From assembly GCF_003614945.1 (NCBI RefSeq), contig NZ_QYCZ01000001.1, positions 948,001 to 1,012,000 of the forward strand: 64,000 nt of DNA, given 5' to 3'. Source of the stretch: Bergeyella cardium. Lineage in GTDB: Bacteria; Bacteroidota; Bacteroidia; Flavobacteriales; Weeksellaceae. Positions 1-64,000 of this stretch are shown here, piece by piece (position 1 is the stretch's first letter; every line of letters starts with the position of its first letter). The notes beneath the pieces are model-generated. The model made no database searches and was not told where the DNA came from. It worked only from the letters and a program-made list of their open reading frames with translations. The translations under genes were made by a program, and so were the position numbers.

Positions 1-291
1 GGCACACCCAATACATTTAGAAACATCTGCAGAATGTACAATACCAAATTCATCTTTTGTGATAGCATCGGCGGGACATACATTTGCACAAATAGGGTCA
101 TCACAGTGCATACACACCTGAACCGTAGTTTGGATGGTTTCTGCTCTATCTACATAGTGTATGTGTATCATAGTCGTCTCTCCATTGGTTTCGCACTCTG
201 CACAAGCCATTTCGCAAGAGTGGCAACCTATGCATCTCTGCATATCGAGGAAGAACTCCATATCATTAAACTTCTCGAACTGTTCTGCCAT
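1..291 (-). CDS. 4Fe-4S ferredoxin-type electron-transfer protein (3' end outside window)
   Basis: The reading frame opens with ATG at 291 and runs off the left edge of the window. It shows clustered cysteines of the form CIGCHSCEMAC, then CMHCDDPICANVCP, then CIGC, which is the pattern of the multi-cluster iron-sulfur subunits that feed electrons to molybdopterin oxidoreductases. It lies 56 bp downstream of the molybdopterin enzyme fragment on the same strand, so it was probably its redox partner and cotranscribed with it. The partner is now truncated, so its present role is uncertain. The family is clear from the motifs; the exact electron donor is not. Confidence 0.8.
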   Translation of the reverse strand, partial: MAEQFEKFNDMEFFLDMQRCIGCHSCEMACAECETNGETTMIHIHYVDRAETIQTTVQVCMHCDDPICANVCPADAITKDEFGIVHSADVSKCIGCA

Positions 292-347
292 AACTTTTAT
301 AACTTCATATATCTTTATTACTGTTTAAATATCTTTTTGATTTGTAT

Positions 348-1271
348 TTAATAGTGAATATCCCTACTTCTGTAAGCTAATTCAACGGACTCCTCTGCTC
401 GCTTCCTGCCTGTTTTCTCTATTTTGCAGGCACAGACCTTAAACTCTGGCATTTTAGAGATTGGGTCTAATCCATCAAATCCTACGGTTAATTGATTCAC
501 TGCATTAACTCCTCCCCAGTGGTATGGGATAAAAATAGTATCTTTTCTTATGGTCTCCACGACATTGGCTGGGAATAAGGCTTCTCCTCTTCTGGTGATG
601 ACTTTAATTAAATCATCGGTCTCTATATTGTATTTAGCTGCCAGCTCAGGGTGGATTTCCATTAAGGGCTCAGGGTATATATCTACCAATTTTCCAATTC
701 TCCTTGTTTGGGTTCCACTAAGGTATTGGCTTACTACTCGCCCAGTTGTTAATACGATAGGATATTCCTCATCAGGCTCTTCTACTGGGGTAATGTATGG
801 AGTAGGGTTGAAGTGAGCCTTACCGTCATTGGTTTTAAATTTTCTATCCTCCCATAATCTCGGTGTACCAGGGTGGTCAAGGCTTGGGCAAGGCCAAAAC
901 ATTCCCATATTTTTTTCTATTCTTTCGTAAGTAATTCCGTAATAATCGGCATAGCTCCCCCTAGTAATATGTCTTAATTCATTAAAGATGTCCTCAGATT
1001 TGGTATAGTTGAATTTATCTTCTACTCCTAATCTTCGTGCTAACTCCTTAAAGATATCAAGGTCTCTCATTGCATTTCCAGGAGGCTTTACAGCTCCAGT
1101 AATACGGATAACCCTACCTTCGGAGGAGGTAGTAGTTCCATCTTCCTCTTCTTGAAGAGACCCTGCCAATATGATATTTGCGTGGCGAAGAGTCTCGGAT
1201 AAGAAGAAGTCTATACCAGCGTAGAACTCCAATTTTTCTAATGCACTTCCATTATCACGGGAATTGCACTT
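348..1271 (-). pseudogene. Molybdopterin oxidoreductase, C-terminal fragment (5' half missing)
   Basis: About 300 codons match the C-terminal part of the nitrate reductase / formate dehydrogenase-type molybdopterin family, including a segment EEDGTTTSSEGRV that binds the cofactor in this family and the C-terminal cofactor-binding barrel (PIVLTTGR onward). Full-length relatives have roughly 700 residues and begin with an Fe-S motif and the first cofactor domains; these are absent. The frame is closed by TGA at 1272-1274. Family-like sequence ends near 1240, exactly where modB-like sequence begins on the other strand. A TTG at 1232 is the only start-like codon there, so the product is very probably non-functional. 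Nitrate or formate substrate cannot be decided from this part. Confidence 0.8.
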
Positions 1272-1487
1272 TCATTTGCGCACTGTATAGGCGAGTTTGG
1301 AGTGGTTATTATGGTCGGTGGGAATATTGCGAATGAAACCAGAATCGCTTCCGTAGCTATTTATGACCAGGTTCAGGCACTGAATTTTGAGGCAGCCAAT
1401 CGCTATGCTTTCGTCCTTTTCATCTTCTCATTTCTTATCCTGCTTTTGATTTTCAGTATTAATAAAAAGTTCAAAATACAGTTCTAA
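1242..1487 (+). pseudogene. modB: Molybdate ABC transporter permease, C-terminal fragment
   Basis: Reading from 1242 the frame gives SIITGIALSFAH, then GEFGVVIMVGGNI. This matches the conserved cytoplasmic loop (EAA-like, GEFG) of ModB that contacts the ATPase, followed by a last membrane segment. Only about 80 of the usual ~220 residues remain, and a TAA stop at 1239-1241 closes the frame upstream. The 5' portion, and any modA before it, are missing. It ends 4 bp before modC, the normal modB-modC arrangement, so the fragment is a relic of a modABC operon and not a new gene. Confidence 0.82.
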
Positions 1488-1491
1488 TCCT

Positions 1492-2106
1492 ATGGAAATA
1501 TCCATTAAACACCCTATTCTCACTTCCGAAGGAGAGAAATGCTTAGAGGTAGATGCTACGATTGATGAAGGGAGCTTTATAGGCGTATTCGGTAAGTCTG
1601 GAATAGGGAAAACTACTTTTTTTAAAATTCTTGCAGGCATTATACAGCCTGATTTCGGTCGGATATCCACCTCCCAAACCCTTCTCGATACTCAGCAAAA
1701 CCTGTCATTACCACCGCAGAAAAGGGATATTTCGTTGATGTTTCAAGATTATGCCCTCTTTCCTAATATGACGGTAAAAGAAAATATCGCTTTTGCACAA
1801 AAGGTGAAAGATAAACCCTTTACCGATGAATTATTACAACGTTTTGAGCTCTCACCACTACAAAACCGATATCCTTACCAGCTCTCTGGTGGGCAGCAGC
1901 AGAGAGTAGCACTGGCTCGCACACTGGCACAAAAGGCAAAAATTATGCTTTTAGATGAGCCCCTCTCCGCCGTCGACAGGCAGATGAGACCAGTAATGAT
2001 AGATACGATTTTTGAGCACTATAAGACCTACGAGCCAACGGTCTTTATCATCAGCCACGACCCCTCCGAATTTGAGAAACTGATCAGCGGTAGCATACAA
2101 ATCTAA
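1492..2106 (+). CDS. modC: Molybdate ABC transporter ATP-binding protein
   Basis: A 204-residue ABC ATPase. Visible motifs are Walker A GKSGIGKT (residues 34-41), Q-loop around MFQDYALFPN, signature LSGGQQQR, Walker B IMLLDEP and the H-loop ISHD. It would energise molybdate uptake at the inner membrane with ModA and ModB. It is shorter than the enterobacterial ModC because there is no C-terminal TOBE (molybdate-binding) domain. Its partner modB is truncated directly upstream and no modA is seen, so the ATPase is probably an orphan. Assignment to ModC rests on the ABC motifs plus the adjacent modB relic. Confidence 0.8.
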   Translation: MEISIKHPILTSEGEKCLEVDATIDEGSFIGVFGKSGIGKTTFFKILAGIIQPDFGRISTSQTLLDTQQNLSLPPQKRDISLMFQDYALFPNMTVKENIAFAQKVKDKPFTDELLQRFELSPLQNRYPYQLSGGQQQRVALARTLAQKAKIMLLDEPLSAVDRQMRPVMIDTIFEHYKTYEPTVFIISHDPSEFEKLISGSIQI

Positions 2107-2361
2107 GATATTACCTAGACTTTATTTTATTCAATGAAAAGGATATTCCTATGTTTTCAGAAAATTTTTAATCTATTAGAGTAGCAGAATTATCATTTTT
2201 TTTTCTTTACTCCATTAGAACAGAATCATATAGTATGTTAGAGTCTATATTTATCCTTTTAAAGCTATATTGGAAAGTAAAATTATAAATCTACCAACAA
2301 GAGGAAACCTAATAAAAACTGGTTAGGAATTGGAAGGGGGGATAACTCATAGAGAAATTTT
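2107..2361. other. Intergenic gap between convergent modC and kdsD
   Basis: About 255 bp of AT-rich sequence. The only structure seen is a weak inverted repeat CCTAA / TTAGG at about 2308-2327 that may help end transcription. No gene was recognised. Confidence 0.5.
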
Positions 2362-3315
2362 TCAATTAATCCCTTCGTCTAGCAGCCTATGCAGATCGAT
2401 AATTCCAAAATACTTACCGTTTTCTGTTACAATCAACTGCCCAATATTGTTCTCCTTCAAGAGTTTCATCGCTTCTTTCGCAAGAGCCGTTTTCTCTATC
2501 GATTTAGGGCTTTTGCTCATAATATCTTTTGCCCTCAGATGAGATAAATCCTGCGTATTAATCAGCATTCTCCTAAGATCTCCATCGGTAATCACGCCCG
2601 TTATTTTCCCTCCATCGGTTACCACCGTAATCCCGTGCGAAGAAGCACTAATCGATATAATCACCTCTCGGATACCCGCCGTTTCAGGGACTTCAGGCTT
2701 TTGTTGGGAGAGGAATTGCTCCACCGTAGCCGTAAGATTCTTGCCCAAACTCCCCCCAGGGTGGAATTTTGCAAAATCAGTGTCCTTAAACCCCCTCATT
2801 TCCATCAGACAAATCGCCAAAGCATCTCCCAACGCCATCTGAACCGTCGTAGAACTCGTGGGGGCCAACTTTATCGGGCAGGCTTCCTTCTCCACATTCG
2901 TGTTGAGAATGATATCTGAGCCCTCGGCTAACTTACTTTTAAGATTACCCGTCATACCGATTAAGGCAGAGGAGTAGCTTTTCAAGTAGGGAACGAGGCT
3001 TACAATCTCAGGCGAATTTCCCGAATTGGAAATACAAAGCACCACATCTTGCTTCTGGATAAGCCCAAGGTCGCCGTGTATCGCCTCTGAGGCGTGGAGA
3101 AACTGTGCAGGAGTACCTGTGGAATTCATTGTAGCAACGATTTTATTGGCAATGTGTGCGGACTTACCTATCCCCACAATAATAAGTTTCCCTTGTGCAG
3201 AGTAAATTGTCTCTACTGCTTTCAGGAAAACTTCATCTATGCGCTCAGTGAGTCTGTGCAGTTCGCTGATTTCCGTTTCAATGGATCTTTTTGCTAAATC
3301 AATAATTGAGTTCAT
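2362..3315 (-). CDS. kdsD: D-arabinose 5-phosphate isomerase (KpsF/GutQ family)
   Basis: A 317-residue protein with an N-terminal SIS sugar-isomerase domain (about residues 25-180, with VGIGKSAHIA, SNSGNSPE and HPGGSLGK) and two C-terminal CBS domains (about 200-260 and 265-317). It interconverts ribulose 5-phosphate and arabinose 5-phosphate, the first step of Kdo synthesis for lipopolysaccharide. Length and domain order are those of full KdsD enzymes. It follows the SRPBCC gene by 48 bp on the same strand, so cotranscription is likely. The lpxK gene for another lipid A step lies 6 kb away. Confidence 0.93.
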   Translation of the reverse strand: MNSIIDLAKRSIETEISELHRLTERIDEVFLKAVETIYSAQGKLIIVGIGKSAHIANKIVATMNSTGTPAQFLHASEAIHGDLGLIQKQDVVLCISNSGNSPEIVSLVPYLKSYSSALIGMTGNLKSKLAEGSDIILNTNVEKEACPIKLAPTSSTTVQMALGDALAICLMEMRGFKDTDFAKFHPGGSLGKNLTATVEQFLSQQKPEVPETAGIREVIISISASSHGITVVTDGGKITGVITDGDLRRMLINTQDLSHLRAKDIMSKSPKSIEKTALAKEAMKLLKENNIGQLIVTENGKYFGIIDLHRLLDEGIN

Positions 3316-3363
3316 CGTAAGGAGATATGAGAATATGCAGATTTGCAGTGTTTCAGTGGGAGG

Positions 3364-3750
3364 CTATAGTTTTTCTATCTTGTCAGTAAGGCTGTTAATG
3401 AAGTTTTGAAGAGGTTTCTCTACCATCATCTTGATAAATGGATTGAAGTTACCTTTAAAAAGGAGCTGCACTTCGGATTTGTTGTCGCTCATAGGTTGCA
3501 TCTGACCTATTAAGGAGAAATCAAGCCCTGCTTTTGCAGATTTTAGCTCTATGTTTCCATCAATCGTCTTATTGATGTCTAATGCAATCTCTGGCATCCC
3601 TTTTAGGCTGAATTTAAATCCCTTCTCTGTAGTCTCAAAGAATTGCAGACTTTCTGGCATTAAATACTGATAGTCCGAGGGATGTTTCAGCATTTCTTTA
3701 AGCTCTTGTACTGACTTATTTACAGTGATTTTTCTTCCTTCTAAGTTCAT
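3364..3750 (-). CDS. SRPBCC-family small protein
   Basis: A 128-residue protein without signal peptide or membrane segments. Its pattern (N-terminal strand with KITVNKSVQEL, a mid-region of alternating strands, and a long C-terminal helix ending IEKL) resembles the START/SRPBCC ligand-binding fold annotated for a conserved flavobacterial gene found beside a NUDIX hydrolase. Here too the neighbour is a divergent NUDIX gene. No ligand is known. A -7 element lies 38 bp before the start on the minus strand (3789-3796). Confidence 0.6.
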   Translation of the reverse strand: MNLEGRKITVNKSVQELKEMLKHPSDYQYLMPESLQFFETTEKGFKFSLKGMPEIALDINKTIDGNIELKSAKAGLDFSLIGQMQPMSDNKSEVQLLFKGNFNPFIKMMVEKPLQNFINSLTDKIEKL

Positions 3751-3756
3751 TTTTTA

Positions 3757-3764
3757 TATTTTTG
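3757..3764 (+). promoter_or_regulatory. -7 promoter element of the NUDIX gene
   Basis: TATTTTTG matches the Bacteroidota consensus TAnnTTTG exactly and lies 27 bp before the ATG at 3792. Confidence 0.7.
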
Positions 3765-3788
3765 TGCATTAAATTTTCAAATACCTCA

Positions 3789-3796
3789 CAAATGTA
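3789..3796 (-). promoter_or_regulatory. -7 promoter element of the SRPBCC gene
   Basis: On the minus strand the sequence reads TACATTTG, an exact TAnnTTTG match. It overlaps the NUDIX start codon, so the two divergent transcripts would overlap by roughly 10 nt. Confidence 0.55.
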
Positions 3797-4403
3797 TAAA
3801 GTTTTTATTAACGAAAAAAAAATATCACTCACTAAATCTCCCGAAAGCACGGTCAAAATTCTTCCTTACGAAGGTGCTCATACCATAGAGATAGCGATGG
3901 ACCTTATTAAAAACACCTCTACACAAGAAATCAATATTTATTCTACCGATATAGGAGCTCTGTGGCAGAATTTCAAAAGCCAATTCAGAATAGTAGAAGC
4001 TGCTGGTGGTATAGTAAAAAATACAGAGGGGAAAGTACTTTTCATCTATCGGCTCAACAAATGGGATTTACCTAAAGGAAAGATAGAAAAAGGCGAAACC
4101 TATGAAAATGCGGCACTGAGAGAGGTCGAGGAAGAAACCCATCTTCGCCATCTTGTATTAGGATTACCTGTGATGACTACCTACCACATCTATACTGAGA
4201 AAAACGGAGATAATGTCTTGAAAATGACCCACTGGTTCCAGATGGAATACACAGGAAATGAGCAACTCATCCCCCAAACAGAGGAAGGCATAACCGATGT
4301 ACAATGGCTTGATGAAGAGGATATCTACCTTAAAGTCCTCCCCAATACCTTTAAAAACATACATCTTGTATTAAATCAAAGTGGGGTAGCAGAAGATAAG
4401 TGA
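3792..4403 (+). CDS. NUDIX hydrolase
   Basis: About 203 residues. The NUDIX box GKIEKGETYENAALREVEEE fits GX5EX7REUXEEXGU, so the protein hydrolyses a nucleoside diphosphate linked to another group; the substrate cannot be told. The N-terminal ~65 residues precede the NUDIX fold. The ATG at 3792 was chosen because the alternative upstream TTG at 3762 lies inside the -7 promoter element. The gene is divergent from the SRPBCC gene, an association I recall from related genomes. Confidence 0.88.
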   Translation: MYKVFINEKKISLTKSPESTVKILPYEGAHTIEIAMDLIKNTSTQEINIYSTDIGALWQNFKSQFRIVEAAGGIVKNTEGKVLFIYRLNKWDLPKGKIEKGETYENAALREVEEETHLRHLVLGLPVMTTYHIYTEKNGDNVLKMTHWFQMEYTGNEQLIPQTEEGITDVQWLDEEDIYLKVLPNTFKNIHLVLNQSGVAEDK

Positions 4404-4470
4404 GACCTTGGATCTTATTTTTTATTTAGCCATATAATCAAAAGGTATTATAAAAATATTATTTCTTAAT

Positions 4471-4497
4471 CTTCCCAGAGCTATGAACTCTGGGAAG
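4471..4497. terminator. Hairpin between convergent NUDIX and purA
   Basis: A perfect 10-bp stem CTTCCCAGAG / CTCTGGGAAG with a 7-nt loop. The flanks are AT-rich rather than clean T-runs on either side; it probably terminates both genes. Confidence 0.6.
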
Positions 4498-4574
4498 AGA
4501 TTTATTATAATAATTCTTTTTATACAGAGTAAACGCTCTTTAATATAATACTAATAAGAGCTTTACATAGTAGA

Positions 4575-5861
4575 TTAAAACAAGTCTTTACGAATAATAT
4601 TTTGGTTTCGCTCTGGACCTACGGATACGAGATAGACATTAATACCGAGGTAGTTTTCTATAAAGGAAATATATTTCTTGGCATTTTCTGGAAGTTCATC
4701 GTAAGAGCGTACTTTGCTGATGTCTTCATCCCAACCCTCGAGCTCGTGATATATAGGCTCATACTTATAGAGTTTGGTTGTAGATGAAGTAAAGTAATCT
4801 ATAATTTTACCGTCTTCGGTCTTGTATTGGGTAACGATTTTCAATGTTTTAATGCCTGTCAGCACATCGAGTTTAGTGATAACAAGATTGTTGATACCAT
4901 TAATCATACAAGCGTGTTTCAGAGAAACGAGGTCAAGCCAGCCTGTGCGTCTTGGTCTGCCTGTCGTAGCCCCGAATTCGTGCCCTACCTGTCTTATTTT
5001 CTCGCCGAGTTCATCATTAAGCTCGGAAGGGAAAGGGCCATTACCCACCCTCGTACAATAGGCTTTAGCCACACCGATAAGGTTTTGAAGGCTGGTTGGA
5101 GGTACGCCCGCACCTGTACAAACCCCACCAGTAGATGGAGAAGAAGAGGTTACAAATGGATAAGTCCCAAAATCAATATCCAGCATTAGGGCTTGCGCAC
5201 CTTCAAAGAGGATATTCTTTCCAACTCTTATAGCTTCATTGAGTTCAAGTTCGGTATCTACGATTCTATTTTTTAGCTTCTGACCGATAGCGAGGAATTC
5301 TTCGTAGAGTTCATCTACATTAAGGGCGGGTTTGCCAAAATATTTTTCAAAAAGAGCATTTTTTACTTTCAGATTTTTCTCAATCTTTTCTCTCAGTACT
5401 TCGGGGTTGAGTAAATCTATCATACGAATACCCACTCGAGCGATTTTATCCTCATAGCAAGGACCGATTCCCTTTTTTGTAGTCCCGATTTGTGTTCCAC
5501 CTTGCTCTTCTTCTCTATAAGTATCCAAGAGGATGTGATAAGGCATAATCACATGAGCTCTTCTACTGATGAATACATGATCAGTTCTGAGTCCTTTGCT
5601 CTCAATTTGCTCGATTTCTTTAATAAAGGACTTAGGATTTACCACTACGCCATTGGCAATAATACATTTCCCTTTGCATTGGAGAACTCCTGAGGGGAGG
5701 AGGTGGAGAACGAACTTCTCATCGCCCGCATAGACAGTGTGCCCGGCATTATCACCACCTTGGAAACGAACTACATAATCAGATTTTGCGGATAGAACAT
5801 CGGTAATTTTACCTTTACCTTCGTCTCCGTATTGGAGACCTACAACTACATAGGTAGACAT
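4575..5861 (-). CDS. purA: Adenylosuccinate synthase
   Basis: A 428-residue enzyme that joins IMP and aspartate using GTP to give adenylosuccinate, the first committed step to AMP. It begins MSTYVVVGLQYGDEGKGK, which carries the P-loop, and shows GTTKKGIGP, GRPRRTGWLD and the terminal VGPER motif. The start at 5861 was chosen because an in-frame extension to 5918 would read through the promoter region, and family members begin just before the P-loop. Two minus-strand -7 elements precede it. Other purine genes in the window (purH, purN, purM) are dispersed and not in one operon. Confidence 0.97.
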   Translation of the reverse strand: MSTYVVVGLQYGDEGKGKITDVLSAKSDYVVRFQGGDNAGHTVYAGDEKFVLHLLPSGVLQCKGKCIIANGVVVNPKSFIKEIEQIESKGLRTDHVFISRRAHVIMPYHILLDTYREEEQGGTQIGTTKKGIGPCYEDKIARVGIRMIDLLNPEVLREKIEKNLKVKNALFEKYFGKPALNVDELYEEFLAIGQKLKNRIVDTELELNEAIRVGKNILFEGAQALMLDIDFGTYPFVTSSSPSTGGVCTGAGVPPTSLQNLIGVAKAYCTRVGNGPFPSELNDELGEKIRQVGHEFGATTGRPRRTGWLDLVSLKHACMINGINNLVITKLDVLTGIKTLKIVTQYKTEDGKIIDYFTSSTTKLYKYEPIYHELEGWDEDISKVRSYDELPENAKKYISFIENYLGINVYLVSVGPERNQNIIRKDLF

Positions 5862-5889
5862 ATTTTCTTTACTTTTTTTTAGATGCTCA

Positions 5890-5897
5890 CAAAAGTA
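5890..5897 (-). promoter_or_regulatory. -7 promoter element of purA
   Basis: TACTTTTG on the minus strand, 28 bp before the purA start. A second exact match, TAATTTTG, lies further upstream at 5918-5925 and could be an alternative promoter. Confidence 0.65.
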
Positions 5898-5952
5898 AGT
5901 TAAAAATGCATCAGCCACAAAATTAAATTCACACTAATTTATGATTAAATAC

Positions 5953-5960
5953 TACTTTTG
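5953..5960 (+). promoter_or_regulatory. -7 promoter element of the GtrA gene
   Basis: TACTTTTG, exact TAnnTTTG match, 18 bp before the ATG at 5979. Confidence 0.65.
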
Positions 5961-5978
5961 CAGCCCAAATGTGTTTCA

Positions 5979-6437
5979 ATGAAGCAAATCTTTTTCAAAC
6001 AAAAACAGCTATTCTTATTTATTATAGCGGGCGGTCTTAGTGCGATGATAGAGGTGAGTAGTTTTAAAGGACTAAGCCTCATTCTCCCTTCAATCATCTC
6101 CTCCGAGACCAATTTCTACGGCATACATTTCCCTTTGAGCAATGTTTTTTCTACCTCGCTCGGCATTATTACGAACTATTTCTTCAGCATTTGGTTCGTA
6201 TTCCAGAGGGGGAAGCACTCCAAAAGGAGGGAGTTTGCCTACTTTATGTTGGTTTCATTGCTAAGTACTCTTCTGAGTTTGGTTTTCTTTCAAATATTTT
6301 TTACTTTTGTTTTCAAGAATCACTTAAAACTCATCATTTTCACATTTAGCGCGGAGGTTTTAAGCAAAATATCTGCGATTATTCTAACCTCAATACTGAA
6401 TTATTTCGTGAAAAAGAAAATGATTTTTAATGGATAA
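5979..6437 (+). CDS. GtrA-family membrane protein
   Basis: About 152 residues with four predicted membrane segments, opening with LFLFIIAGGLSAMIE and ending in a basic tail (NYFVKKKMIF) typical of GtrA/DPMS1 flippase-like proteins. Members are thought to move or present lipid-linked sugars across the inner membrane. The start at 5979 was chosen because the upstream TTG lies within the -7 promoter element. It is followed 9 bp later by the EEP phosphatase gene, probably cotranscribed. The sugar is unknown. Confidence 0.8.
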   Translation: MKQIFFKQKQLFLFIIAGGLSAMIEVSSFKGLSLILPSIISSETNFYGIHFPLSNVFSTSLGIITNYFFSIWFVFQRGKHSKRREFAYFMLVSLLSTLLSLVFFQIFFTFVFKNHLKLIIFTFSAEVLSKISAIILTSILNYFVKKKMIFNG

Positions 6438-6446
6438 TACAAGATA

Positions 6447-7337
6447 ATGCTGAGAGCCAAAGGAAATACTGCCCTTTTGATGTTTTACAATCTGGAGAAT
6501 TTATTTTATCCTCTAAGTTCTCAGAATATTGATAATCAATTGAGAAATTGGTCGCTCAGCCGATACCAAAAAAAGCTAAAAAGCATTTCAGAAACACTCC
6601 TATTAATACAAAAAACCTACGGGAGCCTCCCGATCATCATTGGCGTATGCGAGGTACAGGGCATACAGCCTCTGGAAGACTTAATACAATATCCGCCGCT
6701 TTCTAGCTACGGCATTATACATTACAAAGGCCGTGACAAAAGGGGCGTAGATACCGCTTTACTCTATGATTCTAAGGAAATAGAGGTCCTCCATTCCGAG
6801 CCTCTTCCCGTTTCGGAAACCAGAAGCATCATCTTTACTAAAATACAGTATTGCAACTCAATATTCAATGTTTATACCCTCCATCTCCCGTCCCGAAGAG
6901 GGTCAGATGAGGCAAAAAACAAAAGAGAAATCATACTGAACACCCTCAAAGAGCATCTGATAAACAATCTTAACGCCCAAAAAGAGCCCGTCATCATTCT
7001 CGGTGATTTTAATGCCAATCCTAATGATGAAGCCATAAGAAATCTGATGAATATAAGCCCTCGTTTCCAGCTGATAAACCCTTTTTCAGAGGTTTATGCC
7101 AATAGGTCGTTTTCCAATTTCCATCGCTCAAAGGGTTTGTTGTTTGATCAGATTCTCTTCTCCGAACATCTCGTGTCAGAAAACTTCCCGTTAGCGTTTG
7201 TAAAAGCAGAAATCTTTGCTCCAGAACAACTGAAGCAGCACGGAAAGCCCTCGCGAACCTTCGCCGGAAGCAGATACTTGGGCGGACAAAGCGATCACTT
7301 CCCCGTCATCATACAAACTAAGACAATTATTAACTGA
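6447..7337 (+). CDS. Endonuclease/exonuclease/phosphatase-family hydrolase
   Basis: A 296-residue member of the EEP (DNase I-like) superfamily. Visible active-site blocks are the N-terminal FYNLENLF, the metal-binding glutamate in VCEVQG, GDFNANPND, and the C-terminal SDHFPV with the catalytic Asp-His pair. No signal peptide is evident, so it is likely cytoplasmic. The superfamily covers nucleases and phosphatases and the substrate cannot be inferred here. It is tightly placed after the GtrA gene and 27 bp before deoC. Confidence 0.85.
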   Translation: MLRAKGNTALLMFYNLENLFYPLSSQNIDNQLRNWSLSRYQKKLKSISETLLLIQKTYGSLPIIIGVCEVQGIQPLEDLIQYPPLSSYGIIHYKGRDKRGVDTALLYDSKEIEVLHSEPLPVSETRSIIFTKIQYCNSIFNVYTLHLPSRRGSDEAKNKREIILNTLKEHLINNLNAQKEPVIILGDFNANPNDEAIRNLMNISPRFQLINPFSEVYANRSFSNFHRSKGLLFDQILFSEHLVSENFPLAFVKAEIFAPEQLKQHGKPSRTFAGSRYLGGQSDHFPVIIQTKTIIN

Positions 7338-7364
7338 ATTATTAACATAAAAAATTAGTAAGCT

Positions 7365-8111
7365 ATGAATGTAGAAAATTTTTTAGATTCCACTTATCTA
7401 AAACTCCCAGAACAGTCTGGTCTCACCACAGAAGAGACCCGTAAAAAGGTAATTGAGCTCACCGACGAGGCCATTAACTACCATTTCTTCGAAGTGATGA
7501 TTCGTCCAGAATATGTCCACTTCATCAAGAACTATATCAAGGAAAAGAGTGCCTCCGTTAAGGTTGGTACCGTTATCGGCTTCCACGAGGGCACCGCATC
7601 TGTAGAGGCGAAGCTCGCAGAGGCAGAAAAGGCGATTGCCGATGGCGTAGATGAGCTCGATTTCGTCATTAATTTCGAGAAATTTAAGGCAAATGAGCTC
7701 GCTTATGTAAAAGATGAGTTCCTAAAATGTACCGCTCTCGCGCTCAAACATCATAAAACCGCGAAATGGATTATCGAAATCGCCGCTCTTACCGATGAGC
7801 AGATTGCCAGCATCACTTCTCACATTCGCCAGTGGGCAGAGGAGAGTTTTGCAGGTAGAGAGCAAGAGATTTTCGTTAAATCTTCCACAGGTTTCTATAA
7901 AACGGAAGGCGGAAAGCCCAATGGAGCCACTCCAGAAGCCATTAAAATAATGATTGCCCACGCGGGTAAGCTCCCCGTAAAGGCTGCGGGAGGCGTTAGA
8001 ACCCACCAAGAAGCCCTTGATATGATTGCGCTCGGTGTCAAGAGGATTGGTACTTCCTCTGCCCTCGCTCTTTCGGGTAAAGGTACTGCTCCTTCAAGCG
8101 CAGGATACTAA
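7365..8111 (+). CDS. deoC: Deoxyribose-phosphate aldolase
   Basis: A 248-residue class I aldolase that cleaves 2-deoxyribose 5-phosphate to acetaldehyde and glyceraldehyde 3-phosphate in deoxynucleoside catabolism. The Schiff-base lysine sits in FVKSSTGF, and the second conserved lysine in VKAAGGVRT. It has a strong intrinsic terminator downstream. The purine nucleoside phosphorylase 2.2 kb away would supply deoxyribose 1-phosphate to the same pathway, though no phosphopentomutase is seen. Confidence 0.95.
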   Translation: MNVENFLDSTYLKLPEQSGLTTEETRKKVIELTDEAINYHFFEVMIRPEYVHFIKNYIKEKSASVKVGTVIGFHEGTASVEAKLAEAEKAIADGVDELDFVINFEKFKANELAYVKDEFLKCTALALKHHKTAKWIIEIAALTDEQIASITSHIRQWAEESFAGREQEIFVKSSTGFYKTEGGKPNGATPEAIKIMIAHAGKLPVKAAGGVRTHQEALDMIALGVKRIGTSSALALSGKGTAPSSAGY

Positions 8112-8132
8112 GCTATCATCATTCAAATACAA

Positions 8133-8168
8133 AATCCAGAGCCTGATAAGCCTCTGGATTTTTTTTTC
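8133..8168 (+). terminator. Intrinsic terminator of deoC
   Basis: Stem AATCCAGAG / CTCTGGATT followed by a run of T residues. Confidence 0.85.
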
Positions 8169-8194
8169 ATCTCTTACCAACCTCATATAATTAG

Positions 8195-8202
8195 TATTTT
8201 TG
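8195..8202 (+). promoter_or_regulatory. -7 promoter element of aroB
   Basis: TATTTTTG, exact TAnnTTTG match, 23 bp before the aroB ATG. Confidence 0.65.
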
Positions 8203-8225
8203 CACAGCTAAAAATTAAAATTCAA

Positions 8226-9281
8226 ATGATTTCAATATTAGATACTCAATTTTCTCTACTGAATTTGTATTTGTCTGAGGCTTTACCAACTAAAATATTC
8301 ATCCTTTGTGATGAAAACACAAATGAGTACTGCTTGCCTACGCTTTTACTCAATATGCAGACCGATATTCCTTTTGAAATTATAGAAATAGAAGCAGGTG
8401 AGGAAATGAAAACCATAGAAACGGCAAAGCAACTGTGGGAGATATTGGCAGATTTCGGTGCGGATAGGAAATCATTGCTCATCAACCTTGGCGGAGGGGT
8501 TATTACCGATCTTGGTGGTTTTGTGGCATCTACTTATAAGAGAGGGATTCGCTTTGTAAATATGCCGACAAGCCTCCTCGCAATGTGTGATGCTTCTATC
8601 GGTGGTAAAACGGGGATTGACCATCAGTTTTTGAAGAATGTAGTGGGGACTTTTGCCCATCCAGAAGCTGTTTTCGTTTATCCGAACTTTTTAGATAGCC
8701 TTCCTTTTGTAGAGCTTAGGAGTGGCTTTGCAGAGATGCTTAAGCACGGTCTTATTGCCAGCCGTTCGCATTGGGAGAACCTCTCCTCTCTTTCGGAGAT
8801 TAATGTAGTAGCAGTTTCGCCCTACATCAAAGAATCTATGATGATAAAAGAGAAGGTGGTAAGCATCGATTTTAAGGAAGAAAATATCAGAAAAACACTG
8901 AATTTCGGGCATACTATCGGGCACGCTATTGAGAGCCTTTTCTTGGAACAAGGAAGTTTGGTTCCCCACGGAGAAGCAGTAGCAGCAGGTATGATTTGCG
9001 AGACTTATCTCTCTTGTCTTGAAGGATTGATTAATAGAGAAACCCGTGATAATATTATAAACACGATAAGAAAATTCTATCCAGTGCTCAATATCCAGAA
9101 TTTTACAGATGAATCCTTGATTTCCCTAATGACCAATGACAAAAAGAATGCGTCTGGGAAGATTAATTTCTCCCTTATCTCTGCGGTGGGAAGCGGTATT
9201 TATGATTATCAATCCACGGAGAAAAATATCATTGAGTCTATTGAGTTTTACGGGTCGTTGCCTAAGGATTCATTTTATTAA
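8226..9281 (+). CDS. aroB: 3-dehydroquinate synthase
   Basis: A 351-residue NAD- and metal-dependent enzyme that cyclises DAHP to 3-dehydroquinate, second step of the shikimate pathway. Recognisable blocks are GGGVITDLGGFVAS and RGIRFVNMPTSLLAMCDASI (NAD and substrate sites), GGKTGID, and the metal ligands in LKHG and FGHTIGHAIE. It has its own promoter and its length is normal. The following lpxK gene also has its own promoter, so these are separate transcription units. Confidence 0.95.
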   Translation: MISILDTQFSLLNLYLSEALPTKIFILCDENTNEYCLPTLLLNMQTDIPFEIIEIEAGEEMKTIETAKQLWEILADFGADRKSLLINLGGGVITDLGGFVASTYKRGIRFVNMPTSLLAMCDASIGGKTGIDHQFLKNVVGTFAHPEAVFVYPNFLDSLPFVELRSGFAEMLKHGLIASRSHWENLSSLSEINVVAVSPYIKESMMIKEKVVSIDFKEENIRKTLNFGHTIGHAIESLFLEQGSLVPHGEAVAAGMICETYLSCLEGLINRETRDNIINTIRKFYPVLNIQNFTDESLISLMTNDKKNASGKINFSLISAVGSGIYDYQSTEKNIIESIEFYGSLPKDSFY

Positions 9282-9296
9282 AAGGAAGAAAAGAAC

Positions 9297-9304
9297 TACT
9301 TTTG
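9297..9304 (+). promoter_or_regulatory. -7 promoter element of lpxK
   Basis: TACTTTTG, exact match, 7 bp before the ATG at 9312, implying a very short leader. Confidence 0.6.
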
Positions 9305-9311
9305 CACCCGT

Positions 9312-10352
9312 ATGAAAAGATGGTATCTCTATCCTTTTTCCCTCGTTTATCATTTGGCTACGGCTACCCGAAACTTGGCGTATAGCATAGGAATTCTTAA
9401 GTCCACAAGGTTTAGAACCCCAATCATTAATGTAGGTAATTTATCCGTAGGAGGCTCTGGAAAGTCTCCAATGGTGATGTATCTTGCCGATTTGCTTTCT
9501 CAATATTACCGAACGGGAGTGCTCTCTCGTGGTTATGGCAGGCAGACGAAAGGCTACAGGATTACCAATTACGACAGTAATTACAGGCAGGTAGGTGATG
9601 AAGCTATGCAGCTCTTCGAGAGGTTTAAAAATCGTTTCGTTATTGGGGTTTGTGAAGATAGAGTAGAGGGAGCAAAGAAGATGATTCCCGATATGGATTT
9701 AAAAGTTCTCCTTTTGGATGATGCCTATCAGCACCGTGCGATAAAAGCAGGTTTTAACATTCTGATGACGGATTATAACGACCCTTACTTTAAAGATTTC
9801 CTATTGCCAGCGGGCAACCTTAGGGAGAGCCAAGCAGGAGCCAAAAGAGCACAAGTTATTATGGTTTCCAAATGCCCAGATAACCTTACAGAGGAGAAGA
9901 AACAGTATTATATCTCTCGTATAAAGCCTACACAGAATCAAAAGGTGTTTTTCTCATCTATTAGCTATGATGAAAAGGTGTTTGGTAAAGATGGGCTGGG
10001 AAAACCTACCGAGCTCCCCGATAATAATCTGGCGTATTACGACATTCTCCTCATCACGGGGATTGCCAATCCTAAGCCCCTTTTGGAACATCTTTCCAAG
10101 TTTAACAAGAATTTTAAACATTTAAAATTTAAGGATCATCATAACTTTACAGATGCTGATATAAAGAAGATTATGGATGAATACCGAAAGCTTGGAGATT
10201 ATAAACTCATCCTCACTACCGAGAAGGATTATGTAAGATTGAAAACTTTTGATTACCTTAGAGGTCTTATTTTTTACTGGCCGATAAATCTATCCATTGA
10301 TAAAAAAGAAGAGTTTAATCAAATAATTATAGACTATGTTAAACAAAATTAA
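9312..10352 (+). CDS. lpxK: Tetraacyldisaccharide 4'-kinase
   Basis: A 346-residue membrane-associated kinase that phosphorylates the 4' position of the lipid A disaccharide. The N-terminal hydrophobic stretch is followed by VGNLSVGGSGKSP (P-loop), then LSRGYGR and LDDAYQHR, all diagnostic of LpxK. The last 17 bp overlap the start of the purine nucleoside phosphorylase gene, so the two are translationally coupled although unrelated in pathway. Confidence 0.94.
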   Translation: MKRWYLYPFSLVYHLATATRNLAYSIGILKSTRFRTPIINVGNLSVGGSGKSPMVMYLADLLSQYYRTGVLSRGYGRQTKGYRITNYDSNYRQVGDEAMQLFERFKNRFVIGVCEDRVEGAKKMIPDMDLKVLLLDDAYQHRAIKAGFNILMTDYNDPYFKDFLLPAGNLRESQAGAKRAQVIMVSKCPDNLTEEKKQYYISRIKPTQNQKVFFSSISYDEKVFGKDGLGKPTELPDNNLAYYDILLITGIANPKPLLEHLSKFNKNFKHLKFKDHHNFTDADIKKIMDEYRKLGDYKLILTTEKDYVRLKTFDYLRGLIFYWPINLSIDKKEEFNQIIIDYVKQN

Positions 10353-11148
10353 AGAAACCGCAGAATTTATTAAGGGAATCATCAAAGAAACCCCAGATTT
10401 CGCAATCGTATTAGGCTCTGGGCTTGGTGCTTTGAAAAACGAAGTAGAGCCGATACATACATTGGAGTATAGCGAGATTCCAAACTTTCCTCAGACTACC
10501 GTTGTAGGGCACGGAGGCAAGCTCATCTACGGAAATCTCGAAGGCAAAAAAGTACTGATGATGAGCGGTAGGTTCCACTACTACGAAGGGCACGATATTA
10601 AGACGGTAGTTTTCCCTTTCAGGGTTTTCCACGCGCTTGGTATCAAGAATCTCATCGTTTCCAATGCTTCTGGTGGGGTAAATAAAGACTTCCGTGTGGC
10701 AGATGTAATGATTATTCGCGACCATATTAATATGATGCCAGAGCACCCGCTCAGAGGTAAGAATATAGATGAATTCGGTCCTCGTTTCGTAGATATGAGT
10801 GAGCCTTACAGCAGAAAAATGATTGAAATAGCAGAGAAAGTAGCTGCAGAGAAAGGCATCAAAGTACATCAAGGAGTATATGTAGCGCTTCAAGGGCCTA
10901 CCTTCGAGACTCCTGCCGAGTACGGTCTTGTAAAAGCAATCGGTGGAGATGCTGTGGGGATGAGCACTGTACCAGAGGTTATCGTGGCTAAGCATCAGGG
11001 GATGGACTGCTTCGGAATCTCTATCATCACCGACCTTGGTGGGCCAGACATTGCCTTTACCGTTTCCCACGATGAGGTTCTACAAGCCGCCGAAAAAGCA
11101 ATGCCTAATGTCATCAGCATTGTAAAAGGCTTGGTGAAGAATTATTAG
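10336..11148 (+). CDS. Purine nucleoside phosphorylase (trimeric, type I)
   Basis: A 270-residue enzyme that phosphorolyses purine (deoxy)nucleosides. Motifs include VLGSGLG (phosphate site), GHGGKL, GRFHYYEG, NASGGVN, QGPTFETPAE and the base-binding VGMSTVPEV with ITDLGG. Length and motifs place it with the trimeric PNP class and not with hexameric DeoD. It overlaps lpxK by 17 bp and is followed by a GC-rich terminator. Confidence 0.94.
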   Translation: MLNKIKETAEFIKGIIKETPDFAIVLGSGLGALKNEVEPIHTLEYSEIPNFPQTTVVGHGGKLIYGNLEGKKVLMMSGRFHYYEGHDIKTVVFPFRVFHALGIKNLIVSNASGGVNKDFRVADVMIIRDHINMMPEHPLRGKNIDEFGPRFVDMSEPYSRKMIEIAEKVAAEKGIKVHQGVYVALQGPTFETPAEYGLVKAIGGDAVGMSTVPEVIVAKHQGMDCFGISIITDLGGPDIAFTVSHDEVLQAAEKAMPNVISIVKGLVKNY

Positions 11149-11453
11149 GGGATATCGTCTCTTTCTTTTTTAAAGAAAGATTCATTTGAATACTTATTTT
11201 GGGGGCTTTGCCCCCTTTTATTTTTTCTGGGTAGTATATCTTAGAAAAAGACTTCCATCAAATACTTAAAAATAATGCAAATCTTGTAAAAAGAGGATAT
11301 TGCTTTAGATTTTAGAAATTATAATAGATATTCAGTTTTATTTATTTTTGGCAAAGACTTTGTAGAGTAGATAATCATTGGATTGAAATACTGAAAATAA
11401 TCTTAAAAATTATAATAAATAAGACGAGTTTAATAAAATTAAAAACAGATGCA
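11149..11453 (+). other. Intergenic gap with two hairpins
   Basis: About 300 bp between PNP and tonB. It holds an AT-rich inverted repeat TCTTTCTTT / AAAGAAAGA at about 11159-11181, then the GGGGG / CCCCC hairpin with a T-run at 11201-11227. The rest is AT-rich and shows no gene. Confidence 0.6.
11201..11227 (+). terminator. Intrinsic terminator of the PNP operon
   Basis: Stem GGGGGC / GCCCCC with loop TTT (GGGGGCTTTGCCCCC) followed by TTTTATTTTTT. Confidence 0.85.
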
Positions 11454-12287
11454 ATGAAAAATTTATTTAAAAAAGAAGAATTCCTCTTAGATGAGGTGAT
11501 TTTTCAAGGGAGAAACAAAGAATATGGCGCTTATGACCTGCGCTATCAATCAGACAAAATGCTGACAAAAGCAATGTTTATTGGAGTGGCATTTTTTAGC
11601 TCGGTATCCATCATTCCGTTGGTAACAAGTCTTTTTAAAGAAGAGCCTAAGGCTACGGTAGAGGTCGTTGCTCGCCCTATGGATATTGAAAATATAGAGA
11701 AAAAAGAGGACGAGAAGCCTCTCCCTGAAAAATCAATAGCTCCCCCTAAACCCCAGAAGGTAAATACAGTAGATAGCCGAGTGCCTGACCCTAAACGAAA
11801 TGCGACAAATGAAAGCTCAGTCCCTACCAATGAAGAATCGCTAAATGCAATAAGAGGGTTGGAGACCATACAGGGGAAATCACCGGATATTAGACTTAAT
11901 CGGTCTTCAAATGAGATGAATAACAGCGGTAATACAGGAGAAGTGAAATTTGAAAAACCTGTTATAATAGATGATTCACCAAAGACGAAGGTAGATGTAA
12001 GCGCAGATTTCATAGGTGGGATAGATGCTTTTAGAAATAAGGTGATGAGCAGTTTTGATATTTCCGAATTTGAGGAAAGTAATGAAAAATTAAGTACAGA
12101 AATCACTTTTGTCGTTGAAAAAGATGGTAGTATATCTAATATCAAGGCAAGTGGAAAAGATGATGCTTTTAACAAAGAAACCATCCGTGCTATCAAAAGT
12201 ATAAAAGGAAAATGGACGCCTGCAAAAATTGATGGACGACCTGTTAGGAGCTATTTTAGATTCCCTGTTTCTGTAGTATTTAACTAA
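11454..12287 (+). CDS. TonB-family energy transducer
   Basis: A 277-residue protein. The N-terminus contains the flavobacterial TonB start NKEYGAYDLRYQSDK, one membrane segment (about residues 38-60), a proline- and charge-rich periplasmic spacer, and a C-terminal TonB domain (about 200-277, with VVEKDGSISNI and the closing WTPAKIDGRPVRSYFRFPV). It would couple the proton-motive force to outer-membrane transporters. No exbBD or TonB-dependent receptor lies next to it. Confidence 0.88.
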   Translation: MKNLFKKEEFLLDEVIFQGRNKEYGAYDLRYQSDKMLTKAMFIGVAFFSSVSIIPLVTSLFKEEPKATVEVVARPMDIENIEKKEDEKPLPEKSIAPPKPQKVNTVDSRVPDPKRNATNESSVPTNEESLNAIRGLETIQGKSPDIRLNRSSNEMNNSGNTGEVKFEKPVIIDDSPKTKVDVSADFIGGIDAFRNKVMSSFDISEFEESNEKLSTEITFVVEKDGSISNIKASGKDDAFNKETIRAIKSIKGKWTPAKIDGRPVRSYFRFPVSVVFN

Positions 12288-12313
12288 GGACATAGCTGTT
12301 TTTTTTTATAGTT

Positions 12314-12350
12314 TTATCCACATTCTATAACCGAATGTGGATAATTTTTT
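12314..12350 (+). terminator. Intrinsic terminator of tonB built from two DnaA-box-like sequences
   Basis: Stem TTATCCACATTC / GAATGTGGATAA followed by six T residues. Each arm contains an exact TTATCCACA. Confidence 0.8.
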
Positions 12351-12428
12351 ATTCTAATAATTTTTTGGTTTGTAGAGGATTAAATATTGCTATATCAATA
12401 TCAATTTATTGCAAGAATAAAAAATTTG

Positions 12429-12436
12429 TACTTTTG
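12429..12436 (+). promoter_or_regulatory. -7 promoter element of the parAB operon
   Basis: TACTTTTG, exact match, 19 bp before the parA ATG at 12456. Confidence 0.65.
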
Positions 12437-12455
12437 GGGAATTATAATTTTTAGA

Positions 12456-13217
12456 ATGGCTAAAATAATAGGAATTGCAAATCAAAAAGGAGGTGTAGGA
12501 AAAACGACGACTGCGGTAAATTTAGCCGCTGCACTCGGTGTTCTTGAAAAAAAAGTACTGATTATTGATGCTGATCCACAAGCAAATGCAACCTCTGGTC
12601 TCGGTGTAGAAGAAGTGAGAAATTCTACCTACAATCTCTTAGAGCATAGTGAAAAGGTGGAAGATTGCATATACAAAACCAGCTCCCCGAATTTAGATAT
12701 TATTCCTTCTCACATTGATTTGGTTGCTGCCGAAATAGAATTGGTAGATAAGGAAAACCGAGAGTTTATGCTCAGAACTGCCTTAGAACCCATTAAAGAC
12801 CAATATGATTTCATTATCATTGATTGTGCTCCGAGCTTGGGGCTTATTACCATCAATGCGCTTACGGCATCAGACTCGGTCATTGTTCCTATACAGTGCG
12901 AATATTTTGCATTGGAGGGCTTGGGTAAATTGCTCAATACCATTAAGAATGTGCAGAATATCCATAATCCTGATTTAAGCATAGAGGGGCTCCTCCTTAC
13001 GATGTATGATAGCCGGCTTCGCCTCTCAAATCAAGTAGTGGAGGAAGTGAATATGCACTTCCCAGAAATGGTTTTTGAGACGGTTATCAGCAGGAATGTA
13101 AGGCTTAGCGAGGCTCCGAGTTTTGGTGAAAGCATCCTGATGTATGATGCCGAAAGCAAAGGTGCAGTACAGTATATACAGCTGGCAGAAGAGGTGCTTC
13201 TTAAAAATAAAAAATAG
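12456..13217 (+). CDS. parA: Chromosome partitioning ATPase ParA (Soj)
   Basis: About 253 residues. It begins MAKIIGIANQKGGVGKTTTA, the deviant Walker A of ParA/MinD ATPases, followed by VLIIDADPQANATSG and IIIDCAPSLG. It drives segregation of the origin region with ParB. The start at 12456 was chosen because an upstream TTG extension would cover the promoter. parB follows after 37 bp. Confidence 0.95.
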   Translation: MAKIIGIANQKGGVGKTTTAVNLAAALGVLEKKVLIIDADPQANATSGLGVEEVRNSTYNLLEHSEKVEDCIYKTSSPNLDIIPSHIDLVAAEIELVDKENREFMLRTALEPIKDQYDFIIIDCAPSLGLITINALTASDSVIVPIQCEYFALEGLGKLLNTIKNVQNIHNPDLSIEGLLLTMYDSRLRLSNQVVEEVNMHFPEMVFETVISRNVRLSEAPSFGESILMYDAESKGAVQYIQLAEEVLLKNKK

Positions 13218-13254
13218 AGAAAATGCGGTTTTAAGCGCTATAAAAACTTAAAAA

Positions 13255-14145
13255 ATGAAAGACAAAAAAAGAGCAATGGGCAGAGGTTTAGGGGCAATCC
13301 TAAACTCTGAATCTAAAAATACAATACACACCGCTACCGATGCAGGTGCCGAGAAGCTGGTTGGAAATATTGTGGAGGTTCCAATAGAGGATATCTACCC
13401 CAACGCCACACAGCCGAGGACTTATTTTGATGAAAAAGCCCTTACCGACTTGGCTCAGTCCATTAAATCACTCGGTGTTATCCAGCCCATTACCCTGAGA
13501 AAGGATAAAGATAAATTTGAGATTATCTCTGGTGAACGGCGTTTCCGTGCGTCTAAGCTCGCAGGCTTAAAAACTATCCCTGCTTACATTCGCCTTGTGA
13601 ATGACCAGGAGCTTCTGGAGATGGCGCTCGTAGAAAACATCCAAAGGGAAGACCTCGATGCGATAGAAGTTGCCCTTACTTATCAGCGACTTTTGGAGGA
13701 AATCGGTCTTACCCAAGAAAACCTCAGCCAAAGGGTAGGGAAGGAGAGAAGTACCATTACGAATTCTCTTCGTTTGCTCAGACTAACTCCTGAGGTACAA
13801 AATGCCATCCGTAGTGCTGCAATTTCAGCGGGGCACGGTAGAGCCATCCTTAGTCTTGATACTGAGGAGGAGCAGCAGCAGCTTTTCGAGCAGATTATAA
13901 AAGAAGGCTTAAATGTTCGCCAAGCTGAGGCATTAGCATCAGCGATAAAAAATCCGAAGGAGAAGAAAATCAAAGCTCAAAGGGAGATTTCTAATTATCA
14001 TAAGAAAGTTCAGAAAAACCTCAGTGACCTGCTGGATACAAAAGTGGAGATTAAAACTTCTGCCAATGGTAAAAAAGGAAAGCTGGTTTTGGATTTTAAA
14101 AACGAAGCAGTGCTGGAAGAGATTCTCGCTTACTTTAACCGATAG
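13255..14145 (+). CDS. parB: Chromosome partitioning protein ParB
   Basis: A 296-residue ParB. It has the N-terminal LGRGL-like ParA-interaction segment (MGRGLGAIL), the CTPase/DNA-binding boxes (IQPITLRK, GERRFRASKLAG, ENIQREDL), a central helix-turn-helix (LSQRVGKERSTITNSLRLL) and a C-terminal dimerisation domain. No parS site (TGTTNCACGTGNAACA type) was found by eye in this window. Confidence 0.95.
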   Translation: MKDKKRAMGRGLGAILNSESKNTIHTATDAGAEKLVGNIVEVPIEDIYPNATQPRTYFDEKALTDLAQSIKSLGVIQPITLRKDKDKFEIISGERRFRASKLAGLKTIPAYIRLVNDQELLEMALVENIQREDLDAIEVALTYQRLLEEIGLTQENLSQRVGKERSTITNSLRLLRLTPEVQNAIRSAAISAGHGRAILSLDTEEEQQQLFEQIIKEGLNVRQAEALASAIKNPKEKKIKAQREISNYHKKVQKNLSDLLDTKVEIKTSANGKKGKLVLDFKNEAVLEEILAYFNR

Positions 14146-14160
14146 CCACCGCTTATAAAT

Positions 14161-14751
14161 ATGAAAAAACTTTTGCTCATCATCTCTTGTTTTATCATTC
14201 ATCTTGCCTTTTCACAGGAGGTAGATACCTTAAAGGTAGCACCTCAAACCGTGCAGGATATAGAGCGAGACATTCAGATGATAAATAAACCTTTAAAGAT
14301 TACTCCTAACAGCCCTGTGAAGGCGGGTTTATACTCTGCAGTTTTACCTGGGCTCGGGCAGTATTATAATAAGAAATACTGGAAGATTCCTATTGTCTGG
14401 GGAGGGATTGGCACAGGGGTAGGCATCGTTCTCTGGAACCAGCGGAAGTATGATAAATACCGCTCTGCCTTTATTGCAGAGCTTAATGGGCAGCCTCACG
14501 AGTTCTCTGGTTTTCAGGGAGTGAATGAGGAGGTTTTGGGGCGCATTCAGGATAAATTTAAAAGGCAAAGAGACTATGCCATTGCCATTACGGGGCTTAT
14601 CTATGTGCTCAATATTATAGATGCAGTGGTAGATGCGCATCTTTATGAGATGAAGCGAGACCCAAACCTGACTCTGAAACCTACCGTTATCTACGATGAG
14701 TATGCCGAGCAGAATGCAAAAGCAGGAATAAGCCTTAGTTTTAGATTTTAA
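14161..14751 (+). CDS. DUF5683-family secreted/membrane protein
   Basis: A 196-residue protein with a signal peptide (MKKLLLIISCFIIHLAFSQ), then a domain with SAVLPGLGQYYNKKYWKIPIVW and two hydrophobic segments, the pattern of DUF5683. The family sits between parB and dapB in many Flavobacteria, as here. Function is unknown. It is 15 bp from parB and 17 bp from dapB, so it is part of that operon. Confidence 0.8.
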   Translation: MKKLLLIISCFIIHLAFSQEVDTLKVAPQTVQDIERDIQMINKPLKITPNSPVKAGLYSAVLPGLGQYYNKKYWKIPIVWGGIGTGVGIVLWNQRKYDKYRSAFIAELNGQPHEFSGFQGVNEEVLGRIQDKFKRQRDYAIAITGLIYVLNIIDAVVDAHLYEMKRDPNLTLKPTVIYDEYAEQNAKAGISLSFRF

Positions 14752-14768
14752 TACATACAGAATATAAA

Positions 14769-15470
14769 ATGAAAATAGCATTAGTGGGTTATGGTAAAAT
14801 GGGGCAGATTATCGATAGAATCGCGACCGAGAGAGGGCACGAAATCGTTGCCAGGCTCAACCAAACCCCGACTTCCGAGACGCTGAATAATGCCGATGTG
14901 GCAATAGAATTCTCCCAGCCAGAAGTGGCTTTCCAGAATATAAAAACCTGCCTTGAAAACCATACGCCTGTGGTCTGCGGTACTACGGGCTGGCTCAGCA
15001 GGAAGCCAGAAATAGAGCAAATCGCACAGGCACAGCAGTCCGCTTTTCTTTATGGTTCTAATTTCTCTCTCGGTGTGAATCTTTTCTTTGCTCTGAATGA
15101 GAAATTAGCATTGATGATGGCTCATTTTGATGAGTATAATGCCCAGCTGGAAGAGATACACCACATTCATAAGAAGGACGCACCGAGCGGTACGGCAATT
15201 TCCTTAGCTGAAGGGCTTATCGCTCATCATCCGAAGTTTCATTTGTGGAAATTAGATGAAACCGAAGGTGCCCAATTAGGAATTTTTGCCATTCGGGAAG
15301 ATGAAGTTCCAGGTACGCACTCGGTATTCTACCGCTCCAAAGTAGATGAAATCGAGATAAAACATACGGCTTTCAGTAGGGAAGGCTTTGCGCTCGGGGC
15401 GGTAGTTGCCGCCGAGTGGTTAAGAGACAAAAAGGGCATTTTCAGTATGAAAGATGTCTTAGGAGTATAA
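14769..15470 (+). CDS. dapB: 4-hydroxy-tetrahydrodipicolinate reductase
   Basis: A 233-residue NAD(P)H enzyme of the lysine/diaminopimelate pathway. It has an N-terminal Rossmann motif (ALVGYGKMGQ), CGTTGW, SNFSLGVNLFF, and the catalytic EIHHIHKKDAPSGTA. The length is normal for Bacteroidota. It is followed directly by an intrinsic terminator, so the operon ends here although related genomes continue into lepB. Confidence 0.95.
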   Translation: MKIALVGYGKMGQIIDRIATERGHEIVARLNQTPTSETLNNADVAIEFSQPEVAFQNIKTCLENHTPVVCGTTGWLSRKPEIEQIAQAQQSAFLYGSNFSLGVNLFFALNEKLALMMAHFDEYNAQLEEIHHIHKKDAPSGTAISLAEGLIAHHPKFHLWKLDETEGAQLGIFAIREDEVPGTHSVFYRSKVDEIEIKHTAFSREGFALGAVVAAEWLRDKKGIFSMKDVLGV

Positions 15471-15476
15471 AAAATG

Positions 15477-15499
15477 AGGAGGCGAAAGCCTTCTTTTTT
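15477..15499 (+). terminator. Intrinsic terminator of dapB
   Basis: Stem AGGAGGC / GCCTTCT with a GAAA loop followed by six T residues. Confidence 0.8.
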
Positions 15500-15558
15500 A
15501 TGAAATTAATAAAATTATCTCTGTTTTAATGCGTAGTTTATCTGTTTTTGAAGAAAAT

Positions 15559-15747
15559 CTTAGTAAGATTACTAAGATGGAGCATTAAATTAATGCTCTA
15601 TACCTCTAAATTAGTGCTCCAGAGGTCAAATTTTGACCTCCATCGCATTAAAATAGACCGACGACGGTCTAAAATTGACCTCCATCTCATTAAATTAATG
15701 CGTCATCGTATTAAATTTGACCTCCGTTGTATTAATAAATAATACTA
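15559..15747. repeat. Array A: nine degenerate palindromic units on a 21-bp period
   Basis: Cutting this stretch every 21 bp from 15559 aligns a central TTAAATT-like core in nearly every unit, flanked by arms that differ between units but are self-complementary. Examples are CTTAGTA/TACTAAG (15559-), GAGCATTAA/TTAATGCTC (15580-), GAGGTCAAA/TTTGACCTC (15622-) and AGACCG/CGGTCT across a unit boundary (15655-15670). The sequence TTGACCTCC recurs at 15634, 15675 and 15717. A degenerate continuation with ATTAATCGGCTCA at 15765 and 15809 (44 bp apart) lies beyond. The array sits between the dapB terminator and the surface-protein genes. It is not a CRISPR: there is no constant repeat and no cas gene. 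Confidence 0.75.
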
Positions 15748-15841
15748 TGAGCCAATTAATATTGATTAATCGGCTCAAATATACGATAATTTTGATTCGA
15801 TTACGGGAATTAATCGGCTCACAAAAGAATCCAAAAGAAAA

Positions 15842-15869
15842 ACAGTACAACCATAAGTGGCTGTACTGT
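15842..15869 (-). terminator. Intrinsic terminator of the first surface-protein gene
   Basis: On the minus strand, stem ACAGTACA / TGTACTGT (plus an inner CCA / TGG pairing) is followed by TTTTCTTTT. Confidence 0.75.
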
Positions 15870-15896
15870 TTCATATTAATTTGCTCAATCAGAGTT

Positions 15897-17825
15897 TTAA
15901 TCTTTAATGATTTTCTCTGTATAAGTAGCGTTTTGGGTATTGATTTTAAGGATATACACACCTTTGGAAAGGTTGCTTACGCTTCTTTGGTTTGTGCTGA
16001 GTGTTTTTACGAGGCTTCCGTTTGCGGAGTAGATTTCTATGCTCTTGATGCCGTCTAAGCCTTGAATGTGAAGCTCATCTTTTACTGGTTTTATGATGAA
16101 GAACTGTGGTTTTTGCGCTACATCTTCGGTTGCTAAGTCGGCAGTACAGCCTGCATCAAATGTATCGCCAGAGATTTTCCACCATTTAATGTCGATAAGT
16201 TTTTGTCTGTAAGGCTTAGCAGCAGCACCATAAGTAACGGCTTGAGAAGAGAAGACTACATCACTTCCTGTATTTGGGTTTTCTGCCCAGCCTTTGAGGG
16301 TTTTGCTGTAGTTTTCGCAATCCATTCCAGAGAAGGAGAATATACCGCCGAGTTTAGCATCCGTTGGAATAGTCCAGCTTCCCAAGTTTTGGTTAAATTT
16401 TCTTGCACCTACGAACATTCTGTTCATATTTTTAGCTTTAGATACATTCCAGTTAGAGAGGTCGCTATTAAATTTCTCTGCTCCATGGAACATAAACTCC
16501 ATATTTTCTACATTGCCTACATTCCAGTTAGAGAGGTCGCTCTCAAATTCTGCTGCGTTCCAGAACAGCTCAGTCATATTGGTAACGCTCCCCACATTCC
16601 ATTTAGAGAGGTCGCTGGTAAATACTCCTGCTCTGTTAAACATCCTTCTCATATTGGTTACATTGGTTACATCCCATTTGGAGAGGTCTTGGTTAAATGC
16701 TTTTGCATTCTCAAACATAGAGCTCATATCTTGCACTTTACCTACGCTCCATTCAGAGAGGTTGGAGTTGAAAGCTATAGCATTAAAAAACATAGAGTTC
16801 ATATGCGCTACATTGTCTACCGTCCATTTAGAGATATCGGAGTTGAACTCAGAAGCACCATTAAACATAGAGTTCATATTGGTTACCTGCTCTACATCCC
16901 AGTTGGAGATATCTCCGTTGAATTTTATAGCACCGTTGAACATATTTGCCATATTTTTCACTTTTCCTGTTTTCCAGTTTGGCATATTTTGGTTAAAGTT
17001 GACCGCATCGCTAAACATATACTGCATATTGTTTACATTGCTCACATTCCAGTTGGAGAGGTCCTGGTTGAATGCCGTAGCGCCATTAAACATATAGCTC
17101 ATATTTTCTACCTTGCTCACATCCCATTTGGAGAGGTCTTGGTTGAATGCCTTAGCTCCTTCAAACATCCCTCCTTTGTAGAAGTTAACTCCTCCCATAT
17201 TCTTTACATTGCCCACTTTCCAGTTGGAGATGTCTTGGTTAAATGCTTGTGCGTGGGCAAACATCCCGCTCATATCTTCTACTTGGGATACATTCCAGCC
17301 AGAGATATTGCCGTTAAATTTAGCAGCATTGTTAAACATATTCTTCATATTGGTAACCTTACTTACATCCCAGTTTTCTATGCCAGGGATATTATCGATT
17401 TCCCTACAATAGTAGAACATATGGCTCATATTGGTTACATTAGAAAAGTTCGGCTTATCAGTTGCGGTTATTTTAAGACCAGAGCATCCTCGGAAGAGGT
17501 CGGATAAATCATCCGTCCAATTTATTTCTCCCCATTCTTTTAATTCAATGATGCCGCTAAGATTCTTAAATTTAAAAGCCTCTGTTGGTGTGATGGTGAT
17601 TTTATATTCTCCATTTGCCAAGTTGAGGGTTGTTTTTGCAGGCACACCTGCTCCTGAACCTGTTACACTTGGGTCGCCTACTTTTTCGTAGGTATAGTTA
17701 AAGTTGCCCACACTTCCAAAAGAGATTTCCCCTTTCTTATTTGTTTTCCATACGCCTACGAAAGGCTTCTGTGCATACGCCACCATTGCGACGAATAATG
17801 CGAATAAAATTGAAATTTTTTTCAT
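15897..17825 (-). CDS. BspA-like (DUF285) repeat surface protein with T9SS sorting domain, copy 1
   Basis: A 642-residue secreted protein. A signal peptide (MKKISILFALFVAMVAYAQ) is followed by a ~85-residue N-terminal domain, then about 15 repeats of ~25 residues with consensus MFxxAxxFNxDLSxWNVSxVxNM, the DUF285/BspA-like leucine-rich type, and a C-terminal ~70-residue type A sorting domain ending KGVYILKINTQN and a basic tail. The protein should cross the outer membrane by T9SS and be cell-attached or released; BspA-like repeats often mediate adhesion, which is inference here. Its 3' ~235 bp are about 96% identical to copy 2. Confidence 0.9.
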   Translation of the reverse strand: MKKISILFALFVAMVAYAQKPFVGVWKTNKKGEISFGSVGNFNYTYEKVGDPSVTGSGAGVPAKTTLNLANGEYKITITPTEAFKFKNLSGIIELKEWGEINWTDDLSDLFRGCSGLKITATDKPNFSNVTNMSHMFYYCREIDNIPGIENWDVSKVTNMKNMFNNAAKFNGNISGWNVSQVEDMSGMFAHAQAFNQDISNWKVGNVKNMGGVNFYKGGMFEGAKAFNQDLSKWDVSKVENMSYMFNGATAFNQDLSNWNVSNVNNMQYMFSDAVNFNQNMPNWKTGKVKNMANMFNGAIKFNGDISNWDVEQVTNMNSMFNGASEFNSDISKWTVDNVAHMNSMFFNAIAFNSNLSEWSVGKVQDMSSMFENAKAFNQDLSKWDVTNVTNMRRMFNRAGVFTSDLSKWNVGSVTNMTELFWNAAEFESDLSNWNVGNVENMEFMFHGAEKFNSDLSNWNVSKAKNMNRMFVGARKFNQNLGSWTIPTDAKLGGIFSFSGMDCENYSKTLKGWAENPNTGSDVVFSSQAVTYGAAAKPYRQKLIDIKWWKISGDTFDAGCTADLATEDVAQKPQFFIIKPVKDELHIQGLDGIKSIEIYSANGSLVKTLSTNQRSVSNLSKGVYILKINTQNATYTEKIIKD

Positions 17826-17903
17826 TATAAATGTATTTAATTATGCTTCTAAAATATAGACAAAAGCCTCCAAAGTTGACCTCAGGGGCTATTAAATTAG
17901 GTT
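17826..17903. repeat. Possible relic unit of the 21-bp array between surface-protein genes
   Basis: Within this gap, TTGACCTC at 17877-17884 followed by ATTAAATTAGG at 17891-17901 resembles the TTGACCTCC...CATTAAATTA units of array A. It is only one unit, so chance cannot be excluded. Confidence 0.35.
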
Positions 17904-19586
17904 TTAATCTTTAATGATTTTATCTGTATAAGTACCGTTTTGGGTATTGATTTTAAGGATATACACACCTTTGGAAAGGTTGCTTACGCCTCTTTGGTTT
18001 GCATTGAGTGTTTTTACGAGGCTTCCGTTTGCGGAGTAGATTTCTATGCTCTTGATGCCGTCTAAGCCTTGAATGTGTAGCTCTTCTTTTACTGGTTTTA
18101 TGATGAAGAACTGTGGTCTTTGCGCTACTGTTTCTGTTGCTAAGTCGGCAGTACAGCTTGAGTCGTAGCTATCGCTATAGATTTTCCAGTCTTTCTCATC
18201 GATGAGTTTTTGTCTGTAAGGTTTTGCACTATCTCCGTAGCTTGCGGTAGAGTAGAAGTGGATTTCCTTACCTGTGTTAGGATTATCTGCCCAGCCTTTG
18301 AGTGTCTTGCTGTAGTTTTCGCAATCCATTCCAGATTCTTTGAGGAAGTTCGTCATATGGGCTTTATCTTTTATCTTCCATCCTGCAAGGCTTTGGTTAA
18401 ATGCCTTAGCATCTTCAAACATAAAGTCAAGTACTTGTACGCTACTTACATCCCAGTTAGAGATATCTTTATTAAAATTTTTTGTACTTTCAAACATAGA
18501 GCCCATATTGGTTACCTTGCTTACATCCCATTGGGAGATATCTTGGTCGAATGCCTCTGCTTCTTTAAACATATTGTTCATATCGGTTACCTTGCTCACA
18601 TCCCATCTGGAAATATCGCTATTGAAAGCTGTAGCACCTTGGAACATACTCCAAGTTCCTGTAACATTACTCACATTCCAGTTAGAAAGGTCGGAGTTGA
18701 ATAGCGGAGCTTTGGAGAACATAGCGTACATAAGGGTTACATTACCTACATTCCATCTAGAAAGGTCGCTATTAAACTGTAATGCTTCATAGAACATCAC
18801 TTCCATATTCTTAGCTTGGGATACATTCCAGTTAGAGACATCTCCACTAAAGGCTTTTGCTCTATAGAATACGCCTTTCATATTGGTTACAGTGCCTACA
18901 TTCCAGTTAGATACATCGCCATTAAATGCAAATGCTTCTCGGAACATATACTCCATATTTTCGAGGTTTTTGAATTCCCAAGTATGGATATCTCCATTAA
19001 AAGTGCTTGCTTCCTGGAACATATAGCTCACATTTTTTACATTGCCCATATTCCATTTGAACAGGTCTTGGTTGAAATGCGTAGCACCGCTAAACATATA
19101 GCTCATATCTTGAACATTGCTTACATCCCAGTCGTTTAATCCATTGATGGTTTCCAATGAAGAGCAGCCGCTGAAGAGCCCGCTAAGGCTGGTTACCCCA
19201 GATAGATCGGGAGTATCGTCAGCGGTTATTTGGAGTTCGTTACAGTTAGCGAACATCCCTGAGAGGTCATCTGCCCATTTCACGCTTCCCCATTTTTGTA
19301 CTTCGAGGAAGTTGTTAAGGTCTTTAAATCTAAATTTATTATTGTTTTTTGGTACGATGGAGATTTTGTATTTACCAGGGCTTACGAACAGTTCTGTTCT
19401 ATTAGGCCAGCCATCTCCTATACCGTTGATACTAGGGTTTCCTACCTTTTCATAGGAGTAACTAAATTCTCCTTCTGTTGCGAAGACTATTTGTCCTCTT
19501 GGGGCATTCCACACTCCTACGAAAGGTTCTTGCGCATACGCCACTATTGCGACGAATAATGCGAATAAAATCGAGATTTTCTTCAT
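17904..19586 (-). CDS. BspA-like (DUF285) repeat surface protein with T9SS sorting domain, copy 2
   Basis: A 560-residue paralogue of copy 1 with nearly the same signal peptide (MKKISILFALFVAIVAYAQ), a related N-terminal domain (VGVWNAPRGQIVF, YEKVGNPSINGIGDG), about 12 repeats of the MFxxAxxFNxDxSxWNVxxVxNM type, and an almost identical T9SS sorting domain (QFFIIKPVKEELHIQG and on). Repeat number differs from copies 1 and 3, as expected if recombination adds or removes 75-bp units. Upstream of both copies 1 and 2 the sequence CATAATTAA recurs near the start codon. Confidence 0.9.
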   Translation of the reverse strand: MKKISILFALFVAIVAYAQEPFVGVWNAPRGQIVFATEGEFSYSYEKVGNPSINGIGDGWPNRTELFVSPGKYKISIVPKNNNKFRFKDLNNFLEVQKWGSVKWADDLSGMFANCNELQITADDTPDLSGVTSLSGLFSGCSSLETINGLNDWDVSNVQDMSYMFSGATHFNQDLFKWNMGNVKNVSYMFQEASTFNGDIHTWEFKNLENMEYMFREAFAFNGDVSNWNVGTVTNMKGVFYRAKAFSGDVSNWNVSQAKNMEVMFYEALQFNSDLSRWNVGNVTLMYAMFSKAPLFNSDLSNWNVSNVTGTWSMFQGATAFNSDISRWDVSKVTDMNNMFKEAEAFDQDISQWDVSKVTNMGSMFESTKNFNKDISNWDVSSVQVLDFMFEDAKAFNQSLAGWKIKDKAHMTNFLKESGMDCENYSKTLKGWADNPNTGKEIHFYSTASYGDSAKPYRQKLIDEKDWKIYSDSYDSSCTADLATETVAQRPQFFIIKPVKEELHIQGLDGIKSIEIYSANGSLVKTLNANQRGVSNLSKGVYILKINTQNGTYTDKIIKD

Positions 19587-19646
19587 TATTGAAATATATT
19601 AATTATGTTGTTTTAATTTAATGATGAGATGGATTATCTCTGATGA

Positions 19647-20897
19647 TTATTCTTTAATAATTTTCTCTGTGTACTGATGATTTTCTGTATTTATTTTTAA
19701 GATATAGAGCCCTTTTGGTAGGTTGCTTACGGCTCTTTGTTTTCCTTTTAATGTCTTGATGAGTGCGCCAGAAGCGGTATAGATTTCAATGTTTTTTATC
19801 TCTTCTGGGCTTGAGATAATGAGCTCATCTTTTACGGGTTTCAGTACTTTGAGGGCTGGTCGGGTAGGGGCATCAGCTATGCCTAAGTCTACGGTACATT
19901 TATCGTCATATTTATCGCTACTGATGGTCCATCCTTTCTTTTTAATGAGCTCATCTCTATAAGGTTTTGCTGCATCTCCGTACTTGGAGTTGGTAGAGAG
20001 GTTTACGCCTGTTCCTACTTCAGAATTTTCTGCCCAGCCTTTGAGGGTTTTGCTGTAGCTTTCGCAATCCATTCCAGAGTTTCTAAAAATCCCTGCCAGC
20101 GTGGCACCTGTTTTTATCTTCCAAGCGCCTAAGTCTTGGCTAAAATTCGTTGCGTCATAAAACATACCGCTCATTAGCAAGATATTTTGCACTTTCCAGC
20201 CAGAGATATCTTTATTGAAAGCCTTTGCACCTCTAAACATACTTACGGTTTCGGTAAGGGCTTCGGTATCCCACTGGGAGAGGTCTTGGTTAAATGCCTC
20301 TGCTCCTTTAAACATAGACACCATTGTTTCCACTTTGCCTACCTTCCATTGGGAGATATCGCCGTTAAACTGCTTTGCTCCTTCAAACATAGATTCCATA
20401 TCGGTAACCTCGCCTACTGCCCATTCGTTTATGTTGGGTACATTTTCTAATTGCGCGCAATTGAGAAACATCCTGCTCATATCGGTTACTTTGGAGAAGT
20501 CTGGGGTATCGGTAGCGGTTATTTTCAGTTGGCTACACTCTCTAAACATTCCCGAGAGGTCTTCTGCCCAGTCTATATCTCCCCATTGGCTGAGGTTTCG
20601 GAAAGCATCGCCTCCATTTTTTTTCAGTCTAAAAACTCCCGTTGGGTTTATTTTAATGGTATATTCTCCTACGGATTCTGTTATTTTAAGCTGAAACTCA
20701 GTTCCCACCGCTACTGCCGAGCCTGAGCCCGATACACTTGGCTCGCCTACTTTTTCGTAGGTATAGCTAAAATCTCCCAAAGCGGAGAGCTCCACTACGC
20801 CGCTGGCATCGCTTTTCCATACACCGATGAGGGGATTTCCCTGTGCATACGCCACTATTGCGAGGCATAATGCGAATAAAATTGAAATTTTCTTCAT
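19647..20897 (-). CDS. BspA-like (DUF285) repeat surface protein with T9SS sorting domain, copy 3
   Basis: A 416-residue paralogue, the shortest of the three, with signal peptide MKKISILFALCLAIVAYAQG, the same N-terminal domain (GVWKSDASGVVEL, YEKVGEPSVSGSGS), about six repeats, and a more diverged T9SS sorting domain (LKPVKDELIISSPEEIKNI, ending KIIKE). It is first in transcription order of the three same-strand genes. No clear -7 element was found upstream. Confidence 0.9.
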   Translation of the reverse strand: MKKISILFALCLAIVAYAQGNPLIGVWKSDASGVVELSALGDFSYTYEKVGEPSVSGSGSAVAVGTEFQLKITESVGEYTIKINPTGVFRLKKNGGDAFRNLSQWGDIDWAEDLSGMFRECSQLKITATDTPDFSKVTDMSRMFLNCAQLENVPNINEWAVGEVTDMESMFEGAKQFNGDISQWKVGKVETMVSMFKGAEAFNQDLSQWDTEALTETVSMFRGAKAFNKDISGWKVQNILLMSGMFYDATNFSQDLGAWKIKTGATLAGIFRNSGMDCESYSKTLKGWAENSEVGTGVNLSTNSKYGDAAKPYRDELIKKKGWTISSDKYDDKCTVDLGIADAPTRPALKVLKPVKDELIISSPEEIKNIEIYTASGALIKTLKGKQRAVSNLPKGLYILKINTENHQYTEKIIKE

Positions 20898-21070
20898 TTC
20901 TAATACTTACTTATTACTTGTTCTTATTTTTTTAATCAATTGCTTACTCTATTAAGGATTTTCGGCGCTCTCCCGAGATAAAAATTCCTCTTCGGATAGA
21001 GATTTTATCTCCTGTTTCATTTTAATATTTTTTCTTCTACTTTCAGATTTGAAGGGGTAAAAGAATAAGA

Positions 21071-21114
21071 CGAAGGATTAAAATACCTCACTATATTGGT
21101 ATTTTAATCCTTCG
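21071..21114. repeat. Perfect 17-bp inverted repeat
   Basis: Arms CGAAGGATTAAAATACC and its exact reverse complement, separated by 10 nt. There is no T-run on the plus-strand side, so it is not a standard terminator for a plus-strand transcript. Confidence 0.8.
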
Positions 21115-21333
21115 TTGGTTAAGTTTCAGTATTTAGCAATACTGTCTGCATATCTTTTTTTATTTTATGATGGCTAATGAAAATTTCCCTTGGCTCTTTA
21201 TGTCTATTTTCATAGTTACCCATGCATATTATCATACTGTTTTAGATTTTTAAATATTAAATAAAAATATAAACACTTGAAAAATAGAGGGGGGGGTCCC
21301 TTATTTTAAACGCGTCAAAGTTATATAAAAAAG

Positions 21334-21349
21334 TCTATTGCGCAATAGA
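21334..21349. promoter_or_regulatory. Palindrome upstream of lepB
   Basis: TCTATTGCGCAATAGA, perfect 16-bp dyad, 24 bp upstream of the candidate lepB -7 element, hence where the -33 region should be. It could be an operator; no regulator is suggested by neighbours. Confidence 0.45.
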
Positions 21350-21372
21350 AAAAAGATTTATTTTAAAATATT

Positions 21373-21380
21373 TATATTCG
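21373..21380 (+). promoter_or_regulatory. Candidate -7 promoter element of lepB
   Basis: TATATTCG matches TAnnTTTG at seven of eight positions and lies 47 bp before the lepB ATG. Confidence 0.45.
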
Positions 21381-21427
21381 CACCTGCTTTTTAAGCGATT
21401 AAATACCGAAAAAACCGAAAAATATCA

Positions 21428-23104
21428 ATGGAATATTTCGTTCAATACACTGTTTTTGTCCTCATTTTATCCGCACTAATGGGGCTCTCTACTTGGAAAC
21501 TTTTCAGAAAAATGGGGCATCACCCGCTTTTGGCTTTCGTCCCTTTTTATAATTACTTCCTTATACTAAAGGTCTCAAAAAAACCGAAATGGTGGGCACT
21601 CCTTGCCTATATGCCGATTGTGGGAAGCATTATGATGACTGTTTTTCACCTCCTTTTGATGGATAAATTCGGCAAAAAGCTCTTCCCTCAAAAGTTCCTC
21701 ACCGTTGTACTGCCGTTTATCTATATGGCGTACATCAACTACTTTGATGATACTGAAATAGATGAAATGGAAGACCTCTTCCTTACCGAAGAAGAGCGGC
21801 AGGAGAAGAAAAAAGATACGCTCATCGGTTCATTAACCTTCGCAGCGGTATTTGCTACCGTTATACACACATTCGTTACCCAACCCTTCGGAATCCCTAC
21901 CGGCTCGATGGAAAGAACACTCCTTGTGGGCGATTTCCTCTTCGTTAATAAATGGAGCTATGGCTTCCGAATGCCTACACGACCGCTCGCTATCCCTTTT
22001 TTACAAAGCACCATAATGGATACTGGTGAGAAAGGCAATCCGAAAGACGACCCTAAGTCCTATGTAGATGTTGTAGAGCTCCCGTATCTGAGGATTTTCA
22101 GTAGTGAGCCTCAGCGAAATGATATTGTGGTCTTCAACTATCCTGATGACTCGGTGCATACCGCAATAGACAGGAAAGACCCCTATGTAAAACGACTGCT
22201 CGCCACTGCTGGTGATGTATTGGAGATAAAAGCAGGTAAGGTGTTCATCAACGGAAAGCCCGAAAAACGAATGGCAGATGCCGAAGTACAGCATTCCTAT
22301 ACCGTAACCACTGAGCAGCTCCTCGACATTGATGCAATATTCAAAGCCTATGGCGTTTTACCCTTCGAGGAGAAAGACGGAGTCTATGTATTTAGCGGAC
22401 TTACCGATGCTATGGTAAAAGATTTTAAAGCAATGCCTGGCGTAACCTCCGTAGAAGAAAATATAGACCCCAAAGGCGAAAAAACAGTGGGATACTATAT
22501 AAATAAAGTAAAATCTATGGAAGAAGGAGAGCTCGTTCTTAGTAATAAAATCAACTATTCCAATACGATTTTCCCTCATAATAAAAACTGGAACCCAGAC
22601 TGGTATGGCCCACTGAGAATTCCTAAAAAAGGAGATGTTATTAGCCTTACCGAAGATAACCTACCAGAATATCAAAAGCTCATTACCCAATACGAAGGCA
22701 ATACATTGGTGCATAAAGACGGTAAATTCTTCATCAATGGCAAAGAGACCGATCAATACACCGTAAAATACAATTATTATATGATGATAGGGGACAACCG
22801 AGACAATTCATTAGATGCAAGGTTCTTCGGTTTCGTTCCAGAAACGCACATTATGGGTAAGCCTATGTTCGCTTGGCTAAGCCTACAAGGGCTGTTCTCA
22901 GATTCTGAGCGAGGGGTATCCTATTCGGAAGGAAAAATCTACCAAGCACCATTTAAAATCCGATGGGAAAGAATGTTTAAAGCCGTAAATACAGGCGATG
23001 CTAATAAAACATCCTACTGGTGGCTTGCGGTGCTCATCCTGACCCTTTTCTTCGGCTGGGATTATATTATGAAGATATTCAAAAAGAAAAAAGAAGACGA
23101 ATAA
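21428..23104 (+). CDS. lepB: Signal peptidase I
   Basis: A 558-residue inner-membrane protease that removes signal peptides from Sec-exported proteins, including the T9SS substrates nearby. N-terminal membrane segments (about residues 8-100) and another near 134-150 precede the catalytic box PTGSMERTL (nucleophile Ser160). The general base Lys255 lies in DPYVKRLLATAGD, and GDNRDNSLDARFFGFVP is the late conserved box. The large size comes from an insertion between boxes, usual in Bacteroidota. The stop overlaps the WbqC start (TAATG). Confidence 0.95.
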   Translation: MEYFVQYTVFVLILSALMGLSTWKLFRKMGHHPLLAFVPFYNYFLILKVSKKPKWWALLAYMPIVGSIMMTVFHLLLMDKFGKKLFPQKFLTVVLPFIYMAYINYFDDTEIDEMEDLFLTEEERQEKKKDTLIGSLTFAAVFATVIHTFVTQPFGIPTGSMERTLLVGDFLFVNKWSYGFRMPTRPLAIPFLQSTIMDTGEKGNPKDDPKSYVDVVELPYLRIFSSEPQRNDIVVFNYPDDSVHTAIDRKDPYVKRLLATAGDVLEIKAGKVFINGKPEKRMADAEVQHSYTVTTEQLLDIDAIFKAYGVLPFEEKDGVYVFSGLTDAMVKDFKAMPGVTSVEENIDPKGEKTVGYYINKVKSMEEGELVLSNKINYSNTIFPHNKNWNPDWYGPLRIPKKGDVISLTEDNLPEYQKLITQYEGNTLVHKDGKFFINGKETDQYTVKYNYYMMIGDNRDNSLDARFFGFVPETHIMGKPMFAWLSLQGLFSDSERGVSYSEGKIYQAPFKIRWERMFKAVNTGDANKTSYWWLAVLILTLFFGWDYIMKIFKKKKEDE

Positions 23105-23700
23105 TGAACCTCTTACCTGTATTCTACCTCCCGCCTGTGAGCTGGTTTGCTCGGTTTATCGCTCAGGAAGATATTACACTGGAACAGTATGAGAATTTTC
23201 CTAAACAAACCTACCGAAACAGAGCGAATATCTATGGTGCTAATGGGAAATTATCCCTCATTATCCCTATAAAACATACGGGAGACAGGCTGATGAAAGA
23301 TATACAAATCTCCTATGCTGAGAATTGGCAAAAGCTCCATTGGAAGTCTATTAAGACTGCCTATCAATCCTCTCCCTACTTTGAATATTACGAAGATAAG
23401 CTCCAATCAATCTTTGAGACTCGTGAGCCTTCATTACTGAAATTCAACCTTAGGGCGTTGGAGGTTTTGCAGCGTATTTTAAAGACAGATAAAGGCTTTT
23501 TGCTTACTGAGGAGTATATAAAACAGCCTCAGATGAATGATTACAGGGAGAAGTTTAGTGCTAAAAAACCTCTGCATTATGGTTTTGAAGAGTATTATCA
23601 AACCTTTTCGGATAAAATGGGCTTTATAGAAGATTTATCGGTGCTGGATTTAATCTGTAATAAAGGTCCAGAAGCATTGGCATACTTGCAGAATATCTAA
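23104..23700 (+). CDS. WbqC-family protein
   Basis: A 198-residue member of the WbqC-like family, with the typical opening LPVFYLPPVSWFARF, then NRANIYGANGKLSLIIPI and NWQKLHWKSIKTAYQSSPYFEYY. The family is found in glycan loci in some bacteria and after lepB in Flavobacteria; its biochemical role is not established. The ATG at 23104 overlaps the lepB stop, so translation is coupled. Confidence 0.85.
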   Translation: MNLLPVFYLPPVSWFARFIAQEDITLEQYENFPKQTYRNRANIYGANGKLSLIIPIKHTGDRLMKDIQISYAENWQKLHWKSIKTAYQSSPYFEYYEDKLQSIFETREPSLLKFNLRALEVLQRILKTDKGFLLTEEYIKQPQMNDYREKFSAKKPLHYGFEEYYQTFSDKMGFIEDLSVLDLICNKGPEALAYLQNI

Positions 23701-23725
23701 AATAGCTAAAAGAAATAGCTGAGCA

Positions 23726-24283
23726 ATGGAGCAAAAACAAATACTACAGCTCATTCAACTGGCGAGAGAGAAAGATCAGAAGTCCCAAACCGCTCTGATT
23801 AATCTCTATTGGGTAGAGGTCTTTTCCTTTGTGATGAAGAAGGTACAGCACGAGAACTTAGCAGATGAAATTACTGTTAATGTCTTCTCCAAAGTACTCT
23901 CTAAATTACATCTTTACGACTCTGATTTTCAGTTTAAGACTTGGGTGCTTACCATTGCTCAAAATACGATTATAGACTACTGGCGGAAGAAAGCCCGAGA
24001 AGCTGAGGATACAGATGGAAACCTCGAAGAGGTAAAAAATGAATTTGCAAAATCTCCAGAAGAGCTCCTGATTTCCGAAGAAGAGCATAAAAAAATTCAG
24101 GATATTGTCTCTACTATGGATGCAAATTACGCTGAGATTATCCGTCTCCGCTTTTTTGAAGAAATGAGTATAAAAGAAATTGCTGAAGTGCTCAATATCT
24201 CAATAGCAAATACCAAAGTGAGAATTATGCGAGCAAAAAAAGTCTTAGCACAACTCCTTAAAGAAAATGATTTTAGTCATTAG
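23726..24283 (+). CDS. RNA polymerase sigma-70 family (ECF-like) factor
   Basis: A 185-residue protein with sigma region 2 (about residues 20-95; ENLADEITVNVFSKVLSKL, FKTWVLTIAQNTIIDYWRKK) and region 4 (about 125-180; EIIRLRFFEEMSIKEIAEVLNISIANTKVRIMRAKKVL). No sigma-1.1 or region 3 is present, so it is ECF-like. No anti-sigma factor gene is adjacent; the next gene is convergent. It follows WbqC by 25 bp and may be on the lepB transcript. Confidence 0.88.
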   Translation: MEQKQILQLIQLAREKDQKSQTALINLYWVEVFSFVMKKVQHENLADEITVNVFSKVLSKLHLYDSDFQFKTWVLTIAQNTIIDYWRKKAREAEDTDGNLEEVKNEFAKSPEELLISEEEHKKIQDIVSTMDANYAEIIRLRFFEEMSIKEIAEVLNISIANTKVRIMRAKKVLAQLLKENDFSH

Positions 24284-24316
24284 TCTATTTTATTGATAGG
24301 GAAGAGGATTTTTACT

Positions 24317-24355
24317 AAAAAAAGAGCTCCGATAATCTATCGGAGCTCTTTTTTA
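24317..24355. terminator. Bidirectional terminator between the sigma factor and etfA
   Basis: Stem AAGAGCTCCGATA / TATCGGAGCTCTT, flanked by A-run and T-run, so it can act on both converging transcripts. Confidence 0.88.
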
Positions 24356-24357
24356 TC

Positions 24358-25308
24358 TTATGTATTTGCTTCTTTTATCTTTTTAGTCAGCTCTGGAAGC
24401 ACTTGGAATACATCTCCTACCACTCCATAATCTGCTGCTTTAAAGAAAGGAGCTTCGGAATCGGAATTAATAACTACAATTGTTTTAGAGGAATTTACTC
24501 CTGCCAAATGCTGAATAGCTCCAGAGATTCCTGCAGCAATATAGAGGTTAGGGGAAATCGTTTTACCCGTCTGTCCCACATGTTCGCTATGCGGTCTCCA
24601 TCCCATATCGGAAACGGGTTTTGAGCAAGCTGTAGCTCCTCCAAGTGCAGAAGCTAATTCTTCAATCAAGTGCCAGTGTTCAGCATCTTTCAGCCCTCTA
24701 CCGCCAGAAACTACGATATCAGCATCTTTTAAATCTAATTTCCCTATACTTTGTTCAGTAGAAATCACTTGTACATCAGTATTCTGAACGGTGGAATTGA
24801 TTATTTCCTCTGTTCCTGCTGATGATTGCGGATTTTCTTTTACCCCAAATGAGTTAGTAGCTAATGTAAGCACTGTTCCAGTAGTTTCAGATTGCACAGT
24901 AGCAAATGCTTTTCCAGAAAAAACTTTTCTCTTTACTCGTAGAGGGGATAAACTTTCCGGTAATTCGGTTACATTAGTGATAATAGAAAATCCTTTTTGT
25001 ACTGCGAGCATTGGCGCTATTGAGGAAGAATCTACCGTATTTGGAAGGATAATCAATTCTGATTGTGCTACTTCTGCCAGAATTTGTGAATATGCTTTTG
25101 GGCTGAATTTTAAACCTTCATTCTTTATGGTTAATACCTTATCGGCACCATACTGATAAAGTTTTTCTACTGAATCTGTTGGGTTTATGGTAATTGCTGT
25201 TACATTTCCTCCATTGCTTTCAGCGATAGCTTTTGCAAAGGAAATCGCTTCAAAAGTAGTCTTCTTATAGCTACCATTATTATTTTCAGCATATACGAAT
25301 ATTGTCAT
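24358..25308 (-). CDS. etfA: Electron transfer flavoprotein, alpha subunit
   Basis: A 316-residue ETF alpha subunit. The N-terminal domain is followed by the FAD-binding C-terminal domain with VSGGRGLKDAEHW, GWRPHSEHVGQTGKTISPNLYIAAGISGAIQHL and the terminal DVFQVLPEL. It shuttles electrons from acyl-CoA and other dehydrogenases to the quinone pool. etfB lies 24 bp upstream on the same strand. Confidence 0.94.
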   Translation of the reverse strand: MTIFVYAENNNGSYKKTTFEAISFAKAIAESNGGNVTAITINPTDSVEKLYQYGADKVLTIKNEGLKFSPKAYSQILAEVAQSELIILPNTVDSSSIAPMLAVQKGFSIITNVTELPESLSPLRVKRKVFSGKAFATVQSETTGTVLTLATNSFGVKENPQSSAGTEEIINSTVQNTDVQVISTEQSIGKLDLKDADIVVSGGRGLKDAEHWHLIEELASALGGATACSKPVSDMGWRPHSEHVGQTGKTISPNLYIAAGISGAIQHLAGVNSSKTIVVINSDSEAPFFKAADYGVVGDVFQVLPELTKKIKEANT

Positions 25309-25332
25309 TTCAAATATTTTTAAGAGTTCAAA

Positions 25333-26076
25333 TTAAATTACCTTAGCTTCTTCTTTCAACAGCCTTACCAATTCATCTAAGTTATTGGCTTCTATGAGTT
25401 TTACATTTGCGCGGGCTGGAGTTTTTTCAAATGATAGGGTATTTGCTTTTACCTCGTTTGAGGTCGGTTCCAATACTTGCAAAGGCTTCGTTCTGGCGCT
25501 CATAATTCCTCGCATATTTGGGATAATGATATCTTTCTCGCTTACCAAACCTTTCTGCCCACCGATAACGGCTGGGAGCTGAACGGCTACAGTCTCCGTA
25601 CCTCCATCTATTTCCCTTGTAATTTTTGCTTCATTAGCTTGAAGTTCAATCTCAATTGCCGAATTTACAAAAGGATAGCCCAGCAATGCTGCTAAAATCC
25701 CTGCAACTGCACCGTTATTATAATCCATAGATTCTTTTCCGCATAAGATTACATCATAATTGCCAGACTTTACCACTTGTTCTATTTCCTTTGCGGTAGA
25801 GTAGCTATCTTTCGGTGAGAGATTTACGCGAATTGCCTCATCAGCCCCTATTGCAAGGCACTTCCTTAATACAGCTTCCGTTTCTCCCTCCCCGATGCAA
25901 AGCACACTTACTTTCGCTCCCGAAGATTGTAATTTCACCACTTTTGATAAGCAAACTTCATCCACAGGGTTAATAATCCACTGAATTCCTGATTTATCTA
26001 ATGCAGAGCTATCTGCCGTAAAGTTTATTTTGGAAGTAGTATCAGGCACACTACTTATGCACACTAATATATTCAT
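25333..26076 (-). CDS. etfB: Electron transfer flavoprotein, beta subunit
   Basis: About 247 residues. It begins MNILVCISSVPDTTSKINF and contains INPVDEVCL, LCGKESMDYNNGAVAGILA and the C-terminal recognition loop region, typical of ETF beta, which binds AMP and docks the dehydrogenases. The start at 26076 was preferred over one at 26118 because family members start at this methionine and the extension approaches the promoter. It is cotranscribed with etfA. Confidence 0.94.
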   Translation of the reverse strand: MNILVCISSVPDTTSKINFTADSSALDKSGIQWIINPVDEVCLSKVVKLQSSGAKVSVLCIGEGETEAVLRKCLAIGADEAIRVNLSPKDSYSTAKEIEQVVKSGNYDVILCGKESMDYNNGAVAGILAALLGYPFVNSAIEIELQANEAKITREIDGGTETVAVQLPAVIGGQKGLVSEKDIIIPNMRGIMSARTKPLQVLEPTSNEVKANTLSFEKTPARANVKLIEANNLDELVRLLKEEAKVI

Positions 26077-26115
26077 ACCAAGATTATTGTTATTAAATTT
26101 AATTTTGAAAGAGTC

Positions 26116-26123
26116 CAAAAGTA
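26116..26123 (-). promoter_or_regulatory. -7 promoter element of etfBA
   Basis: TACTTTTG on the minus strand, 39 bp before the etfB start. Confidence 0.6.
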
Positions 26124-26168
26124 CAAATAAAAATTCAGATGAGCATAGATTTTAAATAAAACATTAAA

Positions 26169-26195
26169 AAAGACCAGCCTTTTTCGGTGGTCTTT
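26169..26195 (-). terminator. Intrinsic terminator of rimO
   Basis: Stem AAAGACCA / TGGTCTTT; on the minus strand it is followed by a T-run. Confidence 0.8.
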
Positions 26196-26206
26196 ATTGT
26201 TGTATT

Positions 26207-27511
26207 TTATGCTAATTCGCCATAGAGGTCAAATTCCTCTGCTGAAGTAATTCGGATATCGGCAAATTCTCCAATTGGGAGGTAGAGATTTTCTGCGGAT
26301 ACCAATACCGTATTATCCACATCTGGTGAGTCATACTCCGTTCGTCCTACGAAGTAATTCCCTTCTTTACGGTCAAAAATACATCGGAATACCTTGCCAA
26401 CTTTCTCTTGATTTTTTTCCCAAGATATGCTTGATTGCAGCTCCATAATTTCGGAGACTCTTGCTTCTTTAACCTCTTGAGGCACATCATCCTGCAAATC
26501 AAAGGCGGTTGTATTTTCCTCATGGGAGTAGGTAAAACATCCAAGGCGGTCAAATCGCTGTTCCTTTACCCATTCCTTCAACTCTTGGAAAGCCTCTTCC
26601 GTCTCCCCAGGATAGCCTACGATAAGTGTTGTTCGCACTGCCATATCGGGTACTTTTTCGCGGAATTTATTTAATAAAGTATTGGTTTTCTCGCGAGTAG
26701 TTCCTCTTTTCATCGATTTGAGGATTTCGGTATTAATATGCTGAAGCGGGATATCAATATAATTACAAACCTTAGGCTCGTTCTTAATAATTTCGAGAAC
26801 ATCCTCTGGAAATCCCGTAGGGAATGCATAATGCAGGCGAATCCACTCGATTCCTTCTACCTTTACCAGCTCTTTTAGCAGGTCGGCGAGTGCTCGTTTA
26901 TTATAAATATCGAGTCCATAATAGGTCAAATCCTGTGCAATGAGGATTAATTCCTTTGTTCCTTTTTGGGCGAGCTTCTTCGCTTCTAAAACCAATTTTT
27001 CAATCGGTACAGAAATATGGTTTCCTCTCATCAGAGGAATTGCGCAGAAAGAACACGGCCGGTCGCAGCCTTCCGAAATTTTCAGGTAGGCATAATGTTT
27101 TGGGGTGGTCGTCATCCGCTCTCCAACGAGCTCGTGTTTATAATCGGCGCCGAGGTGCTTCAGAAGTATGGGAAGATCCTTCGTACCGAAATATTCATCT
27201 ACATCTGGGATTTCTTTCTGCAAGTCGGGTTTATATCTCTCGGATAAGCAGCCCATTACAAACACTTTTTCCACATCTCCCCGTTTTTTTGCTTCTATAT
27301 AATCCAGTATCGTATTTACCGACTCCTCTTTTGCAACATCCACAAAACCACAGGTGTTAATCACAATAATATCACCGTTTTTCGCCTCGTGGCTCACTTC
27401 CTTTCCGCTCGCTTTCAGCTGACCCATTAGCACTTCAGAGTCATATAAATTTTTTGAACAACCTAAGGTTACGATATTAATCTTCTTTCTGCCGACAGAT
27501 TTTGTACGCAT
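26207..27511 (-). CDS. rimO: Ribosomal protein S12 methylthiotransferase
   Basis: A 434-residue radical SAM enzyme that adds a methylthio group to the conserved aspartate of S12. The N-terminal UPF0004 domain carries VTLGCSKNLYDSE, INTCGF and MGCLSERY (three cysteines of the second cluster). The radical SAM motif is CDRPCSFC with ISEG before and PLMRGNH after, and a C-terminal TRAM domain covers about 365-434. These details separate RimO from MiaB. Confidence 0.95.
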   Translation of the reverse strand: MRTKSVGRKKINIVTLGCSKNLYDSEVLMGQLKASGKEVSHEAKNGDIIVINTCGFVDVAKEESVNTILDYIEAKKRGDVEKVFVMGCLSERYKPDLQKEIPDVDEYFGTKDLPILLKHLGADYKHELVGERMTTTPKHYAYLKISEGCDRPCSFCAIPLMRGNHISVPIEKLVLEAKKLAQKGTKELILIAQDLTYYGLDIYNKRALADLLKELVKVEGIEWIRLHYAFPTGFPEDVLEIIKNEPKVCNYIDIPLQHINTEILKSMKRGTTREKTNTLLNKFREKVPDMAVRTTLIVGYPGETEEAFQELKEWVKEQRFDRLGCFTYSHEENTTAFDLQDDVPQEVKEARVSEIMELQSSISWEKNQEKVGKVFRCIFDRKEGNYFVGRTEYDSPDVDNTVLVSAENLYLPIGEFADIRITSAEEFDLYGELA

Positions 27512-27586
27512 TTGCTTTATTTTTAATCAATAGAATTTTTAAAACTGCTTTCCTTCAGAAGAGAAGAGAGCAAAAAAATAAGGCGG

Positions 27587-27594
27587 CAAAGGTA
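27587..27594 (-). promoter_or_regulatory. -7 promoter element of rimO
   Basis: TACCTTTG on the minus strand, exact TAnnTTTG, about 75 bp before the rimO start. Confidence 0.5.
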
Positions 27595-27596
27595 TT

Positions 27597-27632
27597 AAAA
27601 AAGCACCCAAAATCATCTGATTTGGGTGTATC
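27597..27632 (-). terminator. Intrinsic terminator of the DUF6261 gene
   Basis: On the minus strand, stem CACCCAAATCA / TGATTTTGGGTG (one bulge) is followed by CTTTTTT. Confidence 0.8.
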
Positions 27633-27674
27633 CAAATTAAAATTATATTTAGTATAAATCTAATATTAAGATAT

Positions 27675-28352
27675 TTACTTTATTGTTTTAAGTAATTCTT
27701 TTAGTTCGAGTTGAAGTTCCTTCCAATTGGGGAGTAATTGTGCTGAATTTACATAGATTAGGTAGTCTCTCAGCGCTTTCTCCAAAGATTTTCGGATGGC
27801 AGAAGCACTCTGTATCTCCCTCAAATTCGCATTAGCTTCCACTTGCTCACTGTATAGGATATCAAATCTTTCTTGTGTGTCTTTTAGCTTGCCGATGGAG
27901 GTTTCCAGAAGAAGTATTTTAATTCTTTCTTTATTAATTTTCAACTCTAAGGCTTCGAGGAGCTCGCGTAAAAGTGTGGACTTATCCTCATATGGAAGGC
28001 GGTTAAGATAAAGATCATGGAACTTAAATACCTCATAAAGTGATTTTGCTTCCTCAGAAAATGGATGAATAGGCAACTTTATACAACCTTTAAGAAAACT
28101 TTTAATTCCATTAAATAAATAGTCTCGTTCTCTGTCAGTTTTTGTAAGTTCTTTTTCCTTTCCATTATGTGTCTGTTTTGTGTGAGATTTTTTGTAAATA
28201 TTGTATTCGTTTTCTATATCTTTCAGATAATGGTTTTCCGTATCAATTTTATACTTTTCGCTTTTGGAAATTTTAATAACTAACTCAGTAAAAGCTGCTA
28301 GATTTACCGTACTTATATGGCTCAAAACTGAAATTTTCATAATTTGAATCAT
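27675..28352 (-). CDS. DUF6261-family protein
   Basis: A ~225-residue helical protein with no signal peptide or membrane segment. It opens MKISVLSHISTVNLAAFTELV and continues with the RDYLFNGIKSFLKGCIKLP and LKDTQERFDILYSEQVEA patterns that I associate with DUF6261, a Bacteroidota family of unknown function often linked to mobile or variable regions. Either the ATG at 28352 or the one at 28340 could be the start. It stands alone with its own terminator. Confidence 0.7.
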   Translation of the reverse strand: MIQIMKISVLSHISTVNLAAFTELVIKISKSEKYKIDTENHYLKDIENEYNIYKKSHTKQTHNGKEKELTKTDRERDYLFNGIKSFLKGCIKLPIHPFSEEAKSLYEVFKFHDLYLNRLPYEDKSTLLRELLEALELKINKERIKILLLETSIGKLKDTQERFDILYSEQVEANANLREIQSASAIRKSLEKALRDYLIYVNSAQLLPNWKELQLELKELLKTIK

Positions 28353-28613
28353 TAAAATTACGGTGCTAAATTAGAGATTTATTTTTATTAATAATCAAAA
28401 TTAATAAATTATATTTATTGAATCATCATGCAATGAATTGTATTTTATAGAACATTTGTTATTATACTGCTTTTTTTATAACATTCCATCATTGAGAGTA
28501 TTTACTATAAGAAATAAAGAAAACTATCATCAAATAGATAGGTGTATAAATAAAAAAGGGGGGGCAGAGCCCCCTATATTAATAACAATATCCCTAAAAA
28601 AGGGGCGATGCCC
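28353..28613. other. Intergenic gap with purH terminators
   Basis: AT-rich, about 260 bp. Apart from two GC-rich hairpins at its right end nothing else is recognised. Confidence 0.6.
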
Positions 28614-28616
28614 CTA
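28557..28616 (-). terminator. Tandem intrinsic terminators of purH
   Basis: Two hairpins read on the minus strand: AGGGGC / GCCCCT followed by TTTTTT, overlapping the purH stop codon, and 30 bp further GGGGGC / GCCCCC followed by CCTTTTTT. Confidence 0.85.
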
Positions 28617-30128
28617 GTGGAGAAAATGCCTGATACCAGTAAACAGCATAGGGATACCGTGCTCGTTGGCCGCTTGTATGCTTTCGGAATCTCGCATACT
28701 TCCACCAGGCTGTATGATGGCTTTGATGTGATGCTCGGCGCAGAAATCTACCACATCGCGGAAAGGGAAAAATGCATCTGAGGCAAGAACCAAATCTCCG
28801 CTAAATTTTTCTTTTGCCCTTTCGATGGCTTGCTGAGTAGCCCAAATTCGGTTGACTTGTCCGCCCCCGATGCCTAATGCCTGAGTTCCGTTGGAGACTA
28901 CAATTGCATTGGATTTCACATACTTTACAACGCGCTGAGCGAAAAGCAGTGCATCGCGAAGCTCAGGAGAAGGCTTTTGTTCAGTTACGACCTGTATTTC
29001 GTTTGAAAAATGATGGTCACAATCCTGTACGAGGAGCCCGCCATCGATTTTAACCCAAGTTTGTTTATCGCTCACAGGGTTTTTTATCTTAATGATTCTG
29101 AGGTTCTTCTTCTTTCGGAGGATGTCAAGCGCTTCTGTACTGAAGTCTGGTGCCATTACGATTTCAAGGAAAGTTTTATTGAGCTCTTCAGCTGTGGGCG
29201 CATCTACCGTAAAGTTCATTGCCACAATGCCCCCGAAGATGGAAATGGGGTCGCATTCAAAGGTTTTTGAATAGGTTTCGAGCGGGGTAGAGCCGATGGA
29301 AACGCCGCAAGGGGTAGAATGTTTCACTGCACAGCACGCCAATTGTTCTTTAAACTCGGACACAACTTTCCAGCAAAGATCCATATCTCGGAGGTTATTG
29401 AACGAGAGCTCCTTACCGCTCAATTGTTCAAAATCTTTCATCGCACCTTGCTCCACAGTAGATACATAGTAGGCAGCGGACTGGTGGGGGTTCTCGCCGT
29501 AGCGGAGATCTGCAACTTTCTTGTACGAAGCGTTGAGATAGTCTGGATATTCGCAGCTGAGCAACATTTTGGAGATGGCAGCATCGTAAGCCGAAGTGAG
29601 ATTAAAAACTTTGCCTGCTAAGTACTTACGAGTTTCTAAGGTAGAATTTCCTGTGGTTTCTATTTCTTGCTGAACTTTCTGATAGTCCGCCACATCGGTG
29701 ATGACCGTTACCGATTTGAAGTTCTTCGCCGCAGAGCGGAGCATAGAAGGCCCACCTATATCTATAAACTCTACTTTCTCTTCTAAATCAATGTTTTTCG
29801 TAGCATTTTCAAAGAAGGGGTAAAGATTAACGATGACCATATCTATGAGTTCGATACCGTGCTCGGCTACGGTCTGGATATGTTCGGGATTATCCCTTAG
29901 GGCGAGCAGTCCTCCGTGAACTTTTGGGTGGAGGGTTTTCACTCTACCGCCAAGCATTTCAGGAAATTGGGTAACATCATCTATCGGGATGGGATGTGCG
30001 CCAGATTCCTTTAAATACTTGAAAGTGCCACCAGTGGAAATAATTTCATACTTGTTTTTCTCCAAGAACAGTGCAAATTCTGCCAATCCGCTCTTATCCG
30101 AAACGCTGATTAGGACTCTTTTTTTCAT
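28614..30128 (-). CDS. purH: Bifunctional AICAR formyltransferase / IMP cyclohydrolase
   Basis: A 504-residue enzyme for the last two steps of IMP synthesis. The N-terminal IMP cyclohydrolase (MGS-like) domain includes [42 protein letters not shown] and VNLYPF. The C-terminal formyltransferase domain includes [13 protein letters not shown] and the catalytic Lys-His in VKHSTPCGV, and ends with IQPGGSMRD. Length is normal. It is a single-gene unit with its own promoter. Confidence 0.97.
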
Positions 30129-30169
30129 TTTACTTTTAATTATATGTTTAATTTCTAAAAAATATCTCG

Positions 30170-30177
30170 CAAATATA
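30170..30177 (-). promoter_or_regulatory. -7 promoter element of purH
   Basis: TATATTTG on the minus strand, exact match, 41 bp before the purH start. Confidence 0.65.
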
Positions 30178-30319
30178 CTAATTTAAAGAGGATTTTAGCA
30201 ATGAAAATATCGGTTGAGTTAAAATTCTTGAACTTGAAATTCAGAATTTGTATTGGGTATTGCAGCTGAATTTCAAACTCTTGATAAGATTTAAGACATA
30301 TCAGCGTTTTATAGATAAA

Positions 30320-30327
30320 TAATTTTG
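30320..30327 (+). promoter_or_regulatory. -7 promoter element of the peptidase S51 gene
   Basis: TAATTTTG, exact match, 20 bp before the ATG at 30348. Confidence 0.6.
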
Positions 30328-30347
30328 AACTTAATACGAATCTAACG

Positions 30348-30968
30348 ATGAAAAAGTTGTTTTTGTGCTCGTATTTTGCAGAAGTGGGAGAGCTTTTTAG
30401 GGATTTTGTGGATGGAAGTCTATATGGTAAGTCCGTAACTTTTATTCCCACAGCAAGTTTTTACGAAGACTACAGAGCTTATGTGGATGAAGGTAAGATG
30501 GTTTTAGAGAAAATGGGACTTGAAATAGAGAACCTTGAACTGAGCCAGAGTACTGCTGATGAAATCAAAAAGACAATAGAAAGGAACGATTATATTTACC
30601 TCTCAGGAGGAAATACTTTCTTCCTGCTTAGTGAATTAAAACGCTCGGGAGCAGACAAAATTATAAAACAGCAGGTTGCCAATGGAAAAATATATATTGG
30701 TGAGTCTGCAGGTGCAGCGGTAGCCTCTGAAACTGTGGAGTATATGAGAGGTATGGATGATGTTATAAAACCTAATCCACAACCACCGGATTTTATGGGC
30801 TTGGGCTTGGTAGATTGCTGTATTGTACCGCATTATAAGTCGTATCCCTTTGAGAAAAAATGTGAGAAAATACTTTCCCAGTATTCAGACTTAAAATTAA
30901 TTCCCATAACGAATAAACAAGCAGTTAAGATTTTTGGAAAAAGAATGGAAATTCGTACCAGAGACTGA
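30348..30968 (+). CDS. Peptidase family S51 (dipeptidase E-like) protein
   Basis: A 206-residue cytoplasmic serine hydrolase of the class I glutamine amidotransferase-like fold. The nucleophile serine is in IGESAGAAVAS, and LSGGNTFFLL is the preceding conserved loop; an active-site histidine is probably in CIVPHYKSYP. Members such as PepE cleave aspartyl dipeptides; the exact specificity of this branch is unknown. The terminator overlaps its stop codon. Confidence 0.85.
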   Translation: MKKLFLCSYFAEVGELFRDFVDGSLYGKSVTFIPTASFYEDYRAYVDEGKMVLEKMGLEIENLELSQSTADEIKKTIERNDYIYLSGGNTFFLLSELKRSGADKIIKQQVANGKIYIGESAGAAVASETVEYMRGMDDVIKPNPQPPDFMGLGLVDCCIVPHYKSYPFEKKCEKILSQYSDLKLIPITNKQAVKIFGKRMEIRTRD

Positions 30969-30994
30969 TCTCTTCTGAGAAAAGAGATTTTTTT
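30968..30994 (+). terminator. Intrinsic terminator of the peptidase S51 gene
   Basis: Stem ATCTCTT / AAGAGAT followed by a seven-T run; it overlaps the stop codon. Confidence 0.8.
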
Positions 30995-30995
30995 G

Positions 30996-31003
30996 TACAT
31001 TTG
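30996..31003 (+). promoter_or_regulatory. -7 promoter element of the DUF2339-DUF3999 operon
   Basis: TACATTTG, exact match, ending 4 bp before the ATG at 31008. Transcription would begin at or within a base or two of the start codon, so the mRNA may be leaderless. Confidence 0.6.
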
Positions 31004-31007
31004 AAAG

Positions 31008-33305
31008 ATGAAAAAAAATGATTTGCTCATAGAAGAGCTGAGTGCCAGGTTGAAAGAGCTCAGTCTGCGGCAAGAGAGCTTTGGGCGGGAGATAAAAGCG
31101 ATAGAAGAGCAGATTGCTGCTTTGGTGGGAGATGTGCATCCTGTACAAGTTCAGCCAGCCGAAAAGCCAGCGCCAGCAAAGGCTGAAATGGTGATAAGCC
31201 TACAAACTGACGCGAAGAAACCAGAGGCAAAAATCTCTGTTCCTAAGCCTAAAAAACCAGAGAAAACATTCAATTGGGAGAAGATTATCGGTGAGAATTG
31301 GATTAATAAAGTTGGGATTTTAATTCTGATTATCGGTGTGGCATTGGGTGCGAAGTATTCTATTGAGAATGACCTTATCAACCCTCTTACGAGAATCGTT
31401 TTAGGTTATATTTCTGGGGGAATTTTATTGATTTTTAGTTACAGACTAAGGAAAAAGTATGAATCGTATAGTGCTGTACTCGTGAGCGGTGCGATGGCGA
31501 TATTCTACTTATTAACTTATTTTGCATATGATTTCTATTCGCTGATACCGCAAGTGCTGGCATTCGTATTAATGCTCGTTTTTACTGTATTTACCGTGCT
31601 GGCATCGCTCAGCTATAACCGCTCAGTGATAGCGCATATTGGTTTAGTTGGCGCTTATGCCATTCCTTTTATTCTCTCATCAAATACAGGGGATATTGTA
31701 GTGCTTTTCAGCTATATTGGATTGATTAATCTCGGTATTTTAGCGATTTCGATTAAAAAGTATTGGCGGTTATTGTTCTGCTCTTCGTTTTTCTTCACTT
31801 GGATAGCTTGTGCAGTTTGGTTAGTTTATGATAGTGATAATATTCATTATCAGAGCATCGCATTTGGTTTCGGGACTTTATTTTTCTTACAATTTTACAT
31901 TTCTGGGATTGTGAATAAAATCATCAGCAATAAAATGTTAGATGTTGGTGATGTGATTTTCCTGTTGCTCAACTCATTTATATACTACGGGATAGAGTTT
32001 GGCGTGCTCTCGCAAGAAAATACAAGCCGATATATAGGGCTTTTTACGGTGTTTAATGCGCTGATACATTTTGTAGTAGGCGTTATTATACGAAATAAAA
32101 AGCTGGCAGACCGCAGTATTTTCTACTTGGTGCTCGGGCTGGTTTTTGGATTTATTACGATAGCAATCCCGATAGAATGGGATGGCAATTGGGTTACGAT
32201 GCTCTGGGCGGTTCAGGGGCTGATTTTGTTCTGGGTAGGGCGAAAGCAGAAGGTGAAATTCTATGAATATCTGTCGTTTATCATACTCCCACTGGCGTTT
32301 TTTAGCCTTTGCGAAGATTGGTCAAATTACCATAATGAGATGTTGATTTTCATCAATCCGATTTTCTTTACTACACTGCTGGTTGGCACGAGCTTATCCG
32401 TTGTTCTCTCTATTTTTCATAAGAAGAACGATTTTGCAGAAAAAAATCAAAAGGAATTGCTTGAGATTGTGAAAGTAATATTTTCGGTTTTATTGGTGAT
32501 TGTGGCATATTTCAGTTTCTATAATGAGATGAAATTATATTTTAGCCAATGGGAAGCCAGCACAATTTTGCATACAAGGAGTGAAGGGATTCGTTTTAAT
32601 CCTGTAATTGAGGATTATACAGCGATTTATAAAATAAGCTATGCGCTGATATTTTTTAGTTTGCTTTCCTTCTTTAACCTATTGAAAATAAAAAGCAAAG
32701 CGCTGGGAATCGTAGCCGCAGTATTGATTTTATTTTCGTTGGTTTTAGCACAAACGGCTGGATTTTACTCACTTGGCGAGCTGAGAGAGGTGTATATCCA
32801 CAGAGCAGAGGAATTGTATTATGATATAGGGCTGAAGTATGTACTGGTGCGCTATCTGCTTTTGGTTTGCATTGCATTGGCGCTCATTAGCTTATGGATG
32901 AATATAAGGCAATTGCCATTTAAGGAAAAGTCCGTACAAACCAGGATATTAGCAGATCTGGTGGTTTATACCTCAGTCATCAGCTTTTTGAGTAATGAGC
33001 TGATTAATTGGCTCGCCATCAATCGATATGAAGATGTTTTCAAGCTGGGGCTAAGCATTTTATGGGGAGTTTATTCGCTCGCGCTCATTTGCATCGGAAT
33101 AGCAAAACACAAGAAACACCTCAGAATAGGAGCGATTGTTTTGTTTTCTTTCACCCTTTTGAAACTCTTCTTCTACGATATCAGTGATTTAGATACGATT
33201 TCAAAAATAGTGGTGTTCATTATCTTAGGAGTGCTTTTATTAATCATATCATTCCTTTATAATAAATTTAAAGATAAAATATCAGAAAGTGAAAAGAATA
33301 ATTAA
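31008..33305 (+). CDS. DUF2339-family polytopic membrane protein
   Basis: A 765-residue protein. An N-terminal coiled coil (about residues 5-42) and a proline/lysine-rich linker precede the conserved IIGENWINKVGILILIIGVALGAKY, then some 20 membrane segments. The family occurs widely with a DUF3999 partner, as here, where the next gene overlaps by 17 bp. Function is not established; an envelope role is likely. Confidence 0.85.
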   Translation: MKKNDLLIEELSARLKELSLRQESFGREIKAIEEQIAALVGDVHPVQVQPAEKPAPAKAEMVISLQTDAKKPEAKISVPKPKKPEKTFNWEKIIGENWINKVGILILIIGVALGAKYSIENDLINPLTRIVLGYISGGILLIFSYRLRKKYESYSAVLVSGAMAIFYLLTYFAYDFYSLIPQVLAFVLMLVFTVFTVLASLSYNRSVIAHIGLVGAYAIPFILSSNTGDIVVLFSYIGLINLGILAISIKKYWRLLFCSSFFFTWIACAVWLVYDSDNIHYQSIAFGFGTLFFLQFYISGIVNKIISNKMLDVGDVIFLLLNSFIYYGIEFGVLSQENTSRYIGLFTVFNALIHFVVGVIIRNKKLADRSIFYLVLGLVFGFITIAIPIEWDGNWVTMLWAVQGLILFWVGRKQKVKFYEYLSFIILPLAFFSLCEDWSNYHNEMLIFINPIFFTTLLVGTSLSVVLSIFHKKNDFAEKNQKELLEIVKVIFSVLLVIVAYFSFYNEMKLYFSQWEASTILHTRSEGIRFNPVIEDYTAIYKISYALIFFSLLSFFNLLKIKSKALGIVAAVLILFSLVLAQTAGFYSLGELREVYIHRAEELYYDIGLKYVLVRYLLLVCIALALISLWMNIRQLPFKEKSVQTRILADLVVYTSVISFLSNELINWLAINRYEDVFKLGLSILWGVYSLALICIGIAKHKKHLRIGAIVLFSFTLLKLFFYDISDLDTISKIVVFIILGVLLLIISFLYNKFKDKISESEKNN

Positions 33306-34545
33306 ATCGATAATTTTTGGCGGTTTTATTTTGCTGTTTGCTAATGGCACAGCACAGACAAAAATAAGCTATAAGAGGAAAATCAATGCAAAACAAAATT
33401 CGTGGAACTACTTCAGAATCCCCGATAATCTCTATGAAAAAGCAGAGCCCAGCCTTGCAGACCTTAGGATTTATCGCATTCGCCAGAAAGATAGTTTGGA
33501 GGTACCTTATCTTATCTCAGGAATTTGGGGAACTGAGGCTCAGACGGATGAGTATTTTGAAATTCTGAACAAAACCAAAACCGATAAGGGCTATTATTTC
33601 ACACTCCAAAGAGAGGATAATCAGTCTGAAATCAGTGAGATTAATCTCTCATTTGATAACAAAAATTTTGATTGGAGAATTGATTTAGAGGGCAGTAATG
33701 ACCAGAAAGAGTGGTTTGGTATTCTGGAAAATTACAGGGTTTTGTCCATCCAAAATTCCAAAACAGATTTTAGTTTTGAAAATTTGATTTTTGAGAAAAC
33801 ACGATATAAATATTACCGCATATTAGTGAAAACCAATGAAAAGCCATTGCTCTCAGAAGCTGCTTTTCAGAATGATGATGTTCTGAAATATCAGAAATTC
33901 AATGTTCATAAGATTCAGAACTTTAAGGTTAAAAATGATAAAAAATCAAAGACGAGTACAGCTGTTTTTTCATTGAAAAATAGCTTGCCCATACACTCAT
34001 TCCGCATAAAGGTTGAAAATAAAAACGATTTTTATCGCCCAATAAGCATTTATGCAATCGATACTATTGCTACGGAGAAAGGCAAGCTGGCGGAGTATTC
34101 TGGCATTGCGGATGGTACGCTTTCCTCATTGAAGGGGGCTGACCTGAAATCTTATAAAGAGGTGCTCGCCAAGCAGATGATGATTGTAATTGATAATGGA
34201 GATAATCCACCACTGAAAATCTCTGAAATAGAAGTGAAAACCTATGAAAATGGGATCGTCTTTAAAGCCGAAAAAAGTGGAGATTACATTCTTACCTATG
34301 GTAATCAGCAGATTATCGACAGACCAAACTATGATATAGAAACCTTTGAAGAGAAAATTAGCAGAGAGAAAAAAGATACCGTAAGCCTATCAAATGAAAT
34401 GATTGTGAAGCAAGCGGATAATAGAAGCAAACCCCTGATGGAGAGCGATTATTGGCTTTCAGGGATAATGATAGTTCTGATTTTGTTTTTAGGTTATTTC
34501 AGTTATAAAATGATAGCTAAAAAATCCGAATCAGAAGAAAATTAA
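33289..34545 (+). CDS. DUF3999-family periplasmic, membrane-anchored protein
   Basis: A 418-residue protein starting at GTG (33289) within the end of the DUF2339 gene. It has a signal peptide (IIKSIIFGGFILLFANGTAQ), a long beta-rich extracytoplasmic region with LADLRIYRIRQKDSLEVPYLI, and one C-terminal membrane segment (SGIMIVLILFLGYFSYKMI) followed by a short charged tail. Pairing with DUF2339 supports the assignment. Function unknown. Confidence 0.8.
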   Translation: MKRIIKSIIFGGFILLFANGTAQTKISYKRKINAKQNSWNYFRIPDNLYEKAEPSLADLRIYRIRQKDSLEVPYLISGIWGTEAQTDEYFEILNKTKTDKGYYFTLQREDNQSEISEINLSFDNKNFDWRIDLEGSNDQKEWFGILENYRVLSIQNSKTDFSFENLIFEKTRYKYYRILVKTNEKPLLSEAAFQNDDVLKYQKFNVHKIQNFKVKNDKKSKTSTAVFSLKNSLPIHSFRIKVENKNDFYRPISIYAIDTIATEKGKLAEYSGIADGTLSSLKGADLKSYKEVLAKQMMIVIDNGDNPPLKISEIEVKTYENGIVFKAEKSGDYILTYGNQQIIDRPNYDIETFEEKISREKKDTVSLSNEMIVKQADNRSKPLMESDYWLSGIMIVLILFLGYFSYKMIAKKSESEEN

Positions 34546-34549
34546 GCGC

Positions 34550-34578
34550 AAAAGTGGATAAATTTATCCACTTTTTGT
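34550..34578. terminator. Bidirectional terminator between DUF3999 and the acetyltransferase
   Basis: A perfect 26-bp palindrome with half-site AAAAGTGGATAAA; T- and A-runs on both sides. It overlaps the 3' end of the acetyltransferase gene. Confidence 0.8.
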
Positions 34579-35175
34579 TTGCTTATATGCTAAATCTTTG
34601 AAGTAAAATTCTTTGTCGTTCTCATTGATTTCGCGATGGGCTTTACAAGGATTTCCGAAAGCCACGACACCGCTGGGGATGTCCTTCGTAACAACGCTTC
34701 CCGCCCCGATAACGGTATTATCACCGATGCAAACATTTGGATTGATCACCGTATTGCCACCAATCCAAACATTATTTCCTATACTGATCGGCAGTGCGAA
34801 TTCTACTCCTGAATTTCGTATTTCTGCATCAATCGGGTGCCCTACTGTAAATAGAGAAACATTCGGTCCAAAGAATACATTATCCCCGATCTGAACTTTT
34901 GCACAGTCTAAAATTGTGGTATTGTAGTTTGCATAGAAGTTTTTACCAATCTCTATATTTGCTCCATAATCGCAGTAAAATGGTGATTTTATATAGCAAT
35001 TCTCTCCAATTTTCCCCAATAATTTTTTGAATATTTCCCGCCGTTTTTCCTTCTCCAAAATATTGAGGTTATTCAGTTCAAAGACCAGTAATTTGGCGAT
35101 TTTCCTCTCTTCTACTAAATCCTTATCATCAGAGAAATAAAGCTTTCCTGAAAGCATTTTTTCTTTTTCTGTCAT
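34564..35175 (-). CDS. Maltose/galactoside O-acetyltransferase-like protein
   Basis: A 203-residue left-handed beta-helix acetyltransferase. The N-terminal Mac domain (KEKMLSGKLYFSDDKDLVEER) is followed by hexapeptide repeats (IEIGKNFYANYNTTILDCAKVQIGD). The catalytic histidine lies in FTVGHPIDAE, and the acetyl-CoA region is NVWIGGNTVINPNVCIG to IGAGSVVTKDIPSGVVAFGNP. It transfers acetyl groups to sugars; the acceptor is unknown. Confidence 0.9.
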   Translation of the reverse strand: MTEKEKMLSGKLYFSDDKDLVEERKIAKLLVFELNNLNILEKEKRREIFKKLLGKIGENCYIKSPFYCDYGANIEIGKNFYANYNTTILDCAKVQIGDNVFFGPNVSLFTVGHPIDAEIRNSGVEFALPISIGNNVWIGGNTVINPNVCIGDNTVIGAGSVVTKDIPSGVVAFGNPCKAHREINENDKEFYFKDLAYKQTKSG

Positions 35176-35195
35176 TAGTGTTTGTTTTATTGAGT

Positions 35196-35696
35196 TTAAT
35201 TTTGATTTTTCGAGTTGCTAAGTTCAGAATCTAATATCAACCCTTGTTTTCTAACATATTTTTCACGAGAAATTCCTATAAAGTGTCCTAAAAATAAACC
35301 TAAAATAATCCCCATATAAATATTTGTAAAAACTCCTATAACCAGTCCTGATAATGAAAGGTATATAAATGTTTTCCAATAGATTACATTTTTATGAAGA
35401 TAGCCGTATTCTTTTCGGATATATTTTCTAAAGTTATAATAATGAGTAAGGTATTTTCCATAGCGAAGACTCCCATTTCTCTTAGTTGGAAACATATTTA
35501 TAATAAAATCAATTCTATCTACAAAATCTCCATAATTATTATAAGCTAGGGTATCCATTTTGCTAATAAGAGCCATAAGATAGTAATATCCTGTTGTCTG
35601 TTTCTCTAATCGGGTGAAGTTTGATGACTTTTTATTTAAAGTACTCTCTAAATGATGAATCACACCACGGATATTCTGTTTTAAATACCAGTCCAT
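35196..35696 (-). CDS. Hypothetical protein with two membrane segments
   Basis: A 166-residue protein that I do not recognise. The N-terminal ~105 residues are hydrophilic and helical, rich in Tyr, Lys and Arg. Two closely spaced C-terminal hydrophobic segments follow (about 108-127 and 130-143, IYLSLSGLVIGVF and MGIILGLFLGHFIG, glycine-zipper-like), then a basic tail. Codon use is AT-rich like the HIRAN, J-domain and PLD genes upstream on the same strand, but a 147-bp gap with a hairpin separates it from them. Confidence 0.6.
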   Translation of the reverse strand: MDWYLKQNIRGVIHHLESTLNKKSSNFTRLEKQTTGYYYLMALISKMDTLAYNNYGDFVDRIDFIINMFPTKRNGSLRYGKYLTHYYNFRKYIRKEYGYLHKNVIYWKTFIYLSLSGLVIGVFTNIYMGIILGLFLGHFIGISREKYVRKQGLILDSELSNSKNQN

Positions 35697-35775
35697 TGAG
35701 ATGTTTTTATAAATTTTAATCCAATAATTTGTTCAGAGTTGTTTTCAAATAGTTGTTGAATATCTCTTTCTAATT

Positions 35776-35798
35776 TAAAAGGGGAGATTTTCTCCCAG
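35776..35798 (-). terminator. Probable terminator of the HIRAN operon
   Basis: Stem GGGAGA / TCTCCC; on the minus strand it is followed by CCTTTTAAATT. Confidence 0.6.
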
Positions 35799-35843
35799 AA
35801 AACAATAGATTTTTTTGTTTAAAAAGCCTCATTTGTTATCCTA

Positions 35844-36242
35844 TTAATCTTTTAAAAATACTTCCATATCTATTTTTAACCATTTCCCTTCCCATTCTTT
35901 ATGGGTAGCTTTAGCATAAAACTCTTTGCCAGCATCCATTAGTCTGGCAATAGTTTGGTTCTTTGCTTTGGGAATATATCCGAGTTTATGCTCCTCAAAT
36001 AGAATACAGATTGCAAATTTATCATACTCATTATCAGGTTCTCGTTTTAGTTTAAGTATGGATTCTTTTATAATGATCTTATCTTCTATCTCGCTGAGAT
36101 TTTGGTGTGATGTGCCTGCTATAACAGATGCTAAAGCAAGAATATCCTCCTCAAATGCTTTAAAAGATATTGTCCCTCCGCTTACTAATTTTAGTAATGC
36201 AGGATCTGTTTTGCTAAGTTCAAAATTTTCTTGATTACTCAT
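35844..36242 (-). CDS. HIRAN-domain protein
   Basis: A 132-residue protein with a short N-terminal extension and a HIRAN domain (about residues 36-130). Conserved pieces seen are LKREPDNEYDKFAICI, HKLGYIPKAKNQTIARLMDAG and the closing basic strand. In eukaryotes (HLTF, Rad5) HIRAN binds 3' DNA ends; bacterial stand-alone copies are proposed to sense damaged or stalled DNA. The start overlaps the end of the J-domain gene by 8 bp, so the two are coupled. No helicase or nuclease domain is fused to it. Confidence 0.75.
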   Translation of the reverse strand: MSNQENFELSKTDPALLKLVSGGTISFKAFEEDILALASVIAGTSHQNLSEIEDKIIIKESILKLKREPDNEYDKFAICILFEEHKLGYIPKAKNQTIARLMDAGKEFYAKATHKEWEGKWLKIDMEVFLKD

Positions 36243-37026
36243 AAGTTTCTCTTATTAGTTTATAGATTTTTTCTTTTTCCTTAATTACTTTTTTTATTTC
36301 ATCTATCTCATTTTTTAATATTTCCTGCTGTTCCTCTACCCATTCTTCATCACGAATTTGGTCAGCAATATTAAAAGGAAATTCCTTTTCAAGATTTGCA
36401 ATATCTTCTTCCAACTCTTTTATACCTTGTGCTAAGGTAGCGGTTTGTAATAAAATTTCTTCTTCTGAGAGTTCCTCATTTTGTTCTTCAGATTTTTTCA
36501 AATCTTCTGAAAAAGCTACTTCTAATGCTTTAAGCCTATCTAAATCGCCACTTTTATATGCCTTATGAAATATATACCATAACTCTTTTTGATATTCTGT
36601 AAGATGAGGATTGATATCTGGATGCAGTGATTTTGCAATATTTCGATAGATTTTGCGGATTTCTGCACTGTCAGTTGGCGAATGTAAATTTTTAAGAAAT
36701 TCTTTCCCCATTACAATCTTTTGCTTTTCTAAATGTACTTCTTCATATGCTTTCTTTATCATCGCCTCTACTTCTGCTTCTATCTTATCAAATGCTGGCT
36801 CTTTGTCCTGATTGATGTATTGATGACAAAACTGTATTTTCTTTTTTAGTGCTTTTAGTTGAATATTGAGCTCCAGCAATTCTATTTTATACTTTCCAAT
36901 TTTAGTAGCATAAAGGGATTCCAGTTGTACTCTTCCCCAATTCATCATTATTTCAAGAGTATTGATAGAAGAAATATATCCCTTTTTAAGTTTATCTAAT
37001 GATTCTAAAAGTTCTTTTCTATCCAT
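36235..37026 (-). CDS. J-domain (DnaJ-like) protein with coiled coils
   Basis: A 263-residue protein. Coiled-coil-prone helices cover about residues 1-110 and 185-263. Between them is a J-domain-like segment: a basic helix SAEIRKIYRNIAKSLHPDINP with the diagnostic HPD at 135-137, then YQKELWYIFHKAYKSGDLDRLKAL as the following helix. The J domain would recruit DnaK-type Hsp70. It overlaps the HIRAN gene by 8 bp and lies 54 bp after the PLD gene. The J domain is internal and not at the N-terminus, unlike classical DnaJ. Confidence 0.72.
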   Translation of the reverse strand: MDRKELLESLDKLKKGYISSINTLEIMMNWGRVQLESLYATKIGKYKIELLELNIQLKALKKKIQFCHQYINQDKEPAFDKIEAEVEAMIKKAYEEVHLEKQKIVMGKEFLKNLHSPTDSAEIRKIYRNIAKSLHPDINPHLTEYQKELWYIFHKAYKSGDLDRLKALEVAFSEDLKKSEEQNEELSEEEILLQTATLAQGIKELEEDIANLEKEFPFNIADQIRDEEWVEEQQEILKNEIDEIKKVIKEKEKIYKLIRETYE

Positions 37027-37080
37027 AGTTTTGTTTTTAAAGCTAAATAATAAACTAAATATAGTAATTTAACAATACCT

Positions 37081-37854
37081 TTAATTTATAGGCTCTTTAT
37101 ATAGAAAACTTCCCCACGATTGAATATCTCTTTCGGGTAATCCAGAGTGATAAAAAAGTTCTTTGAATATATCTACAATTTTCTCTAATGCTCCTTCATC
37201 TGTGGTTCTTATTCGGGTTTCAAAATTATCTTTGGTACCGTTTGCTGTGAAGTTTAGCGATCCCATATAAGCAATTTCATCATCAATGATATAGATTTTA
37301 CTATGTATATACATATTTTTATACATATTGAAATTTTGAGGAGAGACATATACCTTGAAAGGAAATAGCTGAGAGTACTCATAATTGTAAATCCGTTTGG
37401 ATTTTATTTTCTCTTTAAAATAACTTCTAATCAGGAATATTAGAAGAATTGGGATTAATCCATAAATTAGTTTCATATCCCAGTAAAAAAATGCAGAGAG
37501 TGATAAAATACAGATTAATCCAATATTAGCAAAAAGGAGATATTTTACAATATCTAACCATTTATTTCTAATTCTTTCAGCTTCTTTATCTATGATTCTG
37601 GTTTGCCGAATAAGTTTATAAATATTCTTTTCGTAAGAAGAATCATAATAGTCTTCGATATTATCTGTGGTGATTAGATGAACATTGACACCTCTTGTAT
37701 ACAGATAAATAAGTTCTTTTATTAGAAAAGGAGATAAAAATGGGGAAACAATCTTTACACTTCGTTTGGCATTGGTAATATCATCTAATAGTTTCTTGCC
37801 TGCACCTTGACCAATGTATATATCGCAATTGGCTCCATTAAAAAAAGTACGCAT
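37081..37854 (-). CDS. Phospholipase D-like protein with an inserted membrane hairpin
   Basis: A 257-residue protein with a PLD fold split around two membrane segments. The N-terminal part (about 20-65; ITNAKRSVKIVSPFLSPFLIKEL, RGVNVHLITT) and the C-terminal part (from about 165) match PLDc_2. The catalytic motif IHSKIYIIDDEIAYMGSLNFT holds His184, Lys186 and Asp191/192. Hydrophobic segments lie at about 103-123 and 128-142. A single HKD motif implies action as a dimer, as a nuclease or phospholipase; the membrane tether is unusual. It is first of the PLD / J-domain / HIRAN gene set. Confidence 0.72.
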   Translation of the reverse strand: MRTFFNGANCDIYIGQGAGKKLLDDITNAKRSVKIVSPFLSPFLIKELIYLYTRGVNVHLITTDNIEDYYDSSYEKNIYKLIRQTRIIDKEAERIRNKWLDIVKYLLFANIGLICILSLSAFFYWDMKLIYGLIPILLIFLIRSYFKEKIKSKRIYNYEYSQLFPFKVYVSPQNFNMYKNMYIHSKIYIIDDEIAYMGSLNFTANGTKDNFETRIRTTDEGALEKIVDIFKELFYHSGLPERDIQSWGSFLYKEPIN

Positions 37855-37901
37855 AGTCTATTTATTTAATAAATTATTATTCTTGGTTTGTATTGTTTTT
37901 T

Positions 37902-38465
37902 TTATTTTCCTAACACCCTTCTAATCCCCTCTGGGAAGATTTTATGCTCTATCTCGTGGATTTTCTCAGCGAGGCTTTCTGGGGTTTCATTGGGAGAGAG
38001 GGGCACGCTACCTTGTATGATAATTTCCCCTTCGTCTATACCTGCCGTCACGAAATGTACTGTTGCGCCGCTTTCAGGTTCATTAGCATTGATGACAGCC
38101 TTGTGTACATTCATCCCCCACATCCCTTTACCACCGAATTTGGGCAGGAGAGAAGGGTGAATATTGATGATTTTACCCTTGTATTTCTCCGCAAAATCCT
38201 TTGTGATAATGGAAAGAAAGCCTGCCAATACTATCAAATCTGTGTTTTCAGGTAGAATCTCTTCAAGTTTCTCGCAGAAATCCTTCCCACGAGGGATGAG
38301 CTGATTGGATATCTCGTGATTTTTTGCCCGTTGGAGAGCATAGCAATCCCTGTCGGCTACTACAAGGCGCACTTGGGTATTGGGGATTTCACCATTTTGG
38401 GTACATTCTATAATTCGCTCTAAATTAGAACCCGATCCTGATGCTAAAACAACGATATTCTTCAT
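37902..38465 (-). CDS. purN: Phosphoribosylglycinamide formyltransferase
   Basis: About 187 residues. It begins MKNIVVLASGSGSNLERII, with the catalytic cluster in LAGFLSIITKDFAEKYKGKIINIHPSLLP and the later aspartate in ATVHFVTAGIDEGEII. It transfers a formyl group from 10-formyl-THF to GAR in purine synthesis. The start at 38465 was chosen at the family-typical methionine; an in-frame extension would overlap the metallophosphatase stop. The PLD gene follows after 47 bp. Confidence 0.95.
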   Translation of the reverse strand: MKNIVVLASGSGSNLERIIECTQNGEIPNTQVRLVVADRDCYALQRAKNHEISNQLIPRGKDFCEKLEEILPENTDLIVLAGFLSIITKDFAEKYKGKIINIHPSLLPKFGGKGMWGMNVHKAVINANEPESGATVHFVTAGIDEGEIIIQGSVPLSPNETPESLAEKIHEIEHKIFPEGIRRVLGK

Positions 38466-38487
38466 TTCTCTAAGGTTTATTTTGGGG

Positions 38488-39651
38488 TTAGTCTCCGTCC
38501 TCTGGGCTTGCATTTTCTACGATTGCAGATGTATTCCCGTGAATATCCACCGCGTATTCCTTGCCATTTTCTACGAGCAATCCTTGGGTTTTACCGCCTG
38601 CGTGATGCACATCTATATCAATTACTTTCTTATCGAGGAGGTAGGTAATAGTTGTATGCAGTGTATGCCCTATAACGAACTTATCAGCACCCATTTTTTG
38701 TCTGATTTCTTCAAAATCTGACCTGTCAATATCTGCTTTCCCAAAGCCTCTGTACCAAGTTGGACTTTTAGCATACATATAAAGTCCATTGGCGAGTTTA
38801 TCAGAGCTAGTTTGTGCTGATTTTGTATTGAAATAATACCGCCTTGCGATGCTGTTCATCTCTGGAATGGATAGATTAAGGTCGCTCACCTCTTTAGAGA
38901 TACCCGCGTGTACGAATACATAAGAACCAATTTTTTCAATGATATTTTTTGTGCCCAGCCATCGACCAAGCTCGGTATTTGGCTTGTAGAAATTGATGTA
39001 TTCCTCATTCATTAAGCGGGCATTTTCAAAATATTTCTTGCGCACATATCGGAAGTCGTGGCTCATATTCATTATATCGTGGTTTCCGAGTATAAAATGT
39101 ACTTTCCCGCCTGCTTTTTCCGCCTGTTCTTCGAGGGAGTAGATGAGCCAGAGGGTTTGAGTTACCAATAGCCCTCTATCGAAGAAATCCCCAAGTGTAA
39201 TCAAGTGCCCAGAACCGAAAATCCACTGATTATTCTTGTCAATGACTTTATTATTAATGAGGAAGGTACGAAACGCATTATATTCCCCTTCTATATCGGA
39301 TATAGCGATGAATTTCTCTGGCATTGGGTAGACCGATGGTTGGTTTTGAAGCTGTTTTTGGATGCGGGTAGGGAAATGTTCCTTATCATTCACCAAAATC
39401 TGAAACTTTTTACCCGTTATACTTTTTTTGAAGTGCTTTGTCTTTACAATGGGAGTTCCGTTTTTCTTAATGACTTGCTTTGCGACTGCTCCCTCATCAT
39501 TATAAAAGATATAAACCCCATCAATATCCGCTTTTGAGGTGTCTTTGCTCAATCTTTTCTCGGAGATGTGGGGAGTTAGTTGTGAGTAGAATAGGGTAGG
39601 GGCGCTCATCATAAAAAGCCCTAATGCGAGTAGTAATTTTTTAGTATCCAT
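38488..39651 (-). CDS. Secreted calcineurin-like metallophosphoesterase
   Basis: About 387 residues with a signal peptide (MDTKKLLLALGLFMMSAPTLFYSQ). Metal-binding blocks of the PPP-type fold are in order: ISDIEGEYNAF, GDFFDRG, GNHDIMN, VHAGI and IGHTLHTT. It should act in the periplasm or outer membrane as a phosphatase, resembling secreted Shewanella-type protein phosphatases. The start at 39651 fits the promoter at 39671-39678, giving a short leader. purN follows after 22 bp. Confidence 0.85.
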   Translation of the reverse strand: MDTKKLLLALGLFMMSAPTLFYSQLTPHISEKRLSKDTSKADIDGVYIFYNDEGAVAKQVIKKNGTPIVKTKHFKKSITGKKFQILVNDKEHFPTRIQKQLQNQPSVYPMPEKFIAISDIEGEYNAFRTFLINNKVIDKNNQWIFGSGHLITLGDFFDRGLLVTQTLWLIYSLEEQAEKAGGKVHFILGNHDIMNMSHDFRYVRKKYFENARLMNEEYINFYKPNTELGRWLGTKNIIEKIGSYVFVHAGISKEVSDLNLSIPEMNSIARRYYFNTKSAQTSSDKLANGLYMYAKSPTWYRGFGKADIDRSDFEEIRQKMGADKFVIGHTLHTTITYLLDKKVIDIDVHHAGGKTQGLLVENGKEYAVDIHGNTSAIVENASPEDGD

Positions 39652-39670
39652 CCTTAAATTTCTCATTACG

Positions 39671-39678
39671 CAAATATA
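39671..39678 (-). promoter_or_regulatory. -7 promoter element of the metallophosphoesterase-purN operon
   Basis: TATATTTG on the minus strand, exact match, 19 bp before the start at 39651. Confidence 0.65.
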
Positions 39679-39709
39679 TTTTATTTAGTTGGGAAATGCA
39701 CGAATAAGG

Positions 39710-39735
39710 AAAACCTCCTTTTTAGGGGAGGTTTT
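39710..39735 (-). terminator. Terminator of the DUF695-RraB gene
   Basis: Stem AAAACCTCC / GGAGGTTTT; only a short T-run follows on the minus strand. Confidence 0.6.
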
Positions 39736-39738
39736 AGG

Positions 39739-40512
39739 CTATTTTATAATCTGAGTTTCCCAGCCATCGTATTCTCCATTATGATCAAGGGCGATGTCAA
39801 TAAGATTCCAAGTATCATCATCTATATCCTGTGGAGAGTTTATTTTTGAGGCAAGGATTTTAAAACCTACGGGCTCCGACTGTGGCTCTTCATTCTCTAA
39901 GTCTATCTCTCCAGCTTCTAATATTTTAAATCCAAATTCTTCTATTTTGGCCAGAGCGTTTCTCATATTTGTTTCAGTTGAGAAATAGAGCCAATGCTGT
40001 ATCTCTCGTTCGGTACTAAGCTGGTCACCGGCCTCTTTGCATTGCTGACGAACCCTGTCATTCTGAATACCTTGCATTTCATAGATATTTGGGAAGAGGT
40101 ACTGGAAATATGCTTCCCAGTTGGCATCATCAGAAATTTTAGTTTCTAAATTATAACCGAAATCCGAGGTCTTTATATCGCTTAGAACTTGCTCAGCACT
40201 GCTTTTATCCTGAGTATAATAGTACCAACACACCTCGCCTTCGCGAGTAACTACACCACACAAAATTGCTCCTTTGTCCTCCAATATTTGTGAAATTCTA
40301 TCTTCTATTTGATAGATTTCCTCATACTCACTCTCTTGTGAGAAGCCTTCTTCTGTTGGGCTTTTCAGATTAGTAGTTATACTTATTCTATGGAAGTAGT
40401 CTGTAATTGGAGCCAACTGTGCTAGTCCCAAATCTACTCTGAAAGCGGCAGGTTTTTCAGCTACACTGCCTATATAGACTACCCAATCTTGTTCTAATTC
40501 CTTATTTTCCAT
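39739..40512 (-). CDS. DUF695 and RraB-like domain fusion protein
   Basis: About 257 residues in two parts. The N-terminal ~135 match DUF695 (WVVYIGSVAEKPAAFRVDLGL, and GVVTREGEVCWYYYT). The C-terminal ~110 resemble regulator of RNase E activity RraB / DUF1260 (QLSTEREIQHWLYFSTETNMRNALAKIEEFGF, then DHNGEYDGWETQI). Both parts are small cytoplasmic domains; an RNase link is inference from the family name only. An alternative start lies four codons upstream. Confidence 0.7.
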   Translation of the reverse strand: MENKELEQDWVVYIGSVAEKPAAFRVDLGLAQLAPITDYFHRISITTNLKSPTEEGFSQESEYEEIYQIEDRISQILEDKGAILCGVVTREGEVCWYYYTQDKSSAEQVLSDIKTSDFGYNLETKISDDANWEAYFQYLFPNIYEMQGIQNDRVRQQCKEAGDQLSTEREIQHWLYFSTETNMRNALAKIEEFGFKILEAGEIDLENEEPQSEPVGFKILASKINSPQDIDDDTWNLIDIALDHNGEYDGWETQIIK

Positions 40513-40524
40513 TATTTTATTCAT

Positions 40525-40735
40525 TTTTGTATAGTTTATTTATTTTTCGGTTATCATATGTGGATGAAAATCTGCTGTATTTAAGATTATTAGTTTTTAG
40601 GGAGTGGTAATAAAATTAGTTTTTTTCTCTAAAATTATTTTTTATAGTTAAGAATTAGTAGTTTAGTCTTTTTTTTGTCATAAAGTGTAATTTCTTTACT
40701 AATTTAAAACACTGTAAAGATAGTATATTTATAAA
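40525..40735. other. AT-rich intergenic gap
   Basis: About 210 bp between the DUF695 gene and the first Sel1-repeat gene. No gene, repeat or exact promoter element was recognised. Confidence 0.5.
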
Positions 40736-40761
40736 AGAATCAGGGTTTAATCCCTGATTCT
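40736..40761 (-). terminator. Terminator of the first Sel1-repeat gene
   Basis: Stem AGAATCAGGG / CCCTGATTCT; on the minus strand a TTTTAT follows. It overlaps the last codons of the gene. Confidence 0.7.
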
Positions 40762-41604
40762 TTGTACTTCCAGTGCTTGTGGCTGACCTTTTGCAGCAGC
40801 TTTTATGAGAAATTCTTCTGCTTTCTCAAAATCCCTACTGGTTCCTAATCCCTTAGCATAAATAATGTAAAGATTATATAATGCATCTATATTACCCTTG
40901 TCTGCCGATTGCTGAAACCAATATAAAGCCTTGTTATACTCTTGCTGATTAAAGTACATACGCCCTAAATTATTCTGTGCAGTTTCATTACCATTCTCTG
41001 CAGCTTTTTTATACCATAAAAATGATAACTCATCACTCTGCTCCACCTCAAAACCTTCTTCATATAAAGCACCTAAAATCCCCTGCGAGGTAGCATTTCC
41101 TTGCTCAGCAGCTTTTTCTGACCAGAACCTTGCCGAAGAATAGTCTCCCATCTTAGCATAGAGAATAGCCAGATTATTTAGTGCTAAATCATATTTTTTT
41201 TCTGCAGATTCCCTATACCATTTTATAGCTTTATTATAATTTTGCTTTACACCTAAACCATATTCGAATAAAGAGGCTAAATTATTTTGTGCTTCTCTAT
41301 CGCCTTTCTCTGCAGCAATTTTTATCCAGAATTTAGCCTTGCTGTAATCCTGCTTTTGGCTGTAAATATAACCTAATTTACTTTTTACAAATTTTTGATT
41401 TTTCTCTGCTGCTTTTTGATACAAAGATTTTGCTTTTTCGTAATCCTGTTTTATACTTAAATCCTTAAGATAGGTAGGTTCTACATCGTATTGAGCAATG
41501 ATGTGTTCCTCTGTATCATCACTAATAATTTCATCTGGATTTTCCTGTGCTTGTACATAATGATTAATAAATAAAGTAATAATGGTTAAAATTAGTTTTT
41601 TCAT
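40747..41604 (-). CDS. Secreted Sel1-repeat protein, copy 1
   Basis: A 285-residue protein with a signal peptide (MKKLILTIITLFINHYVQAQ) and about six Sel1-like repeats of ~36 residues, with units such as KAIKWYRESAEKKYDLALNNLAILY. SLR proteins are TPR-like scaffolds for protein contacts in the envelope. It is the most diverged of three tandem paralogues on this strand. It has its own -7 element (41626-41633) and terminator. Confidence 0.85.
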   Translation of the reverse strand: MKKLILTIITLFINHYVQAQENPDEIISDDTEEHIIAQYDVEPTYLKDLSIKQDYEKAKSLYQKAAEKNQKFVKSKLGYIYSQKQDYSKAKFWIKIAAEKGDREAQNNLASLFEYGLGVKQNYNKAIKWYRESAEKKYDLALNNLAILYAKMGDYSSARFWSEKAAEQGNATSQGILGALYEEGFEVEQSDELSFLWYKKAAENGNETAQNNLGRMYFNQQEYNKALYWFQQSADKGNIDALYNLYIIYAKGLGTSRDFEKAEEFLIKAAAKGQPQALEVQRIRD

Positions 41605-41625
41605 TAATTATAAGTTAAAGAAAAG

Positions 41626-41633
41626 CAAAGATA
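41626..41633 (-). promoter_or_regulatory. -7 promoter element of Sel1 copy 1
   Basis: TATCTTTG on the minus strand, exact TAnnTTTG, 21 bp before the start. Confidence 0.6.
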
Positions 41634-41678
41634 AAAAAAGTCAATAATTATGCTGGCTTTTAAATATCCTTAGGTCTT

Positions 41679-41771
41679 CTAATCCACTTTCTTCAAAAGC
41701 GCGGAAAAATCCTCCTGCGCCGAAACAAAAAGGGCGAAGCACGCCTCCAAATATTAAATCAATTTTTTCAT
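41679..41771 (-). pseudogene. Relic of a fourth Sel1-repeat gene (signal-peptide end only)
   Basis: Reading the minus strand from the ATG at 41771 gives MKKLI, a stop, then YLEACFALFVSAQEDFSALL and KKVD before another stop. This parallels the paralogue start MKKLILTLALLSTPFIFAQ followed by ENFNTLLAKAKQGD. Only the first ~31 codons remain, with an in-frame stop at codon 6; no repeat units follow. It lies between copies 1 and 2, as expected for a decayed tandem member. Confidence 0.65.
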
Positions 41772-41778
41772 TTTAGGC

Positions 41779-42567
41779 TTATTTTTCTATGGTTTTGCTT
41801 ATCTTTTCTAGCAGTTCTATGGACTCCATATGCCCTTTACTTGCTGCTTTCTCCAGCCACTGGATAGACTTTGTATAGTCCAGCGGCACTCCTTCTCCCA
41901 TACCATACAACAGACCCAACTCATATTGTGACAACACATAGTCCTGCTCCGCAGCCTTAGTATACCAGTAGACAGCTTTTTCGTAGTCCTTAGTAACGAT
42001 TTCTCCATTGTTATAAAAATAACCTAAGTTATGCTGAGCTGCTGCTGTTCCCTGCTCTGCTGCTTTGGTAGCCCAATATACTACTTTTTCGTTGTTCTTT
42101 GGTACGCCATAGCCATTATAATACATAAATGCCAAATCATTCTGAGCATCGGCGTAACCTTGCTCCGCAGCTTTTGTATACCAGTGTACAGCTTTCTTAT
42201 AATCCTGTGCAACGCCCTCACTGCTATAATAAAGATTCCCTAAATTATACTGAGATTTTGCGGAACCTTTTTGGGCAGCTTTAGTATACCATGCGATAGC
42301 CTCAGTGTAGTTTTGTTCTACACCCAATCCATTTGCGTACAGCATTCCTAAAACATCCAGTGCCTTTACATTGCCTTTTTTTGCCGCCTTCTCATACCAT
42401 TCTATAGCAGTCTTATAATCTTTTTTCTCTAAGATAAAATGGCTTCCTACTTCATATTGTGCGGTGGCGTCCCCTTTTTGGGCTTTCTTTAAGAGGTCAT
42501 CAAAATTCTCCTGTGCAAACATAAAAGGGGCAGACAATACCGCTAAAGTTAAAATCAACTTTTTCAT
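41779..42567 (-). CDS. Secreted Sel1-repeat protein, copy 2
   Basis: A 262-residue protein with signal peptide MKKLILTLAVLSAPFMFAQ and about six well-preserved Sel1-like repeats, e.g. AIAWYTKAAQKGSAKSQYNL with the next unit starting GNLYY. It shares its signal peptide and the ENFDDLLKKAQKGDATAQYEV opening with copy 3. It probably lies in the periplasm or on the outer membrane. Partner proteins are unknown. Confidence 0.9.
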   Translation of the reverse strand: MKKLILTLAVLSAPFMFAQENFDDLLKKAQKGDATAQYEVGSHFILEKKDYKTAIEWYEKAAKKGNVKALDVLGMLYANGLGVEQNYTEAIAWYTKAAQKGSAKSQYNLGNLYYSSEGVAQDYKKAVHWYTKAAEQGYADAQNDLAFMYYNGYGVPKNNEKVVYWATKAAEQGTAAAQHNLGYFYNNGEIVTKDYEKAVYWYTKAAEQDYVLSQYELGLLYGMGEGVPLDYTKSIQWLEKAASKGHMESIELLEKISKTIEK

Positions 42568-42587
42568 TAAATATAATTTTAGGGGAG

Positions 42588-42595
42588 CAAAGATA
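42588..42595 (-). promoter_or_regulatory. -7 promoter element of Sel1 copy 2
   Basis: TATCTTTG on the minus strand, exact match, 20 bp before the start; identical in sequence and placement to the copy 1 element. Confidence 0.6.
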
Positions 42596-42789
42596 AGAAA
42601 GCCAGTATAATTTCTGATTTTTAGATCGGTTTAATTTTCTCTGTAATTAGAAATATTTCATTTTTTCTAATAGCTCTTTTTTCTGGGACCAGCCATTAGA
42701 ATGCATTATTTTAAATTAATAGGCTTTCTTCTCTTCTTGTGCTGTGGTTGTATTTCTCTGCTTTGTTTTCTTTAAAAACTTAGAAAAAA

Positions 42790-43362
42790 TTATTGTTTTT
42801 TTAGTACTTCTAGTCCTTCTTGAGCACCCTTATGTCCTTTATCTGCTGCTTTTTGAAGCCAATATCTAGCTTTGGTAATATTCTTTTGTACTCCTTGCCC
42901 GAAATAATACATACCTCCTAAACTAAACTGAGCCTCCGCAAGCCCTTGCTCAGCAGATTTTGTATACCAATAAACAGCTTTGGAATAATCATACGACACA
43001 CCATATCCATCATAGTACAACAGTCCTAAATTATACTGAGCATCTGCATTGCCTTGCTCTGCTGCTTTCTTCATCCAGAAAAATGCTTTAGTAGAGTCCT
43101 GTGGAGTAGTTCCTTCTACATAATATATCATAGCCAGAGCAAACTGAGCATCTACATTCCCCTGCTCAGCGGACTTTGTATACCAATGGACAGCTTGGGT
43201 GTCCTCCTGCACCATGCTTTTGTCCTTTGTGTATGCTTTTGCTACTTCATACTGTGCGGTTGCGTCCCCTTGCTTTGCTTTTGCTAAAAGCGTATTAAAA
43301 TTCTCTTGTGCAAAGATAAAAGGAGTGGATAACAGCGCTAATGATAAGATTAATTTTTTCAT
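42790..43362 (-). CDS. Secreted Sel1-repeat protein, copy 3
   Basis: A 190-residue protein with signal peptide MKKLILSLALLSTPFIFAQ and about four Sel1-like repeats (e.g. AVHWYTKSAEQGNVDAQFAL). It is very close to copy 2 in its N-terminus and repeat sequence; the smaller size reflects fewer repeats. It lies upstream in transcription order, 61 bp after purM, with no exact -7 element seen. Confidence 0.9.
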   Translation of the reverse strand: MKKLILSLALLSTPFIFAQENFNTLLAKAKQGDATAQYEVAKAYTKDKSMVQEDTQAVHWYTKSAEQGNVDAQFALAMIYYVEGTTPQDSTKAFFWMKKAAEQGNADAQYNLGLLYYDGYGVSYDYSKAVYWYTKSAEQGLAEAQFSLGGMYYFGQGVQKNITKARYWLQKAADKGHKGAQEGLEVLKKQ

Positions 43363-43422
43363 TTTATATTTATTTTTGTTGTTTTTTTTCTTGATTTTAA
43401 TTGATAAATCGCTGTTTGTGCG

Positions 43423-44412
43423 CTATACTAAAGCTATTTTCTCTGAGTTTTCGGTGATTTCGCCAATGAGGTAGGCGTCGTCTAAGAGGTTGAGGACTTT
43501 CTCGGTGTCGGCTTCGCTCACGACAACAGTCATTCCCACGCCCATATTGAAGGTTCCGTACATCTCCATTCGGCTAATATTGCCCCTCTTCTCAAGCTCG
43601 AGCATTATGTTTGGAATGCGGATTTCCCCAGTGCTGATGGAGGCACAAAGCCCTTCGGGAATGATTCTCGGTACATTTTCTATAAGCCCGCCCCCTGTGA
43701 TGTGGGCAATTCCGTGGAGGCTCACCTCTTTTAATAATTTGTGAATCGGTTGGTAATAAAGCCTTGTGGGAATGAGGAGGGTTTCGTGTAAAGGTTTGCC
43801 ATCGAAGGTTTCATTAAAATCGGTGAAGACTTTTCGGACTAAGGAAAAGCCATTAGAATGAAAGCCAGAGCTCGGGAGAGCGATGATTTTGTCGCCTTTT
43901 TGAATCTTAGAGCCGTCGATGATTTCGTCTTTTTCTACAATCCCTACGCAGAAGCCCGCAACATCATAATCGCCTGGCTGATACATTCCTGGCATCTCTG
44001 CCGTTTCCCCACCGATGAGGGCGCATTGGTTGTCTTTGCACGCTTTGACCATACCGAGCACGATTTCCGCAGCAATGTCGGAGTCGAGCTTCCCACAGGC
44101 GAGGTAATCCAAAAAGAAAAGCGGCTTGGCGCCGTGGCAGAGGATATCATTGGCACACATCGCAAAACAATCGATACCGATGGAGCCATACTGCTTGGTG
44201 TCGAGGGCTACTTTTAGTTTGGTGCCTACGCCATCGGTACCGCTGACGAGCACGGGGTTTTTGTAGCCTCCGATTTCGTAAAACGCCCCGAAGCTCCCAA
44301 GGCTATTGAGCACGCTCGGATTATGAGTTTCGGCAACGGCTTTCTTGATTTTGTCTACCGTTTTGTAGCCTTCCTCCTTGTCGACCCCCGCAGATTTGTA
44401 AGTGTTGTTCAT
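43423..44412 (-). CDS. purM: Phosphoribosylformylglycinamidine cyclo-ligase
   Basis: A 329-residue AIR synthetase, fifth step of purine synthesis. Motifs are YKSAGVDKEEG at the N-terminus, the ATP/metal region VSGTDGVGTKLKVA, CANDILCHGAKPLFFLDY, ALIGGETAEMPGMY and HITGGGLIENVPRIIP. A terminator-like hairpin and a possible leader transcript lie upstream (44470-44617), so it may be controlled by attenuation or simply follow a small RNA gene. Confidence 0.95.
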   Translation of the reverse strand: MNNTYKSAGVDKEEGYKTVDKIKKAVAETHNPSVLNSLGSFGAFYEIGGYKNPVLVSGTDGVGTKLKVALDTKQYGSIGIDCFAMCANDILCHGAKPLFFLDYLACGKLDSDIAAEIVLGMVKACKDNQCALIGGETAEMPGMYQPGDYDVAGFCVGIVEKDEIIDGSKIQKGDKIIALPSSGFHSNGFSLVRKVFTDFNETFDGKPLHETLLIPTRLYYQPIHKLLKEVSLHGIAHITGGGLIENVPRIIPEGLCASISTGEIRIPNIMLELEKRGNISRMEMYGTFNMGVGMTVVVSEADTEKVLNLLDDAYLIGEITENSEKIALV

Positions 44413-44469
44413 TTTTTTTTTTTACTTTTTACTTTTATTTCAAACTTTCTTACTTAGATTTTCTTCAAT

Positions 44470-44501
44470 AAAAAAGCCGACAATCTCGCAGATTATCGGC
44501 C
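44470..44501 (-). terminator. Terminator upstream of purM
   Basis: On the minus strand, stem GCCGATAATCT / AGATTGTCGGC with a CGCG-type short loop, followed by TTTTTTATT. It ends either the FecCD operon or a short transcript from the promoter at 44610. Confidence 0.85.
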
Positions 44502-44605
44502 TGTATCTTCACAGCAGAGTTTAGAGCTTATATTTCTCATCATAAAAACCGTAGTGCAGTTCTCTAAAATATGCTTTGTTTTGATCACTATTTTGATTTA
44601 TTTGC
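44470..44605 (-). ncRNA. Candidate small RNA or purM leader
   Basis: About 135 nt between an exact -7 element (TACTTTTG at 44610-44617, minus) and a strong intrinsic terminator, with purM starting 58 bp further on. The segment contains TTTAGAG and CTCTAAA, which can pair around a ~35-nt internal region. A 16-codon frame MMRNISSKLCCEDTGR ends in the terminator stem. It could be a riboswitch or attenuator for purM, a leader peptide, or an independent sRNA. No named RNA family was recognised. Confidence 0.45.
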
Positions 44606-44609
44606 CCAC

Positions 44610-44617
44610 AAAAGTAA
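44610..44617 (-). promoter_or_regulatory. -7 promoter element before the candidate leader RNA
   Basis: TACTTTTG on the minus strand, exact match, 41 bp after the FecCD stop codon. Confidence 0.55.
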
Positions 44618-44657
44618 AAAATTATAATGAAAAACCTAAGATTTTTTTGGTGAATCA

Positions 44658-45629
44658 CTATCTTTTTCCCTTGATGAGCATCATTAATATCACAGGAATA
44701 CCGAAAATAGAGCTGATAATGTTGAGCGAAAGGCTCAAAACCTCCGAGAGCGCAGAAAATACCTCCATAATGAGAACGCCTAATGCCATATTAAGCAGCC
44801 ACTGATGCCAGAGCCTTGACGGGTTGTAGAGGAGCCTGCTGAAGTGGGGAATAACGATGCCAATGAACAGAATACTGCCCATAAATGCCGTAACCGACGC
44901 CGAAAGCAATGAGGTAGTGATGATGGCGAGGAATTTTAGCCTGTGGAGATTTACGCCGAGCGAAAGCGCATAGTTCTCCCCAAGGCTGATGCCCATCAGG
45001 GGCTTGATGACCCTTATGCAAAGGGCTAAACCAACTAGGGTAGTGCCACCCAAGATGAAAATTTGGCTCCCCGAGAGCTGATTATTCGCTCCAAAGCTCC
45101 AAAGGATGTAGTTTCTAAGGCTTTGGCTATCGGCGTAGAACTGCAAGAGCGAGATAACAGCCCCCGCCAGCGCAGAAACCAAAAAGCCGAAGATGATAAG
45201 GAATGATTTATCGGCAATCCTCCTTGAAAATGCGAGGAGAATGAGGAGCATTAAGACGCTACCGACAATGGCGGATAGGTTTAGAAGGTTGTTTTGAAGA
45301 AATTCTGGGAAGAGGAGGTCCTTAGAAAGAAAGATGTACAAAGCTACGGCAAGGCTCGCCACAGCGCTGATTCCCAAGACCTCCGCACCCGCAAGGGGGT
45401 TCCTGAAATATTCTTGAAGCACAAAGCCTGCAGTTGGAATCGAGACACCCGCAATAAGCACAGCGATAACCCTGTGAAAGCGAAGTACCGCAATGTCATA
45501 ATTCGGGCTGTTGGTGTATAAAAAATCACTCGTAGAGAGTGAGATGAAGCCCGTATTCAGGTTGAGAAATGCCGCAAAAAAAGCAAGGGCTACTAAAACA
45601 CCGTAAAATTTAGTAAAGCCCCTGCCCAT
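44658..45629 (-). CDS. FecCD-family ABC transporter permease
   Basis: A 323-residue polytopic protein with about ten membrane segments, matching the BtuC/FecCD family (RFHRVIAVLIAGVSIPTAGFVLQEYFRNPLA near the N-terminus; LGENYALSLGVNLHRLK; FIGIVIPHFSRLL). It would import iron-siderophore, heme or cobalamin. Neither the ATPase nor the binding protein is in this window, so the substrate is open. The TlpA-like lipoprotein gene lies 30 bp upstream on the same strand. Confidence 0.88.
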   Translation of the reverse strand: MGRGFTKFYGVLVALAFFAAFLNLNTGFISLSTSDFLYTNSPNYDIAVLRFHRVIAVLIAGVSIPTAGFVLQEYFRNPLAGAEVLGISAVASLAVALYIFLSKDLLFPEFLQNNLLNLSAIVGSVLMLLILLAFSRRIADKSFLIIFGFLVSALAGAVISLLQFYADSQSLRNYILWSFGANNQLSGSQIFILGGTTLVGLALCIRVIKPLMGISLGENYALSLGVNLHRLKFLAIITTSLLSASVTAFMGSILFIGIVIPHFSRLLYNPSRLWHQWLLNMALGVLIMEVFSALSEVLSLSLNIISSIFGIPVILMMLIKGKR

Positions 45630-45659
45630 TGTTTAATTTATAAAATGAAGAGATAAATT

Positions 45660-46196
45660 TTAATTTAAGCTGCTCATCTTTTTTACGAGGATTTCCTTAG
45701 AAACACCTCCGCCTATTTCTTCTACTTTATCGCCCTTCCTCAAAATAGTAAAGGGGATGAAGTTTCCGTCCCAAGTTTTGAAGTTGGAAGAGAAAAAGCC
45801 CTCGTTTAGCGACTCGAAGTTTAAGAGAACAGTATTTGCAGTGATGCCTTTTGTATCAGCAAAAGGGAGGACTTTAGTCTCCCAGTCGGCTTTCTCATCA
45901 AGGGACACAAAAGTGAATTTCACGGGTTTGTCTTTGTTCTCGTCCATTACCTCTTTAAAATGTGGGATTTCCTTTACACACGGTCCGCACCAAGTAGCAA
46001 AGAAGTTGGTTACATAAAGCGTGTCATTCTTAGTGCTGAGAAGCTCGGAGACCTTCTCAGGAGTGTACTCCTTTAAGCTGAGTTTCGGGCTTTCGGTAGT
46101 GGTTTCAGTTTTGTTTTCTGTGGTTTCTACTGGCGCTTCTTTTTTACAAGAAACAACCGCCAATCCTAATGCTAAGGGTAGAATAAACTTTCTCAT
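45660..46196 (-). CDS. TlpA-like thioredoxin-fold lipoprotein
   Basis: A 178-residue lipoprotein with lipobox LAVVSCKK (Cys16), a Thr/Glu-rich linker (about 20-42) and a thioredoxin fold with active site FFATWCGPCVKEIPHFKEV. The cis-proline loop is near NFIPFTILRKGD. It is likely a periplasmic thiol reductant. It is placed just before the FecCD permease, which suggests cotranscription but no obvious functional link. Confidence 0.88.
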   Translation of the reverse strand: MRKFILPLALGLAVVSCKKEAPVETTENKTETTTESPKLSLKEYTPEKVSELLSTKNDTLYVTNFFATWCGPCVKEIPHFKEVMDENKDKPVKFTFVSLDEKADWETKVLPFADTKGITANTVLLNFESLNEGFFSSNFKTWDGNFIPFTILRKGDKVEEIGGGVSKEILVKKMSSLN

Positions 46197-46305
46197 TTCA
46201 AAAAAATCTTTAATTTTGGATATCTAATTTATCGTTTATTTTTCGAGGGCTAAAAGTAGAAAAAAATTAGCACTTAACAAAACACAAATCAAAAACCCAC
46301 TTATA

Positions 46306-46917
46306 TTGAAGATATTAAAATTCATATTCAATTTCATTCTCAACCTTTTGGAAGTGCTCCTTATTTTAATGATACTGGCAAATATGTGGGTTTTCGCACT
46401 GACCAATGGGCGTACTTATAATAAAATCTCTAAAATACCACCAAGGGAGACCGCCCTTGTGCTCGGCACTTCACCAAAGATGAAGTCTGGAATTGCCAAT
46501 CCTTATTTCGTAGCGAGAATGGAGGCCGTTGCAATGCTCTATCACCACAAAAAGATAAAAAAAATCATCGTAAGTGGAGAAAAAAGTGAAGGTTATAATG
46601 AACCATTAGCGATGAAACACTACCTAATAGAGCAAGAAGGCATACCCGAAGATGTCATCATAGAAGACCCAAAAGGTTTCCGTACTCAGGCATCTATTAT
46701 CAACTGTAAAAAGGTTTATCACCAGAAGAATATCATCATTGTTTCACAAGGCTTTCATAATCTCAGGGCTTTATTCTATGCCCGAAATCATCAGATGAAT
46801 GCCCTTGCATTTGATGCAGAGGATGTCCTTAAAAAGGAGAATTTTTACCGAAATCAGGCACGCGAGTTTTTAGCAAAAGTAAATGCCGTAGTCTATTATT
46901 TATTAGGTTTAGAATAA
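46306..46917 (+). CDS. SanA / DUF218-family membrane protein
   Basis: A 203-residue protein with an N-terminal membrane anchor (about residues 5-30) and a DUF218 domain: ALVLGTSPK, FVARMEAVAMLYHHKKIKKIIVSG, GFRTQASIINCKKV, IIIVSQGFHNLRALFYAR. SanA-type proteins affect envelope barrier function; activity is unproven. The start is TTG at 46306. A TAATTTTG element lies at 46215-46222, leaving an ~80-nt leader. The GNAT gene follows after 3 bp. Confidence 0.85.
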   Translation: MKILKFIFNFILNLLEVLLILMILANMWVFALTNGRTYNKISKIPPRETALVLGTSPKMKSGIANPYFVARMEAVAMLYHHKKIKKIIVSGEKSEGYNEPLAMKHYLIEQEGIPEDVIIEDPKGFRTQASIINCKKVYHQKNIIIVSQGFHNLRALFYARNHQMNALAFDAEDVLKKENFYRNQAREFLAKVNAVVYYLLGLE

Positions 46918-46920
46918 AAT

Positions 46921-47445
46921 ATGAAGCCAGTAGAATTCAAAAAAGCAAAGCCAGAAGATGCACCAATGATTTGGGAAATCCTCCAACAGGCCATTCTCCG
47001 CCGAAAATCTGATGGAAGTAGCCAGTGGCAAGATGGCTATCCTAATTTTAGTACCGTAGAATCAGACCTGCAAAAGGGAGTGGGATATGTGCTCACCGAA
47101 GGAGATAAAATCATAGGCTATGCAGCACTTTGGGCAAATGATGAACCCGCTTATAAGCAGATAAAAGGTCAATGGTTGATCGGTGGAGATTTCTTAGTCG
47201 TTCATAGGGTTGCAATTTCCGATAAAGTATTAGGCAGAGGATTTGCACAAGAAATTTTTCTAAGAATAGAAGCGATTGCCCTAAAAATGAACCTCCCAAG
47301 CATACGCGTAGATACTAATGAAGATAATTTCCCAATGCTCCACATACTCCAAAAACTTAATTATACCTATTGCGGAGAAATAAAAATGAGAGGCACCCCC
47401 AGAAAAGCCTTTGAGAAACTCGTTAGCACGAGGGGCACACCGTAG
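46921..47445 (+). CDS. GNAT-family N-acetyltransferase
   Basis: A 174-residue protein with the GNAT core: strand VGYVLTEGDKIIGYAALW, then VVHRVAISDKVLGRGFAQEIFL (acetyl-CoA binding motif A, with RGFA), and SIRVDTNEDNFPMLHILQKLNYTYCGEI (motif B, C-terminal strand). The acceptor is unknown. It is tightly linked to the SanA gene. A Trp-rich segment SSQWQDGYPN is typical of a Bacteroidota/Firmicutes subgroup. Confidence 0.85.
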   Translation: MKPVEFKKAKPEDAPMIWEILQQAILRRKSDGSSQWQDGYPNFSTVESDLQKGVGYVLTEGDKIIGYAALWANDEPAYKQIKGQWLIGGDFLVVHRVAISDKVLGRGFAQEIFLRIEAIALKMNLPSIRVDTNEDNFPMLHILQKLNYTYCGEIKMRGTPRKAFEKLVSTRGTP

Positions 47446-47557
47446 CCGATGAAGCAAATAATTTTAAGTGCCTCACTGGCTACAGTGTCACGCAGTGGGT
47501 GGGGAGATTATTGATTCTTTATATTTCATAAATACAGCTTTAACATAAATTTAATAG

Positions 47558-47585
47558 TTTTAGTTCGGCTGTTTCCGAACTAAAA
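47558..47585. promoter_or_regulatory. Operator-like inverted repeat upstream of the MarR/GbsR gene
   Basis: Perfect 11-bp arms TTTTAGTTCGG / CCGAACTAAAA around a 6-nt centre, ending 2 bp before the -7 element. This is the expected place for an autoregulatory repressor site controlling the efflux operon. Confidence 0.75.
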
Positions 47586-47587
47586 TA

Positions 47588-47595
47588 TATTTTTG
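47588..47595 (+). promoter_or_regulatory. -7 promoter element of the RND efflux operon
   Basis: TATTTTTG, exact match, 14 bp before the regulator ATG at 47610. Confidence 0.7.
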
Positions 47596-47609
47596 CCCAA
47601 AAATTAGGT

Positions 47610-48065
47610 ATGCCACATCTGTTTGATGTAGATAATGACCTCTGCCACCGCTTGGCAGAACTCTATCGGAAGACCTTTAACCTCTCGCCTCTCTCGGCGA
47701 AGATGTATGCCTTTCTCATCTTTGATTTTCAGGGTGAGGGGCTTTCATTTGAGGATTTTGTAGAGGTGTTTTCCGTGAGTAAGAGCTCGGTTTCTACGAG
47801 CATCAATCTGCTTTTGGATAAAAAATTAGTGGTAGATTTCTACAAAGATGATAAGCGTAAGAGATTCTTTAAAATCAATTGCGATTTCGTGAAAATCCGA
47901 TTTATGGAAATTATGAGCAGGCTCAAGGAAGAACGAGAAGTTCTCATCTCTCTCATTGATTTCAGTAAGGATAAAAACCCAGACATCAGCGGAAAGATTG
48001 GTATCCACAAGGTGTTATTAGATGAGAATATCAGCAATATAGAACAGACAATAGTAAACTTATAA
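47610..48065 (+). CDS. GbsR/MarR-family transcriptional regulator
   Basis: A 151-residue winged-helix protein. The helix-turn-helix is LSFEDFVEVFSVSKSSVSTSINLLLDKKLV, with the wing KDDKRKRFFKI; flanking helices form the dimer. It begins 5 bp before the membrane fusion protein gene. It sits first in the efflux operon behind a palindrome that overlaps the promoter, so it most probably represses its own operon and is released by a ligand. Confidence 0.88.
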   Translation: MPHLFDVDNDLCHRLAELYRKTFNLSPLSAKMYAFLIFDFQGEGLSFEDFVEVFSVSKSSVSTSINLLLDKKLVVDFYKDDKRKRFFKINCDFVKIRFMEIMSRLKEEREVLISLIDFSKDKNPDISGKIGIHKVLLDENISNIEQTIVNL

Positions 48066-48070
48066 TATAT

Positions 48071-49267
48071 ATGAATAATAGATTTTTTATCGCTGCGCTA
48101 TCGGTACTCTCGATAGTATCCTGCTCTAAGCAAGAAGAGAAAAGAGCTGAAGGAGCAAAGGCGCTGCCTGTACTAAGTGCAGAGATTCAGAATGTAACCG
48201 CTTATACTGAATACCACGTCAATATACAAGGCGTAATCAATAATGATGTGCGAGCAAAGATACAGGGATATATTACCCAAGTTTTGGTAGATGAAGGTCA
48301 GTTTGTATCTGCTGGTCAGCCCTTGTTTCGTCTTGAAACCAATATGCTCAACCAAAGCGCAGATGCCTCAGAAGCAGGTATAGGAGCTGCAAAAGCATCG
48401 GTAGAGGCTGCTCGAGCGGCTGTAAGCTCTGCACAGGTAGAAGTAGATAAGCTCAGGCCTCTCGTGGCTCAAAATATTATTAGCAGCGTACAGCTACAAA
48501 CCGCAGAGGCAAATCTGGCAAAGGCAAAAGCTCAGCTTTCACAAGCCGTAGCAGCTCAGCATCAAGCATCGGCAAACTACCGAAGTGTAAGAGCGAATAT
48601 TGATTATTCTATCATCCGTGCACCTATTAGTGGGGTAGTGGGGAGCCTTCCATTTAAAATTGGAAGCCTTGTGGGTCCTAATGACGCTACTCCACTTACG
48701 ACCGTTTCAGATACTAAGCAAGTCTATGCTTATTTCTCTATGAATGAGAAAGAATACTTAGACTTTTTGAAAGATATCCCTGGGGCAAGCGTACAGGAAA
48801 AACTCAAAAATATACCTTCCGTAGAGCTCCTCCTTGCGAATGGACAAGCCTATTCAGAAAAAGGAGTGGTGCAGACGGCTACTGGGCAGATCAATCCTAC
48901 TACTGGTAGCATACAGTTTCGTGTAGCCTTTCCTAATGCACAAAAACTCATCAGCAACGGAAGTAGCGGGCGCGTAAGGATTCCTAAACTCTATAACGAT
49001 GCACTCGTGATTCCTGAGGCTTCTACCTACGAACAGCAAGGGAATGTTATTGCTTTCAAGGTAGAAAATGATACTGCAAAATCTGTTATCCTTGAAGTAG
49101 AAAATCGAGTGAATAACAGGATTATCATAAAATCAGGGCTTAAAAAAGGAGATGTCATCGTAGCCTCAGGCGTTTCTACCCTCAAAACAGGAACAGCTAT
49201 TAGTCCGAAGAAAGTTTCCTTCAGCAGCGTAGCAGACAGCATACAAGCAGCTTTTAAAACCCATTAA
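48071..49267 (+). CDS. RND efflux periplasmic adaptor (membrane fusion protein)
   Basis: A 398-residue AcrA-type adaptor with lipobox (IVSCSKQ, Cys18). It has a biotinyl-lipoyl half-motif (INNDVRAKIQGYITQVLVDEGQFVSAGQPLF), a long alpha-hairpin (about 95-170), the second lipoyl half (SIIRAPISGVVGSLPFKIGSLVGP), a beta-barrel and a membrane-proximal domain. It links the inner-membrane pump to the outer-membrane channel encoded downstream. Confidence 0.94.
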   Translation: MNNRFFIAALSVLSIVSCSKQEEKRAEGAKALPVLSAEIQNVTAYTEYHVNIQGVINNDVRAKIQGYITQVLVDEGQFVSAGQPLFRLETNMLNQSADASEAGIGAAKASVEAARAAVSSAQVEVDKLRPLVAQNIISSVQLQTAEANLAKAKAQLSQAVAAQHQASANYRSVRANIDYSIIRAPISGVVGSLPFKIGSLVGPNDATPLTTVSDTKQVYAYFSMNEKEYLDFLKDIPGASVQEKLKNIPSVELLLANGQAYSEKGVVQTATGQINPTTGSIQFRVAFPNAQKLISNGSSGRVRIPKLYNDALVIPEASTYEQQGNVIAFKVENDTAKSVILEVENRVNNRIIIKSGLKKGDVIVASGVSTLKTGTAISPKKVSFSSVADSIQAAFKTH

Positions 49268-49336
49268 TCGTGGTAAATATATCTGCAAACTCAGGCAAAA
49301 ACATAAGCAATACTTACAACCAATGAGATTAAAAAA

Positions 49337-52300
49337 ATGGTAAAAAACTTTATAAACAGACCTGTATTATCTACTGTGGTATCTATTCTTATTGTGATAC
49401 TCGGTATTTTGGGTCTTACGGCGCTGCCTGTTACGCAGTATCCAGATATTGCACCGCCTACGGTAAGTGTATCGGCGAATTATACGGGTGCCAATGCAGA
49501 AACGGTACTTAAATCGGTCATCATCCCACTCGAAGAGCAGATTAATGGAGTAGAGGGGATGGATTATATCACTTCATCGGCTACGAATGATGGTGGCGCG
49601 AGCATTCAAGTATATTTCAAGCAGGGAGTAGATGCAGATATTGCTGCCGTGAATGTTCAGAATAGGGTGAATAGAGCTACACCCCTCTTGCCGAGCGAAG
49701 TTACCCGTGCGGGGGTTGTTACCCAGAAGCAACAGACTTCTGCACTGATGTATCTTTCGGTTTATTCTGAAAACCCTAAGCACGATGATGTTTTCATTCA
49801 AAATTATGTAAATATAAATGTAGTTCCTGCCATTAAAAGGATAAATGGAGTAGGAGATGCAAATGTAATGGGAGGAAAAACCTATTCTATGCGGGTATGG
49901 TTAGACCCAGATAAGCTCGCTGCTTATGGCTTGGAACCCTCAGATGTAAGTGCTGCGATAAATGACCAAAGCCGTGAAGCCGCTGCAGGTCAGCTAGGGC
50001 AAAACAGTGGTTCTGCCTTTGAGTATGTGATAAAGTATCAAGGGAAATACAGCAGTAAAGAGCAGTATGATAATATCGTTATCAAGGCTTTGGGAGGAGG
50101 GCAGTACCTTTATCTAAAAGATGTAGCAAAGGTGGAGCTCGATGCGCTTTCCTATGCTGGTTCGGCAAAGAAAGATGGGCTACCCGCAACTAGTCTTGGT
50201 ATCCAGCAGACACCAGGGTCTAATGCTCAAGAGATTGCCAAAGCCGTAAAAGCCTATTTGGAAACCGCACAGAAGGACTTCCCAGAAGGGATGAATTATA
50301 CGATAAACTACGATACTACGAACTTCCTCGAAGCATCGATTAATAAAGTTATAAGCACGCTGATAGAGGCATTCCTCCTTGTGTTTATAGTGGTTTATAT
50401 CTTCTTACAAGACTTCCGTTCTACGCTTATTCCTGCTATTGCAGTGCCTGTTTCCATTGTGGGTTCGTTCTTCTTCCTCAATCTTTTTGGTTACTCGCTC
50501 AACCTGCTTACCCTTTTTGCTCTCGTTCTGGCGATAGGTATTGTGGTAGATGATGCAATCGTAGTGGTAGAAGCCGTACACGCAAAGATGGAGACCAACC
50601 ACCACCTCAGTGCAAAGCAGGCTACTATTGAGGCGATGCACGAGATTACAGGTGCAATTATTTCCATTACATTAGTAATGGCAGCAGTTTTTATTCCCGT
50701 TACTTTTATTTCTGGTCCTACAGGGGTGTTTTATCAGCAGTTTGGGATTACCCTCATTGTCGCTATTGTGATTTCTGCTGTGAATGCTCTTAGCCTTAGT
50801 CCCGTTCTTTGTGCTTTGCTTCTAAGGCCTCACAACCCAGATGAGGATTATAAAAAGAAGAATGTAATTCAGAAGTTTTTCCACAGGTTTAATCTCGCTT
50901 TTGAAGCGGGAACCAAGCGATATGGAAAGGCGGTGAATTTTGTCTTGAAAAGAAAGTGGATTGCCGTGCTGATGATTCTAATCTCTGGCGTGCTTATCTT
51001 CTGGTCTTCTAAAACGATGAAAGGAGGTTTCGTACCCAATGAAGATATGGGGGTAGTCTTTGTAAATGTAGAGCTGCCCGTAGGTGCTTCTATTGAGCGA
51101 ACGGATAAAGTACTCGCTCAGATACAAACCAAAGTAAAAAATATAGAGGGGATTAAAGGGATTTCATTCTCCTCAGGGAGAAATTTCTTCTCTGGTACGG
51201 GAAGTAATAATGGGATGGCGTTCATTATGCTTAAGGACTTTGAGGAACGGGCGAAAAACCCTGCCGAAAGCATTGAGGCGATAACGGGCAAGCTCTTCGG
51301 GGCGGTAGGAGATATCTCCGAAGCACGAATCGTTTTCTTTCAGCCTGCGGGCGTGCCTGGTTTCGGTATGAGTGCAGGTGCGGAGTTCGTCCTCCTCGAT
51401 AAAGCGGGTCAGGAGATAAAGGAAATAGATAAAACCGCACAGGAATTTATGGGCGCACTGATGCAAAGACCCGAAATACAATATGCGCAAACCTCTTTTA
51501 ATACCAACTATCCTCAGTATGAAATGGAGATTAATGTGCCTCGAGCTATGGAGTCTGGCGTATCGGTTAGCAGCCTGCTCTCTACGCTTCAAGGGTATAT
51601 CGGAGGGCTTTACGCGGCGGACTTTACAAAATACGGAAAGCAGTTCCGAGTAATGGTACAAGCCCTGCCAGAAGATAGAAAAGATGCTTCAAGCCTCGAT
51701 GGACTCTATGTAAAAACCAAAGGTGGAGAGATGGCTCCCATTTCCCAATTCGTAAGTCTTAAAAGAGTATATGGTCCTCAGTCCATCAACCGATATAACC
51801 TCTTCACTTCGGTGAAAGTTACAGGAGCGAATAACCCTGGTTTCAGTACAGGAGATGTAATTAATGTAGTGCGAGAAGTAGCAGATGAGCACCTGCCTGC
51901 AAATTATGGGATAGACTTTACTGGACTTACGAGAGAGGAAATCAATGCAGGTTCACAAACTATCGTAATTTTTATGCTCAGTTTGGTGTTTGTATACTTC
52001 ATCCTTTCGGCGCAGTATGAGTCTTATATCGTACCGCTTTCGGTGATTATCTCCCTCCCTCTCGGTGTGATGGGGGCGTTCATCGGGCAGAAGTTTGCCG
52101 GCTTGGAAAACAATATCTACTTCCAGATTGCACTGATTATGCTCGTCGGCCTATTGGCAAAGAACGCTATCCTTATCGTAGAATTTGCCTTGCAAAGAAG
52201 AAGACACGGCGAGAGGCTTGCCATCTCTGCCATTAATGCAGCAAAAGCGAGGATAAGACCGATATTAATGACTTCTCTTGCATTTATCGTAGGGCTAATG

Positions 52301-52489
52301 CCTCTCGTACTCGCTAATGGAATCGGTGCAGTGGGGAACCGCTCAATCGCGACAGGTGCAGCTATTGGATTGCTCATAGGTACCGTTCTCGGATTAATTG
52401 TAATCCCTGTGCTCTATGTCGTTTTCCAATGGATACAGGAGAAAATTTCCCCTTTAAAGAAAGAAGAGCAGGTACACCTCTCTGAATAA
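49337..52489 (+). CDS. RND multidrug efflux permease (HAE1/AcrB type)
   Basis: A 1050-residue inner-membrane proton antiporter. It starts FINRPVLSTVVSILIVILG. The proton-relay aspartate pair is in LALVLAIGIVVDDAIVVVEAVHA, and the usual two large periplasmic loops and twelve membrane segments are present, with GLLAKNAILIVEF in the second half. The length is that of AcrB. With its adaptor and outer-membrane factor it forms a complete tripartite pump; exported drugs cannot be predicted. Confidence 0.96.
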   Translation: MVKNFINRPVLSTVVSILIVILGILGLTALPVTQYPDIAPPTVSVSANYTGANAETVLKSVIIPLEEQINGVEGMDYITSSATNDGGASIQVYFKQGVDADIAAVNVQNRVNRATPLLPSEVTRAGVVTQKQQTSALMYLSVYSENPKHDDVFIQNYVNINVVPAIKRINGVGDANVMGGKTYSMRVWLDPDKLAAYGLEPSDVSAAINDQSREAAAGQLGQNSGSAFEYVIKYQGKYSSKEQYDNIVIKALGGGQYLYLKDVAKVELDALSYAGSAKKDGLPATSLGIQQTPGSNAQEIAKAVKAYLETAQKDFPEGMNYTINYDTTNFLEASINKVISTLIEAFLLVFIVVYIFLQDFRSTLIPAIAVPVSIVGSFFFLNLFGYSLNLLTLFALVLAIGIVVDDAIVVVEAVHAKMETNHHLSAKQATIEAMHEITGAIISITLVMAAVFIPVTFISGPTGVFYQQFGITLIVAIVISAVNALSLSPVLCALLLRPHNPDEDYKKKNVIQKFFHRFNLAFEAGTKRYGKAVNFVLKRKWIAVLMILISGVLIFWSSKTMKGGFVPNEDMGVVFVNVELPVGASIERTDKVLAQIQTKVKNIEGIKGISFSSGRNFFSGTGSNNGMAFIMLKDFEERAKNPAESIEAITGKLFGAVGDISEARIVFFQPAGVPGFGMSAGAEFVLLDKAGQEIKEIDKTAQEFMGALMQRPEIQYAQTSFNTNYPQYEMEINVPRAMESGVSVSSLLSTLQGYIGGLYAADFTKYGKQFRVMVQALPEDRKDASSLDGLYVKTKGGEMAPISQFVSLKRVYGPQSINRYNLFTSVKVTGANNPGFSTGDVINVVREVADEHLPANYGIDFTGLTREEINAGSQTIVIFMLSLVFVYFILSAQYESYIVPLSVIISLPLGVMGAFIGQKFAGLENNIYFQIALIMLVGLLAKNAILIVEFALQRRRHGERLAISAINAAKARIRPILMTSLAFIVGLMPLVLANGIGAVGNRSIATGAAIGLLIGTVLGLIVIPVLYVVFQWIQEKISPLKKEEQVHLSE

Positions 52490-52513
52490 TAAACTCAATG
52501 ATAATTAAAGAAT

Positions 52514-53923
52514 ATGAATAACACTATCATCACCATACTAACAGCAGTGCTTATAACCTCCTGCGCAGCAAGGCAGGAGTACAAACAGCCCACTGAAGTT
52601 GCCACTGAAAACCTCTTCCGAACCGATAGCCTTACCCTAAAAGGCAGTAGTATTGAAAGTACGGAAACCAGCATTGCTACTACCCCTTGGAAGGAAATCT
52701 TCACCGATAGCCATCTCCAAAACCTTATAAGCAAAGGTTTGGAAAATAATTTAGATGTGCTTACCGCAGTGCAGAATATTGCTTCCGCAGAGGCATACTT
52801 AAAGCAATACAAGGCAAGCGTATATGAGCCTACGCTCTCCCTCGTTGCAAATTTTAGCTACCAGACGCCTTCCCTTAATTCAGCTTCTGGGCAGGGGAGG
52901 GATAGGACTTATCTTCGGCAGTATGACCTCACTGCAAGTCTCAGCTGGGAGGCAGATATCTGGGGCAAGCTCAATGCACAAAAGAAAGCACAGCTCGCTA
53001 CCTACCTGAGTACCGTTGCAGCCCAGCAGGCGGTAAAGAGTACTTTGGTAGCATCATTGGCAACGGCATACTTCCAGCTCCTTACCTATGACAAGCAAAA
53101 GCAAATCATTGAGCAGACTATTGAGCTTCGCCAAAAGAATTTAGAGACCACCAAAGCGCTGAAATCTGCAGGCTCCCTCACCGAAGTTGCCGTAAAACAA
53201 AGCGAAGCCTTAGTTTATAATGCTCAGGCATCGCTCATCAGTATAGAAAATCAAATTGTGCAGTTGGAAAATTCCATCTCTCTCCTCCTCGGGGAAGCGC
53301 CTCATAAAATAGAGCGAGGGAGTATAGACGAGCAGGTTTTAAACATTAATACATCGCTCGGCTACCCAAGCCATCTGCTTACCCATCGCCCAGATGTAAG
53401 AAAAGCGGAGCTCGACCTTAGGGCAGCCTTTGAGCTGACCAATGTAGCCAATGCACAGTTCTACCCGAGCCTTAAAATCACCGCAAACGGAGGGCTTCAA
53501 TCATTAGACATAGATAAGCTCTTTAGCACCAATTCCCTTTTTGCGAGCATCATTGCCGGTCTTACCCAGCCTTTGCTCAACAAAAGACAGATACGCACCA
53601 ATTATGAAGTGAGCCTCGCCAATAAAGAAAAAGCCTACCTCGCCTTCCGCAAGGCAGTCCTCACCGCAGGAAAGGAAGTCTCCGATGCGCTAAAAATCTA
53701 TTCCTCACAAGAGGAGTTCATCAGCTTAAAGAAAAAGGAGCTCGAAGCCTATACTCATTCCGTAGATTACTCCCGCGAGCTTGTGAATTACGGTATGGCA
53801 AATTACTTAGAAGTCCTCAACGCTGATGTAAATAAACTCAATGCCGAGCTCAATATCCTCAATGCTCAATACATAAAACTACAATCTGGCGTAGAACTCT
53901 ACCGCGCTCTCGGCGCCCACTAA
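52514..53923 (+). CDS. RND efflux outer-membrane lipoprotein (OprM/TolC type)
   Basis: A 469-residue outer-membrane factor with lipobox ITSCAAR (Cys17) and two internally homologous halves with long coiled helices. Family features include PWKEIFTDSHLQNLISKGLENN, YDLTASLSWEADIWGKL, LLTHRPDVRKAELDLRAAFE and NYLEVLNADVNKLNAEL. It completes the efflux operon. Its stop codon is immediately followed by 21-bp array B. Confidence 0.94.
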   Translation: MNNTIITILTAVLITSCAARQEYKQPTEVATENLFRTDSLTLKGSSIESTETSIATTPWKEIFTDSHLQNLISKGLENNLDVLTAVQNIASAEAYLKQYKASVYEPTLSLVANFSYQTPSLNSASGQGRDRTYLRQYDLTASLSWEADIWGKLNAQKKAQLATYLSTVAAQQAVKSTLVASLATAYFQLLTYDKQKQIIEQTIELRQKNLETTKALKSAGSLTEVAVKQSEALVYNAQASLISIENQIVQLENSISLLLGEAPHKIERGSIDEQVLNINTSLGYPSHLLTHRPDVRKAELDLRAAFELTNVANAQFYPSLKITANGGLQSLDIDKLFSTNSLFASIIAGLTQPLLNKRQIRTNYEVSLANKEKAYLAFRKAVLTAGKEVSDALKIYSSQEEFISLKKKELEAYTHSVDYSRELVNYGMANYLEVLNADVNKLNAELNILNAQYIKLQSGVELYRALGAH

Positions 53924-54106
53924 CTTAAAAACTCCATCGTTTGGGTCAGAGACCCCATTTTTGGGTTAAAAACCCGAACGATTAGGTCAAAGACCGGAAA
54001 TTTTGGGTCAGAGACCCCATCGTTTAGGTTAAGAACCGGAACGATTAGGTTGGTTACCGTATTCAATTAGGTTCCAGACCTAAAATTTTAGGTTAAGAAC
54101 CTAAAA
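53921..54106. repeat. Array B: eight to nine small hairpin units on a 21-bp period
   Basis: Units of 4-5-bp stems around 3-nt loops begin at 53943, 53963, 53984, 54005, 54026, 54047, 54069 and 54090 (steps 20, 21, 21, 21, 21, 22, 21). Stems vary in step on both sides: GGGTC/GACCC, GGGTT/AACCC, GGTC/GACC, GGTT/AACC and AGGTT/AACCT; only the sixth unit is imperfect. Linkers alternate between CATCGTTT-like and GAACGATT-like. A weak ninth unit (TTAAAAACTCCATCGT) abuts the efflux stop codon. It shares GACC(C/T)CCATCG-like linkers with array A. Confidence 0.8.
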
Positions 54107-54229
54107 ATTGATAAAAAATAGCCTATTTTTTTATTAAAATGATAATTAGCGGTTGGCTACTGGCGATTAGCTAATAGCTATTTGCCAAAAGCCATAATCC
54201 AGTGGGGTCGGAGACAAATTAGAAATAAA

Positions 54230-54261
54230 AAATCCTCCTCAGATATTTCTGAGGAGGATTT
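54230..54261. terminator. Terminator of the YceI gene
   Basis: Perfect 14-bp stem AAATCCTCCTCAGA / TCTGAGGAGGATTT; TTTTTATTT follows on the minus strand. Confidence 0.88.
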
Positions 54262-54278
54262 AATTTGTAAATAATCAA

Positions 54279-54971
54279 TTATTTCTTAGCCAGCACAGAT
54301 ACGAGGACTTTAATCTCGTCTTTAATTACTTTATCTGCTGCAAGGTCTTTAATTACAGAACCAGAGTTATAGTTTACATTCCACTTTGTTCTGTCGATTA
54401 TAATTTCATCAGAAACGAGGCTTGCATTATCTCCATCTACCTTCACTTGAGCAGTAAATTTAATAGGGTTGGTCTTATCTTTTATCGTGAGATTACCTTC
54501 TACCACTTGCTTACCGTTCTCTTCTGCCACGCTTGTAATTTCAAAAGTCGCGGTTGGGTATTGGGTTACATTAAAGAAATGATCTGCTTTTTCTTTGTCC
54601 TCAGCGGTGCCTTTGAGGTGTCCGTCGAGCATTGTTTTCATTTCAGGGTCGTCTTTAATGTCTGTACTCTCGATGGTATTCATATCCAAAACGAATTTAC
54701 CACCCACTACTTTTCCGTCTTTTACAAGAACTTCCCCTTCTTTAAAGTTGATGAATCCAGAGTGTTTATCACCAGAGATTTTACCTCCTTCCCAGTCGAG
54801 TTTTGAATCTGCTGGCTGAACTGCAAACGCCTCAGCGCCTTCTACTGCTGGAGCATCAGAATTAGATACTGCCGTGGAATCTACCGTATCTTCTGTAGCG
54901 GAAGCTTCCTTTTTACAAGATGTAAGCACAAGAGCCGTAAGGGCAAATACCATTAAAATGCTTTTTTTCAT
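54279..54971 (-). CDS. YceI-family lipoprotein, copy 1
   Basis: A 230-residue lipoprotein with lipobox VLTSCKK (Cys19), an acidic low-complexity linker (about 20-50) and a YceI lipocalin-like domain: SKLDWEGGKISGDKHSGFINFKEGEV, STDIKDDPEMKTMLDGHLKG, ADHFFNVTQYPTATFEI, NLTIKDKTNPIKF. YceI proteins bind isoprenoid-type lipids in the periplasm. A paralogue lies at 59949-60605. Confidence 0.9.
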   Translation of the reverse strand: MKKSILMVFALTALVLTSCKKEASATEDTVDSTAVSNSDAPAVEGAEAFAVQPADSKLDWEGGKISGDKHSGFINFKEGEVLVKDGKVVGGKFVLDMNTIESTDIKDDPEMKTMLDGHLKGTAEDKEKADHFFNVTQYPTATFEITSVAEENGKQVVEGNLTIKDKTNPIKFTAQVKVDGDNASLVSDEIIIDRTKWNVNYNSGSVIKDLAADKVIKDEIKVLVSVLAKK

Positions 54972-54997
54972 AATAGTTAAATTTAAAATTTAGTTGC

Positions 54998-55005
54998 CAA
55001 AGATA
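54998..55005 (-). promoter_or_regulatory. -7 promoter element of YceI copy 1
   Basis: TATCTTTG on the minus strand, exact match, 26 bp before the start. Confidence 0.6.
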
Positions 55006-55132
55006 TAAGTTTTTCTGAAACATCCAAATTTTCTGTATAGAATGCAGGGAATAACTTTCATTAATCATTCATTAAAAGGGGCTTTATTTTATCAGTTTTT
55101 GATATTTATTTGCTCAGTATAGGAAAAAGGTA

Positions 55133-55140
55133 TATTTTTG
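55133..55140 (+). promoter_or_regulatory. -7 promoter element of rpsF-rpsR-rplI
   Basis: TATTTTTG, exact match, 26 bp before the rpsF ATG. Confidence 0.65.
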
Positions 55141-55166
55141 CCCCCGAATTATTAAAAAACAACATT

Positions 55167-55508
55167 ATGAATCATTATGAAACTGTTTTCATTTTAACTC
55201 CCGTTCTATCTGACGCACAGGTGGAGGAAGCAGTAAAGAAATTTGAAAACTTCTTAACCGAAAGAAACTGCGAAATCGTAGCTAAAGAAAACTGGGGGCT
55301 TAAAAAATTAGCGTATCCTATTCAATTAAAGAAAAATGGTTTTTATACCTTAATTGAATTTAAAGGAGAAGGAAGCATCGTTGCAGATTTAGAAACTGCT
55401 TTCAAACGAGATGAGAGAGTCATCCGTTACCTCACTACTAAACTGGACAAACACGCAGTAGAGTATGCTGTAACGAGAAGAGCAAAACTAAAATCTGCAA
55501 AAGCGTAA
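55167..55508 (+). CDS. rpsF: 30S ribosomal protein S6
   Basis: 113 residues beginning [21 protein letters not shown], with [24 protein letters not shown] and [19 protein letters not shown], all diagnostic of S6. The start at 55167 is chosen because an upstream in-frame codon at 55110 precedes the promoter. S6 pairs with S18 (next gene, 27 bp) on the small subunit platform. Confidence 0.97.
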
Positions 55509-55535
55509 TCATTAACCCTTAAAAAAATTAAAGAA

Positions 55536-55838
55536 ATGGCAATAGACGAAATGGCACAACAAGCCGCAGCAGGAGGAGAATCTGAAGTAAAATTCCTTAC
55601 TCCGCTTGATATCAATACTAAAACTGAAAAGAAATACTGCCGATTTAAAAAATACGGTATTAAGCATATAGATTATAAAGATGCTGACTTTCTTCTTCAG
55701 TTCGTAAATGAGCAAGGGAAAATACTCCCAAGAAGATACACAGGTACCTCTCTTAAATACCAAAGAAAAGTAGCTGCTGCTATAAAAAGAGCAAGACACC
55801 TTGCACTTCTACCGTATGTAGCAGACCTTTTAAAGTAA
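55536..55838 (+). CDS. rpsR: 30S ribosomal protein S18
   Basis: 100 residues. A ~20-residue N-terminal extension is followed by the S18 core with [59 protein letters not shown]. It lies between rpsF and rplI in the usual order. A hairpin at 55852-55885 separates it from rplI. Confidence 0.97.
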
Positions 55839-55851
55839 TACAAAATCAAAT

Positions 55852-55885
55852 AAAAGAAACAAGCTGCTCGAGGCCTGTTTCTTTT
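55852..55885 (+). terminator. Hairpin inside the S6-S18-L9 operon (attenuator?)
   Basis: Stem AAAAGAAACA / TGTTTCTTTT with inner GC / GC pairing; only TTTT follows. It lies between rpsR and rplI and could be a partial terminator or a site of regulation. Confidence 0.5.
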
Positions 55886-55961
55886 GTTGCTGAATTAAAT
55901 AAAATTAAATTCTAACTGTTTTTAGACCTATCTAAAAATTAAAAAACAAGACAACAACAAA

Positions 55962-56456
55962 ATGGAAATTATTCTAAAAAAAGATGTAGAAAACTTAGGA
56001 CTTGAGTTTGATACTGTAAGCGTAAAACCAGGCTATGCAAGAAACTTCCTTATCCCGCAAGGATATGCAGTTCTCGCTACACCTAAAAACAAAGCAGTTC
56101 TTGCAGAAACATTAGAAGCAAGAAAAGAAGAGGAAGCAAAATTAGTTGCCGCTGCTAATGCAAAAGTAGAGCAACTGAAAAAAGTTTCTGTTACCATCGC
56201 TGCGAAAGTAGGTTCAGGAGACAAGCTCTTCGGTTCTATCAATAATGCAAACCTTGCTGAAGAATTAGCAAAAGCAGGAGTAGAAATCGATAGAAAATAC
56301 ATTAAAATCCCTGGAAATACAATTAAGAGAACAGGTAAATTCTCTGCTCTTATCAGACTTCACAGAGATGTAGAGTATACTTATGAGTTTGACATCGTTT
56401 CCGATGCTCCAGTTGAAGCTCCTAAAAAAGAAGAAGCTAAATCTGAAGAAAACTAA
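55962..56456 (+). CDS. rplI: 50S ribosomal protein L9
   Basis: 164 residues. The N-terminal domain MEIILKKDVENLGLEFDTV and GYARNFLIPQGYAVLAT is followed by the connecting helix (about 45-75) and a C-terminal domain with SGDKLFGSINNANLAEEL and IKRTGKFSALIRLHRDVEYTYEFDIV. A short acidic tail (KKEEAKSEEN) extends it beyond E. coli L9. Terminator follows. Confidence 0.97.
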   Translation: MEIILKKDVENLGLEFDTVSVKPGYARNFLIPQGYAVLATPKNKAVLAETLEARKEEEAKLVAAANAKVEQLKKVSVTIAAKVGSGDKLFGSINNANLAEELAKAGVEIDRKYIKIPGNTIKRTGKFSALIRLHRDVEYTYEFDIVSDAPVEAPKKEEAKSEEN

Positions 56457-56476
56457 TCTAAGTAAGAGATAAATAA

Positions 56477-56513
56477 AAAGACACTTCATCAAATGGAGTG
56501 TCTTTCTTTTTTT
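56477..56513 (+). terminator. Intrinsic terminator of rplI
   Basis: Stem AAAGACACT / AGTGTCTTT followed by CTTTTTTT; it meets the 3' end of the convergent holB. Confidence 0.85.
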
Positions 56514-57627
56514 ATGCTTTCTTATGGATGTATCGCGAGAGTTTAATCCCCAAATCCGTCCAAACGATTTTAGCATTTCCGTTTCGGGTAAGGTGCAGAT
56601 TGGCTTCGCTTATTTCTTCGAGTATAGCTTCTATATTTGCTCCGTGAATAAATTCTGAAAATTTCTCCCAGTTAAATTTTTCATCTATCCGCTTATAAAC
56701 AAGCCCTTCACTACTATAATTCTGAAGCATTGCAAGGCGGAAAATCTCAGTGCAATATTCTAAAAACTGCTTTTGTTTCTCCTTATTCCAAAGGCTTATC
56801 TCAGATGCCCAGTGGATAATCTCCCTAAGGTATTGAGGCTTTTTCTTTACTTGAAAAGCATCTCTCACCCATTTCACAAAATAATGTTCAAACTCCTCAT
56901 CAGAATGGGTATGCTCTAAAAGTTTAACGGCAGTATTCCAATTCCCTTGCGCTTGGTAGATAATGGCTTCTACTTGCCGCTCATCTAAGCTGGCGCTATG
57001 CAGCAGTGCTTCTTTTATATCCTCATCTTTTATACGGGGTACATCGTAGATTTGAGTTCGGGAGAGAATCGTTTGTAGAAAGCTGTCCTGAGATTCAGAG
57101 GTGAGGATAATAATCGTTTTTTTAGGAGGTTCTTCTAAAAGTTTTAAGAATTTATTAGAAGCCTGCACATTCATTTTATCGGCTCGCCAGATGACGAGTA
57201 TTTTATACCCTCCTTCGTAGCTTTTAAGCATTAGTTTAGAGGTAAGCTCCTCGATTTCGTCTACGGAAATAAAGAGTTGTTTATTTTCAGAGTCGAGTTC
57301 GTTTGACCAGTCTTCATAATCAAAATAAGGATTCCTCTGTGCTAATTCCCTAAACTGAGGAATAAAGTTTTTGCTTAGGCTTTTACCAGAAACGGAATAA
57401 GTAGGAAAGCTGAAATGCAAATCGAGATGAGAAAGGTGGTCTATTTTTGAGCCAGAATCTGGATTTTCATTAATGAAAATCTCTTTACAAAATGCTAAAA
57501 CCAAAGGCAGAACTCCGTAGCCTTCATTACCTGTGAAGAGGAGTGCGTGCCCCACTCGGTTGTCTTTTATACTTTGCTGAAGCTGAGTTTTCAGGTCATT
57601 TTGCCCGATAATACTATCCCAATTCAT
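56512..57627 (-). CDS. holB: DNA polymerase III delta-prime-like subunit
   Basis: A 371-residue AAA+ clamp-loader protein. It begins MNWDSIIGQNDLKTQLQQSI and keeps the fold HALLFTGNEGYGVLPLVLAF, ADKMNVQASNKFLKLLEEPP and SRTQIYDVPRI. The P-loop lacks the GKT lysine (GNEGYGVL), as expected for the ATP-independent delta-prime. Zinc-binding cysteines of the E. coli protein are not seen. The -7 element ends 5 bp before the ATG, so the transcript may be leaderless. Confidence 0.88.
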   Translation of the reverse strand: MNWDSIIGQNDLKTQLQQSIKDNRVGHALLFTGNEGYGVLPLVLAFCKEIFINENPDSGSKIDHLSHLDLHFSFPTYSVSGKSLSKNFIPQFRELAQRNPYFDYEDWSNELDSENKQLFISVDEIEELTSKLMLKSYEGGYKILVIWRADKMNVQASNKFLKLLEEPPKKTIIILTSESQDSFLQTILSRTQIYDVPRIKDEDIKEALLHSASLDERQVEAIIYQAQGNWNTAVKLLEHTHSDEEFEHYFVKWVRDAFQVKKKPQYLREIIHWASEISLWNKEKQKQFLEYCTEIFRLAMLQNYSSEGLVYKRIDEKFNWEKFSEFIHGANIEAILEEISEANLHLTRNGNAKIVWTDLGIKLSRYIHKKA

Positions 57628-57632
57628 AGTCC

Positions 57633-57640
57633 CAAAAGTA
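57633..57640 (-). promoter_or_regulatory. -7 promoter element of holB
   Basis: TACTTTTG on the minus strand, exact match, ending 5 bp before the ATG at 57627. Confidence 0.6.
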
Positions 57641-57681
57641 AGGATTATTTTAGAATTGATGGGCTCTGTGGGGCTTATTTC

Positions 57682-58371
57682 TTAATCAAAAATCTGCTTT
57701 ACCACATCTAATGATTCAGGTTCTCGGAAGTTCGGGATATGATGCTGATAATAAATGATAATACTTTCGAGTAAATTTCGTCGCTCAGAAGAGGGGATAG
57801 AAAAATCATACGGCATATCTGATTGCAACACCCCTTTCCAGATTCTAGAAATCTCTGCACCGAAGTATTTATTATACATCGCATTTGTAAACCGCCCTTC
57901 TTCGGGGTTGAGAAAATCGCCTTCGCTTATATAAGGGCTCGCACCTAAGTTTTTTAGAAAATTTATCATAAAAATAAGGTGGCACTGATGGTCTTTGGCT
58001 TCTATTTTCGTTCTCAGCTCGCTTATTTGCTCATAAAGATAGTCGGAGGGCGTTTCATTTTTTAGAATAATATTCAAAAAATCGGCAACAAAAAGCACGA
58101 TGGACATAGCGCTGAAATCTTCATTACAATCTAAAATCCAGCAAGGCTCTACCGAAGAAATCGTCTTTAAAACATTGGATTTCTGCTGATGATTTATCTT
58201 AAAATACAGCTCATTTAATGGGCTTAGATACGGCTTTTTCTTATTTTTCTTTGCATAGATATTCTTCACAAAGAGGCTCATAAAGCCCTGTTCTTTGGTA
58301 AAGCAGTTGAGTACAGCATCTTGCTCGCCATACTTTATTGCCGAAAGCATAAATCCAGTGCATATTTCCAT
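57682..58371 (-). CDS. recO: DNA repair protein RecO
   Basis: A 229-residue RecO. The N-terminal OB fold contains TGFMLSAIKYGEQDAVLNCFTKEQG and LFVKNIYAKKNKKKPYLSPLN; the helical C-terminal half contains CHLIFMINFLKNLGASP. It helps load RecA on SSB-coated gaps. Zinc-site cysteines found in some RecO proteins are missing, usual for this phylum. Own promoter at 58400-58407. Confidence 0.9.
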   Translation of the reverse strand: MEICTGFMLSAIKYGEQDAVLNCFTKEQGFMSLFVKNIYAKKNKKKPYLSPLNELYFKINHQQKSNVLKTISSVEPCWILDCNEDFSAMSIVLFVADFLNIILKNETPSDYLYEQISELRTKIEAKDHQCHLIFMINFLKNLGASPYISEGDFLNPEEGRFTNAMYNKYFGAEISRIWKGVLQSDMPYDFSIPSSERRNLLESIIIYYQHHIPNFREPESLDVVKQIFD

Positions 58372-58399
58372 CGGAGGGGGGTAATTGAATTAAGGGTTC

Positions 58400-58407
58400 C
58401 AAAAATA
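58400..58407 (-). promoter_or_regulatory. -7 promoter element of recO
   Basis: TATTTTTG on the minus strand, exact match, 28 bp before the start. Confidence 0.6.
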
Positions 58408-58487
58408 GTTTTTTTTATCATTTCTCAGCAAAAATCCTTGCATTTGTACTATATTCATCAGGGTTTTGCTAGTGATAGCCGATTGTT

Positions 58488-58495
58488 TATATTTG
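58488..58495 (+). promoter_or_regulatory. -7 promoter element of the FKBP-like lipoprotein gene
   Basis: TATATTTG, exact match, with a TTTTG -33 box about 20 bp upstream, and 18 bp before the ATG at 58514. Confidence 0.7.
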
Positions 58496-58513
58496 CATCC
58501 GTAAAACTCCAAT

Positions 58514-59251
58514 ATGAAAAGAATATTCGCTTGCACCCTTGCAATTTCCCTCAGTCTAGCGTCTTGCAATAGAGATGATGACGATAGAGAGACCACAAAA
58601 GAAGTAGAAACCCTTGCAGAGCAAAATGCAAATGATGACCAAGCCATTGCTAAGTATCTCGACGAGCATTATCTCGATGCCCAAGGGCTCATCAAGGCTT
58701 TCAGCGCCACAGATACTTCAGATGATAATGAAACCAAGCTCTCTGCCCTCAACCCACAAACCCTTCCAAGTGGCGTAGTTTATATCGTAAGGCAAGGCGC
58801 ACAGCCAGCGAGCGGAACTCCCATTGGCGAGACGGATGTAATCCACTTAATGACAAAAACCACGACCTTCCTCTCTCGCAGAAAAGACGATGGAACGATG
58901 TCCTACGGCTCCGAGGGTACATTCATCAATACCATAGATAATTTTGGCACGCCCGATAAAGACCCCTACTATTATTATGTGAAAAAATCTGTGCTCGATA
59001 AGGCGAGCAGCGATATCCAAAAGCAACGAAGCTATTACGAAATCGAGGGCTTTAAAGAGGCGCTAAAGCATTTCCAAGCATTTGACCAGGAAGATTCTGC
59101 GCCCTACAATCTTCAAGGGGTGATTATCGTCCCTTCTCGTGCGGCCTACGCCAGAGACCTCCACTATCCGAATAATATCTACCGAAACCGAAGTTTTGTA
59201 TTCAACTTCCAAGTCTATAAATCTAAGGCGCGAACTTCGGCGGAGGAATAA
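58514..59251 (+). CDS. Lipoprotein with FKBP-like C-terminal region
   Basis: A 245-residue lipoprotein with lipobox LSLASCNRDDDD (Cys18) and an acidic surface-export-like stretch right after the cysteine. The central part reads DQAIAKYLDEHYLDAQG, and a C-terminal region resembles FKBP-type isomerases with LQGVIIVPSRAAYAR and FVFNFQVYKSKA. The isomerase active site is poorly conserved, so activity is uncertain. It is divergent from recO and ends in a strong terminator. Confidence 0.65.
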   Translation: MKRIFACTLAISLSLASCNRDDDDRETTKEVETLAEQNANDDQAIAKYLDEHYLDAQGLIKAFSATDTSDDNETKLSALNPQTLPSGVVYIVRQGAQPASGTPIGETDVIHLMTKTTTFLSRRKDDGTMSYGSEGTFINTIDNFGTPDKDPYYYYVKKSVLDKASSDIQKQRSYYEIEGFKEALKHFQAFDQEDSAPYNLQGVIIVPSRAAYARDLHYPNNIYRNRSFVFNFQVYKSKARTSAEE

Positions 59252-59295
59252 TATCTTAACAGGTGAGATGATTACTCTCTGTATAACAAATATTT

Positions 59296-59330
59296 ATAGC
59301 ATATATCCAGATGATATATGCTATTTTTTT
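59296..59330 (+). terminator. Intrinsic terminator of the FKBP-like lipoprotein gene
   Basis: Stem ATAGCATATATC / GATATATGCTAT followed by a T-run. Confidence 0.85.
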
Positions 59331-59395
59331 AGTGAATTTTTTAGACATCAAATATAAATGAAAGACTTATCAGTATATTTTAATATTTAAAAAAA

Positions 59396-59860
59396 TTAAT
59401 TCTTTTTAGTAAGTGAGGATTCGTCTATCCATCGCTCTTTTGTATTGAGATCGAGAAGGTAGAGGATTTGCTTTTGCTCAGCCAGTAGGAGAGCTTTGGT
59501 GAGGGGGACAGATAGTGGTTTGGATTCTTGCTTATCCAGCCTTATAGAGATTAGATTTTTATTTGTCCTTACCATATCACCAGTAAAGATTTTAGAGGTA
59601 GTTTCTCCAGTTTTTTTATCATCAAAAACCTCTACCATTGTTACCAAATTACCTTTTAAGATGATAAAATTTCGTTCTGTATACTCATCAAAGTCTTTTA
59701 TGAGGACGAATTTTTTATCGCTAATGTTTACATCAGTTTTAGCTATACGGAGACCTTTTTTAGCTTCAAGTATGGAGAGCAACTCATCAAGTCTGGAAGA
59801 TTGTGCCTGAGCAGAGAGGCTTGCAAGTAAAATAAACAGAAAAGCAAGAGGTTTTCTCAT
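59396..59860 (-). CDS. Hypothetical secreted protein
   Basis: About 154 residues with a signal peptide (MRKPLAFLFILLASLSAQAQ). I do not recognise the mature part: a helical start SSRLDELLSILEAKKG, then beta-rich sequence with KFVLIKDFDEYTERNFIILKGN and SIRLDKQESKPLSVPLTKALLLAEQKQILYLLDL. The start at 59860 places a signal peptide at the N-terminus. It is divergent from the second YceI gene by 88 bp. Confidence 0.65.
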   Translation of the reverse strand: MRKPLAFLFILLASLSAQAQSSRLDELLSILEAKKGLRIAKTDVNISDKKFVLIKDFDEYTERNFIILKGNLVTMVEVFDDKKTGETTSKIFTGDMVRTNKNLISIRLDKQESKPLSVPLTKALLLAEQKQILYLLDLNTKERWIDESSLTKKN

Positions 59861-59948
59861 TCTATTATTTTTTGCAATGATAAATATTTTTTGTATCATT
59901 ACACAAAATTTTTATACTAAAATCAATCACCATAGAAACGAGTTATCA

Positions 59949-60605
59949 ATGAAGAGAAAAATATTTATTCCTACCGCTTTGGGTATATTTTTTATGAGCT
60001 TAATTTCCTGCAAAAAGGAACAAATTCTCACCGAGAAATCAGAAGATAATCTTACCGATACTGCCTCTGTTGAGCACCTTGCGATAGATACAGCTACCTC
60101 TGCAATAGAGTGGAAGGGATTTAAGGTTTTCAAAACCGATAATATGAGCCATTTTGGTACGCTTAAATTCTTAGAAGGAGAGATAAAATTTAAGGATAAT
60201 AAAGTAAAGGGAGGTGTATTCAGTGCAAATATGAAGACGCTGAAAAACACAGATCTCATTACAGATGAAGAGGGTAAAGCACAGCTGGAGGCTCATTTGA
60301 AATCCGATGATTTCTTTGCGGTGGAAAAATTCAGCACAGCGACTTATGAAATCACTAAACTAACGCCAACTGAAGGTGGAGACTATAATACCATACTCGA
60401 AGGGAAGATGACTATAAAAGGAATTACAAAACCTGTCAGTTTAAAGGCAAATATCATCATTGATGAAAGCTCGGTATCCATTTACTCTGAGCCTACCGAA
60501 ATTAATAGGAAAGACTTTGGAGTAAGTTTTCAGTCGCCCGCAAAAGATCAGATAATAAAAGATGTAATGGAAATACAAATCGCCATAAAAGCACCTAAGA
60601 AATAA
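59949..60605 (+). CDS. YceI-family lipoprotein, copy 2
   Basis: About 218 residues, lipobox LISCKKE (Cys20), then a YceI domain: TSAIEWKGFKVFKTDNMSHFGTLKF, MKTLKNTDLITDEEGKAQLEAHLKSDDFF, EGKMTIKGITKPVSLKANI. It is a clear paralogue of copy 1 but not a recent duplicate. The start at 59949 is the methionine before the signal peptide. It lies 19 bp before pepD. Confidence 0.88.
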   Translation: MKRKIFIPTALGIFFMSLISCKKEQILTEKSEDNLTDTASVEHLAIDTATSAIEWKGFKVFKTDNMSHFGTLKFLEGEIKFKDNKVKGGVFSANMKTLKNTDLITDEEGKAQLEAHLKSDDFFAVEKFSTATYEITKLTPTEGGDYNTILEGKMTIKGITKPVSLKANIIIDESSVSIYSEPTEINRKDFGVSFQSPAKDQIIKDVMEIQIAIKAPKK

Positions 60606-60624
60606 ACAAAAAAAATAGATAATT

Positions 60625-62070
60625 ATGAGTTTAATAGGAATTGAACCAAAAGAAATCTGGAATAATTTTTCTGCGCTTAATGAAGTACCTCGCCCTTCCA
60701 AGAAAGAAGAGAAAGTAATAGCGTTTATCAAGAATTTCGGTGAGCGTTTAGGATTGCCAACTACCGTAGATGAAGTCGGAAATATTATCATCAGAAAGCC
60801 AGCAACTCAAGGGATGGAAGACAGAACTCCAATCGTCCTCCAATCTCATATCGATATGGTCTGCCAGAAGAATGCCGATGTAGATTTTGACTTTGAAACT
60901 CAAGGGATACAAATGTTCATAGATGGAGATTGGGTTCGTGCAAAGGGGACGACCCTCGGAGCAGATAACGGGCTTGGTGTAGCTGCAATGATGGCTATCC
61001 TCGAGGCTAAAGACATCGCTCACCCAGAGCTGGAAGCCCTTTTTACCATAGATGAAGAAACAGGAATGACAGGTGCAATTAACCTTAAACCGAATGTGCT
61101 CAAAGGAGAAATCCTCTTAAATCTCGACACAGAAGAAGACGATGAAATAGACATCGGTTGTGCAGGTGGAGTAGATGTTACCGCTTTCCAGACCTATAAA
61201 ACATTTGCCTCAATAGGTGAAATAGTAACAATCAGCATCAAGGGCTTACAAGGCGGCCATTCTGGGATGGATATCCACAAAGGGTTAGGAAATGCCAATG
61301 TCATTCTCGGCAGATTGCTTTTCAAAGGCTTAGAAGCAGGAGCTATACAGCTTATTTCCATTGATGGGGGAGGTCTCCGAAATGCGATCCCAAGAGAAGC
61401 CGTAGCTGTTCTTTCAGTTTCTAATGCAGCAGAGTTTATCCAAAAAATCAATGAATTAAAACTTGAAATCTTAGAAGAATTTTCATCTCTGGAAAAGGAC
61501 TTAAGCATAGAAATTGAGAAAACTCAATCGGCATTGCAAGCCCTTTCGGCTGAGGATTCTCAAAAGATTATCCGAGTATTAAAATCCGCACATAATGGAG
61601 TTTACCGAATGTCTCCCGATGTTCCAGATCTTGTAGAAGCATCTAATAATATTGCAAGAGTAGAGCTCAATGAGGGTAAATTAAAAATCTTAAACCTTAC
61701 GCGCTCTTCGGTAGATTCTTCTAAATATGACACCGCCAATCAGCTCAAAGCCACATTTGAATTGGGAGGCTTGGAAGTAGAATTTACAGGCTCCTATCCT
61801 GGATGGAAACCAAAGCCAGACGCAGAGATTATCAAACTAATGAAATCCATCTATGAGGAGAAGTTCGGAAGTTTGCCTCAAGTAGTGGCGTGCCACGCAG
61901 GTTTAGAATGTGGCATTATCGGGGCAAATTATCCTAAAATGGAAATGGTGAGCTTCGGACCTACAATAAAAGGAGCCCACTCGCCAGACGAAAGAGCGAG
62001 CATCTCTTCTACCCAGAAGTTTTGGAGCTTCCTGAAAGATATCTTGGCGAATATCCCTAAAAAAGCCTAA
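60625..62070 (+). CDS. pepD: Aminoacyl-histidine dipeptidase (peptidase D)
   Basis: A 481-residue M20-family metallopeptidase that cleaves Xaa-His dipeptides. Zinc ligands and catalytic residues lie in LQSHIDMVCQK, TTLGADNGLGVAAMM, ALFTIDEETGMTGA and CHAGLECGIIG; the lid domain starts at QGGHSGMDIHKGLGN. Length and motifs match PepD. It likely shares a transcript with YceI copy 2. Confidence 0.94.
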   Translation: MSLIGIEPKEIWNNFSALNEVPRPSKKEEKVIAFIKNFGERLGLPTTVDEVGNIIIRKPATQGMEDRTPIVLQSHIDMVCQKNADVDFDFETQGIQMFIDGDWVRAKGTTLGADNGLGVAAMMAILEAKDIAHPELEALFTIDEETGMTGAINLKPNVLKGEILLNLDTEEDDEIDIGCAGGVDVTAFQTYKTFASIGEIVTISIKGLQGGHSGMDIHKGLGNANVILGRLLFKGLEAGAIQLISIDGGGLRNAIPREAVAVLSVSNAAEFIQKINELKLEILEEFSSLEKDLSIEIEKTQSALQALSAEDSQKIIRVLKSAHNGVYRMSPDVPDLVEASNNIARVELNEGKLKILNLTRSSVDSSKYDTANQLKATFELGGLEVEFTGSYPGWKPKPDAEIIKLMKSIYEEKFGSLPQVVACHAGLECGIIGANYPKMEMVSFGPTIKGAHSPDERASISSTQKFWSFLKDILANIPKKA

Positions 62071-62082
62071 GAAATGAGCATT

Positions 62083-62124
62083 AAATCTCCTTTGGAATCT
62101 TTCCTTCGGGAGATTTCTTTTTAT
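62083..62124 (+). terminator. Intrinsic terminator of pepD
   Basis: Stem AAATCTCC / GGAGATTT with an 18-nt loop, followed by CTTTTTATT. Confidence 0.75.
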
Positions 62125-62127
62125 TAA

Positions 62128-63798
<1,671 letters not shown>

Positions 63799-63807
63799 AA
63801 ACATAAG

Positions 63808-63836
63808 AAAATCGCCTCCTCAGAGGTGATTTTCTT
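63808..63836 (+). terminator. Intrinsic terminator of pyrG
   Basis: Stem AAAATCGCCTC / GAGGTGATTTT (one G-T pair) followed by CTT. Confidence 0.7.
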
Positions 63837-63928
63837 GATTGATGAAGATTTGTCCACTACTTTCAAAGCAAAAATGAAATATTGATAAAAAATATAAAAT
63901 TTCAGTTACTTCTATGTGGATTTTTATC

Positions 63929-63961
63929 TTTTGGCTATAAAAAAGTAGTTTTATATATTTG
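63929..63961 (+). promoter_or_regulatory. Complete promoter of the gene at the right edge
   Basis: A -33 box TTTTG (63929-63933) and -7 box TATATTTG (63954-63961) with 20-bp spacing, 26 bp before an ATG at 63988. Confidence 0.65.
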
Positions 63962-63987
63962 CTAATCAACATTAAATATTTATCGCT

Positions 63988-64000
63988 ATGAAAGGTATTA
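63988..64000 (+). CDS. Start of a gene cut by the window edge
   Basis: ATG at 63988 gives MKGI before the sequence ends. The promoter directly upstream supports a real start. In related genomes yidC often follows pyrG, but four codons cannot test this. Confidence 0.45.

What the first reader, a model, noticed from the sequence alone, without database searches (positions are those of the whole stretch)
53921..54106. Array of small hairpins repeating every 21 bp with co-varying stems (array B)
Eight consecutive units each form a 4-5-bp stem with a 3-nt loop, starting at 53943, 53963, 53984, 54005, 54026, 54047, 54069 and 54090. The stem bases change between units (GGGTC, GGGTT, GGTC, GGTT, AGGTT) while the partner arm changes to match; only unit 6 is imperfect. 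Tandem duplication followed by drift would break the pairing, so either the stem is selected or the copying mechanism writes palindromes. The 21-bp period equals two turns of B-DNA, which would place every unit on one face of the helix for a binding protein; as RNA it would be a chain of mini-hairpins. It starts at the stop codon of the efflux operon. I know no named family for it.
Basis: partly seen in the sequence, partly recalled or inferred. Interest (0 to 1): 0.78.

Follow-up and report, generated by a model that had tools for sequence, protein, structure and literature searches.

The report
Intergenic repeat of small DNA hairpins
A short non-coding stretch after an efflux operon is one of nine scattered copies of a repeat built from 21-base hairpin units, and one sister copy suggests that DNA copying itself can write such hairpins, so their matching arms need not mean a selected function.

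Summary
The array is real: eight hairpin units at 53943-54102, spaced 20-22 bases, not reproduced by shuffles. It is one of nine dispersed intergenic copies in this genome. All nine share a conserved AT-rich 3' end; their 5' arrays differ in length and content. A model of that 3' end found nothing in 295 other genomes of the order. Arrays of the same plan occur sporadically in other Bacteroidota and in Hormoscilla. Matching of the stem arms is supported statistically across the nine copies. One copy (L061) carries a perfect 25+3+25-base palindrome: its right arm was rewritten as the reverse complement of its left arm and its loop is inverted, the reported signature of polymerase template switching. 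I found no RNA strand bias, Rfam match or coding frame, and no Y1 transposase or reverse transcriptase in the genome. The period is shared: in a 464-kb sample, 17 of 35 other non-coding tandem repeats have period 20-22 or 41-43; only 3 of those 17 units show a significant hairpin, in a test of low power. Best reading: a BrickBuilt-like dispersed element with a nested minisatellite whose palindromes are written or repaired by template switching. The genome-wide 21/42-bp period stays unexplained.

The parts
53921..53923 (+). stop codon of the OEP (outer-membrane efflux) gene, last gene of the upstream operon
53943..54102 (+). array of eight imperfect palindromic units, starts 20-22 apart
53943..53955 (+). 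unit 1 GGGTCAGAGACCC, 5-bp stem
53963..53975 (+). unit 2 GGGTTAAAAACCC, 5-bp stem
53984..53996 (+). unit 3 AGGTCAAAGACCG, 4-bp stem
54005..54017 (+). unit 4 GGGTCAGAGACCC, 5-bp stem
54026..54038 (+). unit 5 AGGTTAAGAACCG, 4-bp stem; flanking spacers ATCGTT/AACGAT also pair
54047..54059 (+). unit 6 AGGTTGGTTACCG, 3-bp stem; same unit in copy L062 and, as AGGTGGGTCACCG, in L066
54069..54081 (+). unit 7 AGGTTCCAGACCT, T.G at the innermost pair
54090..54102 (+). unit 8 AGGTTAAGAACCT, 5-bp stem
54103..54147 (+). conserved AT-rich 3' module (GAYAAAAAA, 7-8 variable bases, T-run, ATTAAAAYRAYAATT in most copies), present in all nine copies
54148..54197 (+). heptad-like GGC/AGC low-complexity tail; similar tails follow six of the nine copies (read), and such repeats also occur alone, so perhaps not part of the element

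Best explanation
This is one copy of a dispersed, non-coding, MITE-like repeat in intergenic DNA. Its 3' AT-rich end is fixed and its 5' part is a 21-bp minisatellite of short palindromes. The array grows, shrinks and reshuffles by slippage or recombination (inferred from differing unit number and order). When a unit folds into a hairpin during replication, the polymerase can switch template and copy one arm onto the other. That homogenises the arms and can invert the loop (seen in the sequence of one copy, inferred for the rest). Arms then match between drifting units without selection on an RNA or a bound protein. How the nine copies spread is not known.
For: Nine copies at different intergenic sites with one conserved 3' module (model R1 finds exactly 9 in own genome). 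L061: left arm 21-24 of 25 identical to four sisters (L060, L063, L065, L067), right arm 16-17 of 25, arms 25 of 25 complementary (sisters 16-19 of 25), loop AGG changed to CCT. Template switching is reported to cause arm homogenisation and spacer inversion (PMC8604942 abstract) and compensatory stem changes (PMC8794818 abstract and part of its introduction). Spacers on either side of a hairpin also pair in excess, 158 of 357 against 133 expected, p=0.0097. No strand preference: 6 of 9 copies fold better on the element strand. No frame longer than 48 aa, stop to stop, over the window array.
Against: Only one clear template-switch event among nine copies. Eleven of 60 units show T.G (7) or C.A (4) at the inner pair, so stepwise change happens too. 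Loop inversion (loops differing from their reverse complement at all three bases): 0 in 7 Bacteroidota arrays (0.12 expected) and 0 in 28 other arrays; 3 in 13 Hormoscilla arrays (0.04 expected); 1 in 5 own-genome arrays (0.19 expected), which is in L061 itself. Within-array covariation at the hairpin axis is weak in 30 Bacteroidota arrays. I saw no terminal inverted repeats or target duplications when reading, and identified no mobilising enzyme.
Confidence: 0.48

Rival explanations
1. A DNA-binding array: a dimeric protein binds each palindrome, and two helical turns between units put all sites on one face of the helix (operator, nucleoid or segregation array).
For: Conserved GGT..ACC half-sites and a 20-22 spacing. 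In own genome 7 of 7 GGTTN3AACC pairs found with a free gap of 4-33 bases are at period 21, against 1 match of the reversed control pattern. The same plan recurs in other Bacteroidota. Among other non-coding repeats of this genome, hairpin units appear in 3 of 17 with period 20-22/41-43 and 0 of 18 with other periods.
Against: Most of those 17 repeats show no significant hairpin yet share the period (weak test), so the period does not need this protein. Intergenic autocorrelation has no peak at 10-11 or 31-32 in this genome. Only 2 of 395 genomes sampled from the phylum carry a perfect triple.
Confidence: 0.19
2. A structured RNA: the array is transcribed from the upstream gene as a 3' untranslated chain of hairpins that protects, terminates or sequesters.
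For: Strong fold. In 7 of 9 copies the gene on the 5' side points into the element. Unit 1 scores as a terminator-like site.
Against: No strand bias in fold energy (6 of 9). T.G and C.A at the inner pair are similar in number, 7 and 4. In four copies (L059, L062, L066, L067) a terminator-like stem with T-run, judged by eye, precedes the array. Two of nine copies do not follow a gene end. Of 33 Bacteroidota arrays, the 24 with both neighbours known are 13 tandem, 7 convergent, 4 divergent, against 94, 29, 32 gaps in own genome. No Rfam match.
Confidence: 0.13
3. An ordinary minisatellite built on a palindromic unit, with no process keeping arms matched; the matching reflects shared descent of a few unit types.
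For: The covariation signal shrinks when repeated units are collapsed (p 0.03 and 0.014 for 32 distinct stems; inner-pair Fisher p=0.09). Weak covariation in other genomes.
Against: The 25+3+25 palindrome of L061 with inverted loop is not what drift makes; spacers beyond the stem also pair in excess.
Confidence: 0.2

Closest known systems
BrickBuilt of Porphyromonas gingivalis (MITE with nested 23-nt tandem repeats; PMC4596501, passages read)
   Same: Bacteroidota; 19 dispersed intergenic copies in ATCC 33277; nested imperfect short tandem repeats of similar length and variable number; predicted stem loops; conserved flanks of the array
   Different: BrickBuilt has leader, tail and terminal inverted repeats like those of ISPg1/ISPg9; here only a 3' module is conserved and I saw no terminal inverted repeats. 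Its repeat consensus AGAYCATARTATCCTCTCRTRTG is unrelated; in the passages read its unit is not called a palindrome.
REP / BIME elements with RAYT transposases (PMC3733652 seen in search listing only; details recalled)
   Same: small intergenic palindromes in several copies
   Different: no Y1_Tnp (PF01797) match in own genome; head-to-tail arrays of period 21; no such array within about 1.5 kb of 6 Y1 matches of related genomes that I looked at, of 9 listed
Short tandemly repeated (heptamer) repeats of cyanobacteria (recalled, no call)
   Same: intergenic repeats of period 7 and its multiples; Hormoscilla arrays found here have the same hairpin plan
   Different: the window array is not made of heptamers
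Template-switch (quasipalindrome) mutation hot spots (PMC8794818 and PMC8604942 abstracts; PMC7202029 listing)
   Same: arm homogenisation and loop inversion, as in L061
   Different: in the parts I read described for inverted repeats in genes, not for a dispersed tandem array

Membership tests
MITE of the BrickBuilt type | dispersed intergenic copies with a conserved non-repetitive flank | tested here: met
   nine copies with a shared 3' module
MITE of the BrickBuilt type | nested imperfect short tandem repeats of variable number | tested here: met
   unit lists of nine copies
MITE of the BrickBuilt type | terminal inverted repeats shared with a resident IS | tested here: inconclusive
   reading the ends of the nine copies I saw no matching inverted termini; no dedicated search for termini or IS elements was run
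MITE of the BrickBuilt type | target-site duplication or empty sites | not testable with these tools
   no other genome of genus g1 was among those searched
REP/BIME-RAYT | Y1 tyrosine transposase in the genome | tested here: not met
   PF01797: 0 matches in G000. Against this: all five other genomes picked for a repeat-pair match have the gene and all four picked without one lack it, but four of the five are one genus
REP/BIME-RAYT | GTAG or CGTC tag at the foot of the palindrome (recalled) | not tested
   no dedicated test
Rfam structured RNA | score above a family's gathering threshold | tested here: not met
   0 in window; only a tRNA in 12 array loci
protein-coding 7-aa repeat | open frame with start and stop through the array | tested here: not met
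   longest stop-to-stop frame over the window array 48 aa, no listed ORF of 80 aa or more over it
template-switch-written palindrome | arm homogenisation relative to relatives | tested here: met
   L061 only
template-switch-written palindrome | loop inversion | tested here: met
   L061 AGG to CCT; 3 Hormoscilla units, none in 7 Bacteroidota and 28 other test arrays
template-switch-written palindrome | the same signature in the window copy itself | tested here: inconclusive
   no long arm conversion in L064; longest perfect arms 9

The most novel reading that the evidence does not exclude
The intergenic DNA of this genome follows a 21-bp ruler that does not depend on one sequence. Unrelated repeat families, hairpin and not, are laid down at 21 and 42 bp, and the signal persists after the detected arrays are masked. 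An unknown amplification process or chromosome-bound protein with a two-turn step may generate or keep them, with template switching turning some into hairpin arrays.
Probability: 0.13. Interest if true: 0.75.

Novelty: new variant of a known kind. Interest (0 to 1): 0.42.

Why it matters
Covarying stems are commonly taken as proof of a selected RNA structure. This family offers a natural bacterial case where a mutational process can write matching arms in non-coding DNA, with sister copies to trace it. It also exposes a genome-wide 21/42-bp repeat period that has no explanation yet and could be tested with strain genomes.

Tried and rejected
RAYT/REP origin: no Y1 transposase match in own genome, and no array within about 1.5 kb of the 6 Y1 matches examined, of 9. 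Told against this rejection: the gene was present in all five other genomes chosen for a repeat-pair match and absent from the four chosen without one; four of the five belong to one genus, so kinship may explain it. Reverse-transcription spread, considered because the 3' end is fixed and the 5' end varies: no RVT_1 in own genome. Plasmid or phage carriage: no blastn match in plasmids or phages, no exact match to the 3' module in viral contigs; 6 viral stretches match the triple pattern and were not followed. A shared spacer word AACGA/TCGTT across Bacteroidota, noted early: rejected, 3 of 24 Bacteroidota genomes against 3 of 40 others. Exact 8-mer spacers of own genome recur in 7 of the 24 Bacteroidota genomes and in none of the 40 others or Hormoscilla, but base composition may explain that. 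A site-specific recombination core in the A6-N7-T7 module: idea only, not pursued. Strand-specific RNA selection: no support. Coding repeat: rejected for the window; in other genomes 78 of 103 arrays overlap an ORF of 70 aa or more, which a period divisible by three favours, so some of those may well be coding.

Dropped rows: 13 of the 73 units were left out before (flank matches, terminator stems, two degenerate GGGTCAGAGAGGG edge repeats of L059 and L061, one decayed unit of L067). Two of ten G156 stretches that held known arrays were left out of the period counts. A first palindrome test demanded symmetry of the whole unit; array B's own consensus failed it (p=0.085), so I replaced it by the hairpin test, where 3 of 17 other repeats of the period class pass and array B's own window consensus still does not (p=0.22). 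The comparison with other genomes was also recounted there (12 of 56, not the 11 of 59 used). Because the separation of period from hairpin came out weaker, I lowered the best explanation from 0.50 to 0.48 and raised the DNA-binding rival from 0.17 to 0.19. Literature: four searches for this kind of repeat listed no paper that by title or abstract start describes it; only open-licence papers are held.

Full report
What is there. The eight hairpin units are at the stated places, 20-22 bases apart. Shuffled or Markov sequence does not give such a run, and the region folds far better than its shuffles on either strand and as DNA. The best predicted fold is not a plain row of mini-hairpins. Neighbouring spacers such as ATCGTT and AACGAT also pair, giving larger hairpins, in line with the 42-bp period that TRF reports. 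The array follows an operon of a MarR-like regulator (below cut-off), HlyD, AcrB and OEP proteins and faces a convergent YceI gene. It is not coding.

A family of nine. The own genome (1.96 Mb, three contigs, unnamed) holds nine such elements (loci L059-L067). All end in a conserved AT-rich module. A covariance model of the last two units plus this module finds exactly these nine and none in 295 other genomes of the order (strict filters and only the 15 best candidates per genome were scored, so weak relatives may be missed). The 5' part varies in unit number and order. All nine are intergenic, though in L061 the first repeats run into the last codons of the upstream gene. In seven of nine the gene on the 5' side points into the element, which is not significant for nine copies.

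Do the arms match beyond descent? Over 60 units the outer and inner pairs match more than permuted halves (p below 0.0002), less strongly for 39 distinct units or 32 distinct stems. On the alignment of the nine 3' ends, five of 23 pairs show changes on both sides, three of them in one hairpin; 27 of 500 shuffles reach that number and 4 of 500 the covariation score. In 30 arrays of other Bacteroidota (290 units) the hairpin axis shows little within-array covariation. That result speaks against a general selected stem; the search pattern had itself fixed most stem bases.

How arms can be matched. Copy L061 carries a perfect palindrome with 25-base arms and a 3-base loop. Its left arm is 21-24 of 25 identical to four sister copies, its right arm only 16-17 of 25, and its loop is the reverse complement of theirs. 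Arm homogenisation with loop inversion is what template switching between inverted repeats is reported to produce (PMC8604942 and PMC8794818, abstracts). Spacers flanking a hairpin also pair in excess (p=0.0097). A loop-inversion count over other arrays supports this in Hormoscilla only. So the mechanism is seen once, and extending it to the whole family is inference.

RNA or protein? Fold energy shows no strand preference (6 of 9), T.G and C.A at the inner pair are similar (7 and 4 of 60), array contexts in Bacteroidota resemble own-genome gaps, and no Rfam family matches. These weigh against a transcribed hairpin chain but do not exclude it. A binding protein was not testable here.

The period. 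In a 464-kb sample of the genome (window plus 20 evenly placed stretches), 19 of 38 non-coding tandem repeats of period 6-60 (TRF score at least 45) have period 20-22 or 41-43. Without the array B family itself it is 17 of 35. Of those 17, 3 have a significant hairpin in the consensus unit, of the 18 with other periods none; the test is weak, as the consensus of array B in the window gives p=0.22. Six other genomes of the family give 12 of 56 by the same rule (Fisher p=0.007, or 0.011 without array B). Intergenic autocorrelation peaks at 7, 21 and 42 and stays after masking detected arrays (z 5.0, 4.4, 4.8 against the spread of other lags), with no peak at 10-11 or 31-32. G001, a genome of another genus of the family, shows a weaker 21 signal (z 3.1 masked), G148 and G027 none. 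The period therefore looks like a property of this genome's repeats in general, and it is the part I cannot explain.

Wider distribution. In 395 genomes sampled from the phylum 2 match and the reversed control none. With a free gap of 4-33 bases, 15 of 148 family genomes have a GGTTN3AACC pair, but 16 of 148 match the reversed control, so single pairs mean nothing; clusters stand out in G000 (7 against 1), G156 (18 against 0) and G098 (21 against 0, with regular repeats that may be coding). The pattern was drawn from this array and fixes the period, so these hits show recurrence, not common descent.

Verdict. A dispersed, MITE-like, non-coding repeat with a nested 21-bp palindromic minisatellite, closest in kind to BrickBuilt (PMC4596501, passages) though no terminal inverted repeats were seen, with one clear case of palindrome writing consistent with template switching. 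No function is shown.

Noticed in passing
window 15555-15745: A second 21-bp-period non-coding array with unrelated units (CTCCATCGCATTAAAATAGAC and the like); one related place at C1:825056, where TRF reports no array.
   Followed up: partly
L070 1855-2121 (C1:408.6k): 42-bp repeats followed by two different 21-bp repeats (GCTGTCGGAAACAAAAATGAA, AAAATGAACCTTAGGTCAAAG x6).
   Followed up: no
L073 1871-2349 (C2:56.6k): 42-bp ACACAAAA...TTTTGTGT repeats and an array of GAGGCNATGCCTC hairpins about every 20 bases: a similar hairpin plan with another stem sequence.
   Followed up: no
L273 7943-8018 and L274 9335-9426: 21-bp arrays of another hairpin unit, AAAAAACTGACTGAGTTTTTT, at two places in own genome.
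   Followed up: no
L061, C1:708715-708750: The 5' repeats of the element encode the last residues (..GQRGVREGQRPIL) and supply the stop of the upstream gene.
   Followed up: no
54110-54132 and its eight counterparts: The 3' module keeps an A-run and a T-run but the 7-8 bases between them differ between copies while the flanks are conserved.
   Followed up: partly
54148-54197 and other places in own genome: Heptad GGC/AGC low-complexity repeats, right after the element in six copies and also alone.
   Followed up: no
Hormoscilla loci, e.g. L124 860-1060, L151, L170: Many 21-bp hairpin arrays (GTTGGGGTTTAAAACCTCTCG type) in three Hormoscilla genomes, some with inverted loops.
   Followed up: partly
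L175 3282 on, L154 4298 on, L203 2169 on: Long perfect palindromes (arms 14-19) inside or near the edge of arrays of other Bacteroidota; possible further template-switch products.
   Followed up: no
L271 7339-8316 (C1:1467.3k): About one kilobase of 77/154-bp tandem units that start GTTGTGAATTGCTTTCAATTTG; looks like a CRISPR array.
   Followed up: no
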